A DNA stretch of 64,000 nucleotides from Xenophilus sp. AP218F. Its GTDB lineage: Bacteria > Pseudomonadota > Gammaproteobacteria > Burkholderiales > Chromobacteriaceae. The stretch lies in assembly GCA_002213445.1 (NCBI GenBank), contig NJIE01000003.1:310001-374000 (forward strand). The letters are read 5' to 3'. Positions 1 to 64,000 of this stretch are shown in pieces; position 1 is the first letter of the stretch, and each line of letters begins with the position of its first letter. The translations under genes were made by a program, and so were the position numbers. The notes below the pieces were generated by a model. It did no database searches. It saw only the letters and a list, made by a program, of their open reading frames with translations, and was not told where the DNA came from.

Positions 1-1
1 C

Positions 2-1717
2 GGCGGCGGCTGGCTGGAAGTCAGCGGCCAGCTGGAGCTGGACGACGGCCGGGTGCTGGCGCTGCGCCACCTGCTGGACGCCTTGCGACAACAGCCGGGG
101 CCTTATCTCAAACTCTCCGAAACCGACTGGCTGGCCCTGTCCGACGCCTTGTCCGGCCAGTTGCGGCAACTGGCGCGACTGGCCGACCACGCCCAGGGCG
201 ACGCCCTCCGCCTCAGCCCGCTGGCCGCGCCCAGGCTGGCCGAGCTGGGCGCGCAGGCCGGCAGCTTCGAACGCGACGACGGCTTCGTTCGCCAGCTGGC
301 GCGGCTGGAGCAGGCGCAAGCCTTCACCCCGCAACCGCCGCCGACGCTGCGCGCCGCGCTGCGGCCGTATCAGCTGCAAGGCTTCCAGTGGATGGCGCGG
401 ATGGCCGAATGGGGCACGGGCGCCTGTCTGGCCGACGATATGGGCCTGGGCAAGACGGTGCAGACGCTGGCGCTGCTGCTCGCCCGCGCCTCGCTCGGCC
501 CGCAGCTGGCGGTGGCGCCCACCTCGGTGGCGCTCAACTGGCTGGCCGAGGCCGCCCGCTTCGCCCCCAGCCTGCGCCTGCGCGCCTACCAGCAGCAGCG
601 CCGGCTGGACGACGTCGGTCCCGGCGACCTGGTGGTGGTCAGCTATGGCCTGCTGCAGCGCGAGGCCGACGCATTTTGCGAGGTGCATTGGGCCACGGCG
701 GTGCTGGACGAGGCGCAGGCGATCAAGAACCCGCAAAGCCAGCGCGCCCAGGTGGCCCAAAGCCTGCGCGCCGATTTCCGGCTGGCCGCCAGCGGCACCC
801 CGGTGGAAAACCATCTGCTGGAGCTGTGGAGCCTGTTCCGCTTCGCCGCTCCCGGCCTGCTGGGCAACCAGGCCCAGTTCGAAACCCGCTTCGCCCAGCC
901 GATCGCCGACGGCGACGAGACCGCCCGCGCCGAACTCAAGGCGCTGATCCAACCCTACCTGCTGCGCCGCACCAAGCGCGAGGTGCTGACCGAGCTGCCG
1001 CCGCGCAGCGACATCAACCGGCTGGTGGAGCTGTCGGATCAGGAACGCCACGTCTACGAGGCGATGCGGCAGCAGGCATTGGACAAGCTGGCCGAAGCCG
1101 ACCCGGCCGCCGGCGGCCGCAATATGCAGGTGCTGGCCGAGCTGACCCGGCTGCGCCGCTTCTGCTGCCACCCGCGGCTGGCGCAGCCGGACAGCGCGCT
1201 GCCGGCCAGCAAGCTGGCGGCCTTCGCCGAGATTTGCGAAGAGCTGTTGGCCAACGGCCACAAGGCGCTGGTTTTCAGCCAGTTCGTCGATCATCTGGCC
1301 ATCGTCGCCAGCCATCTGGACGCGCTGGGCGCGCGCTACCACTACCTGGACGGCGGCACCCCCACCCGCCAGCGCAAGGCCAGCATGGACGCGTTCCAGG
1401 CCGGCGACGGCGACCTGTTCCTGATCAGCCTGAAAGCCGGCGGCACCGGCCTCAACCTCACCGCCGCGGACTACGTCATCCACCTGGACCCGTGGTGGAA
1501 CCCGGCGGTGGAGGACCAGGCCAGCGACCGCGCCCACCGCATGGGCCAGCGGCGGCCGGTCACCGTCTATCGGCTGATCGCCGCCGGCACCATAGAAGAA
1601 AAGATCGTTGCCCTGCACGCCGAAAAGCGGGCGCTGGCCGACAGCCTGCTCGAGGGCGGCGACGCCAGCGCCCGGCTGGACGCAGAAGCGCTATTGGCCC
1701 TGCTGCGGCAAAACTGA
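2..1717 (+). CDS. SNF2-family DNA-dependent ATPase/helicase, C-terminal part
   Basis: The reading frame is open to the left edge, so the N-terminus is missing. What remains is a superfamily II ATPase of the SNF2/RapA type, which would remodel nucleic acid-protein complexes using ATP. Motifs appear in the expected order: Walker A DDMGLGKT (nt 431-455), DEAQ (nt 707-718), SGTPVEN (motif III), then in the C-terminal lobe KAGGTGLNL (motif V) and DRAHRMGQ (motif VI). All catalytic motifs look intact. The protein ends soon after motif VI, as in many bacterial SNF2 proteins that carry an N-terminal SWIM zinc finger; whether this one has such a finger cannot be seen. The cellular role of this subfamily is poorly known. 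Confidence 0.93.
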   Translation, partial: GGGWLEVSGQLELDDGRVLALRHLLDALRQQPGPYLKLSETDWLALSDALSGQLRQLARLADHAQGDALRLSPLAAPRLAELGAQAGSFERDDGFVRQLARLEQAQAFTPQPPPTLRAALRPYQLQGFQWMARMAEWGTGACLADDMGLGKTVQTLALLLARASLGPQLAVAPTSVALNWLAEAARFAPSLRLRAYQQQRRLDDVGPGDLVVVSYGLLQREADAFCEVHWATAVLDEAQAIKNPQSQRAQVAQSLRADFRLAASGTPVENHLLELWSLFRFAAPGLLGNQAQFETRFAQPIADGDETARAELKALIQPYLLRRTKREVLTELPPRSDINRLVELSDQERHVYEAMRQQALDKLAEADPAAGGRNMQVLAELTRLRRFCCHPRLAQPDSALPASKLAAFAEICEELLANGHKALVFSQFVDHLAIVASHLDALGARYHYLDGGTPTRQRKASMDAFQAGDGDLFLISLKAGGTGLNLTAADYVIHLDPWWNPAVEDQASDRAHRMGQRRPVTVYRLIAAGTIEEKIVALHAEKRALADSLLEGGDASARLDAEALLALLRQN

Positions 1718-1727
1718 GGCTTGGCGA

Positions 1728-1743
1728 CTGTCCGGATGGGCAG
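1728..1743. promoter_or_regulatory. CviR-type quorum-sensing box, perfect consensus
   Basis: CTGTCCGGATGGGCAG matches all ten fixed bases of the CviR consensus CTGNCCNNNNGGNCAG. A TATAAA -10-like hexamer follows at 1765-1770. This puts the box centre about 42-44 bp upstream of a likely transcription start near 1778, the class II geometry of LuxR-type activators. The next gene is the secreted nuclease starting at 1900. Binding is inferred from sequence only. Confidence 0.7.
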
Positions 1744-1899
1744 GCCATGGCAACCCAAAATTCATATAAACCGCGAGCAGCCTGTTTACGATGTCTCCTC
1801 GCCGAAACGGCCGCCCGGCCCCACGCGGGGACCGACAACGACAAACCGGCGCGCCGGCCGGCCCGGCGTCACCCACATCACGTTTGCCACGGAGACATC

Positions 1900-2727
1900 A
1901 TGAAACAGAAATCGCTCGCCCTGCTGCTGACCGCGGCGCTGGCGCTGGCCAGCGGCCAGGCCCTGGCCTGGGGCCAGGAAGGCCACCGCATCACTGGCTA
2001 CATCGCCCAGCAACTGCTGACGCCGCAGGCCAGGGCCCAGGTGGCCGCGCTGCTGCCCAACGCCGACTTCGCCCAGCTGGCGCTGTACATGGACCAGCAC
2101 AAGGCGGAGCTGAAAGAGAGCCTCCCCGGCTCCGACCAGTGGCACTACAACGACGAGCCGGTATGCGACGGCGTGGTCGAGGACGATTGCCCCAACGGCA
2201 ACTGCGCCTCCAACCAGATCGAGCGTTACCGCGCGGTGCTGGCCGACAAGCAGGCGAGCCAGGCGGCGCGCGCGCAGGCGCTGACCTTCCTCATCCACAT
2301 GGTGGGCGACATCCACCAGCCGCTGCACGCCGCCGACAATCACGACCGCGGCGGCAACGACTTCAAGGTCACCCTGCCGGGCAGCAAGAAAACCAGCAAT
2401 CTGCATTCGGTATGGGACACCGCGCTGGTGCAGCGCGCGCTGGGGGGCCAGGACGAGAGCGGCTGGGCGGCGCAGGATCTGGCCCGCTACCAGCGCGACA
2501 TCGCCGGCTGGCAACGCGGCGGCGTCAAGGACTGGATCGCCGAATCCAATCAGTACGCGCGCCGCGACGTGTACGGTCCCCTGTCCGGCTTCAGCTGCGG
2601 CACCAGCCCGAGCGCGCCGGTATACCTGGACAACACCTATCTGCGCGCCGGCAGCGCGCTGGTGGAGCAGCAGCTGGCCAAGGCCGGCGCGCGCATCGCG
2701 ATGGTGATCAACCAGGCGCTGCGATAA
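1900..2727 (+). CDS. secreted S1/P1-type nuclease
   Basis: A 275-residue zinc-dependent phosphodiesterase/nuclease of the S1/P1 family, which degrades single-stranded nucleic acids outside the cytoplasm. The signal peptide runs to about residue 23; cleavage after ALA would expose Trp24 as the mature N-terminus. In P1 nuclease the N-terminal Trp and a nearby His (here WGQEGH, His29) are zinc ligands. Other family motifs are present: QWHYND, HMVGDIHQPLH, HDRGGN and NLHSVWD. The ATG at 1900 follows a GGAGA Shine-Dalgarno. The long upstream region carries a perfect CviR-type box, so expression is probably cell-density dependent. The role is likely phosphate or nucleotide scavenging, or breakdown of extracellular DNA. 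Confidence 0.92.
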   Translation: MKQKSLALLLTAALALASGQALAWGQEGHRITGYIAQQLLTPQARAQVAALLPNADFAQLALYMDQHKAELKESLPGSDQWHYNDEPVCDGVVEDDCPNGNCASNQIERYRAVLADKQASQAARAQALTFLIHMVGDIHQPLHAADNHDRGGNDFKVTLPGSKKTSNLHSVWDTALVQRALGGQDESGWAAQDLARYQRDIAGWQRGGVKDWIAESNQYARRDVYGPLSGFSCGTSPSAPVYLDNTYLRAGSALVEQQLAKAGARIAMVINQALR

Positions 2728-2747
2728 GCGCCGGTTCCGGCGGGCGC

Positions 2748-2774
2748 AAAAAAGCCCTGGCCATCGGCCAGGGC
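2748..2774 (-). terminator. Rho-independent terminator of the zwf-pgi operon
   Basis: Perfect 9-bp stem GCCCTGGCC/GGCCAGGGC with a 3-nt loop. Read on the minus strand it is followed by a run of six T, just past the pgi stop codon. There is no T run on the plus strand, so it does not serve the nuclease gene. Confidence 0.85.
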
Positions 2775-2796
2775 TGTGACGAACGCCTGGGCGCGA

Positions 2797-4458
2797 TCAG
2801 CAGCTGCACACGCCGTTGGCATTGACCTGACGGTAGAGCTGGATCAGGCGGCTGGTGGAGCAGTCGTGCTCTGCGTGCTTGAGCTTGCCGGTCAGCTCGG
2901 CGTGGATGGTCTTGGCCAGCTGCTTGCCCAGCTCCACGCCCCACTGGTCGAAGCTGTTGATGTGCCAGATCACGCCCTGCACGAAGATCTTGTGCTCGTA
3001 GGCGGCGATCAGCGAACCCAGATTGCGCGGGTTGAGGCGGCTCATCAGCAGGGTGTTGGTCGGGCGGTTGCCGTCGAACACCTTGTGCGGCACCAGATCG
3101 TCCAGCGCCTTGCCCTTGACGCCTTGCGCTTCCAGCTCGGCGCGCGCCTCCTCGGCGGTCTTGCCGCGCATGAAGGCTTCGGCCTGGGCGAACACGTTGG
3201 CCAGCAGGATTTCGTGGTGGCCGGGCAGGCTGGAGCAGTTCTGCAGCGAGGCGATCAGGTCGATCGGCGAAATGTGGGTGCCCTGGTGCAGGAGCTGGAA
3301 GAAGGCGTGCTGGCCGTTGATGCCGGTTTCGCCCCAGATGATGGGCGCGGTTTCAAAATTGACCGGCTGCCCGCTGAGCATGGTCTTCTTGCCGTTGGAC
3401 TCCATGTCCAGCTGCTGGATGAAGGCCGGCAGGCGATGCAGGTACTGGTCGTACGGGGCGATCACGTGGCTGCCGCCGCCGAAGAAGTTGATGTACCAGA
3501 CGCCTATCATCGCCAGCAGCACCGGCATGTTCTGCTCGAACGGCGCGTTCTTGAAGTGCTGGTCCATGATGTGGGCGCCGTTCAAAAGCTCGGTGAAGTT
3601 CTCCTCGCCCAGATACAGCATGATGGGCAGGCCGATGGCCGACCACAGGCTGTAACGGCCGCCCACCCAGTCCCAGAACTCGAACATGTTGGACGGGTCG
3701 ATGCCGAACTCGGCCACCGCCTTCTGGTTGGTGGACACGGCCACGAAGTGCTTGGCGACGGCCTTCTCGTCGCGCGAGCGCTGCAGGAACCACTCGCGCG
3801 CGGTCAGCGCGTTGGTCAGCGTTTCCTGGGTGGTGAAGGTCTTGGACTCCACCACGAACAGCGTGGTTTCGGAGTGGACCTTCTTCAGCGTTTCCTTCAG
3901 TTGCGCGCCGTCCACGTTGGAGACGAAGTGCATGTTCAGCCGCGGGTGGCCGAAGGGCTTGAGCGCGCTACAGACCATCAGCGGGCCGAGGTCGGAGCCG
4001 CCGATGCCGATGTTGACGATGTCGGTGATCGGCTGGTTGGTGTAGCCCAGCCACTCGCCGGAGCGCACGGCGTGGGCGAACTTGCCCATCCGCTCCAGCA
4101 CCGAGTTGACCTTGGGCATCACGTCTTCGCCGTCCACCACGATGGGCGAGTTGGTGCGGTTGCGCAGCGCCACGTGCAGCACCGAGCGATCCTCGGTGCT
4201 GTTGATCTTGTCGCCCTTGAACATGGCCTTGATCTTGGCCGGCAGGCCGGCTTCGCGCGCCAGCTCCATCAAGCCGATCAAGGTGGCGTCGGTGATGCGG
4301 TTCTTGGAGTAATCGAGGAACAGCCCGCCCACTTCCAGCGAGTAGCGCTCGGCCCGTTCCGGGTCGGCGGCGAACAAGTCCCGCATGTGCAGGTGCTTGG
4401 CCTCGGCAAAATGGTCCCACAGCGATTGCCAGGCTGGCAGTTCGGTCAATTCACTCAT
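2797..4458 (-). CDS. pgi: glucose-6-phosphate isomerase
   Basis: A 553-residue cytoplasmic enzyme interconverting glucose 6-phosphate and fructose 6-phosphate. Length is normal for the family. Both PGI signatures are present: [14 protein letters not shown] in the middle and [12 protein letters not shown] near the C-terminus. It is the last gene of the minus-strand zwf-pgl-glk-hexR-pgi operon, 11 nt after hexR, and is followed by a strong terminator. In a cell using the Entner-Doudoroff route, Pgi would recycle fructose 6-phosphate back to glucose 6-phosphate. The C-terminus ends in an unremarkable short Cys-containing tail. Confidence 0.97.
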
Positions 4459-4469
4459 GATTGTTCATC

Positions 4470-5315
4470 CTATTCCGGTTTTGTATCCAGCCTGCGGTTC
4501 CTCAGGCTGTGTTTGGTTTTTTCCAGTTGGCGGATCAGGCCCGGCCCGCGACGCAGCGCCACGCTCACGGCCAGGATGTCGATCTGCACCAGGTGCACGA
4601 TGCGCGAAATCATCGGGCTGTAGGTTTCGTTGTCTTCCAGCGTGTCGGCGATCAGCGACACGGTGGCGCGGCGCGCCAGCGGCGAGCCGCTAGTGGTGAG
4701 CGCGATCACCTTGGCGCCGGCGGACAGCGCCACGTCCACCGCTTCCAACAGCTCCATGGTTCGGCCGGAGCTGGAGATGGCCACCAGCACGTCGTCCGGC
4801 CCCAGCACCGACGCCGCCATCATCTGGATGTGGGTGTCGGAGTAGGCCACGGTGGGGATGCCGAAGCGGAAGAATTTGTGCTGGGCGTCCGAGGCGATGA
4901 TGCCGGAGTTGCCCAGGCCGTAGAATTCGATGCGGTTGGCGTCGGTCAGCAGCCGCACCGCCGCCTCGATGGCTTGCGGGTTGACGTCGTTGCGGCACTT
5001 GAGCAGCGCCGAAACGGTATTGTCGAACACCTTGGCGACGATTTCCGAGGTGGGGTCTTCCGGGCGCACGCTGGAATGGACGTAAGGCACGCCGGTCACC
5101 AGGCTGCCGGCCAGCTTCAGCTTGAAGTCGGGCAGGCCGGAGCAGCCCACGGTCCGGCAAAAGCGGATGACGGTGGGCTGGCTGACGCCGGCGCTTCTGG
5201 CGATGTCGGCCACGGCGGCCTGGATCACGGTATAAGGTTGTTCCAGCACCAGCTCGGCCACCTTGCGTTCGGCCGAGGAGAGGTGTTCCAGTTGGCCACG
5301 GATGCGATCAAGCAT
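4470..5315 (-). CDS. hexR: HexR, RpiR-family repressor of glucose catabolism
   Basis: A 281-residue RpiR-type regulator: N-terminal helix-turn-helix (about residues 1-77; SAGVSQPTVIRFCR is the recognition region) and a C-terminal SIS sugar-phosphate-binding domain (about 120-260). In proteobacteria HexR represses zwf and edd-eda, and its ligand is KDPG. The ATG at 5315 was chosen because AGGAG lies 6-7 nt upstream and homologous sequence begins there; a longer frame upstream looks non-coding. It overlaps the end of glk by 8 nt. Two HexR-like palindromes lie between zwf and edd in this window, which supports the assignment. Confidence 0.93.
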   Translation of the reverse strand: MLDRIRGQLEHLSSAERKVAELVLEQPYTVIQAAVADIARSAGVSQPTVIRFCRTVGCSGLPDFKLKLAGSLVTGVPYVHSSVRPEDPTSEIVAKVFDNTVSALLKCRNDVNPQAIEAAVRLLTDANRIEFYGLGNSGIIASDAQHKFFRFGIPTVAYSDTHIQMMAASVLGPDDVLVAISSSGRTMELLEAVDVALSAGAKVIALTTSGSPLARRATVSLIADTLEDNETYSPMISRIVHLVQIDILAVSVALRRGPGLIRQLEKTKHSLRNRRLDTKPE

Positions 5316-6354
5316 GCTTGTCTCCTGCTGTGCCGCCGACAGGACTGGTGGAGGATTCCACCTGGGCATGATCGCTGCCTGACGCCAGGTGCGCCGCCAG
5401 ATGGGCGGCGAGCCCCGGCAAGGCCGGGTAGGCGCTGGCAATCAGATAAACCGGAATGGCGGCAAGGTATGCCGACATCCGTCCCTTGTCCTCGAAGCGG
5501 CGGCGGAATGGGGATTGTTCAAAAAAACCGCTCAGACGCGGCACAATACCACCTCCGACGTATACCCCGCCACGTGCGCCAAGGGTCAAGGCCAGATTCG
5601 CGGCGGCGCCGCCCAGCGCGCCGCAGAAGATTTCCAGCGCCTCGCGGCAGCGCGGACATTGCCCGGAGACGCCGCGACGGCTGATTTCCGCCGCGTCCAG
5701 CGTCTCTTCGCCGGCGCCGTCCAGCGCGCGCAGCGCCTGGTACAACAGCGGCAGTCCGCTGCCGGAGATCAGCCGCTCGTTCGAGACGTGGCCATAACGC
5801 TCGCCGACCCAGGCCAGCACGTCGGCTTCGCGCGGGCCGGCCGGGGCGAACGATACGTGGCCGCCCTCGCCGGACAAGGCGGTCCAGCCGCCGGCGCGCG
5901 GGATCAGCCCGGAGACGCCCAGACCGGTGCCGGGGCCGATCAGCGCCAGCGGCGCGTCCGGGGCCGGCTCGCCGCCGCCGATACGAATCAGCTCGTCTGC
6001 AGGCAGGTGCGGCAAGGCCAGCGCCAGGGCGGTGAAATCGTTGATTACCAGCAAGGTGGACAGGCCCAGCGCCTGGCGGGTGGCCTCGATCGAGAACGCC
6101 CAGTGGCTGTTGGTCATGCGCACCGCATCGCCGGTGATCGGATTGGCGATGCCGACCGCGGCATGCGCCACGCCGGCGGCCCCAACCTGCGCCAGATAGT
6201 CGCGGGCGGCGTCGGCCAGCGCCGGGTAGGCGTGGACCGGCAGGGTCGCCGCGTCCTCGATCACCCCCGGCGCGGTTTCCAGCGCGAAACGGGCGCTGGT
6301 GCCGCCGATGTCGGCCAGCAGCCGCGGCCAGCGTTTAGGCAGACCAGTAGACAT
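5308..6354 (-). CDS. glk: glucokinase
   Basis: A 348-residue ROK-unrelated bacterial glucokinase that phosphorylates glucose with ATP. The N-terminal phosphate-binding motif LLADIGGTSARFAL, the NDFTALALALP region, GPGTGLGVSG and the SGEGGH motif are all present. The C-terminus carries about 25 residues beyond the usual family end, low in complexity and overlapping hexR. The start overlaps the end of pgl by 20 nt, so translation is probably coupled. Its position between pgl and hexR places it in the glucose to glucose 6-phosphate to Entner-Doudoroff flow. Confidence 0.95.
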   Translation of the reverse strand: MSTGLPKRWPRLLADIGGTSARFALETAPGVIEDAATLPVHAYPALADAARDYLAQVGAAGVAHAAVGIANPITGDAVRMTNSHWAFSIEATRQALGLSTLLVINDFTALALALPHLPADELIRIGGGEPAPDAPLALIGPGTGLGVSGLIPRAGGWTALSGEGGHVSFAPAGPREADVLAWVGERYGHVSNERLISGSGLPLLYQALRALDGAGEETLDAAEISRRGVSGQCPRCREALEIFCGALGGAAANLALTLGARGGVYVGGGIVPRLSGFFEQSPFRRRFEDKGRMSAYLAAIPVYLIASAYPALPGLAAHLAAHLASGSDHAQVESSTSPVGGTAGDKHA

Positions 6355-7012
6355 CGAGGCTGACCCGGTCTTGCGCCAGGAAATGGCTGATGGGCAAGGC
6401 GTCGTCGATGCGCGCGGCGGCCCGCTCCAGCACCTTGCGCTTGCTCTCCCCCTGGATGGACAGGATCAGCAGCCCGGATTGCAGCAAGGCGGCGTAGCTC
6501 AGCGAGATGCGCTGGTGCGGGGCGGTCAGCGGCGTCACCGCCAGGTAAGGTTGCGGGTTGGCCGGATCGAGGCCGGCCGCCAGCTCGGCGGTTCCGGGGA
6601 ACAGCGAGGCGGTGTGGCCGTCTTCGCCCATGCCCAGGATGGCGACGTCGGCCGGCTGGTACTGGGCGCAGTCGGCGGCCACTTCGGCGGCGATGTCGTC
6701 CACGGCGCGCGCCAGCCGCAGGAAACGCGCGGCGGCGGCGCGGCCGGTCAGCAGGTGCGCGCGCACCAGCGCGGCGTTGCTGTCGGCGTGGTCGGCGGGC
6801 ACGAAGCGCTCGTCGACCAGGGTGACGGCGACGCGCGACCAGTCCAGGTCGGCTCCGGCCAGTTGATGGAAGAAGGGAATCGGCGACTTGCCGCCCGACA
6901 CCGCCAGCACGGCGGCGCCGCGGCTGGCGATGGCGGCGGAGAGACGGTCGGCCACGGCGCGGGCCAGGGCGGCGACTTGCTGTTCGCTATCGGAAAATTC
7001 CAGGAAATTCAT
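6335..7012 (-). CDS. pgl: 6-phosphogluconolactonase (DevB type)
   Basis: A 225-residue enzyme hydrolysing 6-phosphogluconolactone, the step between Zwf and Edd. Family features include LAVSGGKSP near the N-terminus, TLVDERFVP, and the GMGEDGHTASLFPG motif. The ATG at 7012 was chosen because the protein then begins as homologues do; a GGAA lies about 8 nt upstream, but an upstream ATG at 7072 cannot be excluded. The 133-nt gap to zwf contains a REP-like hairpin cluster, which could tune expression of pgl relative to zwf. Confidence 0.94.
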   Translation of the reverse strand: MNFLEFSDSEQQVAALARAVADRLSAAIASRGAAVLAVSGGKSPIPFFHQLAGADLDWSRVAVTLVDERFVPADHADSNAALVRAHLLTGRAAAARFLRLARAVDDIAAEVAADCAQYQPADVAILGMGEDGHTASLFPGTAELAAGLDPANPQPYLAVTPLTAPHQRISLSYAALLQSGLLILSIQGESKRKVLERAAARIDDALPISHFLAQDRVSLDVYWSA

Positions 7013-7029
7013 GATCTTGATTCCAGTAG

Positions 7030-7140
7030 GGCGGAAGCCCCGCAGGGGCGTTCCGCCGTCTTGTCCTGACATGCCGGATGCGGTTCGCGCCATGGGGGAT
7101 TGCCCCCGCGGGTTCGCTGGCCGCGCGTGGCGGAACGCCC
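7030..7140. repeat. REP-like hairpin cluster between zwf and pgl
   Basis: At 7030-7057, GGCGGAA-GCCCC and GGGGC-(g)-TTCCGCC form a long GC-rich hairpin with a 3-nt loop. The 12-mer GGCGGAACGCCC at 7129-7140 repeats its right arm in the opposite orientation. GGGGGATTGCCCCC at about 7094-7106 makes a further small hairpin between them. There is no T run, so this is not a classical terminator. It resembles a REP/BIME element, or an mRNA-stabilising structure inside the zwf-pgl transcript. Confidence 0.6.
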
Positions 7141-7145
7141 TGCTG

Positions 7146-8624
7146 TCAGCTCTCTTCGTGCCAGCTGATGCCGTCGCGGGACAGCAGCGCGCTGGACGCG
7201 GCCGGGCCCCAGGTGCCGGCGGTGTACTGCTTGGGCGGGGTATTGGTGTTGTGCGCCCAGCACTCCATGATCGGCTCCACCCAGCGCCAGGCTTCGATCA
7301 GCTCGTCGCGGCGCATGAACAGCGCCAGCTTGCCGCGGATCACGTCCAGGAGCAGGCGCTCGTAAGCGTCGGCGCGGCGCACGGTGAAGGCCTTGTAGAA
7401 GTCCAGGTCGAGGTAGGCCGGTTGCAGGCGCATGGTGTCGCCCGGCTCCTTGGCCAGGAAGTAGAGGCGGATGCTCTCGTCCGGCTGCAGGCGGATCACC
7501 AGGCGGTTGGCGGTGTGGTTGCCCGCCATCGGGCCGGAGAACAACTGGTGCGGCACGTCGCGGAAGTTGATGACGATCTCGGCCAGGCGCTCCTGCATCC
7601 GTTTGCCGGTGCGCAGGAAGAAAGGCACGCCTGCCCAGCGCCAGTTGTCGATCTCGGCCTTGATGGCGACGAAGGTTTCGGTCTGGCTGCCCTTGGGGAT
7701 GCCCTGCTCTTCCAGATAGCCGACCACCGGCTGGCCGCCCACCGCGCCGGCCTTGTACTGGCCGCGCACGGTCTTGGTGGCCACGTCCTGCTCGGTGAAC
7801 GGACGCAAGGCCTTGAGCACCTTCAGCTTCTCGTCGCGGATGGCGTCGGATTCCATGCTGGCCGGCGGCTCCATCGCCACGATGCACAACAGCTGCAGCA
7901 GGTGGTTCTGCACCATGTCGCGCAGCGCGCCGGTGCCGTCGTAGAAGTCGCCGCGGGTGCCGACGCCCAGGTCTTCGGAGATGGTGATCTGCACGTCGTG
8001 GATCCACTCGCGACGCCACAGCGGCTCGAACAGCGCGTTGGCGAAGCGGATGGCCATCAGGTTCTGCACCGACTCCTTGCCCAGGTAGTGGTCGATGCGG
8101 TACAGCTGGTCTTCCTGGAAGAAGCGGGCCACGTCGTCGTTGATCTCGTTGGACGAGGCAAGGTCGGTGCCCAGCGGTTTTTCCAGCACCACGCGCACGT
8201 TGTCGCGATTGAGGCCCACGGCGGCGAGGTTCTCGCAGATGCCGGCGAACAGATTGGGCGCGGTGGCCAGGTAACATACCACCACGCGGCCCTCGTCCCG
8301 GCCCACCTTCTCGGCCAGCGCCGGGTAGTCGGCCGGCAGCGAGGCGTCCACCTTCAGGTAGTCGATGCGGGCGCAGAAGCTTTCCCAGGCCGCGGCGTCG
8401 AAATGCGTTTTGACGTGCTGGCGCGAGTTCTTCTCGACAAAGGCCAGATATTCCTCGCGGCTCATTTCCTTGCGGCCCAGAGCCAGCAGGCGGCCTTGCT
8501 GGTTGAGCAGGCCGGCGGCGTGCGCCTGGTACAGCGAGGGCAGCAGCTTGCGCATCACCAGATCGCCGGCGCCGCCGAACAGCACCATGTCGAAGGCCGG
8601 GGTAGGCGTAGAACGAGTCTCCAT
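7146..8624 (-). CDS. zwf: glucose-6-phosphate 1-dehydrogenase
   Basis: A 492-residue enzyme oxidising glucose 6-phosphate with NAD(P)+, the entry to the Entner-Doudoroff and oxidative pentose phosphate routes. The active-site signature RIDHYLGKE is intact, and EKPLGTD is present. The N-terminal nucleotide-binding motif reads FGGAGDL rather than the common FGASGDL, a small variation. It is the first gene of the minus-strand operon and is preceded at 8654-8668 by a HexR-like palindrome only about 30 bp from the start codon, fitting repression of this promoter. Confidence 0.97.
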   Translation of the reverse strand: METRSTPTPAFDMVLFGGAGDLVMRKLLPSLYQAHAAGLLNQQGRLLALGRKEMSREEYLAFVEKNSRQHVKTHFDAAAWESFCARIDYLKVDASLPADYPALAEKVGRDEGRVVVCYLATAPNLFAGICENLAAVGLNRDNVRVVLEKPLGTDLASSNEINDDVARFFQEDQLYRIDHYLGKESVQNLMAIRFANALFEPLWRREWIHDVQITISEDLGVGTRGDFYDGTGALRDMVQNHLLQLLCIVAMEPPASMESDAIRDEKLKVLKALRPFTEQDVATKTVRGQYKAGAVGGQPVVGYLEEQGIPKGSQTETFVAIKAEIDNWRWAGVPFFLRTGKRMQERLAEIVINFRDVPHQLFSGPMAGNHTANRLVIRLQPDESIRLYFLAKEPGDTMRLQPAYLDLDFYKAFTVRRADAYERLLLDVIRGKLALFMRRDELIEAWRWVEPIMECWAHNTNTPPKQYTAGTWGPAASSALLSRDGISWHEES

Positions 8625-8653
8625 CCTGATCTTCCATCTCGAAGGTTTGTAGA

Positions 8654-8668
8654 TGTAGTTATATTACC
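8654..8668. promoter_or_regulatory. HexR-like operator at zwf
   Basis: TGTAGTTATATTACC. Compared with the gammaproteobacterial HexR site TGTAATTAAATTACA, the left arm differs at one base and the right arm at two. It sits 30 bp upstream of the zwf start codon and has a partner at 8834-8848 before edd. Confidence 0.65.
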
Positions 8669-8795
8669 ATCGGAATAAACGCTGTCTACGCCATTACGCA
8701 CATGCGGGCCGGATTTGCAACACCTTTTGCCTTTCCTCAAATTTCCGGCGAAATCGTTGGAAATTACTGAAGAGAAAGAGGATAGTCGGTGTCAA

Positions 8796-8830
8796 TTGCA
8801 ATTTTGGCGGCGTAATCCGCCTTGCAATTT
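8796..8830. repeat. direct repeats flanking a hairpin upstream of edd
   Basis: TTGCAATTT occurs at 8796-8804 and again at 8822-8830. Between them lies GGCGG-CGTAAT-CCGCC (8806-8821), a perfect 5-bp stem. The block ends 3 bp before the HexR-like site. It could be part of the edd promoter or a second regulator's site; its function is unknown. Confidence 0.5.
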
Positions 8831-8833
8831 GAG

Positions 8834-8848
8834 TGTAGTAAAACTACT
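8834..8848. promoter_or_regulatory. HexR-like operator at edd
   Basis: TGTAGTAAAACTACT is a near-perfect palindrome (GTAGT-AAAA-CTAC core) with the same 15-bp geometry as known HexR sites. It lies 33 bp upstream of the edd start codon and shares the TGTAGT arm with the zwf-side site. Confidence 0.7.
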
Positions 8849-8880
8849 ATCAATACCAACTCAAACACGGAACGTCATCC

Positions 8881-10716
8881 ATGGCATTGCATCCCACCCT
8901 GTCCGCTGTTACCGAACGCATCATTCAACGCAGCCAGAACCGCCGCTCGGCCTATCTGGCGCGCGTGCGTGCCGCCGCCCAGCAGGGCCGGGTGGAGCGC
9001 TCGCAACTGTCGTGCACCAACCTGGCGCACGCGTTCGCCGCCATGCCGGACACCGTCAAGATTCACCTGAAGGAAGAGCATCGCCCCAACCTGGCCATCG
9101 TCTCTTCCTATAACGACATGCTGTCCGCCCACCAGCCGCTGGAAGCCTTCCCGGCCTGGCTGAAGGAGGCCGCGCTGGCCGCCGGAGCCACCGCCCAGTT
9201 CGCCGGCGGCGTGCCGGCGATGTGCGACGGCGTGACCCAGGGCCAGCCCGGCATGGAGCTGTCGCTGTTCAGCCGCGATGTGATCGCCATGAGCACCTGC
9301 GTCGCGCTCAGCCACCAGATGTTCGACGCCGCGCTGTACCTCGGCGTCTGCGACAAGATTGTACCGGGCCTGATGATCGGTGCCTTGACCTTCGGCCATT
9401 TGCCGGCGGTATTTGTGCCGGCCGGCCCGATGACCACCGGCATCGCCAACGATGAAAAGGCCAAGGTGCGCCAGCTGTACGCCGAAGGCAAGGTGGGCCG
9501 CGACGCGCTCCTGGAGTCCGAGTGCCAGTCCTACCATGGTCCCGGCACCTGTACCTTCTACGGCACCGCCAACTCCAACCAGATGCTGATGGAGATCATG
9601 GGCCTGCACCTGCCGGGCGCGGCCTTCGTCAACCCGAACACGCCGCTGCGCGAGGCGCTGACCCGCGCCGCCGCCCAGCAGGCCGCGCGCATCGCGGCCC
9701 AGGGCGAGCAGTTCATCCCGGTGGGCGAAATGATCGACGAGAAGTCCATCGTCAACGCCATCGTCGGCCTGCTCGCCACCGGCGGCTCCACCAACCACAC
9801 CATGCACATCGTGGCCATCGCCCGCGCCGCCGGCATCGACGTCAACTGGGACGACTTCGACGAGCTGTCCGCCGTCATCCCGCTCCTGGTGCGCGCCTAC
9901 CCCAACGGCAAGGCCGACGTGAACCACTTCCACGCCGCCGGCGGCATGGGTTTCGTGATCCGCGAACTGCTCTCCGCCGGCCTGCTGCACGAGGACGTGG
10001 GCACCGTGGTCGGCCGCGGCCTGTCGCACTTCGCCAAGGAACCCTGGCTCAACAACGGCAAGCTGGAGTGGCGCGACGCGCCGGCCGTCAGCGGCGACGA
10101 CAGCGTGCTGCGCCCGGCGTCCAACCCCTTCTCGCCCGACGGCGGCCTGCGCCTGATGTCCGGCAACGTCGGCCGCGGCGTGATCAAGGTCTCCGCCGTC
10201 AAGCCGGAACACCGCGTGGTGGAAGCCCCGGCGGTGGTGTTCAACGACCAGAACGACATGCTGGCGGCGTTCAAGCGCGGCGAGCTGGAGCGCGACTTCA
10301 TCGCCGTGATCCGCTTCCAGGGCCCGCGCGCCAACGGCATGCCGGAACTGCACAAGCTGACCCCGGCGCTGACCATCCTGCAGGAGCGCGGCTTCAAGGT
10401 GGCGCTGGTCACCGACGGCCGCATGTCCGGCGCGTCCGGCAAGGTGCCGGCCGCCATCCACATTTCCCCCGAGGCGCTCAACGGCGGCCCGATCGGCAAG
10501 GTGCGCGACGGCGACCCGATGCGGTTGAACGCCGACACCGGCGAGCTGTCGGTACTGGTGAGCGAAGCCGAATGGGCCGCCCGCGAACAGGCGAGCGCCG
10601 ATCTTTCGCATAACGATTTTGGTTTTGGTCGCGAATTGTTCGCGGTGTTCCGCGGCGTGGCCGACGACGCGGAAGCCGGCGCGATGAGCTTCCGTCACCC
10701 TTCCTGGAGAGCATAA
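8881..10716 (+). CDS. edd: phosphogluconate dehydratase
   Basis: A 611-residue IlvD/Edd-family iron-sulfur dehydratase converting 6-phosphogluconate to KDPG, the first committed Entner-Doudoroff step. Conserved cysteines lie in [10 protein letters not shown] and in [27 protein letters not shown] near the C-terminus is typical. Length is normal. The product of the upstream divergent zwf operon feeds this enzyme. The stop codon is immediately followed by the eda ATG, so the two genes form a tight operon. A HexR-like palindrome and a repeat-hairpin block lie just upstream. Confidence 0.97.
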
Positions 10717-11340
10717 ATGGACGCTTTGACTGTATTGCGCCAAGGCCCGGTGGTTCCGGTCATCATCGTCAACGACGCCGCCGTGGCGGTGGATCTGGCC
10801 CACGCGCTGGTGGCCGGCGGCATCAAGGTGCTGGAAGTCACCCTGCGCACCAAGGCCGCGCTGGCCGCGATGCGCCGCATGCGCGACGAAGTGCCCGAGG
10901 CCATCGTCGGCGTGGGCACCCTGCGCAACCGCGCCCAGCTGGAAGCGGCGGTGGACGCCGGCGCCCAGTTCGGCATCAGCCCCGGCTTCTCCGGCGAGCT
11001 GGCCTCCGCGGCGCGCGCCTCCAACCTGACGCTGATCCCCGGCATCGCCACTCCGTCCGAAGCCATCTGGGCGCAAGACGAAGGCTTCAACACCCTGAAG
11101 CTGTTCCCGGCCGAGGCCGTCGGCGGCGTCAAGCTGCTCAAGTCGCTGGCCAGCCCCTTCCCGGACCTGCGCTTCTGCCCGACCGGCGGCATCGACCTGA
11201 AAAAGGCCCCGGAATACCTGGCGCTGCCCAACGTGCTGGCGGTGGGCGGCAGCTGGCTGACCCCGGACGACGCCATCGCCGCCCGCGACTGGGACCGCAT
11301 CACCAAGCTGGCGCTGGAAGCCAGCCAGCTGGCGCGCTAA
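10717..11340 (+). CDS. eda: KDPG aldolase (2-dehydro-3-deoxyphosphogluconate aldolase)
   Basis: A 207-residue class I aldolase splitting KDPG into pyruvate and glyceraldehyde 3-phosphate. The Schiff-base lysine lies in TLKLFPAEAVGG; the VGVGTLRN and FCPTGGI motifs are also present. It begins directly after the edd stop codon with GGAGA about 7 nt upstream, inside the end of edd, so translation is coupled. A strong terminator follows. This enzyme may also act on 4-hydroxy-2-oxoglutarate, as in other bacteria. Confidence 0.97.
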   Translation: MDALTVLRQGPVVPVIIVNDAAVAVDLAHALVAGGIKVLEVTLRTKAALAAMRRMRDEVPEAIVGVGTLRNRAQLEAAVDAGAQFGISPGFSGELASAARASNLTLIPGIATPSEAIWAQDEGFNTLKLFPAEAVGGVKLLKSLASPFPDLRFCPTGGIDLKKAPEYLALPNVLAVGGSWLTPDDAIAARDWDRITKLALEASQLAR

Positions 11341-11359
11341 GCCCGCGTCCCGCATCCCG

Positions 11360-11384
11360 GCCCGCCCTTCCCGGCGGGCTTTTT
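11360..11384 (+). terminator. Rho-independent terminator of edd-eda
   Basis: GCCCGCC/GGCGGGC stem of 7 bp with a 6-nt loop, followed by TTTTT, starting 20 nt after the eda stop codon. Confidence 0.88.
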
Positions 11385-11389
11385 GTCGC

Positions 11390-11656
11390 CTATTCCTCCA
11401 GCCCCGCGCGCAGCAGCCGGGCGTGCAGGACCATGTTCTCCAGCGACAGTCTGGCCGTGGCCGCCAGATACACCAGCAGCCGGCGCGACAGGTCGGGCTC
11501 GTCGACGCTGAAACGCAGTTCGCGCTCCAGCAGCGAATCCACCACCAGCTCCAGCAAGCCCTCCTCGTCGAACGGCAGGTCGGCGTAGTCTATCGGGTCC
11601 GCCTCCTCCACATCCCGCACCAGTTGCAACAGGGTCTCCCGCGTCAGCAGTGCCAT
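11390..11656 (-). CDS. hypothetical protein, 88 residues, acidic
   Basis: A small acidic protein I do not recognise. It is mostly predicted helix, rich in Leu, Glu and Asp, with no signal peptide or membrane segment. The ATG at 11656 has a strong GGGAGGGAAG Shine-Dalgarno, and codon use matches the neighbours, so it is very likely real. It is convergent with edd-eda and divergent from the HDOD gene; nothing in the context gives a function. Confidence 0.7.
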   Translation of the reverse strand: MALLTRETLLQLVRDVEEADPIDYADLPFDEEGLLELVVDSLLERELRFSVDEPDLSRRLLVYLAATARLSLENMVLHARLLRAGLEE

Positions 11657-11800
11657 GCTTCCCTCCCCGATTGTCGTCGGCCGCTCGCCCTTGCAGTGTA
11701 GCGCCGCGGCCGGCGCGCCGCTTATGCCATGAGGCTTCCCGCTTCCATTCCGGCATTCATTGCCTAAGCTCAAGAGACAGGCCAAACGGGGAGCGGGAAG

Positions 11801-12619
11801 ATGCAGGTAGCGGAAATCTTCGACAAGGCGTCCGGCAAGTTGCCGATGGTGCCCAAGGTGGTGCAGGAACTGGTGGCCAGCTTCCACCAGACCAACGTCA
11901 ATATCGACGAGATCACCGACAAGGTCGGCCACGACCAGGTGCTGACCGCGCGCGTGCTGCGGCTGGCCAATTCGGCGCGCTTCGGCGGCAGCCGCCAGGT
12001 GGGCTCGCTGGACGACGCGGTCATCCTCCTGGGCTTCGACAATCTGCGGGTGCTGGTCATCGCCTCCGGCGTCACCGGCGCCACCGCCGGCATCACCAAC
12101 TTCGACATGCGCGCCTTCTGGCAGCGCAGCTTCGCCATGGCCAACACCGCCAAGCGGCTGGCCAAGCTGGCCGGCCTCAACGGACAACTGGGCTATACCT
12201 GCGGCCTGCTGGCCAATATCGGCGAACTGGTGACTTACGTCGCGGTGCCGGAGCTGGCCGAGCAGATCGACAAGATCGTGCGCGGCGGCGCCGACCGCGT
12301 CACCACCGAACGCATGTTGCTGGGCATGGACCTGACCGACGTCGGCGCCGAGCTGGCCCGCCGCTGGAACTTCCCGGACGAAATCCAGGAAGCCATTTAC
12401 CACCAGCGCGAGCTGCTGGACGATGTCTCGCCGTACGCGCTGCTGATCGGCCTCGCCTCCTTCGTGGTGTCCGGCTTCTGCCACGACATGAACGAGAGCG
12501 ACATGTTGCGCTCGCTGCCGCTGCCGGTGGTGGAGCGGCTGCGGCTGGACCCGGAACGGCTGGCCGCGGCGATGGGCGACCTCAAGACCAGCAGCACGCT
12601 GGTGGACGAGCTGTTCTAG
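11801..12619 (+). CDS. HDOD domain protein
   Basis: A 272-residue protein made almost entirely of an HDOD domain (about residues 10-210), a non-catalytic relative of HD phosphohydrolases found in bacterial signalling. The start region LPMVPKVVQELV and LANSARFGG followed by DDAVILLGFDNLRVLV are typical. No receiver, GGDEF or EAL domain is attached. A GGGGAGCGGGA stretch upstream serves as ribosome-binding site. It may act with the cyclic-di-GMP proteins nearby, but this is only inferred from proximity. Confidence 0.85.
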   Translation: MQVAEIFDKASGKLPMVPKVVQELVASFHQTNVNIDEITDKVGHDQVLTARVLRLANSARFGGSRQVGSLDDAVILLGFDNLRVLVIASGVTGATAGITNFDMRAFWQRSFAMANTAKRLAKLAGLNGQLGYTCGLLANIGELVTYVAVPELAEQIDKIVRGGADRVTTERMLLGMDLTDVGAELARRWNFPDEIQEAIYHQRELLDDVSPYALLIGLASFVVSGFCHDMNESDMLRSLPLPVVERLRLDPERLAAAMGDLKTSSTLVDELF

Positions 12620-12642
12620 GCCCCCCGCTCGCTCCCGGCGAC

Positions 12643-12674
12643 AAAAAAGGCTGGTTCTCCCGAACCAGCCTTTT
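12643..12674. terminator. bidirectional Rho-independent terminator
   Basis: Stem AAGGCTGGTTC/GAACCAGCCTT around a short loop, flanked by A6 on the left and T4 on the right. It lies between the convergent HDOD and RNB genes and can serve both strands. Confidence 0.85.
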
Positions 12675-12694
12675 GCTTTCGCGCCGGCGCGCGA

Positions 12695-14569
12695 TCAGCC
12701 TTCCTCTTCCTCGCCGTCGGCGTCCGCGTGGCCCAGCGTGTGCAGGTAGCGCAGCTCCATTTCCTGCATCAGCTCGTCGATGCGCACCACCGACAGCTGG
12801 ACGCGGTCGCCGCGGGCAAGCTCGGGCAGGCCGGGAATGCGCACCCGCAGCGGCAGGCCGTCGATGCGCACCAGATCTTCCTTGATCACGGTGGCGGTCG
12901 GCGCGGCGATGCCTTCCTGCTGCAGATAGCGCAGGCACCAGAAGTGCTCCATCTTGTCCTGGAAGGACAGATAGGCGCCGTAGGTGGCGTCGAAATCGCG
13001 CAGGATGGCGAACAGCATGGCGTCGCCCTGCTGGAACGGCGGCTTCTCGCCGCGGATCATCGCGCTCAGCTGGCGCTGGTTGATGAAGTCGCTGGCGCGA
13101 CGCAAGGGCGAGGTGCTCCAGGCGTACTGGGCGACGCCCAGGCCGATGTGCGGCTCGGGACGGGTGGTCATCCGCACCTTGCCCATGCTCTGGGCGCGGT
13201 ACATGGCCGGAATGTCGGCCTCGGCCAGCATGCGGCCCCACTCGCTGTTGGCCAGGATCATCAGCTCGGACACCAGCTTGTCCATCGGCGCGCCGCGCTT
13301 GCGGATGGTGATCGACACCTTGCCGTCTTCGACGTGGATGTTGTAATCGTGCTGGGCCGGGCGGGTGGGGTCGTACTTGCCGCGGCGCTTCTCCAGCGCT
13401 TCGGCGAACTGCCACAGCCAGGTCAATTCCCGCTTGAACGGGTAATCGACGCCCGGATCGTTGGCCAGCGTTTCCTCGTTGAACACCTGCTCCAGCTCGG
13501 CGTGGCGCAAGTTGGCGGCGATGTGCACCTTTTCGATGCGGTTTTCAAAGCCCACCAGCTCGAACTCGGGCGTCACCTCGACGTACAGGCTCAGGGCCGG
13601 GCAGTCCTGGCCTTCCTGCAAGGTGAAGGCCTGCACCACGTCGTCCGGCAGCATGGTGATCTTGTCGCCGGGGAAGTAGGCGGTGGACAGACGGGAGAGC
13701 ACCATTTTCTCGATGTCGGAGCCTTCGGCCACGCCCAGCGTCGGCGCGGCGATGTGGATGCCGACCAGGGTGTTGCCGTTGGCCAGCGGCTGCAGCGACA
13801 GCGCGTCGTCGATTTCGGTGGTGTTGGCGTCGTCGATGGAGAAGGCGCGCGCGGCCGACAGCGGCAGCTCCGCGTCCAGCGCCGGCGGCGCGTACTTGCC
13901 GAAGCCCGCGCCCTTGGGGAAGTACTCCATCAGGAAACCGGCCATCAGGTAGTCCGGCACCGACGGAATGCCGCCCACCTTGTCCGCCAGCCTGAGCGGC
14001 GGCAGGTTTGTCTCGCGCGAGGCCTGGTCGAAGGCCTTGAATTCCAGGGTGTTCTTGTCCGGCTTCCACAGCAGCTGCATCAGCTGGCTCTTGATCGCCT
14101 CCGGCAGCCGGCCGGCCTTGAGTTCGGCCACCCAGCCGTCGATCTGCTCCTGCTCGCGCTTCTTGCGCTCCAGACCGGCCAGGGCCGCCTGCAGCGCGTC
14201 CTGCGGGGCTTTGCGGTAGCGGCCCTTGCCCTTTTTGTAGAAGTACATCGGCGCGCCGTGCACGCGCAGAATCAGCGCCGCCGCCTCGGTTGCGGACGGG
14301 GCCTGGCCGTAGTAGTCGGCCGCCAGATCCTCGTAGCCGAACTCATCCTCCGGGCTGCATTCCCACAGGAAGTCCAGATCGATGTCGGCCGCCAGTTTAT
14401 CCACGGTCGGCAGAAAATCCGCCAGCGGCGAACTAAACTCCAGAAAGACATTGGCGCTCTTGATCTTGGCGCGCTTGCCATGCTGGGTGTCCACCTGCAG
14501 GCTGGCATCGTTGCGGGAAACGATGCTGCCAACCTTGAAACTGCCACTCTCTTCGTAAAAAACGTTCAT
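12695..14569 (-). CDS. RNB-domain exoribonuclease (RNase II/R family)
   Basis: A 624-residue 3'-to-5' exoribonuclease homologue. The RNB domain (about residues 240-540) has the acidic cluster SIDDANTTEIDDALSL that binds Mg2+, and STSPLRRASDFINQ near its end; in canonical family members the latter motif reads RYxDxxxH, so this is a divergent branch. A weak S1-like tail follows. The ATG at 14569 was chosen because the upstream frame is non-coding in character and this start lies 80 bp from the divergent GGDEF gene. It is probably involved in mRNA turnover; I would not call it RNase II or RNase R specifically. Confidence 0.85.
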   Translation of the reverse strand: MNVFYEESGSFKVGSIVSRNDASLQVDTQHGKRAKIKSANVFLEFSSPLADFLPTVDKLAADIDLDFLWECSPEDEFGYEDLAADYYGQAPSATEAAALILRVHGAPMYFYKKGKGRYRKAPQDALQAALAGLERKKREQEQIDGWVAELKAGRLPEAIKSQLMQLLWKPDKNTLEFKAFDQASRETNLPPLRLADKVGGIPSVPDYLMAGFLMEYFPKGAGFGKYAPPALDAELPLSAARAFSIDDANTTEIDDALSLQPLANGNTLVGIHIAAPTLGVAEGSDIEKMVLSRLSTAYFPGDKITMLPDDVVQAFTLQEGQDCPALSLYVEVTPEFELVGFENRIEKVHIAANLRHAELEQVFNEETLANDPGVDYPFKRELTWLWQFAEALEKRRGKYDPTRPAQHDYNIHVEDGKVSITIRKRGAPMDKLVSELMILANSEWGRMLAEADIPAMYRAQSMGKVRMTTRPEPHIGLGVAQYAWSTSPLRRASDFINQRQLSAMIRGEKPPFQQGDAMLFAILRDFDATYGAYLSFQDKMEHFWCLRYLQQEGIAAPTATVIKEDLVRIDGLPLRVRIPGLPELARGDRVQLSVVRIDELMQEMELRYLHTLGHADADGEEEEG

Positions 14570-14649
14570 CAAAACTTGCCAGGCCGTTGAATTTAAGGGC
14601 GGATTATAGCAGTTAGCCCCTGCCCCCGGCGTCAGAACTTGAACGCTAA

Positions 14650-16329
14650 ATGAATGAGATGGCGAACCATCGGGATTACTTCGACATGACACAGGGGCCT
14701 GCCGTTCATCCCGGCCAGCGCGTGCATCTGGCCAAAGAAATCGATCGCATCGGACACATGCTGGTCAATCGCTGGGAACGTCCGCTGGCGGCGCATCTGC
14801 TGTCGCTGGTCTCCCGCCTGGAAGCCCAGCTGCGCGCCGCCGACGTCAGCGACTTCCTCAACGAAATCCACACTCTGGCCAGGCTGCTGCAAGGCTGGCT
14901 GCAACAGGCCGAAGGGCTGCTGCCCTCCGAGCGCGAGCGCTACGGCCAGCTGCGCCACCTGCTGGGCGTGGTCAGCCAGGTGGGCATGATGCAGCGCAGC
15001 GCCGACCCGGACGCGGAAACCGCCGCGCCGGCCGGCGCGGCCCACCCCGCCGCGCTGGCCAAGCTTTACCTGTGGCTGCCCGAAGGGCTGGAAGCCGACG
15101 CCTTGTCGCGCCAGCTGGCCTGCTTCGGTTTCGACGTGCGCATCGTGCGGCAAGCCGCCGGCCTGGCGCAGGAAATCCAGCGGGCGCAGCCGGCGGCGGT
15201 AGTCGTCTACTCCGACTTTTCCGAGCACGACCCGGTGCTTGGCCTCGCCCAGGTGCTGAACCACGACAGCCCGCTGATCTTCACCTCGCCGCGCCGCGAC
15301 TTCGCCACCCGGCTGCAGGCGGTGCGCGCCGGCGCCAGCGGTTTTCTCGACTGGCCGCTGCAGGCCTACCAGCTGGTGGATCTGCTCAGTTTCGGCGACC
15401 TGGGCGAGCGGCGCGAGCCGCTGCGCATCCTGATCGTGGAGGACATGCAGTCGCTGGCCGAGCTGTATTCGCGGGTGCTGAGCGAGCAGGGCGTGGAAGC
15501 CTTGAGCGAAACCCGGCCGGAGCAGGTGCCGGCGCTGATCGAACAGTTCAAGCCCGACCTGATCCTGATGGACATGTACATGCCGCAATGCAACGGCATG
15601 GAGTTGGCCAAGATCATCCGCCAGCAGCGGCTGCTGGACGGCATTCCCATCGTGTTCCTGTCGGTGGAGAAGCGGCAGGCGGTGCAGCTGGACGCGCTGA
15701 CGCTGGGCATCGACGGCTTTCTGACCAAGCCGGTGGAGCCGGAAGAGCTGATCGTGACGGTGATCAACCGCGCCCGCCGCTACCGCAAGCTGCGCTCCTA
15801 CATCGTCAACGACAGCCTCACCGGCCTGCTCAACCACTCCCACCTGCACGGCGAACTGGAAAGCGCGCTGCAGCGCGCCCGGCGCGACGGCAAGCCGCTG
15901 TCGCTGGCGATGCTGGACCTCGATCACTTCAAAACCATCAACGACAGTTACGGCCACCAGGCCGGCGACGACGTGCTGGTCAATCTGGCCCGCTTCCTCA
16001 AGGAGCGGCTGCGCCGCGGCGACTTGATCGGCCGTTACGGCGGCGAGGAATTCGCCATCGCGCTGATCGATACCTCGGCCGAGCAGGCCTGGCGCATCAT
16101 GGACAAGCTGCGCCAGGACTTTTCGCTGGTGGAGCAGCACGCCGCCGACGCGCTGTTCCAGCAGACCTTCAGCGCCGGCATCTGCGCCAGCGGCGACGCC
16201 GACGACGCCGCGACGCTGATCCGCCAGGCGGACGAGGCGCTGTACCGCGCCAAGGCGCTGGGCCGCAACCGGGTGGAGCGCGCCGACGCGCCAACGACAA
16301 CGCCGCCCCCGGCGGAGGGCGGCGTTTGA
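14650..16329 (+). CDS. two-receiver diguanylate cyclase (REC-like, REC, GGDEF)
   Basis: A 559-residue cytoplasmic signalling protein. Residues 1-130 are helical with no recognised domain. Residues about 138-255 look like a degenerate receiver: the beta5 KP motif is replaced by LDWPL. Residues about 258-375 form a complete receiver with phospho-acceptor Asp308 (LILMDMYMP) and FLTKP. The GGDEF domain (about 385-550) has GGEEF at residue 464 and an RRGD inhibitory I-site five residues before it, so it should make cyclic-di-GMP under feedback control. No cognate kinase is adjacent. The start is uncertain; ATGs at 14659 and 14686 are alternatives. Confidence 0.92.
   Translation: MNEMANHRDYFDMTQGPAVHPGQRVHLAKEIDRIGHMLVNRWERPLAAHLLSLVSRLEAQLRAADVSDFLNEIHTLARLLQGWLQQAEGLLPSERERYGQLRHLLGVVSQVGMMQRSADPDAETAAPAGAAHPAALAKLYLWLPEGLEADALSRQLACFGFDVRIVRQAAGLAQEIQRAQPAAVVVYSDFSEHDPVLGLAQVLNHDSPLIFTSPRRDFATRLQAVRAGASGFLDWPLQAYQLVDLLSFGDLGERREPLRILIVEDMQSLAELYSRVLSEQGVEALSETRPEQVPALIEQFKPDLILMDMYMPQCNGMELAKIIRQQRLLDGIPIVFLSVEKRQAVQLDALTLGIDGFLTKPVEPEELIVTVINRARRYRKLRSYIVNDSLTGLLNHSHLHGELESALQRARRDGKPLSLAMLDLDHFKTINDSYGHQAGDDVLVNLARFLKERLRRGDLIGRYGGEEFAIALIDTSAEQAWRIMDKLRQDFSLVEQHAADALFQQTFSAGICASGDADDAATLIRQADEALYRAKALGRNRVERADAPTTTPPPAEGGV
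16299..16326 (+). terminator. terminator-like hairpin inside the end of the GGDEF gene
   Basis: AACGCCGCCC/GGGCGGCGTT makes a perfect 10-bp stem with an 8-nt loop, ending one base before the stop codon. Only three T follow, so termination strength is uncertain. It may also end transcripts of the convergent glpR-like gene. Confidence 0.55.
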
Positions 16330-16356
16330 GTCCGGCGCGGGACAAGCCCGCGGGGT

Positions 16357-17124
16357 TCAGGATTCGGTCAGGATCAGGCGGACGCTGTGTTCTTCCAGCA
16401 GCTTGGTCACCGGCTCCGGCGGCATCGCGTCGGTGAACACGGTGTGGAATTCGCTGATATGGCCCATGCGCACCAGCGCGTTGCGGCCGAACTTGCTGTG
16501 GTCGGCGGCCAGATAGCGGTGGCGGGCGTTGTTCATCATCGCCTGCGCCACGCGCACTTCGCGGTAGTCGAAGTCCAGCAGCGAGCCGTCGGCCTCGATG
16601 CCGGAGACGCCGATGATGGCGTAGTCCACCTTGAACTGGTTGATGAAATCCAGCGTCGCCACGCCGGTGATGCCGCCGTCGGACGCCCGCACCGTGCCGG
16701 AGGTGATCATGGCGGTGAAGTCCGGGTTGGTGGACATGATGGACGCGACGTGAATGTTGTTGGTGATGACGCGCAGGCCCTTGTGGGTGGTGGTCAGCGC
16801 CTGGGCCACCGCTTCTATCGTGGTGCCGATGCTCATGAACAGCGAGGCGTGGTCCGGGATGCTGCGCGCGATCATGTCGGCGATATGCGCCTTCTCGCTC
16901 TGGAATTTTCCTTTGCGCGCAAAATAATCCTCGTTTTCCACGCTGTTGCCCAGCGCGGCGCCGCCGTGATAGCGGCGCAACAGGTTGGCTTCGCACAGCT
17001 GATTGATGTCACGGCGGATGGTTTGCGGCGTGACGTCCAGCAGTCGGGCCAGTTCTTCAATCGGCATGAAGCCGTTTTCGCGAACCAGCTGCAGGATCTT
17101 GTCGTGGCGAGGTGAGCGGCTCAT
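16357..17124 (-). CDS. glpR: DeoR-family transcriptional repressor, GlpR-like
   Basis: A 255-residue DeoR-type repressor. The N-terminal winged helix (about residues 5-57, with VTPQTIRRDINQL) is followed by a sugar-phosphate-sensing DeoRC domain (about 75-230) with SIGTTIEAVAQAL and ADHSKFGR. Overall it resembles GlpR, which senses glycerol 3-phosphate. No glp gene is in this window, so the target is inferred from family only. A TTCG-N4-CGAA palindrome of the GlpR type lies 5 bp upstream of the start, suggesting autoregulation. Confidence 0.82.
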   Translation of the reverse strand: MSRSPRHDKILQLVRENGFMPIEELARLLDVTPQTIRRDINQLCEANLLRRYHGGAALGNSVENEDYFARKGKFQSEKAHIADMIARSIPDHASLFMSIGTTIEAVAQALTTTHKGLRVITNNIHVASIMSTNPDFTAMITSGTVRASDGGITGVATLDFINQFKVDYAIIGVSGIEADGSLLDFDYREVRVAQAMMNNARHRYLAADHSKFGRNALVRMGHISEFHTVFTDAMPPEPVTKLLEEHSVRLILTES

Positions 17125-17129
17125 AACTA

Positions 17130-17161
17130 TTCGGAATCGAAAATCACGTTACTTTAGTAAC
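17130..17161. promoter_or_regulatory. two palindromes upstream of the GlpR-like gene
   Basis: TTCGGAATCGAA (17130-17141) has TTCG/CGAA arms around four bases, the arrangement of GlpR operators. GTTACTTTAGTAAC (17148-17161) has perfect 6-bp arms. Further upstream, GCCGAAT occurs twice. Likely operator region; no test of binding. Confidence 0.55.
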
Positions 17162-17252
17162 ATATTTGGCGGCCGAATAGCAAATGCCGAATGCAATTTT
17201 CGCGCCCGATTCCCGGCTTGTTTGATCCGCGCCAGCCCCGGCCCGGCGGGTT

Positions 17253-18824
17253 TCATGCCGTCGGGCTGGCCAGCGGCGGAGGCGACGGGCGCTGGCTGTC
17301 GCGCAGTCCCTGGACGAAGGCCTTGAGCGGCATCGGCTTGGCGATCAGATAGCCCTGCAGCCAGCCCACGCCCAGCCGGGTCAGATAATCGTACTGAGCC
17401 TGCGTCTCCACCCCTTCGGCCACCGTCTCCAGGCCCAGCTTGGCCGCCAGTTCCACCACGCTGTCGACGATATGGCCGGAGAGGCTGTCGGTGCCGATGC
17501 GGGCGACGAAGCTCTGGTCTATCTTCAGCCCGTCCACCGCCAGCTTCTGCAAGTAAACCAGGCTGGAGTGGCCGGTGCCGAAGTCGTCCAGCGCGATCTT
17601 GACGCCCAGCTTGTCCAGCCGCTGGAACAGGTTCTCGATGTCCGGGGTCACCTGCAGCAATTCGCGCTCGGTCAGCTCCACCGTCAGCGACAGCGCGCCT
17701 GGCGGGAAGGCCGCCAGGAATTCCGCGCATTCCTGGTACAGATCGCAATCGCGAAAGTGGGCGGTGCTGATGTTGAAGCCCAGATGGAAGCCGGGCGGCA
17801 GCTTTTCCCTGGCCAGGCCCTGGGCGACCTTGCGCATCATCTGCCGCGTCATCGGCACGATCAGGCCGCTCTCTTCCGCGCGCGGGATGAACAGGTCGGG
17901 ACGTATCAGCCCCTCGCGCGGATGGCGCCAGCGCATCAGCACCTCGGCGCCGGCCCAGGCCGTCTGGCCCGGCTTGACCACCGGCTGCAGGAAGGGCTCG
18001 AACTCATCTTCCGCCAGCGCCCGGCGCAGCTCGTCCACCGGCGACGAGGGCCGCCCCAGCAACCAGTACACGCCCGACCCGGCGGCCAGTCCCAGCGCGA
18101 TGAGCAGCAGCGTCAGCGCGGACTGCTCCTCCCACAGCACCTGGTAGGCGGAGGGCAGGCGCAGGCTGGCGGCCACGGTGTAAGGGTAGCGGGAAGAGGC
18201 CTGGTGAAAGCTGAAGGGGCCGAGACAGGGCGGCCGGCCCTGGCCGGTGCGCAGATTCGGCCCCAGCCATTCCTTGCCGATCTGCAGGCAGGAAGGGCCA
18301 TCCTTGTTATTGACCCCCAGCGCCATCTGCAAATAGCGCGCGTCCATGGTCACCAGCGCGCCATAGCCATCCGGGCGCTGGCGGTGCAGCAGCAGCATCG
18401 GCACGTCCGGGGTCAGCCGGTTGCCCGGCATCAGCTCCAGCAGGCCGCCGGCGAAACTGCGCAAGACCAGCGGCTGGTAATCCGCGCCGCTGACCGAGGA
18501 GCAGTACATCGCGCCGTCGCGGGTCAGCCCGGTGGAGCGCACCGACGGCGTGACGGCGACCTGCTCGCGCAGGCTGCGCGCCACCGAGGCGCACTTCAGC
18601 CCGGATAGCGGCAGCAGGCGATCGGCGACGCGCAGGTTTTCGTCCATCAACGCATCCAGCTGGGCCACCGTTTGCCGCACCTCGCCCTGGGTCTCGCGGG
18701 TTTCGGCGCGCTGCGCTTGCCACACCACCACCGGTCCCACCAGCAACATGGGCAGCACCGCGACCGCGGCGGCGGCCACCAGATGGGAAACGCGATGTTG
18801 CCGGCTGCTGTTCAGGGGGTTCAT
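17253..18824 (-). CDS. CSS-EAL cyclic-di-GMP phosphodiesterase
   Basis: A 523-residue inner-membrane protein. A transmembrane segment near residues 15-38 and a second near 230-255 enclose a periplasmic CSS sensor domain; its signature Cys-Ser-Ser is visible in AMYCSSVSG. The EAL domain occupies about residues 270-510. The EAL motif reads EVL but the metal-binding Glu is kept, and FNIST, ELTERE, DDFGTG, LKIDQSF, AEGVET and LQGY are all present, so it should hydrolyse cyclic-di-GMP. In E. coli homologues activity depends on the redox state of the CSS-domain cysteines. The ATG at 18824 has GGAG 7-8 nt upstream; a start at 18857 is less likely. Confidence 0.92.
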   Translation of the reverse strand: MNPLNSSRQHRVSHLVAAAAVAVLPMLLVGPVVVWQAQRAETRETQGEVRQTVAQLDALMDENLRVADRLLPLSGLKCASVARSLREQVAVTPSVRSTGLTRDGAMYCSSVSGADYQPLVLRSFAGGLLELMPGNRLTPDVPMLLLHRQRPDGYGALVTMDARYLQMALGVNNKDGPSCLQIGKEWLGPNLRTGQGRPPCLGPFSFHQASSRYPYTVAASLRLPSAYQVLWEEQSALTLLLIALGLAAGSGVYWLLGRPSSPVDELRRALAEDEFEPFLQPVVKPGQTAWAGAEVLMRWRHPREGLIRPDLFIPRAEESGLIVPMTRQMMRKVAQGLAREKLPPGFHLGFNISTAHFRDCDLYQECAEFLAAFPPGALSLTVELTERELLQVTPDIENLFQRLDKLGVKIALDDFGTGHSSLVYLQKLAVDGLKIDQSFVARIGTDSLSGHIVDSVVELAAKLGLETVAEGVETQAQYDYLTRLGVGWLQGYLIAKPMPLKAFVQGLRDSQRPSPPPLASPTA

Positions 18825-18931
18825 GCGGGCTCCAACGGCCGGCGCGCGGCTGGCCACAGAAAAATCCGAGATTTTACTTTAAAATAACCGCATTCATCTG
18901 TTTAAATACTTTTAAAATTCCAAGAAGAAAC

Positions 18932-18952
18932 GGCGAGACCCGCCGCCTCGCC
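18932..18952 (-). terminator. weak terminator-like hairpin after argH
   Basis: GGCGAG/CTCGCC stem with a 9-nt loop; on the minus strand it is followed by GTTTCTTCTT. It sits in an AT-rich gap (about 18855-18930) that also likely holds the promoter of the CSS-EAL gene. Confidence 0.4.
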
Positions 18953-18981
18953 GCCCATCGGAATCGCGCCGGCGGCGCAGA

Positions 18982-20361
<1,380 letters not shown>

Positions 20362-20472
20362 GGCGAGAGTCCTGGAAAGTCTGGCGGAAAGCTTCAACTA
20401 TGCCAGCCGCAAGCCCGCTCGGCCAGCGCCGATTGCCGAAGCCGCGCGAAGCATGCCGTCGCGGCGCGCGCT

Positions 20473-20481
20473 TGCTATGAT
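20473..20481 (+). promoter_or_regulatory. extended -10 element for the AlgZ-like kinase gene
   Basis: TGCTATGAT fits an extended -10 (TG-N-TATGAT), with a predicted start near 20488 and 26 nt of leader before the kinase ATG. No good -35 is seen. Confidence 0.5.
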
Positions 20482-20513
20482 GGCCGCACCCTCCTCACTT
20501 CGCCTTGGCCGCC

Positions 20514-21524
20514 ATGTCCGAACCGCCACGCCTGTCCGCCAGCCCGATGCCGGACTTCCGCAACCTGGGCGTCATGCTGCGGGTCTTGTCGCTGCTGACC
20601 CTGCTGCTGCTGATCGACGCCCTCCTGGCCGAAGACGGCCAGCAGCTGTGGCGCTTGCTGCAGCGCGCCGGCCAACTGGTGCCCGGCGCGTTGCTGACGC
20701 TGGCCTGCCTCGCGCTGTTCACCCCGCATCTGCAGCGGCTGCGCCGGCCGCAGCCGTGGATCGTCCTGCTCACCGCGCTGGCTTTCGGCGCCTGCCAGCG
20801 GTGGCTGACGCTCGGCCAGGACTTCAACTGGGGCGTGCCGCTGGTGGCGGCGCTGATGGCCGGCCTGCTGCTGCACTACTTCCGGCTGCGCGATCAGGCG
20901 CTGGCGCCGGCGCTGGCCGAGGCCAGGCTCGCCGCGTTGCAATCCCGCATCCGGCCCCATTTCCTGTTCAACAGCCTCAACGCCGCCATCGCCCTGATCA
21001 GGCTCAAGCCGCCGCAGGCGGAGATGGTGCTGGAGAATCTGGCCGAGCTGTTCCGCGCCCAGCTGGCGGACCCGGGGCGCGATTCCACCCTGGGCCGGGA
21101 AATCGAACTGACGCGGATGTACCTCGCCATCGAGCAGGAGCGGCTGGGCGAGCGGCTGCGGGTGGCCTGGGACATCGACGCGCCGCTGGACGCCGGCCTG
21201 CCGCCGCTGATCCTGCAGCCGCTGGCGGAAAACGCCGTGCTCCACGGCGTGGAGAGCTGTCCGGACGGCGGCGAAATCCGCATCGCGGCGCGCTTGCGGC
21301 AAGGCATGCTGCTGTTGACGCTGCGCAACCCGCGCAACGCCGCCGGCGCGCCGCGCCAGGATGGCCACCGCATGGCGCTGGCCAACCTCACCGAACGGCT
21401 GTCGCTGTTTTTCGACGCCGAGGCCTCGGTGGAAACCGAGGCCGACGACGACGGCTACCGCACCGTGCTGCGCCTGCCCTATCGGCTGGCGAGGCCCGGC
21501 CATCCCGAGTCCTTCGCGGAGTGA
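20514..21524 (+). CDS. LytS/AlgZ-type membrane histidine kinase without adjacent regulator
   Basis: A 336-residue sensor kinase of the AlgZ (FimS)/LytS family. Four predicted membrane segments fill about residues 15-125. The His_kinase domain has the H-box RPHFLFNSLNA and the N-box LPPLILQPLAENAVLHG. A loop of DGHRMALANLTERL corresponds to the G-box. In Pseudomonas the gene order is argH-algZ-algR-hemC-hemD; here the LytTR-type regulator is missing and the next gene is a channel-like protein. The kinase may use a regulator encoded elsewhere. ATG at 20514 is preferred over the TTG at 20505. Confidence 0.87.
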   Translation: MSEPPRLSASPMPDFRNLGVMLRVLSLLTLLLLIDALLAEDGQQLWRLLQRAGQLVPGALLTLACLALFTPHLQRLRRPQPWIVLLTALAFGACQRWLTLGQDFNWGVPLVAALMAGLLLHYFRLRDQALAPALAEARLAALQSRIRPHFLFNSLNAAIALIRLKPPQAEMVLENLAELFRAQLADPGRDSTLGREIELTRMYLAIEQERLGERLRVAWDIDAPLDAGLPPLILQPLAENAVLHGVESCPDGGEIRIAARLRQGMLLLTLRNPRNAAGAPRQDGHRMALANLTERLSLFFDAEASVETEADDDGYRTVLRLPYRLARPGHPESFAE

Positions 21525-21528
21525 ACCC

Positions 21529-22116
21529 ATGGAAAAGAACCGGCTGGAAGCGTTCAGCGACGGCGTGCTGGCCATCATCATCACCATCATGGTGCTGGAT
21601 CTGAAAATCCCGCACGAACCGACGCTGGCGGCGCTTTGCGCGCAGTGGCCGATCTTTCTTTGCTACCTGCTCAGCTTTCTCTACGTCGGCATCTACTGGA
21701 ACAACCACCATCACTTCTACCACGCCACCTGCCGCATCGACGGCCGGGTGCTGTGGGCCAATCTGCACTTGCTGTTCTGGCTGTCGCTGATCCCCTTCGT
21801 CACCGGCTGGATGGGCGAGAACCATTATGCGCCGTTGCCGGTGGCCGCTTACGGCGGGGTGCTGCTGCTGGCGGCGCTGGCCTGGTGGCTGATGCAGCGC
21901 GCGCTGCTGGCGATTCCCGACAACCGCAACCACCTGGCCGCGGCCTTGCGCGGCGACGTCAAGGCGCGGATCTCGCCGCTGGCCTACCTGCTGGCCATCG
22001 CCCTGGCCTGGGTGGACACCCGCCTGTCCGGGCTGCTGTACGTCGCCGTGGCGCTGCTGTGGCTGGTGCCGGACCGGCGGATCGAAAGGCTGCTGGCCGG
22101 CTCCGGGCGCGAGTGA
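21529..22116 (+). CDS. TMEM175-family (DUF1211) membrane protein, putative K+ channel
   Basis: A 195-residue integral membrane protein with about six hydrophobic segments. The N-terminal RLEAFSDGVLAIIITIMVLD contains the FSDG motif that defines the TMEM175 pore helix; bacterial members form tetrameric potassium-selective channels. Length agrees with bacterial members. The ATG lies 5 nt after the stop of the AlgZ-like kinase gene, so the two are probably co-transcribed. Whether the kinase senses something related to this channel is unknown. Confidence 0.85.
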   Translation: MEKNRLEAFSDGVLAIIITIMVLDLKIPHEPTLAALCAQWPIFLCYLLSFLYVGIYWNNHHHFYHATCRIDGRVLWANLHLLFWLSLIPFVTGWMGENHYAPLPVAAYGGVLLLAALAWWLMQRALLAIPDNRNHLAAALRGDVKARISPLAYLLAIALAWVDTRLSGLLYVAVALLWLVPDRRIERLLAGSGRE

Positions 22117-22181
22117 CAGCGGCATGGCAAGCCTGGGCTTTATCGATTAGAATTCGGCCATCACCCACCATGGAGGGTACG

Positions 22182-22361
22182 ATGTACCAGTCCGAATTCA
22201 CCAAATTTATGGACGGCTTCCTGGCCGAACATCCGGAAGTGGACAGCGAGCGCCGCGAACTGCGCCTGACGCTGTGGGACCGCCAGCCCGATCTCGACGA
22301 CCAGCGCCGCTGGAAAGAATCGCGGGTGCCGCAAAAGCCCTACGTCTACCAGCCGGACTAA
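22182..22361 (+). CDS. DUF3460 family small protein
   Basis: A 59-residue protein resembling DUF3460, a short family known mainly from betaproteobacteria and of unknown function. It starts MYQSEFTKFMDGFL, has an LTLWDRQPDL segment, and ends in a Tyr/Pro-rich tail. The ribosome-binding site TGGAGGG lies 5-6 nt upstream. It is flanked by its own terminator, so it is likely an independent unit or the end of the kinase-channel transcript. Confidence 0.75.
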   Translation: MYQSEFTKFMDGFLAEHPEVDSERRELRLTLWDRQPDLDDQRRWKESRVPQKPYVYQPD

Positions 22362-22381
22362 ACGCCAGCCCGCCATTCCGC

Positions 22382-22410
22382 AAACGCCCGCCAAGGGCGT
22401 TTCGCCTTTT
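22382..22410 (+). terminator. Rho-independent terminator after the DUF3460 gene
   Basis: AAACGCCC/GGGCGTTT 8-bp stem with a 5-nt loop, followed by CGCCTTTT; T run interrupted. Confidence 0.65.
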
Positions 22411-22428
22411 CTGGAATCACAAGCCGCA

Positions 22429-23094
22429 ATGACCAGTCGCACCGTGGCGCTCGACAGCGCCTTGCATCAATACCTGTTGGACATCACCCTCACCGAGCAT
22501 CCGGTGCAGCGCGAGCTGCGCGAATTCACCGCCGGCCATCGCATGGCCAAGATGCAGATCGCGCCGGAGCAAGGCCAGTTCATGGGCTGGCTGGCGCGCC
22601 TGATCGGCGCGCGCCGCTACCTGGAAGTGGGCGTGTTCACCGGCTACAGCGCGCTGACCGTGGCGCTGGCGATGCCGGAAGACGGCGAAATCGTGGCCTG
22701 CGACGTCAGCGAAACCTTCACCGCCATCGCCCGGGAGCACTGGGCGCGCGCCGGCGTCGAGCATCGCATCCGGCTGGTGCTGCAGCCAGCGCTGCGCACG
22801 CTGGAGACGCTGCTGGCCGAAGGCCGCGCCGGCCAATTCGATCTGGCCTTCATCGACGCCGACAAGCCTTCCTACCGCGACTACTACGAAGCCTGCCTAG
22901 AGCTGGTGCGCCCCGGCGGCGTGATCGCCATCGACAACATCTTCCTGTCCGGCCGCGCCGCCGCGCCGCAGCCGGAAGATCCGCCCGGCGTTCATCTGGT
23001 GCACGCCTTCAACGCCAGCCTGAAGAACGACCCGCGCATCCGCCAGTGCGTGCTGCCGGTGGGCGACGGCCTGACGCTGTGCACCAGGCTGTAA
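22429..23094 (+). CDS. SAM-dependent O-methyltransferase, caffeoyl-CoA OMT type
   Basis: A 221-residue cytoplasmic methyltransferase of the class I, cation-dependent catechol/caffeoyl-CoA O-methyltransferase family. Motif I is YLEVGVFTGYSALTVALAMP; the metal-binding region is FIDADKPSYRDYYE, and IDNIFLSG follows. Length is normal. The substrate cannot be told from sequence. It stands alone between the DUF3460 terminator and tolR. Confidence 0.9.
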   Translation: MTSRTVALDSALHQYLLDITLTEHPVQRELREFTAGHRMAKMQIAPEQGQFMGWLARLIGARRYLEVGVFTGYSALTVALAMPEDGEIVACDVSETFTAIAREHWARAGVEHRIRLVLQPALRTLETLLAEGRAGQFDLAFIDADKPSYRDYYEACLELVRPGGVIAIDNIFLSGRAAAPQPEDPPGVHLVHAFNASLKNDPRIRQCVLPVGDGLTLCTRL

Positions 23095-23170
23095 GCGTTG
23101 ATCCGCATGAACTTTCCGTGAATATCTCCGGTCAGTAACCATTTATGCCCGGCACCGGCCGCGCCGCCGG

Positions 23171-23179
23171 TGCTATCAT
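23171..23179 (+). promoter_or_regulatory. extended -10 element for the tol operon
   Basis: TGCTATCAT is an extended -10 (TG-N-TATCAT) 30 bp upstream of the tolR ATG. It suggests that tolR is the first gene of its transcript here. Confidence 0.5.
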
Positions 23180-23208
23180 GGGCGCTTGCCAAAGTCGATA
23201 TCCGCACC

Positions 23209-23622
23209 ATGCTAAACCGCCGTCCCCGCCGCCAGATGAACCAGATGAACGTCGTGCCCTACATCGACGTCATGCTGGTATTGCTGGTGATCTTCATGGT
23301 TACCGCGCCGATGTTCACGCCCGGCGTGATCGATGTGCCCAGCGTGTCGCAAGCGCCGTCCATCGACGTGCGCCCGCTGGAAGTCACCATCGACGCCCAG
23401 AGCCGCATCCAGCTGATCGACAACGAACAGAAAACCAGCGTGGCCTCTCCGGAAGAGCTGGCGGGGCAGATCAAGGCGCTGCTGGGCGACGGCAACCGCC
23501 CGGTGGCGATTTCCGCCGACGCCAACCTCAAGTACGCCGAGGTGGTGCACGTCGCCGACGTGCTGCACCAGGCCGGCATCAAGCGCGTGGCGCTGACGGT
23601 CAAACAGCAAACGCAGCAATGA
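23209..23622 (+). CDS. tolR: TolR, inner-membrane component of the Tol-Pal system
   Basis: A 137-residue ExbD/TolR protein. The single transmembrane helix carries the essential Asp (MNVVPYIDVMLVLLVIFMV), which takes part in proton-driven energy transduction with TolQ; the rest is periplasmic. The ATG at 23209 was chosen because the family begins there. Its stop overlaps the tolA start (ATGA). No tolQ lies upstream in this window, although TolQ is normally required; the gene before is a methyltransferase. Confidence 0.93.
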   Translation: MLNRRPRRQMNQMNVVPYIDVMLVLLVIFMVTAPMFTPGVIDVPSVSQAPSIDVRPLEVTIDAQSRIQLIDNEQKTSVASPEELAGQIKALLGDGNRPVAISADANLKYAEVVHVADVLHQAGIKRVALTVKQQTQQ

Positions 23623-24488
23623 ATTCCAGCCCGTCACGCGCCCTGCGTCCGTGGACGCTGATCGTTTCCATCCTGTTTCACGCGCTGGTGATCGCCCTCT
23701 TGCTGTGGGGCGGTTTCCAGGCCGCGCAGGACAAGGCCGCCGCGCCGCTGGCGCTGGAGCTATGGACCACCGCGCCGCCGCCTCCGCCCGATGTCGCGCA
23801 GCCGGTCGCGCCGACGCCGCCCGCGCCCCGGGTCGAGACGCCGCCCGCATTGCCGACGCCGCCGGCCGACGTCAACCTCGGCCGCAAGCCCAGGCACGAG
23901 CCGGAAAAGAAGGTCGAGCCCAAACCGGCGGAGCCGCCCAAACCGGAACCGAAGCCAAAGCCGGAGCCGGTGAAGAAAGCGGAGCCGAAACCGGAAAAAA
24001 CGCCGGAGAAGAAGCCGGCCAGAACGGTGGAGACGCCGCCGGCCAAGACCGCCAAGCCGAGCAAGCCGGCCAAGGCCTACAATCCGGAAGCCGACGACGC
24101 GCTCTCCAGCCTGGACAGCCTGCGCGCCAGCGGCAAGGGCAACGCCAGAAGCGACGCCGCCGGCAGCAAGAACGGCGTGGCCGGCGGTTCGGTCAACGGT
24201 TCGGCGGTGAGCGCCGGCTGGGTATCCCAGGTCAAGGCCAAGGTGCGGCCGCTGGTGCAGATTCCGCCGGAGCTGCAGGGCAACCCCACCGTCCAGCTGC
24301 GGGTGACGCTGCTGCCGACGCTGGAAGTGAAAACCGTGCAGCTCTTGAAATCGAGCGGCAGCCGCGCCTACGACGAGGCGGTGCAGCGCGCGGTGTGGGA
24401 AGCCAGGCGCATGCCGACCCTGCCGGCCGGCGCCAACTTCAACGACGGCTACCGGGTCTTCACCCTGACCTTCCGTCCTAACGAGTAG
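23619..24488 (+). CDS. tolA: TolA, envelope-spanning protein
   Basis: A 289-residue Tol-Pal protein. An N-terminal membrane anchor (about residues 12-33) is followed by a long Pro/Lys/Glu-rich region (about 50-150), replacing the Ala/Lys-rich helix of enteric TolA, and by a C-terminal TonB-like domain (about 195-289) that would contact TolB or Pal. The ATG overlaps the tolR stop by 4 nt, so translation is coupled. Confidence 0.9.
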   Translation: MNSSPSRALRPWTLIVSILFHALVIALLLWGGFQAAQDKAAAPLALELWTTAPPPPPDVAQPVAPTPPAPRVETPPALPTPPADVNLGRKPRHEPEKKVEPKPAEPPKPEPKPKPEPVKKAEPKPEKTPEKKPARTVETPPAKTAKPSKPAKAYNPEADDALSSLDSLRASGKGNARSDAAGSKNGVAGGSVNGSAVSAGWVSQVKAKVRPLVQIPPELQGNPTVQLRVTLLPTLEVKTVQLLKSSGSRAYDEAVQRAVWEARRMPTLPAGANFNDGYRVFTLTFRPNE

Positions 24489-24536
24489 TCAACCGGAGGC
24501 GGCCTGTCCGCCTCCCAGTCCATTTCGAGGGAAGCA

Positions 24537-25817
24537 ATGCCAAGTTTGCGAACGCTGTTGAGAACCCTGGTGGCCGCCACGCTGCTGTTTTCCGCCACGG
24601 CCAGAGCCGAGCTGAATATCGAAATCGTCGGCGGCGGCGCCAACCGCCACGCCATCGCGGTCGCCGCCTTCAAGGACGAAGCCGCCGCCGGCAACGATCT
24701 GACCCCGGTGATCCGCAACGACCTCAACCTCTCCGGCGCATTCCGCCTGATCGACCCCAGCGCGGTGGCCAACGCCCCGTTCGAACCCGCTGACATCCGC
24801 TACCCTCTGTGGCGCGCCGCCGGCGCGCAATCGCTGGCCATCGGCAAGGTGGAAAAAGCCGGCAGCCAGCTCAAGATCAGCTTCCGGCTGATGGACGCCG
24901 CGCAGCAAAAGCAGCTGACCGCCGGCGAATTCACCGTCACGCCGGATCGCACCCGGCAGGTGGCGCACACCATCGCCGACATGATCTACGAAGCCATCAC
25001 CGGCCAGAAGGGCTTCTTCAACACCCGCCTGCTTTACGTGCTGAAAAGCGGCGGCAGCTACGCCTTGCAGGTGTCCGACGTGGACGGCGGCCGGGCGCAG
25101 ACCATCCTGCGCTCGCGCGAACCCATCATCTCGCCAAGCTGGAGCCCGGACGGCCGCCGCATCGCCTACGTTTCCTTTGAAAGCCACAAGCCGGTGGTCT
25201 GGGTGCAGGATCTGGCCACCAGCCAGCGCCGCGCGGTCGGCAACTTCAAGGGCAGCAATTCGGCCCCGTCGTGGAGCCCGGACGGCAGCCGCCTGGCGCT
25301 GGTGCTGACCACCAGCGGCAGCTCGCAAATCTACGTGATGAGCGCGAACGGCGGCCCGGCGCGCCGGCTGATGTACAGCGGCGGCATCGACACCGAGCCG
25401 ACCTGGAGTCCGGACGGCAGCCAGATCTACTTCGTCTCCGACCGCAGCGGCAACCCGCAGATCTACCGCGTGCCCGCCTCCGGCGGCGACGCCCAGCGCG
25501 TCACCTGGGAGGGCGGCTACAACGTCTCGCCCAAGGTGTCGCCAGACGGCAAGACGCTCAGTTTCATCCGCCGCGAGGCAGGCAATTTCCGGGTCATGAT
25601 CAAGGATCTGGCAACTAATGACACCCGCGCGCTGTCTGATGGTGGATATAACGAACGCCCCAGCTTTGCCCCGAACGGCCGCATGGTGCTGTACGCCAGC
25701 GACATCGGCGGCCGGAGCGTGTTGTACGCCGCCACGCCCGACGGCGGCAGCAAGATCAAACTCGCCGTAGTCAATGGCAATGTTCAGGACCCGGCATGGG
25801 GCCCTTTTAATCCGTAA
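24537..25817 (+). CDS. tolB: TolB, periplasmic beta-propeller
   Basis: A 426-residue periplasmic protein with a Sec signal peptide (cleavage after ARA, about residue 23). The N-terminal domain (about 25-170) precedes a beta-propeller with five visible repeats of the form SWSPDGxxIAxVS, between about residues 200 and 400. TolB links Pal to TolA during outer-membrane constriction at division. A GAGGGAAGC ribosome-binding site lies before the ATG. It is 48 nt from tolA and 16 nt before pal. Confidence 0.97.
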   Translation: MPSLRTLLRTLVAATLLFSATARAELNIEIVGGGANRHAIAVAAFKDEAAAGNDLTPVIRNDLNLSGAFRLIDPSAVANAPFEPADIRYPLWRAAGAQSLAIGKVEKAGSQLKISFRLMDAAQQKQLTAGEFTVTPDRTRQVAHTIADMIYEAITGQKGFFNTRLLYVLKSGGSYALQVSDVDGGRAQTILRSREPIISPSWSPDGRRIAYVSFESHKPVVWVQDLATSQRRAVGNFKGSNSAPSWSPDGSRLALVLTTSGSSQIYVMSANGGPARRLMYSGGIDTEPTWSPDGSQIYFVSDRSGNPQIYRVPASGGDAQRVTWEGGYNVSPKVSPDGKTLSFIRREAGNFRVMIKDLATNDTRALSDGGYNERPSFAPNGRMVLYASDIGGRSVLYAATPDGGSKIKLAVVNGNVQDPAWGPFNP

Positions 25818-25833
25818 TCTTGGGAGCAACAAC

Positions 25834-26355
25834 ATGAACTGGAAACAGATCGCCCTCGGCACCGCTACCGTCACCCTCTTGGCCGCTTGCGCCAGCACCA
25901 AGCCGGCCGAAACCGCGCCGGCCGCCCCGGTCGCGCCGCAAACCCAGGCCCCGGCTGTCGACACCTCCGCCAGCAATCAGGGCAATGTGGCCATGGACCC
26001 GCTGAACGATCCGAACAGCCCGCTGGCCAAGCGCAGCGTGTACTTCTCCTTCGACTCGTCCGCCGTGGAAGGCGCGGGCAAGGCCACCGTGGCCGCCCAC
26101 TCCGAATACCTGAAGGGCCACGCCGACAAGAAGGTGGTGATCCAGGGCAACACCGACGCCCGCGGCAGCCGCGAATACAACCTGGCCCTGGGCCAGCGCC
26201 GCGCCGAGAGCGTGAAGAACGCCATGCAGGTGCTGGGCGTGAAGGAATCGCAACTGGAAGCCGTCAGCTTCGGCAAGGAAAAGCCGAAGGCCACCGGCAA
26301 CACCGAAGCCGACTACGCCGAAAACCGCCGCGCCGACCTGGTTTACGGCCAGTAA
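25834..26355 (+). CDS. pal: Pal, peptidoglycan-associated lipoprotein
   Basis: A 173-residue outer-membrane lipoprotein. The lipobox LLAAC gives a lipidated Cys at about residue 19. A Pro/Ala-rich linker leads to an OmpA-like peptidoglycan-binding domain (about residues 65-170) with VYFSFDS, GNTDARGSREYNLALGQRRA and ENRRADLVY. The ATG at 25834 has GGGAGC about 8 nt upstream; an in-frame ATG within tolB is not used. Confidence 0.96.
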   Translation: MNWKQIALGTATVTLLAACASTKPAETAPAAPVAPQTQAPAVDTSASNQGNVAMDPLNDPNSPLAKRSVYFSFDSSAVEGAGKATVAAHSEYLKGHADKKVVIQGNTDARGSREYNLALGQRRAESVKNAMQVLGVKESQLEAVSFGKEKPKATGNTEADYAENRRADLVYGQ

Positions 26356-26479
26356 GCGCGCGCAGGCTGCCGGCGACGGCGGCCGTTCTTCCCACAGCCG
26401 GGTATCCGGCGGGGGCTGCTTGGCAGCCGCAATCCCGCTATGATATCCGGCTGATTGATTGATACTTAGCGGAAACCCC

Positions 26480-27214
26480 ATGAAACGGCTTGCTATCAGT
26501 AGTGCGCTGCTGTTGATCCTGACAGGCTGCGCGTCCACCAGCGATCTGGAAGAAACCCGCCGCCAGCTGGACCAGGTCAACCGCCAGGCCTCCTCCCGCA
26601 TCTCCGAGGTGGAAAGCAAACTGTCCAACGAGCGCCTGCTGGCCATGGTAGGCGAGCTGGACGCGCTCAAGGCCGAGGTGGCCAAGCTGCGCGGCGACGT
26701 GGAAGTGCTCAATTACAACCTGCAAACCACGCAGAAACGCCAGAACGACCTCTACAACGACCTCGACAGCCGTCTGCAGCCGCTGGAAGGCCACGGCAAG
26801 CAGGACGCCTCGCAGCCGGCCGCCCAGACCGCCGCCGGCGACGCGCAAACCAGCCCCGACTACGACAAGGCGCTGGACCTCTTGCGCGCGCGCAACTTCC
26901 CCAAGGCCATCGAGGCGCTCAATCTCTACATCCAGCGCAATCCGCAAGCGCCGCAGGCCGCCGACGCCAGCTACTGGCTGGGCGTGGCCCATACCGCGCT
27001 GCGCCAGTACGACGCCGCCATCGACATCCATCGCCGCTTCGTGACGCAGTACCCCAGCCACGCGATGGCCCCGGAAGCGATGCGCAACATCGCCATCTGC
27101 CAGCGCGATCTGGGCCAGGCGGACCAGGCCAAGAACACCCTCAAGCGCCTGATCAAGGTCTACCCGAAGAGCGAGGCCGCCGCCAAGGCCAAGCAGCAGC
27201 TGTCCAAAATGTAA
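26480..27214 (+). CDS. cpoB: CpoB/YbgF, Tol-Pal associated TPR protein
   Basis: A 244-residue periplasmic protein. The N-terminus has a signal sequence with a lipobox (LTGC), which is unusual compared with the soluble enteric CpoB. Residues about 25-100 form a coiled coil of the YbgF trimerisation type, and about 120-244 hold TPR repeats (including SYWLGVAHTALRQYDAAI). CpoB coordinates peptidoglycan synthesis with Tol-Pal constriction. A TATGAT -10-like hexamer at 26439-26444 could give it a promoter of its own. Confidence 0.92.
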   Translation: MKRLAISSALLLILTGCASTSDLEETRRQLDQVNRQASSRISEVESKLSNERLLAMVGELDALKAEVAKLRGDVEVLNYNLQTTQKRQNDLYNDLDSRLQPLEGHGKQDASQPAAQTAAGDAQTSPDYDKALDLLRARNFPKAIEALNLYIQRNPQAPQAADASYWLGVAHTALRQYDAAIDIHRRFVTQYPSHAMAPEAMRNIAICQRDLGQADQAKNTLKRLIKVYPKSEAAAKAKQQLSKM

Positions 27215-27284
27215 GCCGCCGCCCTCGCCGTCCCGACGCCGCCCGCGATGCTTCGCCGGCGGCGCTTCGTCATTCCGGCAGCAT

Positions 27285-27308
27285 GAAAAAACCCCGCCGC
27301 GGCGGGGT
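27285..27308 (-). terminator. Rho-independent terminator of ppc
   Basis: CCCCGCC/GGCGGGG stem; read on the minus strand it is followed by six T. It lies 25 nt past the ppc stop. Confidence 0.85.
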
Positions 27309-27332
27309 GGATGGAGGCGATGGCGGCCTCGC

Positions 27333-30029
27333 TCAACCGCTGTTGCGCAGCCCGGCCGAGGTGCCGTTGATGGTGAGGTGGATGGCGTACAGCGTGTCCT
27401 CGTCGTCCGGCACCGCGCGCAGCCGGGCCAGCAGATCCACCTGCAGCAGGCCCAGCGCGTCCAGATAGGGCAGGCGGCTCTCCAGGCTGCGATGCAGCGT
27501 GGGATTCTTTTCCAGCAGCCGGCTCTGGCCGGTGATGGCGAAGAAGGCGTCGTGGGTGCGCTGCCATTCGGCCTCGATTTCGCCGTAAACCCGCGCCGCC
27601 AGTTCCGGATCGGTCACCAGCTCGGAGAAGCGGCGGGCGATGCCGAGGTCGGCCTTGGCCAGCACCTGCTCCATGTTCGACAGCATCACCTGGAAGAACG
27701 GCGCGCTGCGGTACAGGCTTTGCAGTCTGGCAAGGCCCGCTTCGCCATGGCGCTGGACGAAGGCCGCCACCGCCGAGCCCACGCCGTACCAGCCGGGCAG
27801 CATCACCCGCGATTGCGACCAGGAGAACACCCAGGGAATGGCGCGCAGGTCGCTAATCGCGGTCAGGCTCTTGCGCGAGGCAGGCCGGCTGCCGATGTTG
27901 AGCTTGGCGATGGCGGTCAGCGGCGTCGCTTCCAGGAAGTACTGGACGAAGCCCGGCGTTTCCACCAGCGCGCGGTAGGCACAGAAGGCGGTGGCGGACA
28001 GCTCGTCGAACACCGCGGCGTCGGTCTCGCAGCCGCTGGCGCCGGACAGGCTGGCCTCCAGCGTCGCCGCCACCAGCGCTTCCAGGTTGCGGCCGGCGAT
28101 GGCCGGGTCGGAATACTTGGCGGTGATCACCTCGCCCTGCTCGGTGATGCGGATGCGGCCGGCCACGCTGCCGGCCGGCTGGGCCATGATGGCCTCGTAG
28201 GACGGACCGCCGCCTCGGCCCACCGAGCCGCCGCGGCCGTGGAACAACTGCAGCCGCACGCCGAAATCGGCGAAGGCGCGCACCAGCCGGGTCTCGGCCT
28301 GATACAGCTGCCACTGGCTGGTCAGATAGCCGCCGTCCTTGTTGCTGTCGGAATAGCCCAGCATCACTTCCTGCACCTGATCGCGGCTGTAGAGCAACTG
28401 GCGATACCAGGGCAGCGCGAACAGCGCGCGCATCACGCTCTCGCTGCGCTCCAGGTCGGCGATGGTTTCGAACAGCGGCACCAGGTTGAGGCTGGACACC
28501 GGCTTGCCGTCGATCAGGCGGATGATGCCGGCTTCCTTCAGCAGCAGCGCCAGCGCCAGGATGTCGCTGACCTCGGAGCAGTTGGAGATGATGCTCTGGC
28601 AGATCGCGCCCGCGCCGAACTGGCGCTGGATCGCCGCGGCCTCGCGGAAGATGGCCAGCTCCTTCTGGGTGTCGGCGCTGTAGTCCTGGAACGGCGAGAA
28701 CAACAGCCGGGGCGTCGCCAGCTCGCGCAGCAGCGCCGCCACGCGGCCCGCTTCGTCCAGCGCCCGGTACTCTTCCAGATGCGCGGCGGCGAACAGCTCG
28801 GCCACCACCGCTTCGTGCATGCCGGCGAACTGGCGCAAATCCAGCGGCATCAGGTAGAAGCCGAACAGGTCGACGCTGCGGATCAGCCGCGACAGGCGGC
28901 CCTCGGCCAGCAGGCTGCTGCCGTGGGCGCGCAGCGAGTCGGACAGCGTCTGCAGATCGGCCTGCAGCGCCTGCTGGTCCGGATACGGCGCGCCGCCCTG
29001 CCAGCGGCCGTCCAGCCGCACGCCCAGGCCGGCGGCGGTGGCCAGCAGCCGGCCCTGGATGGTGGCCAGCGCGCGGCGGTATGGCTCCTCGCGGCGGCTT
29101 TCGGCCTGGTCCGGCGAGACCGCCGCCAGCGACAGCACCGCGCTGCTGACGTCCACCAGCCGCGCCGACAGCGACAGCTCGCGGTACAGGCTTTGCAGCT
29201 CGGATAGATAGTGGTCGAACGCCTGCTGCGCCTGGCGCGTCACGGCGTGGCGCAGCAAGCTGGCGTCGACGTTGGGGTTGCCGTCGCGGTCGCCGCCTAT
29301 CCAGCTGCCGACGCGGATGAAGGACGGCAGCGCCGGCTTTTCGCCCCAGATGTCGGCGATGCCGCGCTCCAGACGCTGGTACAGCGCCGGCAGCGCTTCG
29401 AAGAAGGCCAGCGGGTGGTAGGCGACGCCGTTGGTGATCTCGTCGCGCACCGTCATCTTGAAGTGGCGGATTTCCGAGGTTTGCCACAGCGCCAGAATGG
29501 CGCGCTTGAGCTTGTCTTCCAGCACCTCGCGCTCTTCCGGCGTCAAATCCGGCGCGTTGAGCTTGCCGAGGAAGCGGCGCACCGCGCGGTGGCCGTCCAG
29601 CACGCTCTGACGCTGCACTTCGGTGGGATGGGCGGTGAGGATCGCGCCGATCTGGGCGTGGCTGAGCAGCGCGTGCAGGGCGGAGAAGCTGACCCCGTCC
29701 TGGCGCAGCCGCGCCAGCGCCTGGCTCAGGCTGGCCTGCTGCGGCGCCGAACCGGCCAGCTGGTGGGCGCGGCGGCGGCGGTTGTGATGCAAGTCTTCGG
29801 CGATGTTGAACAGCTGGGCGTACAGGCCGCAGGCGCGCAGCAGCGCGGCGGCGGCGGCCGGCGCCAGCTGCGGCAGCGGCTGGCTGCGCTCGTCGCCGCG
29901 GCGACGGGCGATGGCCTGCACCGCGCCATACACCACCGGCCCTTCCTGTTCGCTGAGTATTTCCGCCAATAGTCGGTCAAGGCAGGCCAGGTCGGCCCGC
30001 AAAGGCTGGTCTTTGTCCAGTTCGGTCAT
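27333..30029 (-). CDS. ppc: phosphoenolpyruvate carboxylase
   Basis: An 898-residue cytoplasmic enzyme fixing bicarbonate onto phosphoenolpyruvate to make oxaloacetate. The active-site motifs are intact: LTAHPTEVQRQ (catalytic His), GYSDSNKDGG (catalytic Lys) and FHGRGGSVGRGGGP. The C-terminus ends RNSG, close to the usual RNTG. It follows its own promoter region shared with the divergent hemC and ends at a terminator, so it is monocistronic. It would supply oxaloacetate when sugar enters through the Entner-Doudoroff route. Confidence 0.97.
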   Translation of the reverse strand: MTELDKDQPLRADLACLDRLLAEILSEQEGPVVYGAVQAIARRRGDERSQPLPQLAPAAAAALLRACGLYAQLFNIAEDLHHNRRRRAHQLAGSAPQQASLSQALARLRQDGVSFSALHALLSHAQIGAILTAHPTEVQRQSVLDGHRAVRRFLGKLNAPDLTPEEREVLEDKLKRAILALWQTSEIRHFKMTVRDEITNGVAYHPLAFFEALPALYQRLERGIADIWGEKPALPSFIRVGSWIGGDRDGNPNVDASLLRHAVTRQAQQAFDHYLSELQSLYRELSLSARLVDVSSAVLSLAAVSPDQAESRREEPYRRALATIQGRLLATAAGLGVRLDGRWQGGAPYPDQQALQADLQTLSDSLRAHGSSLLAEGRLSRLIRSVDLFGFYLMPLDLRQFAGMHEAVVAELFAAAHLEEYRALDEAGRVAALLRELATPRLLFSPFQDYSADTQKELAIFREAAAIQRQFGAGAICQSIISNCSEVSDILALALLLKEAGIIRLIDGKPVSSLNLVPLFETIADLERSESVMRALFALPWYRQLLYSRDQVQEVMLGYSDSNKDGGYLTSQWQLYQAETRLVRAFADFGVRLQLFHGRGGSVGRGGGPSYEAIMAQPAGSVAGRIRITEQGEVITAKYSDPAIAGRNLEALVAATLEASLSGASGCETDAAVFDELSATAFCAYRALVETPGFVQYFLEATPLTAIAKLNIGSRPASRKSLTAISDLRAIPWVFSWSQSRVMLPGWYGVGSAVAAFVQRHGEAGLARLQSLYRSAPFFQVMLSNMEQVLAKADLGIARRFSELVTDPELAARVYGEIEAEWQRTHDAFFAITGQSRLLEKNPTLHRSLESRLPYLDALGLLQVDLLARLRAVPDDEDTLYAIHLTINGTSAGLRNSG

Positions 30030-30377
30030 CTGCTTTTCCTGTTTTGTCTCGGTTTGATTCCGCGCGGCGCGGACGGCTTCTCTGCCGGAAGCCTGCCTCG
30101 CGCCGCGGTTGCCCGCGCAAAAAATGTCCCGCCCGCGGGCAGGATGGGGAACGGCGCCGCGCCGCCCGCCGGATCGCGCCGGCAGGGGGCCACAGCCATC
30201 ATAGGCAGGGCGGCCGCTGTAGTGGCTACACTACGCTAAATTCCGCGATCAGGGCTTGATCAAACTGCGCCATAGGCAACAGCGGCGGCCGTTTGCCGCC
30301 GGCGGCAAAAGCCATGCCGCCGGCGTGGTAGAATGGCGGCCTCTCACATTCCGACACCATCCCTCAGGAACGGTTTC
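30030..30377. promoter_or_regulatory. divergent ppc/hemC promoter region with palindrome
   Basis: 348 bp without a gene. GTAGTG-GCTA-CACTAC (30219-30234) is an inverted repeat with perfect 6-bp arms. TGGTAGAAT (30326-30334) fits an extended -10 for hemC, about 44 nt before its ATG. GCCGCCGG blocks around 30280-30325 could form hairpins. No small ORF is convincing. Confidence 0.5.
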
Positions 30378-31307
30378 ATGGACAAAATCGTCATCGCCAG
30401 CCGCGAAAGCCGGCTGGCCATGTGGCAGGCCGAGCACATCCAGGCCCGGCTGCAAGCGCTGTACCCGCACCTCGCCGTGGAAATCCTGGGCATGACCACC
30501 CAGGGCGACCAGATCCTGGACAAGACGCTGTCCAAGATCGGCGGCAAGGGCCTGTTCGTCAAGGAGCTGGAGGTGGCGATGGCCGAAGGCCGCGCCGATC
30601 TGGCGGTGCATTCGCTCAAGGACGTGCCGATGACGCTGCCGGAGGGTTTCGCGCTGGCGGCGGTGTGCGAGCGCGAAGACCCGCGCGACGCCTTCGTCTC
30701 CAACCGCTGCCACAGCCTCTCCGAGCTGCCGGCCGGCAGCGTGGTGGGCACCTCCAGCCTGCGCCGCGAGGCGCAGCTGCGCGCCCGCTTCCCGCATCTG
30801 ATGGTCAAGCCCCTGCGCGGCAACGTGCAAACCCGTTTGAAGAAACTGGACGACGGCGAATTCGACGCCATCATCCTGGCCGCCGCCGGCCTCAAGCGCC
30901 TGGGCCTGGCCGAACGCATCCGCAGCGAACTGGCGCCGTCGGAAAGCCTGCCGGCCGCCGGGCAAGGCGCGCTGGGCATCGAAATCCGCGCAGACCGCGC
31001 CGACCTGATGGCCCTGCTCGCGCCGCTCAACCATCCCGACACCCGCGCCTGCGTCAGCGCCGAGCGCGCGCTGGCCCGCGAACTGGGCGGCAGCTGCCAG
31101 GTGCCGCTGGGCGCGTTCGCCACCCTCGCCGACGGCACGCTGTCGCTGGGCGGACTGGTGGCGCACCCGGACGGCTCGGTGGTTCTGACCGCCAGCGCCA
31201 GCGCGCCGGCCGACTACGCCGACGCTCTGGGCCGCGCCGTGGCCAGAAAACTGATCGACGCCGGCGCCCGTCCGCTGATCGAAGCGGTGCTGGCCGAGCC
31301 GCGCTGA
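30378..31307 (+). CDS. hemC: hydroxymethylbilane synthase (porphobilinogen deaminase)
   Basis: A 309-residue enzyme joining four porphobilinogen units into hydroxymethylbilane for heme and siroheme synthesis. [24 protein letters not shown] and [11 protein letters not shown]-type (here [11 protein letters not shown]) motifs are present, and the dipyrromethane-attachment Cys lies in [12 protein letters not shown]. The ATG at 30378 has CAGGAA upstream. It is the first gene of hemC-hemD-hemX-hemY, with only 3 nt before hemD. Confidence 0.97.
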
Positions 31308-31310
31308 GCG

Positions 31311-32042
31311 ATGCGCCGCGTCCTGGTGTGCCGGCCGGCGGCGCAAAGCGCCGCCTTGCTGGCCCTGCTTGCGGCGCAGGGCTGGCGCGCCGAACACTTT
31401 CCCTTGCTGGAAATCGAGGCGCTGCCCGCCGCGCTGGCCGCCTTGCCCGCCCAGGCTGCGCAAGCCGATGCCTTGTTCTGGGTCAGCCCCAGCGCGATAG
31501 ACGTCAGCTGGCCGGCGCTGGCGGCGACCGACCTGAGCGGCAAGCGGCTGGCCTGCGTCGGCGCGGCCAGCGCCAGACGGCTGGCCGCGCTGAGCGGCCA
31601 GATCCCGCTGCACCCGACGCAGGGCAGCGACAGCGAGGCGCTGCTGGCCTTGCCCGAACTGGAGCAGGTCGCCGGCCAGCGCTGGCTGATCGTGCGCGGC
31701 CAGGGCGGCCGGCCCTTGCTGGCCGATACTCTGGCGGAACGCGGCGCGCGGGTAGCGCTCGCCGAGGTCTATCGCCGGCGGGACGGACAGCCCGATTGGG
31801 CGGCCTTCGACGCCGCGCCGCCCGATGCCGTCGTGCTGACGTCGGGCGAGATGGTAGAGCAATTGTTCCGCCTGGCTGGTCCGCGCCGGGCCGCGGCGCT
31901 ACAATGCCAGCTATATTGTGTGCCGCACCCGCGCATTGCCGACCGGCTTGCCGCCCGGGGCGCGACGCGCATCGTGACAACCCGGGCCGACGACGCAGCG
32001 CTGGTCGCCGGCCTCAGAGAATGGTTCTGTCGTCACCCATGA
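31311..32042 (+). CDS. hemD: uroporphyrinogen-III synthase
   Basis: A 243-residue enzyme cyclising hydroxymethylbilane to uroporphyrinogen III. As usual the sequence is poorly conserved; support comes from the N-terminal VLVCRPAAQSAALLALL, the VLTSGEMVEQLF segment, length and position between hemC and hemX. The stop overlaps the hemX start by 4 nt (ATGA). Confidence 0.93.
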   Translation: MRRVLVCRPAAQSAALLALLAAQGWRAEHFPLLEIEALPAALAALPAQAAQADALFWVSPSAIDVSWPALAATDLSGKRLACVGAASARRLAALSGQIPLHPTQGSDSEALLALPELEQVAGQRWLIVRGQGGRPLLADTLAERGARVALAEVYRRRDGQPDWAAFDAAPPDAVVLTSGEMVEQLFRLAGPRRAAALQCQLYCVPHPRIADRLAARGATRIVTTRADDAALVAGLREWFCRHP

Positions 32043-33070
32043 GCGAATCCCAGATCACCGAAACCGCCAAACCCGCCTCCGCGCGCAAGCTGCCCAGCGC
32101 CGCGTTCTGGATAGCGCTTGCCGCCCTGGGCCTGTCCGGCTGGCAGCTGTACATGACCCAGCAGGAGCTGGCCGCCACCCGTCAGGAACTGGCGCGCCGC
32201 CTGGCCGAAGGCAGCGGCTCCAACAAGGAGCTGCGCGCCATGGTCGAGCAATCGCTGGCCACCGCGCGCGCCACCGACGGCAAGCTGGCGATGGTCGAGG
32301 CCCGCGTCAACGAATCGGCCGGCCAGTACGCCACGCTGAACGGCATGTACCAGGAATTGACCAAGAACCGCACCGACTGGCTGCTGTCCGAGGTGGAGCA
32401 CACGCTGGCCATCGCCAGCCAGCAGCTGCAACTGGCCGGCAACGTGCCCGCCGCGGTGTCGGCGCTGGAAATGGTGGACGCGCGGCTCGCCAAGTTCGAC
32501 CGCCCGCAATTGATCGCGGTGAAGAAGGCCGTCGCCACCGACCTGGAAAAACTCAAGGCCCTGCCCTATCTGGACAGCGTCGGCCTCACCGTCAAGATCG
32601 ACCGGCTGATGCTGTCGGTGGACAGCCTGCCGCTGGCCGTGGACGGCCATCGCCTGGGCGCGCCCGGCCCGGCCAAGACGCCGGCCATTCCAGCCGACGC
32701 CCGCTGGTGGGAGCGCCTCAGCGCCGAAATCAGCCAGAGCCTGGGCGAATTGATCCACATCCGCCGCATGGACAAACCCGAAGCGTTGCTGCTGTCGCCG
32801 GAGCAGGCCTTCTTCCTGCGCGAGAACCTGAAAATGCGCCTGCTGGACGCCCGTCTGGCGCTGATCCAGCGCGACGGAAAGACCTACGACGCCGACATCG
32901 CCGCCGCGCGCAGCTACGCGCAGCGCTACTTCGACCGCGACGCCGGCGCCACCGTGCAATGGCTGGCCACGCTGGGCGAGCTGGAAGACGCGCCGCTGGA
33001 CGTCAGCCTGCCGGACATGACCGCCAGCCTCAAGGCGGTGCGCGATGCCCAAGGCAATACCGGGGAGTAA
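32039..33070 (+). CDS. hemX: HemX-like inner-membrane protein
   Basis: A 343-residue protein of the HemX family, encoded next to hemD in many proteobacteria; its biochemical role is uncertain despite the old uroporphyrinogen methyltransferase label. One transmembrane segment (about residues 20-40) is followed by a coiled coil (about 40-100) and a periplasmic helical domain. It overlaps hemD by 4 nt and is 3 nt before hemY. An in-frame ATG at 32021 is a less likely start. Confidence 0.9.
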   Translation: MSESQITETAKPASARKLPSAAFWIALAALGLSGWQLYMTQQELAATRQELARRLAEGSGSNKELRAMVEQSLATARATDGKLAMVEARVNESAGQYATLNGMYQELTKNRTDWLLSEVEHTLAIASQQLQLAGNVPAAVSALEMVDARLAKFDRPQLIAVKKAVATDLEKLKALPYLDSVGLTVKIDRLMLSVDSLPLAVDGHRLGAPGPAKTPAIPADARWWERLSAEISQSLGELIHIRRMDKPEALLLSPEQAFFLRENLKMRLLDARLALIQRDGKTYDADIAAARSYAQRYFDRDAGATVQWLATLGELEDAPLDVSLPDMTASLKAVRDAQGNTGE

Positions 33071-33073
33071 GCC

Positions 33074-34282
33074 GTGAAATTCGCCCTGTGGATTACCGGA
33101 CTCTTCGCGCTGGCGGTGCTGGTCGGCCTCGCCTCCACCCTCAACAACGGCTACGCCATCCTGTTCCTGCCGCCGTACCGGATGGAAGTTTCGTTCAACC
33201 TGCTGATCGTGCTGGTGGTGGCGCTGATCGTGGCCGCGCACCTGACGCTGCGCGTGATCGCGGTAGCCGCCAACCTGCCGCGCGAAGTGCGCCGCTTCCA
33301 GCGCCAGAAGAAGCTGAAAGCCGCCCGCCACGCCTTGCGCGAAGCCGGCATCGCCTTCTTCGAGGGACGCTTCCAGAAAGCCGAACGCGAAGCCGGCAAG
33401 GCGCTGGCCGACGAGTACGCGCCGGAAAACCGCGCGCTGGCGCTGCTGATCGCCGCCCGCTCCGCCGGCGCGGCCGGCGCCGACGACAAGCGCGAAGGCT
33501 ATCTCAACCAGCTGGACGCGATGCCGGAACGCCTGCAACTGGCGCGCCACATGCTGGACGCCGAGCTCAAGCTGGAAGCCAAGGACGCGCAGGGGGCGCT
33601 GGCCGCCATCGAACGCGCCCGCGCGCTGTCGCCCAACCTGACCAACGCGCTGCGCCTGGAACTGAAGGTGCGCCTGCTGCAGAAGCAGCCGGAAGCGGTG
33701 CTGACGCTGACCGAAAAGCTGCTCAAGGCCGACGCGCTGGAGCCGGGCCAGGCCCGTCGCTACCGGTTGGCCGCCTACCAGCAGCAGCTCTCCGGCCTGC
33801 TCTCCGCCAAGGAAGTGCGCGACTGGCTGCGCCGCATTCCCGAACAGGAACGCGCCAATCCGGCGCTGCTGAGCCAGGCCATCCAGCACCTGATCGGGCT
33901 GGAAGAGTACGACTACGCCGCCACCTTGCTGGCCGACGCGCTGGCGAGCGACGACGGCGATTCGCCGGAACTGGCCCGCGAGCTCGGCCAACTCGCCGAA
34001 CACCTCAGCGTGGACAAGCGCCTGGAAATGCTCAAGGAAGCCGACCGCTGGCTGAAGCTGCGCCCGCGCGACCACTGGCTGCTGCTGGCTCTGGGCCGCC
34101 TGGCCATGGCGCAGCAGCTGTGGGGCAAGGCGCAGAATTATCTGGAGGCCAGCGCCTCGATCGAGGCCACGCTGTGCGCCCACGCCGAACTGGCGCGGCT
34201 GTTCGAAGCCACCGGCAAGGAAGAGCAGGCGCAGCAGCATTACCAGAAAAGCCTGGAGCTGGCCTTGCAGCGCGGCTGCTGA
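33074..34282 (+). CDS. hemY: HemY-like TPR membrane protein
   Basis: A 402-residue protein of the proteobacterial HemY family (HemY_N plus TPR; not the protoporphyrinogen oxidase of the same name). Two N-terminal transmembrane segments (about residues 3-25 and 40-62) precede a region of helical repeats. It starts with GTG, preceded by GGGGAG 10 nt upstream at the end of hemX. Function is unclear; always linked to hemCDX. Confidence 0.93.
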   Translation: MKFALWITGLFALAVLVGLASTLNNGYAILFLPPYRMEVSFNLLIVLVVALIVAAHLTLRVIAVAANLPREVRRFQRQKKLKAARHALREAGIAFFEGRFQKAEREAGKALADEYAPENRALALLIAARSAGAAGADDKREGYLNQLDAMPERLQLARHMLDAELKLEAKDAQGALAAIERARALSPNLTNALRLELKVRLLQKQPEAVLTLTEKLLKADALEPGQARRYRLAAYQQQLSGLLSAKEVRDWLRRIPEQERANPALLSQAIQHLIGLEEYDYAATLLADALASDDGDSPELARELGQLAEHLSVDKRLEMLKEADRWLKLRPRDHWLLLALGRLAMAQQLWGKAQNYLEASASIEATLCAHAELARLFEATGKEEQAQQHYQKSLELALQRGC

Positions 34283-34303
34283 ACCGGCTTTGCGTTCCGC
34301 CCG

Positions 34304-34332
34304 GCCCCCTGCCCCGCAGGGGGCTTTGTTTT
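34304..34332 (+). terminator. Rho-independent terminator of the hemCDXY operon
   Basis: GCCCCCT/AGGGGGC stem with a 7-nt loop, then TTTGTTTT, 21 nt after the hemY stop. Confidence 0.82.
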
Positions 34333-34506
34333 GCCTCCCGCCCAAGCACCATTTCTCGTTCCGCTCAACTGTGCTTTGTAACGATGCGCGTCGCCGGCAA
34401 CTTGCCTATCCTGTCATTCGTAAATTTGTGATGAAAATAGAAGCTTTATTAATAATAAAAATCGCAAACCCGCCGCCCAAAGCCCGGGTTCGCCTCCGTG
34501 GACACC

Positions 34507-35241
34507 ATGTTAGAACCCTCTCTGGTCATTGCCGGCCCGGACAGCCTGCAAGCCATCGCCACCCTGTTCGACCCGCTGCCTGACGTCGTCTTCTCCGCCA
34601 GGGACCTCGGCGGCCGTTTCATCGCCATCAGCCAGGGCTGGCTGGTCCGCCACGCCCTGCAACACAAGCGCCAGGTGCTGGGCCGCACCGTCGCCGAGCT
34701 GCTGCCGCAGCAGGCCAGCCATTTGAGCCGCTACGACCACTGCCTGCTGCGCGAGGGCCGGCCGCTGCTCAACCGGCTGGAAACCACCCGCTATCCCGAC
34801 GGCTCGGCCGGCTGGTGCCTGAGCCACAAGCAGCCCATCCGCGACGACGGCGGCCAACTGATAGGCCTGGCCAGCATTTCCCGCGATCTGACCGAACTGA
34901 GCCGCAGCGGCCTGCTCGATAGCCGTTTCGCCCAATGCGTCGACCACATCCAGCGGCATTTTTCGCGCCGGCTGACGCTGGACGAACTGTGCGCCATCGC
35001 CGGCTTGTCCCCCAGCCAGCTGGAAAGACGGATGCGCAAGCTGTTCCGGATGAGCGCCAGCGAATTCATTCGCCAGACCCGGATGGAAGCCGCCAGCCAC
35101 GCTATTTGCCATACGCCGGCGGCGCTGGCCGATATCGCCGTCGCCTGCGGCTTTTGCGATCAGAGCGCGCTCACCCGCCATTGCCGCCAGCGGCTGGGCC
35201 TCAGCCCGCGTCAACTGCGTCAGCGCGAACGGCTCGCCTGA
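34507..35241 (+). CDS. PAS-AraC family transcriptional regulator
   Basis: A 244-residue regulator. Residues about 10-130 form a PAS-like sensor domain (LFDPLPDVVFSARDLGGRFIAIS is the characteristic start, AWCLSHKQP-type turn near 105). Residues about 135-240 form a two-helix-turn-helix AraC domain (TLDELCAIAGLSPSQLERRM and DIAVACGFCDQSALTRHCR). The ligand is unknown. The upstream 34345-34497 stretch is AT-rich relative to the genome and probably holds its promoter. GTG at 34498 is an alternative start. It stands directly before the MACPF gene in the same direction and might regulate it; this is only positional. Confidence 0.88.
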   Translation: MLEPSLVIAGPDSLQAIATLFDPLPDVVFSARDLGGRFIAISQGWLVRHALQHKRQVLGRTVAELLPQQASHLSRYDHCLLREGRPLLNRLETTRYPDGSAGWCLSHKQPIRDDGGQLIGLASISRDLTELSRSGLLDSRFAQCVDHIQRHFSRRLTLDELCAIAGLSPSQLERRMRKLFRMSASEFIRQTRMEAASHAICHTPAALADIAVACGFCDQSALTRHCRQRLGLSPRQLRQRERLA

Positions 35242-35289
35242 AGCGCCGAAACGGCTTTTTCGCCTTCGCGCTGCGCTTTGGGACAGGTT

Positions 35290-35305
35290 CTGGTCATTGG
35301 GCCAG
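35290..35305. promoter_or_regulatory. CviR-type quorum-sensing box, one mismatch, before the MACPF gene
   Basis: CTGGTCATTGGGCCAG matches nine of ten fixed positions of CTGNCCNNNNGGNCAG (T for C at position 5). A TAGAAT -10-like hexamer is at 35334-35339, 115 bp before the start codon. The box-to-hexamer distance is about 7 bp longer than at the nuclease gene, so activation geometry is less certain. Confidence 0.5.
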
Positions 35306-35454
35306 TGCCGGCGGCGCGCGCGCGCCAAACCCCTAGAATCGATAACGGTCGCGCAACCAGCCTGGTCGCGCGCCGCGTTCCGACTTTCCGCATGCGCATG
35401 GTCTTGCCGGCGCGCCCTGGCCGGCAATCCCTTCACCCTTGAGGAGTCTTGTCG

Positions 35455-37011
35455 ATGTTCAGCACTTCGCAGCTTGCCAATCGGGCCGCCGTGCCCACCG
35501 CCGCCGATCTCGAATCCAGCGAATTCCTCGCCCCGCCGCCTCCCGCCAGCCTGTTCCAGGGGTGCGACAGCGTCAACGGCTACGGCGTTTCCACCGCGGT
35601 GGAGGGCAGCCTCGCCACCAACGGCGGCTCCAGCCAGGTGTTCTACCAGATCGCCCTGGACGCCCAAAGCCTGTATCAGGCGCTGGACATCTCGCAGTCG
35701 ATCTCGGTCGGCTTCGGTCCGTTGGGCAACGTCAGCGAGAAAAGCGAATTCGTGCAACAGCTGAGCCTGACCACCTACAGCGTCAACATCGTGGTGCACG
35801 CCCGCCACGTCAAAGGCACCGACACCGCCACCGCCTTCCGCCTCAAGTCCGGCATCCAGCCGCCGCAAGGCAACGAGCAGCTGCGCGATTTCTTCCGCAG
35901 CTACGGCGATTCCTTCATTTCCGCCATCACCATCGGCGCCGAGTACTACGCGGTCTACACCTATTACGCGCAAAGCCAGACCGAGCGCGACAGCGTCACC
36001 GCCGAGCTGCAAGCCAACGGCATTTTCGAGTTCGGCAGCGTCAGCAGCGATTTCCAGGCCAAGTTGGACCGCGTCACCCAGAGCACCAAGGTGCGCATCT
36101 CGTTCAACCAGAATGTGTCCGGCATCGCCAATCCCAAACTGCCGACGCCGAACAATCTGGTGCAATACGCGCTGGACTTCCCCAGCCTGCCGATAGACGC
36201 GCCGGCCATCCTGTCCTTCTCCAGCACCGGCTACGAACACGTGCCCGGCATCGGCAGTTTCGAGCCCATCGTCAGCAACCGCGTCTTTCTCACCGGCCCG
36301 CAAGGCGACAGCGGCCTGTCGCAAGACCTGGTCAAAGAGCAGCAATTGATCAACCAGATAAACTGGCTGAAATCGATTTACGCTTTCTATCAGAATTTCA
36401 ACGACCCCAAGGTCAACGACGTCAGCCGCGAAGCGCAAAGCGACCTGCAGGCGCTCAACGACCAGTTCCTGCGCTATGTCAACGACCCGACCGCCTCGCT
36501 CAGCCGCCCGCCGCTGCCCTCGCTGCGGGAAGGCTCGCCCAAGCTCGCGTATCAGATCGCCTACTCGCCGCAGCAAGGCGGCGACGGCGGCGGGCCGTTC
36601 GACGACGTCGACATCACCACCTACCTGCAAAACCAGACCTATATCGCCAGCCTGCAGTTGCGCAGCGGCGGCTACGTCGACGCCCTGATCGTCAACTACC
36701 AGTCCAAGACCACCGGCGCCAGCTGGAGCGATTACCACGGCGGCGGCGGCGGCGGCCTGAGCCAGACGCTGACGCTGTTGCCCGGCCAGTTCGTCAACCG
36801 GCTGTGGGGCCGCTCCGGCGGCTACGTCGACCAGCTCAATCTGGCCATCAGCGATGGCCGCAGCGTGGGCGGCGGCGGCAATGGCGGCGGCGCGTTCGAT
36901 TGGCGCGCGCCGCAAGGCAGCGTCGTGCTCGGCTTCCGCGGCCGCAGCGGCAAGTATCTGGATCAGGTCAGCGCCGTCTACGCCACGCTGCAAGCCGCCA
37001 GCTGGGTTTAA
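35455..37011 (+). CDS. MACPF-domain protein with C-terminal beta-prism, putative pore-forming toxin
   Basis: A 518-residue protein with no signal peptide. Residues about 70-300 look like a MACPF domain; YGDSF followed six residues later by GA (residues 150-162) fits the MACPF signature Y-G-T-H-F-X6-G-G with conservative changes. Residues about 365-518 form a Gly-rich domain with three repeats, RSGGYVDA (403), RSGGYVDQ (453) and RSGKYLDQ (497), as expected for a three-fold beta-prism (jacalin-like) fold. The same two-domain plan occurs in Photorhabdus Plu-MACPF and in the Chromobacterium GNIP insecticidal proteins. The ATG at 35455 has GAGGAG 8 nt upstream. How the protein leaves the cell is unknown. 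Function is inferred from architecture. Confidence 0.75.
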   Translation: MFSTSQLANRAAVPTAADLESSEFLAPPPPASLFQGCDSVNGYGVSTAVEGSLATNGGSSQVFYQIALDAQSLYQALDISQSISVGFGPLGNVSEKSEFVQQLSLTTYSVNIVVHARHVKGTDTATAFRLKSGIQPPQGNEQLRDFFRSYGDSFISAITIGAEYYAVYTYYAQSQTERDSVTAELQANGIFEFGSVSSDFQAKLDRVTQSTKVRISFNQNVSGIANPKLPTPNNLVQYALDFPSLPIDAPAILSFSSTGYEHVPGIGSFEPIVSNRVFLTGPQGDSGLSQDLVKEQQLINQINWLKSIYAFYQNFNDPKVNDVSREAQSDLQALNDQFLRYVNDPTASLSRPPLPSLREGSPKLAYQIAYSPQQGGDGGGPFDDVDITTYLQNQTYIASLQLRSGGYVDALIVNYQSKTTGASWSDYHGGGGGGLSQTLTLLPGQFVNRLWGRSGGYVDQLNLAISDGRSVGGGGNGGGAFDWRAPQGSVVLGFRGRSGKYLDQVSAVYATLQAASWV

Positions 37012-37041
37012 GCGCAGTTCCCGGGGGAAGTCATCCGCTTG

Positions 37042-37072
37042 GGCCGCCGCTTGCGCGGCGGCCGCTTTTTTT
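37042..37072 (+). terminator. Rho-independent terminator of the MACPF gene
   Basis: GGCCGCCGC/GCGGCGGCC 9-bp stem, TTGC loop, GC then T7. The T run overlaps the stop codon of the convergent transporter gene. Confidence 0.88.
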
Positions 37073-38393
37073 ATAGGTTTTTCAGCAAGATCACGGTAAT
37101 CCCGCCCGGCGCCAGCAGCCGGCAGCTCCATTTCAGCGCGGCCAGCGCCGCGCCCTGCAAGCCGCAATGGCTGCCGATCAGCGGCCAGACGCGCCAGCCG
37201 GCGAACAGCGCCACGCCGATGCCGCCCAGCGGCATCATCAGGTTGGAAACGCTGTAATCCATCAGCTCGAACACCGTCTTGCCGAACAGTCTGGCCTCGG
37301 CCCAGGGGCCGAAGGACAGCGAGGCCGGCACGCCGCACACCAGCACCGCCAGCGACAGGCACAGGATCACCGGCTTGCGCCGCCAGCCGAACTCATCCAT
37401 GAACAGCGTGGCGATCAACTCCAGGATCGACACCGACGACGTCAGCGCCGCCACCGCCAGCAAGGCGAAGAAGGCGACGGCGAAAGCCTGGCCGAAGGGC
37501 AGGCTGGCGAACACCACCGGCATGGTCATGAAAGTCAGGCCGGGGCCTGCCGCCGGATCAAGATGAAAGGCGAACAGCGCCGGGAAGATCATCAGGCCGG
37601 CCAGCAGGGCCACGCAGGTGGACAGCAGCACCACCCACAGCGCCGAATGCAGCACCGGCGTCTCGCGCTTGACGTAGGAGCCGTAGGCGATCATCCCGCC
37701 GGTGCCGAGCGACAACGAGAAAAACGCCAGGCCCAGGGCGTCCACCACCATCGCCGCGCTCACCTTGGAAAAATCCGGCGCGAGGAAAGCCAGCACGCCG
37801 GCCCAGGCGCCGGGCAGCGTCAGCGAGCGGGCTATCAGCAGCAGCATGATCAGGAACAGCGCCGGCATCAGCAGCTTGCCGGCGCGCTCGATGCCCTTCT
37901 CCACGCCGCCCATCACGATCAGCAGGGTGGCCAGCACGAAGCCGGCCAGGCTCAGCAGCGGCCACCACGGATGGCCGACATAATCCTGGAAGATCCGGGT
38001 CAGCGCGCCGCCGTCGGTGGTCAGGATGCGGCCGTCCACCGCCAGCGCGAGGTAGCCCAGCGTCCAGCCGCCCACCACGCTGTAAAAGCTGCACAGCACG
38101 AAGCCGGCGAAGATGCCCATCAGGCCGATCAGCGGCCAGGCGCCGCCGGCCAGCTGGCGGAACATGCCCACCGGACCGCGCTGCGCCTGTCGGCCGAGGG
38201 CGAACTCCACCACCATCTGGGCCAGGCCCAGAGTGAAGCTGAACAGCAGGAACAGCAGCAGGAAAGCGCCCCCGCCGTTCTGGGCGGCGACGTAGGGGAA
38301 TTTCCAGATGGCGCCGAGGCCGATGGCGGAGCCGGCGGCGGCGAGAACGAAACCGAGTTTGGAACCCCAACCGGGGCGGGTGCTACTGGACAT
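37071..38393 (-). CDS. NSS-family Na+-dependent amino acid transporter
   Basis: A 440-residue inner-membrane transporter of the neurotransmitter:sodium symporter family, with 11-12 hydrophobic segments; the size fits bacterial members such as Tyt1 (tyrosine), TnaT (tryptophan) and MhsT. The TM1 motif reads GSAIGLGAIWKFPY followed by NGGGAF. The Asn that helps bind sodium at this point in LeuT (GLGN) is Ala here. FSLSLGTGGMIAYGSY lies in the TM6-7 region. The ATG at 38393 has AAGGAA 6 nt upstream. It is preceded by a Tyr-rich leader peptide and a terminator/antiterminator pair, so the substrate is probably tyrosine or another aromatic amino acid. Confidence 0.9.
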   Translation of the reverse strand: MSSSTRPGWGSKLGFVLAAAGSAIGLGAIWKFPYVAAQNGGGAFLLLFLLFSFTLGLAQMVVEFALGRQAQRGPVGMFRQLAGGAWPLIGLMGIFAGFVLCSFYSVVGGWTLGYLALAVDGRILTTDGGALTRIFQDYVGHPWWPLLSLAGFVLATLLIVMGGVEKGIERAGKLLMPALFLIMLLLIARSLTLPGAWAGVLAFLAPDFSKVSAAMVVDALGLAFFSLSLGTGGMIAYGSYVKRETPVLHSALWVVLLSTCVALLAGLMIFPALFAFHLDPAAGPGLTFMTMPVVFASLPFGQAFAVAFFALLAVAALTSSVSILELIATLFMDEFGWRRKPVILCLSLAVLVCGVPASLSFGPWAEARLFGKTVFELMDYSVSNLMMPLGGIGVALFAGWRVWPLIGSHCGLQGAALAALKWSCRLLAPGGITVILLKNL

Positions 38394-38457
38394 GGCGTTT
38401 CCTTGCAATCACTGAAAGCGGGATCGCAGGGCGCGCAGCGGGACGGGCAGATACGAC

Positions 38458-38480
38458 AAGGCCGCCTCGCGGGCGGCCCT
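38458..38480 (-). terminator. attenuator hairpin before the NSS transporter gene
   Basis: On the minus strand AGGGCCGCC/GGCGGCCTT gives a 9-bp stem (one G-T pair) with a CGCGA loop, 65 nt before the transporter start. The T run is poor. Its left arm, with CC before it, can pair instead with GGCGGCCTGG (38523-38532) inside the leader peptide coding sequence, which would form an antiterminator. A second hairpin, TGAACC-GATAA-GGTTCA (38491-38507), includes the leader stop codon. Confidence 0.6.
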
Positions 38481-38504
38481 GGGATTTCGATGAACCTTAT
38501 CGGT

Positions 38505-38597
38505 TCAGATGAACGAAGCCCTCCAGGCCGCCGGGTGGCGTACCGGATAATAGTTGCCGTAATAGGCAAGGGCGAAGGTCGGGCTGGCATTCATCAT
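38505..38597 (-). CDS. Tyr-rich leader peptide, 30 residues
   Basis: A short ORF (begins MMNASPTFALA) with two Tyr pairs close together, YYGNYY at residues 12-17, plus two Phe and one Trp in the whole peptide. About 14 nt after the last Tyr codon begins GGCGGCCTGG, which is complementary to the left arm of the attenuator hairpin. Ribosome stalling at the Tyr codons would free this segment, block the hairpin and let transcription reach the NSS transporter gene; smooth translation to the stop would cover it. No good Shine-Dalgarno is visible; the predicted transcription start lies only a few bases upstream, so it may be leaderless. The mechanism is inferred. Confidence 0.55.
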   Translation of the reverse strand: MMNASPTFALAYYGNYYPVRHPAAWRASFI

Positions 38598-38606
38598 GGA
38601 ACGCTT

Positions 38607-38635
38607 ATCATGCTTGCCGCGCGCGCCGCTGTCAA
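38607..38635 (-). promoter_or_regulatory. promoter for leader peptide and NSS transporter
   Basis: On the minus strand TTGACA (38630-38635), 17-bp spacer, CATGAT (38607-38612). The predicted start falls about 7 nt after the -10, almost at the leader ATG (38597). Confidence 0.6.
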
Positions 38636-38783
38636 ACGCGGCCCGCCACGCCAAGAGCATGGCTGTGGAAATTTACAGATTTCTTTCGCATCAAATGCGC
38701 CCAAGTTCCGCCATCATGCGGATTCATCGTGGAAAAACCGCGCGGCCTGGACTTTGATGGATATATCGCCACGGAGAACCGCC

Positions 38784-39068
38784 ATGGAATTCGACGAAGT
38801 CAAACCGGAACATTTCATCACCCTGTCGCGCGACCCCTTCCCCCACATCCTGATCGACCGCGCCCTGATGCAGATCGCCGGCGGCGGGCCTGTCGCTTCG
38901 GACTTCCACAAGAAAGCGCTGGCCGCCGCGGGTTGGAAGCACCACAACCTGATTCCCTTCGGCAAGCATCCGAAAGACGCCGCCAAGGCCTACAACCGCA
39001 TCCGCGAAGCGCTGCGCGCCTGCCGGCAGGAACCGGAAGCCATCCTGGCCGCGCTGGAAGGGCCCTAA
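38784..39068 (+). CDS. hypothetical protein, 94 residues
   Basis: A small protein I do not recognise. It starts MEFDEVKPEHF, has a mixed helical composition, no signal peptide and no membrane segment, and contains GWKHHNLIPFGKHPKDAAKAYNR, which suggests a basic surface. GGAG lies 8-9 nt before the ATG. Codon use matches the neighbours. It lies between the transporter leader (divergent) and yqaA (convergent), which gives no hint of function. Confidence 0.65.
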   Translation: MEFDEVKPEHFITLSRDPFPHILIDRALMQIAGGGPVASDFHKKALAAAGWKHHNLIPFGKHPKDAAKAYNRIREALRACRQEPEAILAALEGP

Positions 39069-39076
39069 CCCCGCGC

Positions 39077-39493
39077 TCAGGCCGCCAGCGCCAATACCCC
39101 CCAGGCCAGCGCCAGATAACGCGCCGCCTTGCCCAGCGTCAGCCAGAGCAGGCAGGGCAACCAGGGCAGACGCAGCCAGCCGGCCGCCAGCGGAATGGCG
39201 TCGCCGATCAGCGGCACCCAGGACAGCAGCAGCACGGCGGGGCCGAAGCGCTCGAAGCCGCGCGCCAGCCGCGGCGACAGCTCTTTTCTGGGCGCGAGCC
39301 GCCCCAGCCACAGGCTGGTGACGCTGCCTGCGGTATTGGCGACGGTGGCGATCAGCAAGGCCGGCCACAGCCACTGCGGCCACTGGTACAGAAAGGCCGA
39401 CAAGGCCAGCTCGGAACTGCCGGGCAGGATGGTGGCCGAGGTGAACGCCGACAGAGCCAGCCCGCCCAGCGCCCAGGCGGCCGCCTCGCTCAT
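39077..39493 (-). CDS. YqaA-like membrane protein (VTT/DedA relative)
   Basis: A 138-residue integral membrane protein of the YqaA type, a small relative of the DedA/VTT family. About four hydrophobic segments are present, with SATILPGSSELAL near the N-terminus and the helical-hairpin region WVPLIGDAIPLAAGWLRLPW. VTT proteins scramble or transport lipids; the role of YqaA is unknown. Its ATG overlaps the cyaY stop by 4 nt (ATGA), so it is translationally coupled to cyaY. Confidence 0.87.
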   Translation of the reverse strand: MSEAAAWALGGLALSAFTSATILPGSSELALSAFLYQWPQWLWPALLIATVANTAGSVTSLWLGRLAPRKELSPRLARGFERFGPAVLLLSWVPLIGDAIPLAAGWLRLPWLPCLLWLTLGKAARYLALAWGVLALAA

Positions 39494-39807
39494 GCCGACA
39501 GCTCGAAGTCGTCGCCGCTGCCGTCGCGCACCGCCTGCCGCAGAGTGGCGAAGAACTCCGCGCCGTCGCGCGCCGCCAGCCAGCGGCCGTCGCGCAGCGA
39601 AAAATGGTAGCCGCCGCTCTTGGCCGCGATCCAGAGTTCCTGGTTGGCCCCATGGCGGTTGACCACCACCTTGCCGCCGTCGTCGAACTCGATTTCCAGC
39701 ACATTGCCCATGCGCAGGGTATCGACGTCGACGCCCTGATCGTCCAGCGCCTCCTCGATGCGGTTGAAGATGGCGTCGGTCAGCGTCAGAAATTCGCTCT
39801 CGGTCAT
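39490..39807 (-). CDS. cyaY: CyaY, bacterial frataxin
   Basis: A 105-residue iron-binding protein regulating iron-sulfur cluster assembly on IscS. The acidic first helix (TDAIFNRIEEALDD) and the sheet with NRHGANQELWIAAKSGGYHF are typical. The ATG at 39807 is preferred, with GGGAA upstream; 39819 is an alternative. Divergent to lptM, as in many proteobacteria. Confidence 0.94.
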   Translation of the reverse strand: MTESEFLTLTDAIFNRIEEALDDQGVDVDTLRMGNVLEIEFDDGGKVVVNRHGANQELWIAAKSGGYHFSLRDGRWLAARDGAEFFATLRQAVRDGSGDDFELSA

Positions 39808-39897
39808 TGCATTTCCCATGGTGAGACCGCCGGCGGCCAACACGCCCCGGCGCGGTTTTGTTAGTATCCTGATTTTGCCATATCGGATCGCTTCAGT

Positions 39898-40074
39898 ATG
39901 CGTACCCTGCTTGTCGTCGCCGGCCTGAGCCTGGCGTTGGCCGCCTGCGGCTATAAAGGCGCTCTGTATTTGCCCAAAGTTCCAGCCAAGACTCCGGCGG
40001 CTGCCCCGGCCAAAACCGACGCGTCCGCTCCGGCCGCCAACAGCGGGGCCCTGACGCCGCCGGCCGCGCGCTAA
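39898..40074 (+). CDS. lptM: LptM (YifL-like) small lipoprotein
   Basis: A 58-residue outer-membrane lipoprotein. The signal sequence ends in the lipobox LAAC (Cys17), followed by GYKGALYLP, which matches the conserved start CGxKGPLYLP of LptM. The tail is Ala/Pro-rich. In E. coli LptM helps the LPS translocon LptD mature. Divergence from cyaY is the classical arrangement; usually lysA follows, but here a HisC-like gene does. Confidence 0.85.
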   Translation: MRTLLVVAGLSLALAACGYKGALYLPKVPAKTPAAAPAKTDASAPAANSGALTPPAAR

Positions 40075-40196
40075 GACCGGGATGGCGCGGCGCGCGCCGG
40101 CGAAAGATCGCGAACAGGCGCTAAGTTTATCGCCAGAACATCGTTGGGAAGACTTGGCCTTGCGCCTGGAATCGGCGCAGACCTCGAGGAATCGCC

Positions 40197-41288
40197 ATGC
40201 CGCACTTTGCCCGCCATCTGGAACACCACAACATCCACAACCCTTTCCCCGGCATCGTCAAGCTGGAGCAGGCGCTGGGCCATCGCGTCGTCAGCCGGCT
40301 GGGCGCCAACGAAAGCCTGCCCAAGCCGAGTTCGCCGCTGCTGGCGCTGTTCGGCGACGCCCTGACCGAGGCGGCCCGCCTCTATCCCGACCCCTACGCG
40401 CTGGCGCTGCGCGAACGCGTCGCCCTGCTGCGCGGCGTGGAGACCGAGCAGGTGCTGTTCGACGCCGGCGCCGACAGCCTGATCCTGCTGGCGCTGCGCC
40501 TGGTGTGCAACGCCGGCGATGCCGTGGTCTGCAGCGCCGGCACCTATCCGACGTTCCGCTACTTCGCCGAAGGCGTCGGCTCGCGGGTGCTGGAAGTGCC
40601 CTACCAGCAACAGGCGGCCCAGTTGCGCCCCGACCTCAAGCGCCTGGCCGAAGTGGCCCGCGCCGAGCGCGCCGCGCTGCTCTATCTGGCCAATCCGGAC
40701 AACCCCACCGGCCATTACTGGGGCGCGGACGACATTCTCGCCCTGCGCAACGCGCTGCCGGCGCGCACCATGCTGCTGCTGGACGAGGCCTACATCGACT
40801 TCTGCGCCGGCGAAGACGCGCCGCCGCCCGGCGCGCTGCCGCAAACCCTGCGGCTGCGCACCCTGTCCAAGGCCTATGGCCTGGCCGGGCTGCGGGTGGG
40901 CTACGCGCTGGCCGAGCAGGCCATCATCGCCAAGGCCGACCAGATCCGCCCGCAATACGCGCTGTCCGGCCTCGCGCAGCTGGCGGCGAAAACCGTGCTG
41001 GACGACCCGGATTACGCGCCGGAACTGATCGCCGCCACCATCCAGCTGCGCGAGCGGCTGGCCGACGCGCTGCGCCACCGCGACCTGACGGTGCTGCCTT
41101 CGCACACCAACTTCGTCAGCGTCGCCTACGCCAACCCCGCCAGCAGCGAAGCCATCCAGCGCCGGCTGCTGGCCGACGGCATCGCCGTGCATCGCCCGCC
41201 GCATCCGGCGATGCGCCACCTGCTGCGCGTCACCGCCCAAAGCCAGGCGCTGTCGGCCAAGGTGCTGGACGCGCTGGCCGAAGGCTGA
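40197..41288 (+). CDS. hisC: histidinol-phosphate aminotransferase-like PLP enzyme
   Basis: A 363-residue class I/II aminotransferase. The PLP lysine lies in TLSKAYGLAGLRVGYAL; LANPDNPTG and LLLDEAYIDF are typical of HisC. Length is normal. It stands outside any his operon, so it could be a second HisC or act on another amino acid such as tyrosine or phenylalanine. GAGGA lies 7 nt before the ATG. A 16-nt gap separates it from the WYL regulator. Confidence 0.85.
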   Translation: MPHFARHLEHHNIHNPFPGIVKLEQALGHRVVSRLGANESLPKPSSPLLALFGDALTEAARLYPDPYALALRERVALLRGVETEQVLFDAGADSLILLALRLVCNAGDAVVCSAGTYPTFRYFAEGVGSRVLEVPYQQQAAQLRPDLKRLAEVARAERAALLYLANPDNPTGHYWGADDILALRNALPARTMLLLDEAYIDFCAGEDAPPPGALPQTLRLRTLSKAYGLAGLRVGYALAEQAIIAKADQIRPQYALSGLAQLAAKTVLDDPDYAPELIAATIQLRERLADALRHRDLTVLPSHTNFVSVAYANPASSEAIQRRLLADGIAVHRPPHPAMRHLLRVTAQSQALSAKVLDALAEG

Positions 41289-41304
41289 CGGGCCGGACAG
41301 CCGC

Positions 41305-42021
41305 ATGCGCCGCGCCGATCGCCTGATGCAAATCCTGTTGCTGCTGCGCGGCCGCCGCCGCACCACGGCGGCGCAGCTGGCCCGATGGCTGGAAGTCTCG
41401 CCGCGCACCGTCTACCGCGACATGGCCGACCTGATGGCCAGCGGCGCGCCGCTCAACGGCGAGGCGGGGGAAGGTTACTGGCTGGAAGCCGGCTTCGCGC
41501 CGCCGGCGGCGGCGTTTTCGCCCGACGAGCTGGCGGCGCTGGAGGCCGGGGCGCGGCTCCTGGCCGGTTGGGCCGACCCCGGGCTCGCCGCCGCGGCGCA
41601 ATCGGCGCTGGCGCGCATCCACGCGGTGCTCGGCTCCAGCGGCCTCGCGCCGGAACCGATCCACGCGCCGCAAGCGGGCCGCTACCCGCGCGAACGGCTG
41701 GCGCCGCTGCGCGCGGCCATTCTGGCCCGCCAGGACTTGCGGCTGGACTACCGCGACGCCGAGGGCGCGGCCAGCCGCCGGCTGTTCTTTCCGCTCGGCC
41801 TGTTTTTCTGGGGAGACCGCTGGGTGCTGGCCGGCTGGTGCGCGCTGCGCGGAGCTTACCGCAGCCTGCGGGTGGATAGGCTGCGGGACTGGCGGCCCGA
41901 CCCGGCGCCGTTTCCCCCCGGCATCAGCCTGGCCGCCTATCTCGCGGCCTCCGGCGCGCCGGAGGAGGCCTGCGACCGCTTGCTGCGCGCCGACGCCAAG
42001 CCCTGGCACGCCGAGCGCTGA
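41305..42021 (+). CDS. YafY-like HTH/WYL-domain regulator
   Basis: A 238-residue regulator. The N-terminal winged helix (about residues 4-58, with SPRTVYRDMADLM) is followed by a WYL-type domain (about 125-210) whose core reads GDRWVLAGWCALRGAYRSLRVDRL, where the usual WYL tripeptide is WVL. WYL proteins often sense nucleotides or DNA damage. The gene is 16 nt after hisC and convergent with pilR. Target genes are unknown. Confidence 0.86.
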   Translation: MRRADRLMQILLLLRGRRRTTAAQLARWLEVSPRTVYRDMADLMASGAPLNGEAGEGYWLEAGFAPPAAAFSPDELAALEAGARLLAGWADPGLAAAAQSALARIHAVLGSSGLAPEPIHAPQAGRYPRERLAPLRAAILARQDLRLDYRDAEGAASRRLFFPLGLFFWGDRWVLAGWCALRGAYRSLRVDRLRDWRPDPAPFPPGISLAAYLAASGAPEEACDRLLRADAKPWHAER

Positions 42022-42024
42022 CGC

Positions 42025-43341
42025 TTATTTCACCCCCAGCCGCTCCATCCGGTAGCGCAGCGAGCGGAAAGTGACGCCCAGCCGCCTGGCCGCCTGGGTG
42101 CGGTTGTAGCGGGTAGCCTCCAGCGCCTTGACGATGGCCTCGCGCTCCAGCCTGTCCAGATAGTCCTGCAACGGCTCGCAGCCGTCCGGCGTCGGCGCGC
42201 CTTCGGCGCCGGGCTGCAGCCGCAGTTCGTCCGCCTCCACCAGCTGGCCGCCAGAGAGCGCCACCGCCCGCTCCAGAATATTCTCCAGCTCGCGGAAGTT
42301 GCCGGGATAATGGTAGGCCAGCAGCGCCTCGCGCGCGGCGGCGCTGAGCCGGCGCGGCTGTTCCGGCGGCGAAAACCTCGCCAGCAGCCGCTCGGCGAAA
42401 CGCGGAATGTCCTCGCGCAGCTCGCGCAAGGGCGGCATGCGCAAGGGCAGCACGTTGAGACGGTAGTAAAGATCCTGGCGGAACAGGCCGGCCTCGACCC
42501 GCGCCGCCAGGTCCTGATGGGTGGCGCAGATGATGCGGACGTCCACCGCCTCCTCCTGCGCCGCGCCCAGCTTGCGCACCCGCTTCTCCTGGATGGCCCG
42601 CAGCAGCTTGACCTGCATCGCCAGCGGCAGGTCCGCCACCTCGTCCAGAAACAGCGTGCCGCCCTGCGCCAGCTGGAAGAAGCCGTCGCGCTCGGCGTCG
42701 GCGCCGGTGAACGCGCCTTTGCGGTAGCCGAAAAACTCGCTCTCCATCAGCGTTTCCGGAATCGCCCCGCAGTTGACGGCGACGAAAGCGCGTTCGGCGC
42801 GCGGCCCCTGTTCGTGGATCAGCCGCGCCGCCTGCTCCTTGCCGGTGCCAGATTCGCCGCTGATGTACACCGCCGCCTGGCTGCGCGCCAGTTTGGCGAC
42901 CAGCCCCAGCACGTCGCGCATCGCCGGCGACTCGCCCTCCAGCCGCGCCGCGCCGGCCGGGCGCTTGCCGTCCACTTTCAGCGCCGAGCCGACCAGGCTG
43001 CGCAATTGCGCCAGGCTGACCGGTTTTTGCAGGTAGTCGAACGCGCCGGCCTTCATCGCCAGCACCGCGTTGTCGGTATTGCCGTAGGCGGTGATCACGG
43101 CGATGGGCGTATCCAAGCCCTGCTCGGCGACGAAACGCACCACCTCCAGCCCCTCGCCGTCCGGCAGCCGCATGTCGGTGAGCGCCAGATCGAAGGCTCC
43201 GGCGGCAAGGCAGGCGCGCGCCTCGGCCACGCTGCCGGCGCACACCGGCTGCAGGCCCATCTTGCGCAAGGTCAGCTCCAGCAACTCGCGGATGTCCGGC
43301 TCATCGTCCACCACCAGCACCCGCAAAACAGATTCAGTCAT
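42025..43341 (-). CDS. pilR: PilR, sigma-54-dependent response regulator
   Basis: A 438-residue NtrC-family regulator. The receiver domain (about residues 6-120) has Asp56 (LALTDMRLP); the AAA+ domain (about 135-360) has Walker A GESGTGKE and the sigma-54 contact loop GAFTGA; the C-terminal Fis-type HTH ends the protein (ATRYNRTQAARRLGVTFRSL). In type IV-piliated bacteria PilR activates pilA with RpoN. It overlaps pilS by 8 nt. No pil structural gene is in this window. Confidence 0.92.
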   Translation of the reverse strand: MTESVLRVLVVDDEPDIRELLELTLRKMGLQPVCAGSVAEARACLAAGAFDLALTDMRLPDGEGLEVVRFVAEQGLDTPIAVITAYGNTDNAVLAMKAGAFDYLQKPVSLAQLRSLVGSALKVDGKRPAGAARLEGESPAMRDVLGLVAKLARSQAAVYISGESGTGKEQAARLIHEQGPRAERAFVAVNCGAIPETLMESEFFGYRKGAFTGADAERDGFFQLAQGGTLFLDEVADLPLAMQVKLLRAIQEKRVRKLGAAQEEAVDVRIICATHQDLAARVEAGLFRQDLYYRLNVLPLRMPPLRELREDIPRFAERLLARFSPPEQPRRLSAAAREALLAYHYPGNFRELENILERAVALSGGQLVEADELRLQPGAEGAPTPDGCEPLQDYLDRLEREAIVKALEATRYNRTQAARRLGVTFRSLRYRMERLGVK

Positions 43342-44880
43342 AGGCTTTGTGACAGCTCAACCGGAACACGCCGCCGGGCGGGCAGTAATCGAGCCGCGCG
43401 TCGTTGGCCTCGGCCAGCTCGCGCGCGATGTACAGCCCCAGCCCGGTGCCGGTGCTTTCCGTAGTGAAAAAGGGTTCGAACAAATGCGATTGATTCGCCT
43501 CGCTGACGCCGGGGCCGTCGTCGATGATGCGCAAGAACGCGGTTTCGGCGATGGCGCCGACGTCTACGCTCACCGCGCCGGGCTGGCGGCTGGAGTGCCG
43601 CCAGGCGTTGGCCAGCAGGTTGCCGAGGATTTGCGCCAGGTGGCCGCGGTCGAACGCGACACGAACGTCGGCCGGCGCATGGCAGGCGATCGCGCGCGCC
43701 GCGGTCGGCTCGGCCATGCCGAACTGCTCCAGCGTCTCCTGGACGAAGGCCGGCAGCGACAACGTTTCGCGCCGGATGCGGTCGCGGCGGTTCAGCGACA
43801 GCACTTCCTCCACCAGGCCATTGATGCGGCGGGCGTTGGCTTGCACGATGCGGGTCAGCCGCTGGCGGGCCGGGTCGGCCTCGTCCTCGGCCAGGAGATC
43901 GGCGGCGTGGCTGATCGCCGACAGCGGGTTGCGGATTTCGTGGGCGATGTTTGCGGTGAGCCGGCCGAGCGCCGCCAGCTTGATGCGCTTGGCTTCCTCG
44001 GCCATGTCGGCCATGTCGCGCATGAACAGCGCCACGCCCGGCAGCTGGTTTTCGCGCAGCGGCACCAGCCGGCCCACCAGCTGGCGGCCGCGCACGTTCT
44101 GTTCGACGAAGGTGGACATCGCCGGGCAGCCGTCGCGCCGCCAGCGCTCCAGCAGCGGGAACAGCTCGGGCAGGGGCTCGCCGCGCGCCATGCCGGGGAA
44201 ATAGCGCTCGGCCTGCCGGTTGAACTGCCGCGCCCGGCCGTCCATGTCCAGCACCACCACCGCGTCGCGCTGGCTTTGCAGAATCAGTTCGTTGAGGCGG
44301 TTGAGGGTGGCGATCTCGTCGCCGCGTTGCAGCGCCAGCGCTTCGGAAGCGCGCGCCATGCGGCCCAGCCGCCAGGTGACGATGGCGGTGACGAAGCCGG
44401 TGCTGGCGAGCATGGCGCTGTACGACCAGTCGGCGGAAACGGCTCCGCCCAGCGCGCTGTTCGCCGCGTCGTAGCCCAGCAGCATCAACGTGGCGATGGC
44501 GGCGTAGAACAAGGCGTAGCGGCCATTGGACAGCAGGCCGGCCACCGCGAGATAGGGCAGCAACAATAGGCCGAAACCGCCGCGCACGCCGTCGTTGAGC
44601 GCCATCAACCACACCATCATCACGATGTCGAGGGCGATGCCCAGCGTCAGTTGCAGGGCGTGCGCCACGCGGCCGTCGCGCAGCAGCGACCAGGCGGCGA
44701 TGATCAGCAGATAGCCGCCGGCCCACAGGTAAAAGCCGGGGCCGTTGTCTATCAGCGCCAGGCCGTCGCCGCCGCGGATCAGGGACATGACCAGCAACAC
44801 CAGCAGCAGGAGACCGCGAAAGCCGTTGAGGAACAACAGCGAGGTTCGCGGCGTCAGCGCCGGCAGCCGGCCAAGCTGGG

Positions 44881-44884
<4 letters not shown>
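43334..44884 (-). CDS. pilS: PilS, membrane sensor histidine kinase
   Basis: A 516-residue inner-membrane kinase. Five to six transmembrane segments fill about residues 15-180, then a PAS domain (about 195-290), HisKA with [20 protein letters not shown], and an ATPase domain with [17 protein letters not shown] and [13 protein letters not shown]. In pseudomonads PilS senses pilin in the membrane and phosphorylates PilR. The start overlaps the parC stop by 4 nt (ATGA), which is unusual company. Confidence 0.92.
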
Positions 44885-47283
<2,399 letters not shown>

Positions 47284-47392
47284 GACTTGACCATATGGTT
47301 AGCATAGTGACAGCTCGCGCCGGAAGAGGCCAGTTCGTAGAAACGCCCGTCCGGACCGCTTAGCAATGGACCAGAATGGAGGGAATTCTACT

Positions 47393-47860
47393 ATGGCAAA
47401 CAGGATAGCGTGGCACTGCCACGGTTTTGACGGCTTCACCCCGCTGGGTCTGTACCAGGTCTTGCAACTGCGCGACCGCGTCTTCGTGCTGGAGCAGCAA
47501 TCCATCTACGGCGACATCGACGGCGTGGACACCCACTGCCTGCACCTGCTGGGCCGCGACGACGGCGGCCATCTGCTGGCCTACGCCCGCCTGATCGGCC
47601 CCGGCGTCAAGCATCCGGACGCGGTCAGCATCGGCCGGGTGGTGGTGGAGCCGCGCGCTCGCGGCCAGGGGCTGGGCAAGGCGCTGCTGGCGCAGGCCAT
47701 CGCCCAGTGCCGCTCGCACTATCCGGGCAAGGCCATCACCCTGTCCGCCCAGTGCGACGCGCAGGCGCTGTACGCCGATTTCGACTTCCGCCCGGTGTCC
47801 GAGCCCTACGACGACGGCGGCATCCTGCATATCGACATGCGCCGCGACGCCGACGCCTGA
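47393..47860 (+). CDS. elaA: ElaA-like GNAT acetyltransferase
   Basis: A 155-residue N-acetyltransferase of the ElaA subgroup of the GNAT superfamily. The acetyl-CoA-binding motif is IGRVVVEPRARGQGLGKALL; RDRVFVLEQQ near the N-terminus is typical of ElaA. GGAGG lies 10 nt before the ATG at 47393. The substrate is unknown. It is divergent from parC. Confidence 0.9.
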   Translation: MANRIAWHCHGFDGFTPLGLYQVLQLRDRVFVLEQQSIYGDIDGVDTHCLHLLGRDDGGHLLAYARLIGPGVKHPDAVSIGRVVVEPRARGQGLGKALLAQAIAQCRSHYPGKAITLSAQCDAQALYADFDFRPVSEPYDDGGILHIDMRRDADA

Positions 47861-47930
47861 GCTTCGCCGGCCGCAACCGCGCCGCGGTTGCGGCCATTCA
47901 TTTTGCAATCGGGACGGGGCGGCGGAACTT

Positions 47931-47945
47931 AGGCTAAAATAGCCT
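47931..47945. promoter_or_regulatory. palindrome at the hemA -10 region
   Basis: AGGCTA-AAA-TAGCCT is a 15-bp palindrome with perfect 6-bp arms. It contains a TAAAAT -10-like hexamer (47935-47940) 31 bp before the hemA ATG. Possible operator for a repressor of heme synthesis. Confidence 0.45.
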
Positions 47946-47970
47946 ATTTCGTCTGCGGCACATTCCGCCC

Positions 47971-49224
47971 ATGCATCTGCTTGCCCTCGGACTCAACCAC
48001 CACACCGCACCGCTGGACATCCGCGAGAAGCTTGCCTTCCCGGCCGAGGTGTTGCCGCGGGCGCTGGATAATCTGATTGCGTCGCAGGTCGCGCGCGAGG
48101 CGGCCATCGTCTCCACCTGCAATCGCACCGAGATCTACTGCTGCAGTCCCGACCCGCAGGCGGCGCTGTCCTGGCTGTGCCGGTTCCACGGCCTCAACCC
48201 GGCCGAGGTGGAACCCTATCTCTACCGGCTGGAAGCGGCCAACGCCGCGCGCCACGCCTTCCGCGTCGCCTCGGGCCTCGATTCCATGGTGCTGGGCGAA
48301 ACGCAGATTCTGGGCCAGCTGAAGGACGCGGTGCGCAGCGCCGAGAGCGCCGGCACGCTGGGCACCTTGCTCAACGGCCTGTTCCAGCGGACGTTCGCGG
48401 TGGCCAAGGAAGTGCGCAGCAGCACCGCCGTCGGCTCCAGTTCGGTTTCGATGTCGGCGGCGGCGGTGAAGCTGGCCGAGCAGATCTTCCCCTCGATCAG
48501 CGAACTGAACGTGCTGTTCGTCGGCGCCGGCGAAATGATAGAGCTGGTGGCCACCCACTTCGCGGCGCGCAACCCGTCCTGTATCACCGTGGCCAACCGC
48601 ACGCTGGAACGCGGCCAGCGGCTGGCGGAGCAGTTCGGCGGCAACGCCGTCACCCTGTCCGAGCTGCCGGAAACGCTGGCGCGCTACGACGTGGTGGTCA
48701 CCTCCACCGCCAGCCAGCTGCCCATCATCGGCAAGGGCATGGTGGAGCGGGCGATCAAGGCCCGCCGCCACCGGCCGATGTTCATGCTCGACCTGGCCGT
48801 GCCGCGCGACATCGAGCTGGAGGTCTCCAAGCTGAGCGACGTGTTCCTGTACAGCGTGGACGACATCGCCAGCATCGTGGAAGTGGGCAAGGAAGCGCGG
48901 CAAAGCGCCGCGGCCGAGGCGGAAACCATCATCCAGGCCCGCGTGGCCGAGTTTACCGACTGGCTGAAAAAACGCGAGACCGTGCCCTTGATCCGCGCGC
49001 TGCGCGACGAGGCCGACCGCACCCGCCGCCACGCGCTGGAGGCGGCCCTGAAACAGCTCGCGCGCGGCGACGAGCCGGAAAAAGTCCTGGAAGCGCTGTC
49101 GCTCCAGCTCACCAACAAACTGATGCACCCGCCCACCCAGGCCCTGTCCTCGGGCAAGGGCGCGGAGCACGACGCGCAGGTGCAACTCATCGCGCGTCTT
49201 TACCGTTTACACCCGGAGTCGTAA
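47971..49224 (+). CDS. hemA: glutamyl-tRNA reductase
   Basis: A 417-residue enzyme reducing glutamyl-tRNA to glutamate 1-semialdehyde with NADPH, the first step of tetrapyrrole synthesis. The catalytic Cys50 lies in [20 protein letters not shown] marks the NADPH-binding domain. Heme feedback in other bacteria works through protein stability. The stop overlaps the prfA start (TAATG), so the genes are translationally coupled, a common arrangement. Confidence 0.97.
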
Positions 49225-50300
49225 TGAAAGCGTCTATTGCAGCCAGACTGTCGCAACTGGCTGACCGTCTGGAGGAGGTGACCCACCTTCTGGCCAGCGA
49301 AACGGCCACCCAGGACATGGAGGCCTTCAGAAAACTCACCCGCGAGCACGCCGAGCTGACGCCGGTGGTGGAAACCTTCGCCGCCTATCGCCAGTGCGAG
49401 GCCGACATCGCCGCCGCCGAAGAGATGCTGGCCGATCCGGAAATGAAGGAATTCGCCCAGGCCGAAATCGCCGAAGGCCGGGACAAGCTGGAACAGCTGG
49501 ACCTGGCGCTGCAGAAACTGCTGCTGCCCAAGGACCCCAACGACGAGAAGAACATCTTCCTGGAAATCCGCGCCGGCACCGGCGGCGACGAGGCTGCGCT
49601 GTTCGCCGGCGACCTGTTGCGCATGTACACCCGCTACGCCGAACGCAACCGCTGGCAGGTGGAGATCGTCTCCGCCAGCGAATCCGACCTCGGCGGCTAC
49701 AAGGAAGTGATCGTGCGGCTGGTGGGCTTTGGCGCCTACTCGCGCCTCAAGTTCGAGTCCGGCGGCCACCGCGTGCAGCGCGTGCCGGCCACCGAAACCC
49801 AGGGCCGCATCCATACCAGCGCCTGCACCGTGGCGGTGATGGCCGAGGCCGACGAGATCGCCGAGGTGGTGCTCAACCCCGCCGACCTGCGCATCGATAC
49901 GTTCAGAGCCAGCGGCGCCGGCGGCCAGCACATCAACAAGACCGACTCCGCGGTGCGCATCACCCACCTGCCCACCGGCATCGTGGCCGAGTGCCAGGAC
50001 GGCCGCTCGCAACACGCCAACAAGGCCAGCGCGATGCAGGTGCTGGCGGCGCGCATCTACGACATCCAGCTGCGCGAGAAAAACCAGAAGGAAGCGGCCG
50101 AACGCAAGAGCCTGATCGGTTCCGGCGACCGTTCCGAGCGCATCCGCACCTACAACTACCCGCAAGGCCGCATCACCGACCATCGCATCAACCTGACGCT
50201 GTACAAGCTGGATCAGATGATGGACGGCGACATCGCCGAGCTGACCGACGCGCTGGTGGCCGAACAGCAGGCCGAGCTGCTGGCGGCGCTGGGCGACTGA
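49224..50300 (+). CDS. prfA: peptide chain release factor 1
   Basis: A 358-residue release factor reading UAA and UAG. The codon-reading tripeptide is PAT ([10 protein letters not shown]), the RF1 form, and the GGQ motif (residues 233-235, [15 protein letters not shown]) is intact. Usually prmC, which methylates the GGQ glutamine, follows; here a candidate small RNA and a LysR gene follow. Confidence 0.97.
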
Positions 50301-50310
50301 GCCCGGCGCA

Positions 50311-50339
50311 TTGCCGTTTTTCCGGACGCAAGCTAGAAT
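50311..50339 (+). promoter_or_regulatory. promoter of candidate small RNA
   Basis: TTGCCG (50311-50316), 17-bp spacer, TAGAAT (50334-50339), starting 10 bp after the prfA stop. Predicted transcription start near 50346. Confidence 0.55.
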
Positions 50340-50345
50340 GCGCCC

Positions 50346-50411
50346 TGAAAAAGTCGAGAGGGCATCGTTTCCCTCCCGAATCCGCAGCCCGCGCGCTCGC
50401 GGATTTTTTCT
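50346..50411 (+). ncRNA. candidate small RNA (about 65 nt)
   Basis: A promoter 17 bp-spaced (TTGCCG/TAGAAT) is followed by a hairpin GAGGG/CCCTC (50358-50375) and then by a terminator hairpin AATCCGC/GCGGATT (50379-50405) with T6. There is no start codon with a useful ORF between them. This layout is that of a short regulatory RNA, but it could also be the 3' untranslated end of prfA mRNA. I do not recognise a known RNA family. Confidence 0.4.
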
Positions 50412-50422
50412 CCGAACTTTGG

Positions 50423-50449
50423 GGCCACTTGCGTGGCCTTTTTCTTTTT
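50423..50449 (+). terminator. second Rho-independent terminator downstream of prfA
   Basis: GGCCAC/GTGGCC stem with a TTGC loop and TTTTTCTTTTT, about 12 nt after the T run of the candidate small RNA. Two strong terminators stand in tandem. Confidence 0.85.
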
Positions 50450-50478
50450 CAGAACGCAATACGGGAATTTGATTTACA

Positions 50479-50503
50479 TAAAATTGCACTTTATGCAATT
50501 TTA
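50479..50503. repeat. AT-rich inverted repeat before the LysR gene
   Basis: TAAAATTGCA/TGCAATTTTA with a 5-nt spacer, perfect 10-bp arms. It may be an operator or a third hairpin. The rest of 50301-50649 up to the LysR ATG holds the small-RNA candidate and nothing else I can support. Confidence 0.55.
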
Positions 50504-50649
50504 ATGGGGTGAATGCTCTAACGCCGCCGCCGCGCGGATGCCTAGCGGCGGCGACTGTGCCAGAATCGAACCGCTGCCGGCGGCAATACCCTGTCCCGCC
50601 GGCATCGTCCTTAACCCTTGCCACCATGGTCCGACAGGCTGGAAACCCG

Positions 50650-51573
50650 ATGAAGCTGCCCCCGCTGAATGCCTTGCGAGTCTTTGTGGCCGCCGCCGAA
50701 CATCTGTCCTTCACCCGCGCCGCCGCATCGCTGGGGCTGACGCAAGGCGCGGTCAGCCGCCACGTGCAAACGCTGGAAGAATATTACGCCGCCACGCTGT
50801 TTACCCGGCAGGCCCGCGGCCTGGCGCTGACCGCCGAGGGCGAGGCGCTGGTCAAACCGGCGCGCGAAGCCTTCCAGCTGCTCAACGAGGCCAGCGAAGC
50901 GCTGCGCCTGCGCCAGAGCGACTTGCGGGTGCGCATGCCGCCGACGCCCGCCATGCGCTGGGTGCTGCCCAATCTGCCCGACTTCCAGGCCCGTTATCCG
51001 GAATACACGCTGCACCTGCTCACCCAGCTGATGGTGCACGACAAACCGTTCAACCGCGCCGAATACGACCTGGCCGTGATCGGCATGCCCCGGCCCGAAG
51101 CGCCGCCGGACCTGCGCCTGGAATGCCTGTGCCGCGAAAAGCTGATTCCGGTCTGCTCGCCGGCCCTGCTGTCCGGCCCGCATCCGCTCAATACGCCTGA
51201 CGATCTGCGCCACCACACGCTGCTGCATCCCTGGCGCGACCAGGACACCTGGCGGCGCTGGCTGCTGCTGGCCGGGGCCACCCAGGTCAACCCGGAAAGC
51301 GGCGTCACCTTCGACGCGCTGGAATACGCGCTGCACGCCGCGGTGGCCGGCATGGGCGTGACGCTGGCGCAGGCGTCCATGGTCACCCAGGACCTGGACA
51401 GCGGCCGGCTGGTGATCCCCTTCGACACGGTGCTGGAAACCGAAGGCGCGTATTACCTGGTGTATCCGCACGAGATGGCCGAACTGCCCAAGGTGCGCGC
51501 CTTCCGCGACTGGCTGGTCTCCACCATGGCCAAGAGCGAAGCCGCCAGCTGGCTGAGCCGGCAGGGCTACTAG
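50650..51573 (+). CDS. LysR-family transcriptional regulator, GcvA/AmpR-like
   Basis: A 307-residue LysR regulator: N-terminal winged HTH (about residues 5-64, with SLGLTQGAVSRHVQTLEE) and a substrate-binding domain (about 90-295). The sequence PLNALRVFVAAAEHLSFTRAA is typical of the GcvA/AmpR subgroup. The effector is unknown. The ATG at 50650 was chosen by homology; the frame upstream is not LysR-like. It is followed 125 bp later by an efflux pump gene in the same direction, without obvious coupling. Confidence 0.9.
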   Translation: MKLPPLNALRVFVAAAEHLSFTRAAASLGLTQGAVSRHVQTLEEYYAATLFTRQARGLALTAEGEALVKPAREAFQLLNEASEALRLRQSDLRVRMPPTPAMRWVLPNLPDFQARYPEYTLHLLTQLMVHDKPFNRAEYDLAVIGMPRPEAPPDLRLECLCREKLIPVCSPALLSGPHPLNTPDDLRHHTLLHPWRDQDTWRRWLLLAGATQVNPESGVTFDALEYALHAAVAGMGVTLAQASMVTQDLDSGRLVIPFDTVLETEGAYYLVYPHEMAELPKVRAFRDWLVSTMAKSEAASWLSRQGY

Positions 51574-51669
51574 CGGCTCTCGGCGCAGGCCGCGCCGCCC
51601 GTTCTTTGCCTCAGTTTGTTAAGCGATTTTGCCGCGGCTGGACGCCCGGCGCCGGCCTTGAAATAATTA

Positions 51670-51681
51670 TTGATATGTCAA
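51670..51681. promoter_or_regulatory. candidate MarR operator before the efflux gene
   Basis: TTGATATGTCAA has TTGA/TCAA arms around four bases in an AT-rich patch 18 bp before the pump start codon, the place where a MarR repressor would block transcription. A second TGATCAA lies at 51690-51696. Confidence 0.4.
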
Positions 51682-51698
51682 CTATTGCCTGATCAATC

Positions 51699-53273
51699 AT
51701 GAACGCCCCCGTTTCTTCTCCCAACCTGGCCGCCGCGCTGGACTTCCGTCAGCGGGTGATGGCCATGCTGGGCCTGTGCTGCGTGCTGATCATGGTGGCG
51801 CTGGACCAGACCGTGGTCGGCACGGCCATGCCGACCGTGGTGGCGGAGCTGCACGGCTTCGCCCTGTACGCCTGGGTGGGCACCGCCTATCTGCTGACCT
51901 CGGTGATCACCGTGCCCGTCTTCGGCAAGCTGGGCGACGACCACGGCCGCAAGCCCTTCGTGCTGGCCGCCATCGCGCTGTTCACCATCGCCTCCATGCT
52001 GTGCGGCCTGGCGCAGAACATGTTCCAGTTGGTGCTGGCCCGCGCGCTGCAGGGCGTGGGCGGCGGCATGCTGGTGGCCACCACCTTCGCCTGCGTCCCC
52101 GACTTGTTTCCGGACACCCACCAGCGGCTGCGCTGGCAGGTGATGCTCACCGCCGCCTTCGGCCTCGCCAACGCCATCGGCCCGTCGCTGGGCGGGTTTC
52201 TCACCGAATACTTCGGCTGGCGCTGGGTATTCTTCGTCAACCTGCCGGTGGGCCTTGTCAGCCTGTGGTTCGTCGCCCGCTACCTGCCGCTGATCCGCCA
52301 CGCCGCCGGCGCGCCCAGCAAGCTGGACTGGCAGGGCGCGCTGCTGATCGCCCTGTTTCTCGGCTCGCTGCAATTGCTGGTGGAGTGGCTGCCGCAACAG
52401 CGCGCCCCGGCCGCGCTGCTGGCGCTGGCGGCGCTGGCCGCGGGCTCCCTGCTGGCGCTGATCCGCTGGGAGCGGCGCAGCCCCAACCCCTTGCTGCCGC
52501 CGGCGATGTTCAGCCAGCCCGGCCTGTCGCCGCTGTTCGGCCTGTCGCTGCTGATGGGGTTTTGCATGTTCGCGGTGATGTACTACGCGCCCTTGATGTT
52601 CCAGGCCGGCTTCGGCCTGTCGCCCAACCAGGCCGGCCTGCTGATCACGCCGCTGGTGGTGTTCATCACCGTCGGCAGCGTGATCAACGGCCGCGTCGTC
52701 ACCCGGCTGCGCCGCCCCAACCGGCTGCTGGCGGCCGGCGGCCTGATGTTCGCCGCCACCGCCTGCGGCCTGGCCCTCGCCGACGCGGACACTCCGCGCT
52801 GGCTGGTGGCGCTGAACATGATGGCGGGCGGCGTCGGCCTGGGTTTCCTGATGCCCAATCTCACCATCTACGTGCAGCAGATCGCCCCGCGCGAGCAGTT
52901 GGGCGTCTCCACCGCCATGCTGCAATCAGCGCGGATGATAGGCGGCATGCTGGGCACCGCGCTGGTCGGCGCCTTCGTCAGCCAGCACTACGCCCGCGGG
53001 GTGGGAGAGATGCTGGCCCAGCATCACGCCGGCCAGTGGCAAACGTTGCTGACCGATCCGCAAACCCTGCTTGGCGGCCCGGCCGGCGAGCGCTTCCGGC
53101 TGCTGGCGGCAGCGGCCGGCCCGGAACAGCTGCTGGCTGCGGCGCGCGCCCTGCTGGTGGACGCCGTGCACGCCAGCCAGTGGCTGGTGGCGCTGGCCAT
53201 GGCGCTGGGAATGTTGCTCTTGCGCCGCGTGCCGCCGGTACAATTGCGCCGCGATGAAACCGAAAAGGCCTGA
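51699..53273 (+). CDS. MFS multidrug efflux transporter, DHA2 (14-TM) family
   Basis: A 524-residue inner-membrane drug:proton antiporter of the EmrB/QacA type with about 14 hydrophobic segments. The N-terminal ALDQTVVGTAMPTV is motif D1 of DHA2 pumps, and GKLGDDHGRKP is motif A. No EmrA-like membrane fusion protein or outer-membrane channel is adjacent, so it likely exports to the periplasm. The MarR gene starts 4 nt after its stop, so pump and regulator form an operon. Confidence 0.93.
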   Translation: MNAPVSSPNLAAALDFRQRVMAMLGLCCVLIMVALDQTVVGTAMPTVVAELHGFALYAWVGTAYLLTSVITVPVFGKLGDDHGRKPFVLAAIALFTIASMLCGLAQNMFQLVLARALQGVGGGMLVATTFACVPDLFPDTHQRLRWQVMLTAAFGLANAIGPSLGGFLTEYFGWRWVFFVNLPVGLVSLWFVARYLPLIRHAAGAPSKLDWQGALLIALFLGSLQLLVEWLPQQRAPAALLALAALAAGSLLALIRWERRSPNPLLPPAMFSQPGLSPLFGLSLLMGFCMFAVMYYAPLMFQAGFGLSPNQAGLLITPLVVFITVGSVINGRVVTRLRRPNRLLAAGGLMFAATACGLALADADTPRWLVALNMMAGGVGLGFLMPNLTIYVQQIAPREQLGVSTAMLQSARMIGGMLGTALVGAFVSQHYARGVGEMLAQHHAGQWQTLLTDPQTLLGGPAGERFRLLAAAAGPEQLLAAARALLVDAVHASQWLVALAMALGMLLLRRVPPVQLRRDETEKA

Positions 53274-53277
53274 GTCC

Positions 53278-53709
53278 ATGACTGACACGCCGCCCAACCT
53301 GCTGCAACAACTGGGGCGCGCCAGCCGCGCCATGTACGGCGCGTTCGAAACCCGCGTCGGCCACGCGCTGCCGCGCTGGCGCATCCTGATGGCCCTGAAG
53401 GAGCTGGAGCGGGCCAGCCAGAAACAGCTGGCCTGCCGCTTGCAGATGGACCCGGGCGCGCTGACCCGGCAATTGAAGACGCTGGAAGCCGAAGGGCTGA
53501 TCCGCCGCGATACCGACCCGCAGGACAACCGCCAGACGCGGGTGGCCCTGAACGCCGCCGGACTGGCACTGCTGGAGGAGGCCGCGCCGCAACGGCAAGC
53601 CTTTTTCGAACACGCCTTGCAGGATATTCCGGAAGCGGACCTGGACGCGGCGCTGCGCGTGCTGCGACAGCTGGAGCAACGCTTCCGCGAGGGCTGCGAC
53701 AAGCGCTGA
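53278..53709 (+). CDS. MarR-family transcriptional regulator
   Basis: A 143-residue MarR regulator with a winged HTH (about residues 30-100; KQLACRLQMDPGALTRQLKTLE, then DTDPQDNRQTRVAL wing). Members usually repress a neighbouring drug-efflux gene and release DNA when phenolic compounds bind. It is the second gene after the DHA2 pump. Its stop is immediately next to the stop of the convergent GGDEF gene. Confidence 0.92.
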   Translation: MTDTPPNLLQQLGRASRAMYGAFETRVGHALPRWRILMALKELERASQKQLACRLQMDPGALTRQLKTLEAEGLIRRDTDPQDNRQTRVALNAAGLALLEEAAPQRQAFFEHALQDIPEADLDAALRVLRQLEQRFREGCDKR

Positions 53710-55227
53710 TCAGCTCGCCAGCCGGTCGCGCCCCTGCTGCTTGGCCTTGTACAAGAGCTGGTCGGCGGTCTCCAGCAGCTGTCGGCCGCTCAGCCCGTCG
53801 GCCGGCACCTGGCTGGCGCAACCGATGCTGATGGTGACGATGTCGGCCACGTCGGAATCGGCATGCTCCATATTCAGGGCCCGCACCGCGGCCAGCACCG
53901 CCTGCGCCACTTTCAGCACGCCTTCGGGCGGCGTATCCGGCAGCAGGCAGACGAACTCCTCGCCGCCGTAGCGCGCCACCAGGTCCTGCGGCCGGCGGAT
54001 GCTGGCGCGTATCGTCTGCGCCACCTGGCGTAGACAGTAGTCGCCGCTGACGTGGCCGTAATGGTCGTTGTAACGCTTGAAGTAGTCGATATCTATCATC
54101 AGCATGCCCAGCGACGAACCCAGCCGCTGCGCCCGCCGCCACTCGCCGTCCAGGCTTTCTTCGAAGCAGCGGCGATTGGCGATGCCGGTGACCATGTCGC
54201 TGCGCGACATCGCCAGCACCTCGGCGTGCGATTGCTCCAGCGCCAGCGTGCGGATGCGCACCTGCTGCTCCAGCAGCTCCTGCTGTTGCTGCAGATCATC
54301 CTTGGCCTTGCGCTGCTCCGCCATCACCGCGCCCATGCTCAGCGACACCGCGGCCAGGATGTCGATGAAGGCCTGCAGCACCAGCAGCGTGCTGAAAGCG
54401 GAAAAGCCCATGTAGGGACCGCCGCCGCCGCGCGTGCCCCACACCGCCACCAGCAGGATCAGCAGCAGCGTCAGCGAGATTTCGCGCTGGGTGAAGCGGA
54501 AGGCGCTCCACGCCACCAGCGGCAGCATCAGCATGTCTATCGGATAAGTGGTGTCGCCGGTGGGGTGCCACCAGGCGAAGACGCCCAGGCTGCACAACAG
54601 CACCAGCCCAAGGTAGGCCAGCGCCTCGGCCCAGGTCTCCGGCGGCCAGTCCGGCCAGCCCAGCCGGTAACAGGCCAGCAGGCCGCTGGCGAACAACAGC
54701 ACGCCGCCGCCGTCTCCCATCCACCACAAGGCCAGATGGCGCAAGAACGCGTCCAGATCCATCAAGCCGGCGAAATACAGGCTGCCCAGGCTGCCCAGCG
54801 CGCCAAGCAGGCTGGTCAGCGCGCCGATGGCCAGAAACAGCAGGGTATTGGCGAAGCTGGACAGCGGGTTGCGATCGCCGACGTAGCGCAGGATCAGCCA
54901 GCCGCCCAGCCAGGCCTGAAACGCCGCGCTCGCCGCCATGCCGGCCCAGGCCAGCGCCATGCCCGCGCCCGGCAGGCCATGTTCCGGCCACAATAGCCAG
55001 CCGCGGGTCAGCAAGGCGCCGAGGAACACGCCCGGCCAGGCTCGTCCGCCCAGAATCAGCAGCAGGGCCAGCGCCACGCCCGCCGGCGGCCAGATGACGC
55101 TGTCTCCGCCGGGCGTCAGCGTCAATAGCCCGCCCGCCGCCGCCGCCAGACAGTAAGCGGCGGCGACCAGCGCGATCAGCAAACCGCCGGGGTAGGCGCG
55201 CGAGGTAGGGAAGCGACGACGCATCAT
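53710..55227 (-). CDS. MASE1-GGDEF diguanylate cyclase
   Basis: A 505-residue inner-membrane cyclase. The N-terminal MASE1 sensor (about residues 10-300) has about eight membrane segments and the typical VIWPPAGVALALLL. A coiled coil (about 300-340) leads to a GGDEF domain with GGEEF and an RPQD inhibitory I-site five residues before it, so it should synthesise cyclic-di-GMP with product inhibition. The ATG at 55227 follows AGAGGG; the frame to 55281 is less likely. Confidence 0.92.
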   Translation of the reverse strand: MMRRRFPTSRAYPGGLLIALVAAAYCLAAAAGGLLTLTPGGDSVIWPPAGVALALLLILGGRAWPGVFLGALLTRGWLLWPEHGLPGAGMALAWAGMAASAAFQAWLGGWLILRYVGDRNPLSSFANTLLFLAIGALTSLLGALGSLGSLYFAGLMDLDAFLRHLALWWMGDGGGVLLFASGLLACYRLGWPDWPPETWAEALAYLGLVLLCSLGVFAWWHPTGDTTYPIDMLMLPLVAWSAFRFTQREISLTLLLILLVAVWGTRGGGGPYMGFSAFSTLLVLQAFIDILAAVSLSMGAVMAEQRKAKDDLQQQQELLEQQVRIRTLALEQSHAEVLAMSRSDMVTGIANRRCFEESLDGEWRRAQRLGSSLGMLMIDIDYFKRYNDHYGHVSGDYCLRQVAQTIRASIRRPQDLVARYGGEEFVCLLPDTPPEGVLKVAQAVLAAVRALNMEHADSDVADIVTISIGCASQVPADGLSGRQLLETADQLLYKAKQQGRDRLAS

Positions 55228-55324
55228 GGCCCTCTTGTTCGTCGGACAAACCGGCCGGCGGCGCAAGGCGCGGGCCCTCACTCCATGTTAGTCGCAGATC
55301 GAACCAGATTCAGGCCCGGATGGG

Positions 55325-55348
55325 AAAACGGCCGCTGCGAGGCGGCCG
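55325..55348 (-). terminator. terminator of the 2OG oxygenase gene
   Basis: CGGCCGC/GCGGCCG stem; on the minus strand it is followed by TTTT. It lies 34 nt after the oxygenase stop codon. Confidence 0.65.
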
Positions 55349-55381
55349 CGGGGGCGAAACGGGCAAGCGCCGCCAGCGCGC

Positions 55382-64000: not shown

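Follow-up and report, generated by a model that had tools for sequence, protein, structure and literature searches.

A predicted tyrosine-sensing leader peptide attenuator ahead of an NSS transporter gene in Xenophilus sp. AP218F, with Trp and Phe counterparts at paralogous genes

The window, a 64,000-nucleotide stretch of contig NJIE01000003.1 of Xenophilus sp. AP218F, carries on its minus strand an NSS (SNF) transporter gene preceded by a short leader ORF with a cluster of Tyr codons and a GC-rich hairpin. This arrangement is very probably a ribosome-mediated transcription attenuator, which would sense the charging of tRNA-Tyr and control a single NSS gene, the product of which probably imports tyrosine. 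The attenuation reading of the original prediction is supported by comparison with relatives, since in each of the 19 orthologues with readable upstream DNA the Tyr codons are kept and the alternative stem can form. In addition to what had been proposed, the element is one of a set of putative attenuators tuned to Tyr, Trp and Phe and located before paralogous transporters.

Organization of the locus

All parts named by the original prediction, namely the promoter, the leader ORF, the Tyr cluster, the hairpin and the segment GGCGGCCTGG, were found on the minus strand where it had placed them, the latter 14 nt past the last Tyr codon (Table 1). Three mutually exclusive stems (1:2, 2:3 and 3:4) can be drawn in the leader. 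Folded alone, the protector stretch (38518-38552) reached -14.7 kcal/mol, the terminator stretch (38450-38482) -20.2 kcal/mol and the antiterminator 2:3, formed by GGCGGCCTGG with CCAGGGCCGCC, -26.5 kcal/mol with the small hairpin (38507-38491) included. The RNA from 38600 to 38440 is more stable than its shuffles (z -3.48; 1 out of 200 as good). Two weak points conceded at the outset are real: the T run is poor (at most four T in 8 nt in the window) and there is no Shine-Dalgarno sequence ahead of the leader ORF. A generic terminator scan, which demands at least five T in 8 nt, gave no site at the window hairpin.

The product of the downstream gene was assigned to the Pfam family SNF (PF00209, E 1.1e-55), and an AAGGA Shine-Dalgarno sequence of this gene is located at 38404-38400 on the minus strand. 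Convergent with the NSS gene is a plus-strand gene (35449-37011) encoding a protein whose C-terminal domain is a jacalin-like lectin (PF01419, E 1.3e-13); the rest of this protein gave no Pfam match.

Table 1. Features of the predicted tyrosine attenuator and the NSS gene in the window
Feature	Position	Strand	Remarks
Promoter	38607..38635	-	-35 TTGACA 38635-38630, 17-nt spacer, -10 CATGAT 38612-38607
Leader peptide ORF, MMNASPTFALAYYGNYYPVRHPAAWRASFI, 30 codons + stop	38505..38597	-	ATG 9 nt past the -10 box; predicted leaderless
Tyr codons 1 and 2 (TAT TAC)	38559..38564	-	
Tyr codons 3 and 4 (TAT TAT), control codons closest to segment 1	38547..38552	-	
Protector hairpin, segments 1:2	38522..38547	-	begins at the final base of the last Tyr codon
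Segment 2, GGCGGCCTGG, antiterminator arm able to pair with segment 3	38523..38532	-	
Small hairpin, TGAACC-GATAA-GGTTCA	38491..38507	-	at/after the leader stop codon; folds within the antiterminator
Predicted terminator hairpin, segments 3:4, CAGGGCCGCC-CGCGA-GGCGGCCTTG	38457..38481	-	
Weak U tract, TTGTCGTATCT	38449..38459	-	overlaps the end of the terminator 3' arm
Target gene, NSS (SNF) transporter of 440 aa, tyrosine as predicted substrate	37071..38393	-	

Dinucleotide shuffles of the 341-nt intergenic stretch (n = 2000) did not yield a single ATG ORF of 10 to 45 codons with at least four Tyr in six codons. Any one amino acid was so clustered in 388 of these shuffles, and in 15 when a hairpin was required as well, so that the layout alone is weak evidence and one sequence is not decisive. 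The specificity rests on the Tyr codons and their conservation.

Conservation of the leader among orthologues

After removal of identical copies, 188 NSS genes were available, 183 of which have at least 200 nt of upstream DNA. Orthologues were defined as NSS proteins with at least 68% identity to that of the window; there are 21 of them, including 19 with at least 200 nt upstream and two without usable upstream DNA (L136, 51 nt, and L193, 3 nt). By search code the 19 belong to seven genera: eight to g168 (iodobacter-type), four to g3, three to g62 (Deefgea-type) and one each to g1, g5, g7 and g91. No orthologue was found in the 18 other genomes of the genus that were covered (best match 59%). 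Six of 60 other genomes examined within the family encode orthologues with 68-79% identity, and orthologues also occur in two further families; among the matches listed, they are located on contigs of Iodobacter, Deefgea, Crenobacter, Craterilacuibacter and a Laribacter MAG, as well as in two MAGs labelled Proteobacteria and Janthinobacterium.

A leader with two to four Tyr in six codons, followed by a GGCCGCC-loop-GGCGGCC hairpin, is present in all 19 orthologues. With a threshold of at least two Tyr in six codons, leader plus hairpin was detected in 19/19 orthologues compared to 0/164 other NSS upstream regions, and at three Tyr in six codons in 18/19 compared to 0/3800 shuffles. The comparison with relatives suggested along with the original prediction thus gave Tyr codons kept in 19/19 and a peptide whose N-terminal half drifts. 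The last Tyr codon and the end of the stop codon are 42 nt apart in 17 of the 19 (45 in L124, 36 in L117). A TTGAC-type -35 element is followed after 16-18 nt by a hexamer with A at position 2 and T at position 6 in all 19, such hexamers being favoured by the scoring. The best 8 nt beside the orthologue terminators contain four to seven T; some relatives have a good U tract (TTTTTGTT), others an interrupted one (TTGTTGCA, TTGTCATT), and that of the window (TTGTCGTA) is among the weakest of the 19.

These counts bear on the explanation that ORF and hairpin are unrelated, the ORF having arisen by chance next to an ordinary terminator or a structured 5' UTR. The 15 shuffles with a cluster of some amino acid and a hairpin, the weak U tract and the limited covariation (see below) speak for it, but a Tyr leader with hairpin in 19/19 orthologues versus 0/164 other NSS upstream regions leaves it barely credible; an ordinary terminator with a chance ORF was rejected on the same counts. 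Control by TyrR or another DNA-binding regulator was considered as a further alternative.

Searches of Rfam matched no leader family, neither for the window (36500-39800, E up to 5) nor for seven related loci (E up to 1). A covariance model of the Tyr leaders, run with strict search filters, gave strong matches (E at most 1e-7) in the 61 family genomes at seven sites only, all before known NSS orthologues, and a single match in the window's genome (E up to 0.01); therefore, no second Tyr-attenuated gene was found. Among the weaker matches (9.6e-6 and above) are both Phe sites and no fewer than four of the Trp sites, described below.

Alternative pairing and covariation

The original prediction had stated that the segment past the Tyr codons can pair with the left arm of the hairpin. 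This holds for the stretch from the last Tyr codon to the stop codon in 19/19 orthologues, with pairing energies of -15.0 to -25.8 kcal/mol. Upon synonymous recoding of the segment after the Tyr codons (500 recodings each, weighted by the G+C content of the upstream stretch and not by codon usage), mean pairing was weaker than native in 18 of the 19. Singly, five orthologues beat 95% of their recodings (fractions 0.002 for the window, 0.004 for L202, 0.008 for L124, 0.014 for L037 and 0.038 for L056); L126, L038, L117 and three g62 rows gave fractions of 0.05-0.11, and the eight g168 rows do not beat recoding (0.10-0.47). The combined p value is approximately 3e-7 (Fisher, nine representatives from seven genera, treated as independent though not fully so). 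Compared to dinucleotide shuffles, 8 of the 19 antiterminators beat 95% (window fraction 0.006). When segment 2 and the arm were swapped between genera, a modest preference for the cognate pair was obtained (permutation p 0.028), the own arm ranking sixth of nine for the window and eighth for L117.

Folding from the stalled position with segment 4 not yet made gave the antiterminator. The full minimum-energy fold from the same position holds the terminator in 16 of the 19, while the window, L124 and L126 show pairing of the antiterminator type; antitermination must therefore rely on the order of folding.

Fifteen of the 19 sequences were aligned (L185, L187, L195 and L196 omitted as near-copies), and their consensus fold contains the terminator and, directly past the last Tyr codon, a protector hairpin. 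The protector contains one compensatory pair, U-A in seven and C-G in six sequences; the window is mismatched there. In a shuffle control that ignores the relatedness of the sequences, three measures lay above the shuffles (as high in 0 of 500 for cells paired, 15 for doubly changed cells and 3 for the covariation score), while two did not (129 for pairs with double change, 406 for pair types). The 7-bp core of the terminator is invariant in the 15 aligned relatives; it cannot covary and thus speaks neither for nor against the pairing. Covarying alternative stems, named in the original prediction as a sign of support, were accordingly found in part: the protector shows the U-A/C-G change, but two of five measures remain within the shuffles and the terminator core does not vary. 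The weak U tract of the window and the limited covariation count against the attenuator reading, as do the small number of antiterminators that singly beat their controls, the modest cognate preference and the terminator in most full folds.

Promoter spacing and the predicted leaderless transcript

In all 52 Tyr, Trp and Phe attenuators the leader ATG is located 6-10 nt past the -10 box. The gap is 6 nt in five, 8 nt in two and 9 nt in twelve of the Tyr attenuators, 6-10 nt in 31/31 Trp and 7 nt in 2/2 Phe attenuators; the promoter search takes the -35/-10 pair with the best score and is thereby biased towards a positive outcome. The same script gave no promoter at that spacing for the leaders of Aeromonas (12) and Proteus/Morganella (six; see below). 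Transcription usually starts about 7 nt past the -10 box, which would let the mRNA begin 0-4 nt before the ATG, with no room for a Shine-Dalgarno sequence. Hence, the leader mRNA is predicted to be leaderless on the basis of promoter spacing, and this would explain the missing Shine-Dalgarno sequence. At -5 kcal/mol or better, such a sequence was detected in none of the 19 Tyr leaders (mean -1.1 kcal/mol) and in 1 of the 31 Trp leaders. The NSS genes behind them have mean values of -4.1 kcal/mol (3/19 at -5 or better) after Tyr leaders and -5.5 kcal/mol (20/31) after Trp leaders.

A transcript beginning farther upstream, in which case the leader would not be leaderless, is rather unlikely. An in-frame ATG at 38660 fits such a start, but it lies ahead of the -35 box, and the best -35/-10 pair is placed 6-9 nt before the leader ATG in 19/19 Tyr attenuators, with the similar spacings given above for the Trp and Phe attenuators. 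The predicted leaderless transcript has a precedent in Sinorhizobium meliloti trpL (PMC7298713).

Proposed mechanism

Comparison with relatives shows the parts, how far they are conserved and which alternative stems can form; stalling, termination and tyrosine as signal and as substrate are inferred. RNA polymerase would start no more than about 3 nt from the leader ATG, and the leader would be translated from a leaderless mRNA. With ample Tyr-tRNA, the ribosome would reach the stop codon and cover segment 2, so that the 3:4 terminator could form and transcription would end before the gene. With scarce Tyr-tRNA, the ribosome would stall at the Tyr cluster and cover segment 1; segments 2:3 would pair, no terminator would form and the transporter would be made. 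Without translation, 1:2 and 3:4 would both form and transcription would end.

The leader might also sense free tyrosine via arrest by the nascent peptide, as in TnaC- or SpeFL-like systems, instead of uncharged tRNA-Tyr. The C-terminal peptide, AARWVAFI or nearly so, is indeed alike in the g168 and g62 leaders; yet the residues differ in other genera (AWRASFI, GRLVLS, GEFARV, SRRIMCR), where the encoded RNA can still pair, and the repeated codon is swapped among paralogues as codon-based sensing predicts. Peptide arrest is therefore considered very unlikely, and sensing of tRNA-Tyr charging is preferred.

Paralogues with other control codons

Typing of the remaining leaders, by motifs chosen after viewing them, resulted in 31 Trp leaders (L158 typed on a single Trp codon), two Phe leaders, 12 possible Phe leaders (Aeromonas) and six Leu leaders (Proteus/Morganella); 113 NSS upstream regions have none of these types, including L186 with its degenerate Trp leader, and five were unreadable. 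Several relatives have tandem NSS genes, in which the single copies can be preceded by a separate promoter and attenuator. In both G031 and G030, the tandem order is Tyr (GQSYYP; GYVYYP), Phe (FFAFSF; FFSFYF) and Trp (NWWRLF; RRWWWRP). Trp leaders precede 15 NSS genes of the genus Chromobacterium with 57-59% identity. One of these 15 is a second NSS gene of the genome to which the window belongs; it is located outside the window (L134, G000:C16:215602-216906) and has the Trp leader MQTNATFSFNRNWWWRS (NRNWWWRS). Another paralogue of this genome, L003/L135, has no leader of these types.

The leader type tracks the transporter tree: seven changes were counted over 183 labelled rows compared to a mean of 65.9 for shuffled labels, none of 200 shuffles being as low. 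Per type, the 187-row tree requires one change for Tyr, two for Trp, one for Phe, two for possible Phe and one for Leu. In a maximum-likelihood tree of 54 rows, hand-picked from the 187 with L186 left out, the Tyr copies form one clade (SH-aLRT 95) and, without L186, so do the Trp copies (98); the Phe leaders are sister to copies without attenuator. Both trees carry long-branch warnings. L186 itself is a third NSS gene (start near 4399) with a degenerate Trp leader, in which an early stop is present and the terminator hairpin is kept, as in an attenuator in decay. The second copy of the g168 NSS arrays has no attenuator (8/8). In L187, L190, L191 and L192, a repeat-like inverted sequence was observed ahead of copy 2, between NSS copies 1 and 2.

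Antiterminator pairing in the Trp set beat 95% of shuffles in 14/31 and 80% in 27/31 leaders, and for the Phe row L126 a value of -25.9 kcal/mol was computed by hand, without a control. Two further groups were observed outside the Tyr, Trp and Phe set. In six Proteus and Morganella loci (L106, L109, L111, L092, L088 and L107; NSS gene start near 2989), a Leu-rich leader (e.g. LLGLNLLLL) is followed by a GCCACC/GGTGGC-type terminator, possibly a leucine attenuator on a transporter. In Aeromonas (L096, L098, L089 and nine other loci), a leader with GRF, mostly FGRFFSSQER, is located before a GGTCGC/GCGGCC terminator; this is possibly a Phe attenuator, without the leaderless spacing.

Taken together, Chromobacterium relatives (search families f1, f5 and f51) probably contain modular, leaderless, codon-tuned attenuators, a separate one for each aromatic transporter (Tyr, Phe or Trp), which are direct neighbours in some genomes. 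As the control codons track the clade of the transporter, the leader peptide would reveal what an uncharacterised NSS transporter carries. A few codon changes would have re-tuned one device from one amino acid to another, and the Tyr version would be the first leader-peptide attenuator that senses tyrosine.

Predicted substrate of the transporter

The closest solved structure to the window NSS protein is 4us3 (E 1.6e-94), which we take to be MhsT, a transporter of several hydrophobic amino acids. At position 231 in TM6, aligned with a Met of 4us3, Thr is found in the Tyr clade and Ala in the Trp clade (one of 17 columns separating these two clades), Val in the Phe pair and the unattenuated copies and Leu in the Leu and Aeromonas groups. 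This is presumably a position of the substrate pocket, corresponding to LeuT F259. The TM6 differences fit, without showing, differences in substrate. There is an outside chance that the leader senses tyrosine and the main substrate of the transporter is another hydrophobic amino acid or several of them, as the relationship to 4us3 would favour. Against this, leader identity tracks the transporter clades, also where three tandem paralogues have a Tyr, a Phe and a Trp leader, and the TM6 residue varies along with it. Tyrosine is probably imported by the NSS protein of the window.

Comparison with known systems

Ribosome-mediated attenuators are known from trp, pheA and his of E. coli (trpL-, pheL- and hisL-type), and leader-peptide attenuation is textbook knowledge for the biosynthesis of Trp, Phe, His, Leu, Ile/Val and Thr. 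The window device resembles the trpL-, pheL- and hisL-type systems in a short peptide rich in the regulating residue, in 1:2, 2:3 and 3:4 hairpins and in a putative intrinsic terminator before the gene. Unlike them, it is predicted to sense tyrosine, to control uptake instead of biosynthesis and to have a leaderless leader. T-boxes bind tRNA directly, without a leader peptide, and differ from the window device in this respect. Tyrosine T-boxes share with it the control of expression by Tyr-tRNA charging, and it is T-boxes instead of attenuators that a study of 2005 gives for tyrosine (PMC1262725). Substrates of transporters have reportedly been predicted from the specificity of T-boxes (PMC2494555).

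Corynebacterium glutamicum AroR, located before aroF, is likewise a leader peptide (Phe-Tyr-Phe) ahead of an aromatic-pathway operon; according to a review, its response is to a shortage of Phe and does not depend on how much Tyr is available, and aroF encodes DAHP synthase (PMC11802643). In S. meliloti trpL/rnTrpL, the 5' end of the attenuator RNA is at the ATG of the leader ORF as predicted here, whereas the system is specific for Trp, controls a biosynthesis operon and belongs to the Alphaproteobacteria (PMC7298713). COG0733 (NSS) genes of Vibrionales are under TyrR or TrpR and were predicted from this regulation to encode Tyr or Trp transporters; in contrast to the window device, DNA-binding regulators and not attenuation are involved (PMC5343134).

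The main text of a 2010 survey of premature terminators mentions neither 'tyrosine' nor 'symporter' (PMC2965389), and tyrosine is not among the textbook attenuated pathways in the open-licence texts examined. The original prediction knew of no described Tyr leader peptide before an NSS gene. In line with this, among the matches listed for titles and abstract openings of the open-licence literature, there was neither a leader peptide that senses tyrosine nor one located ahead of an NSS gene.

The element is most likely a real, conserved attenuator of a known mechanistic class, tuned to tyrosine. New within this class are the putative regulating amino acid, the transport target, the predicted leaderless leader and the codon-swapped sister copies. 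A Tyr version on an uptake gene, together with its Trp and Phe sisters, provides substrate predictions for transporters akin to neurotransmitter carriers. It also offers a naturally occurring series, along which a single regulatory RNA was seemingly re-tuned through codon swaps.
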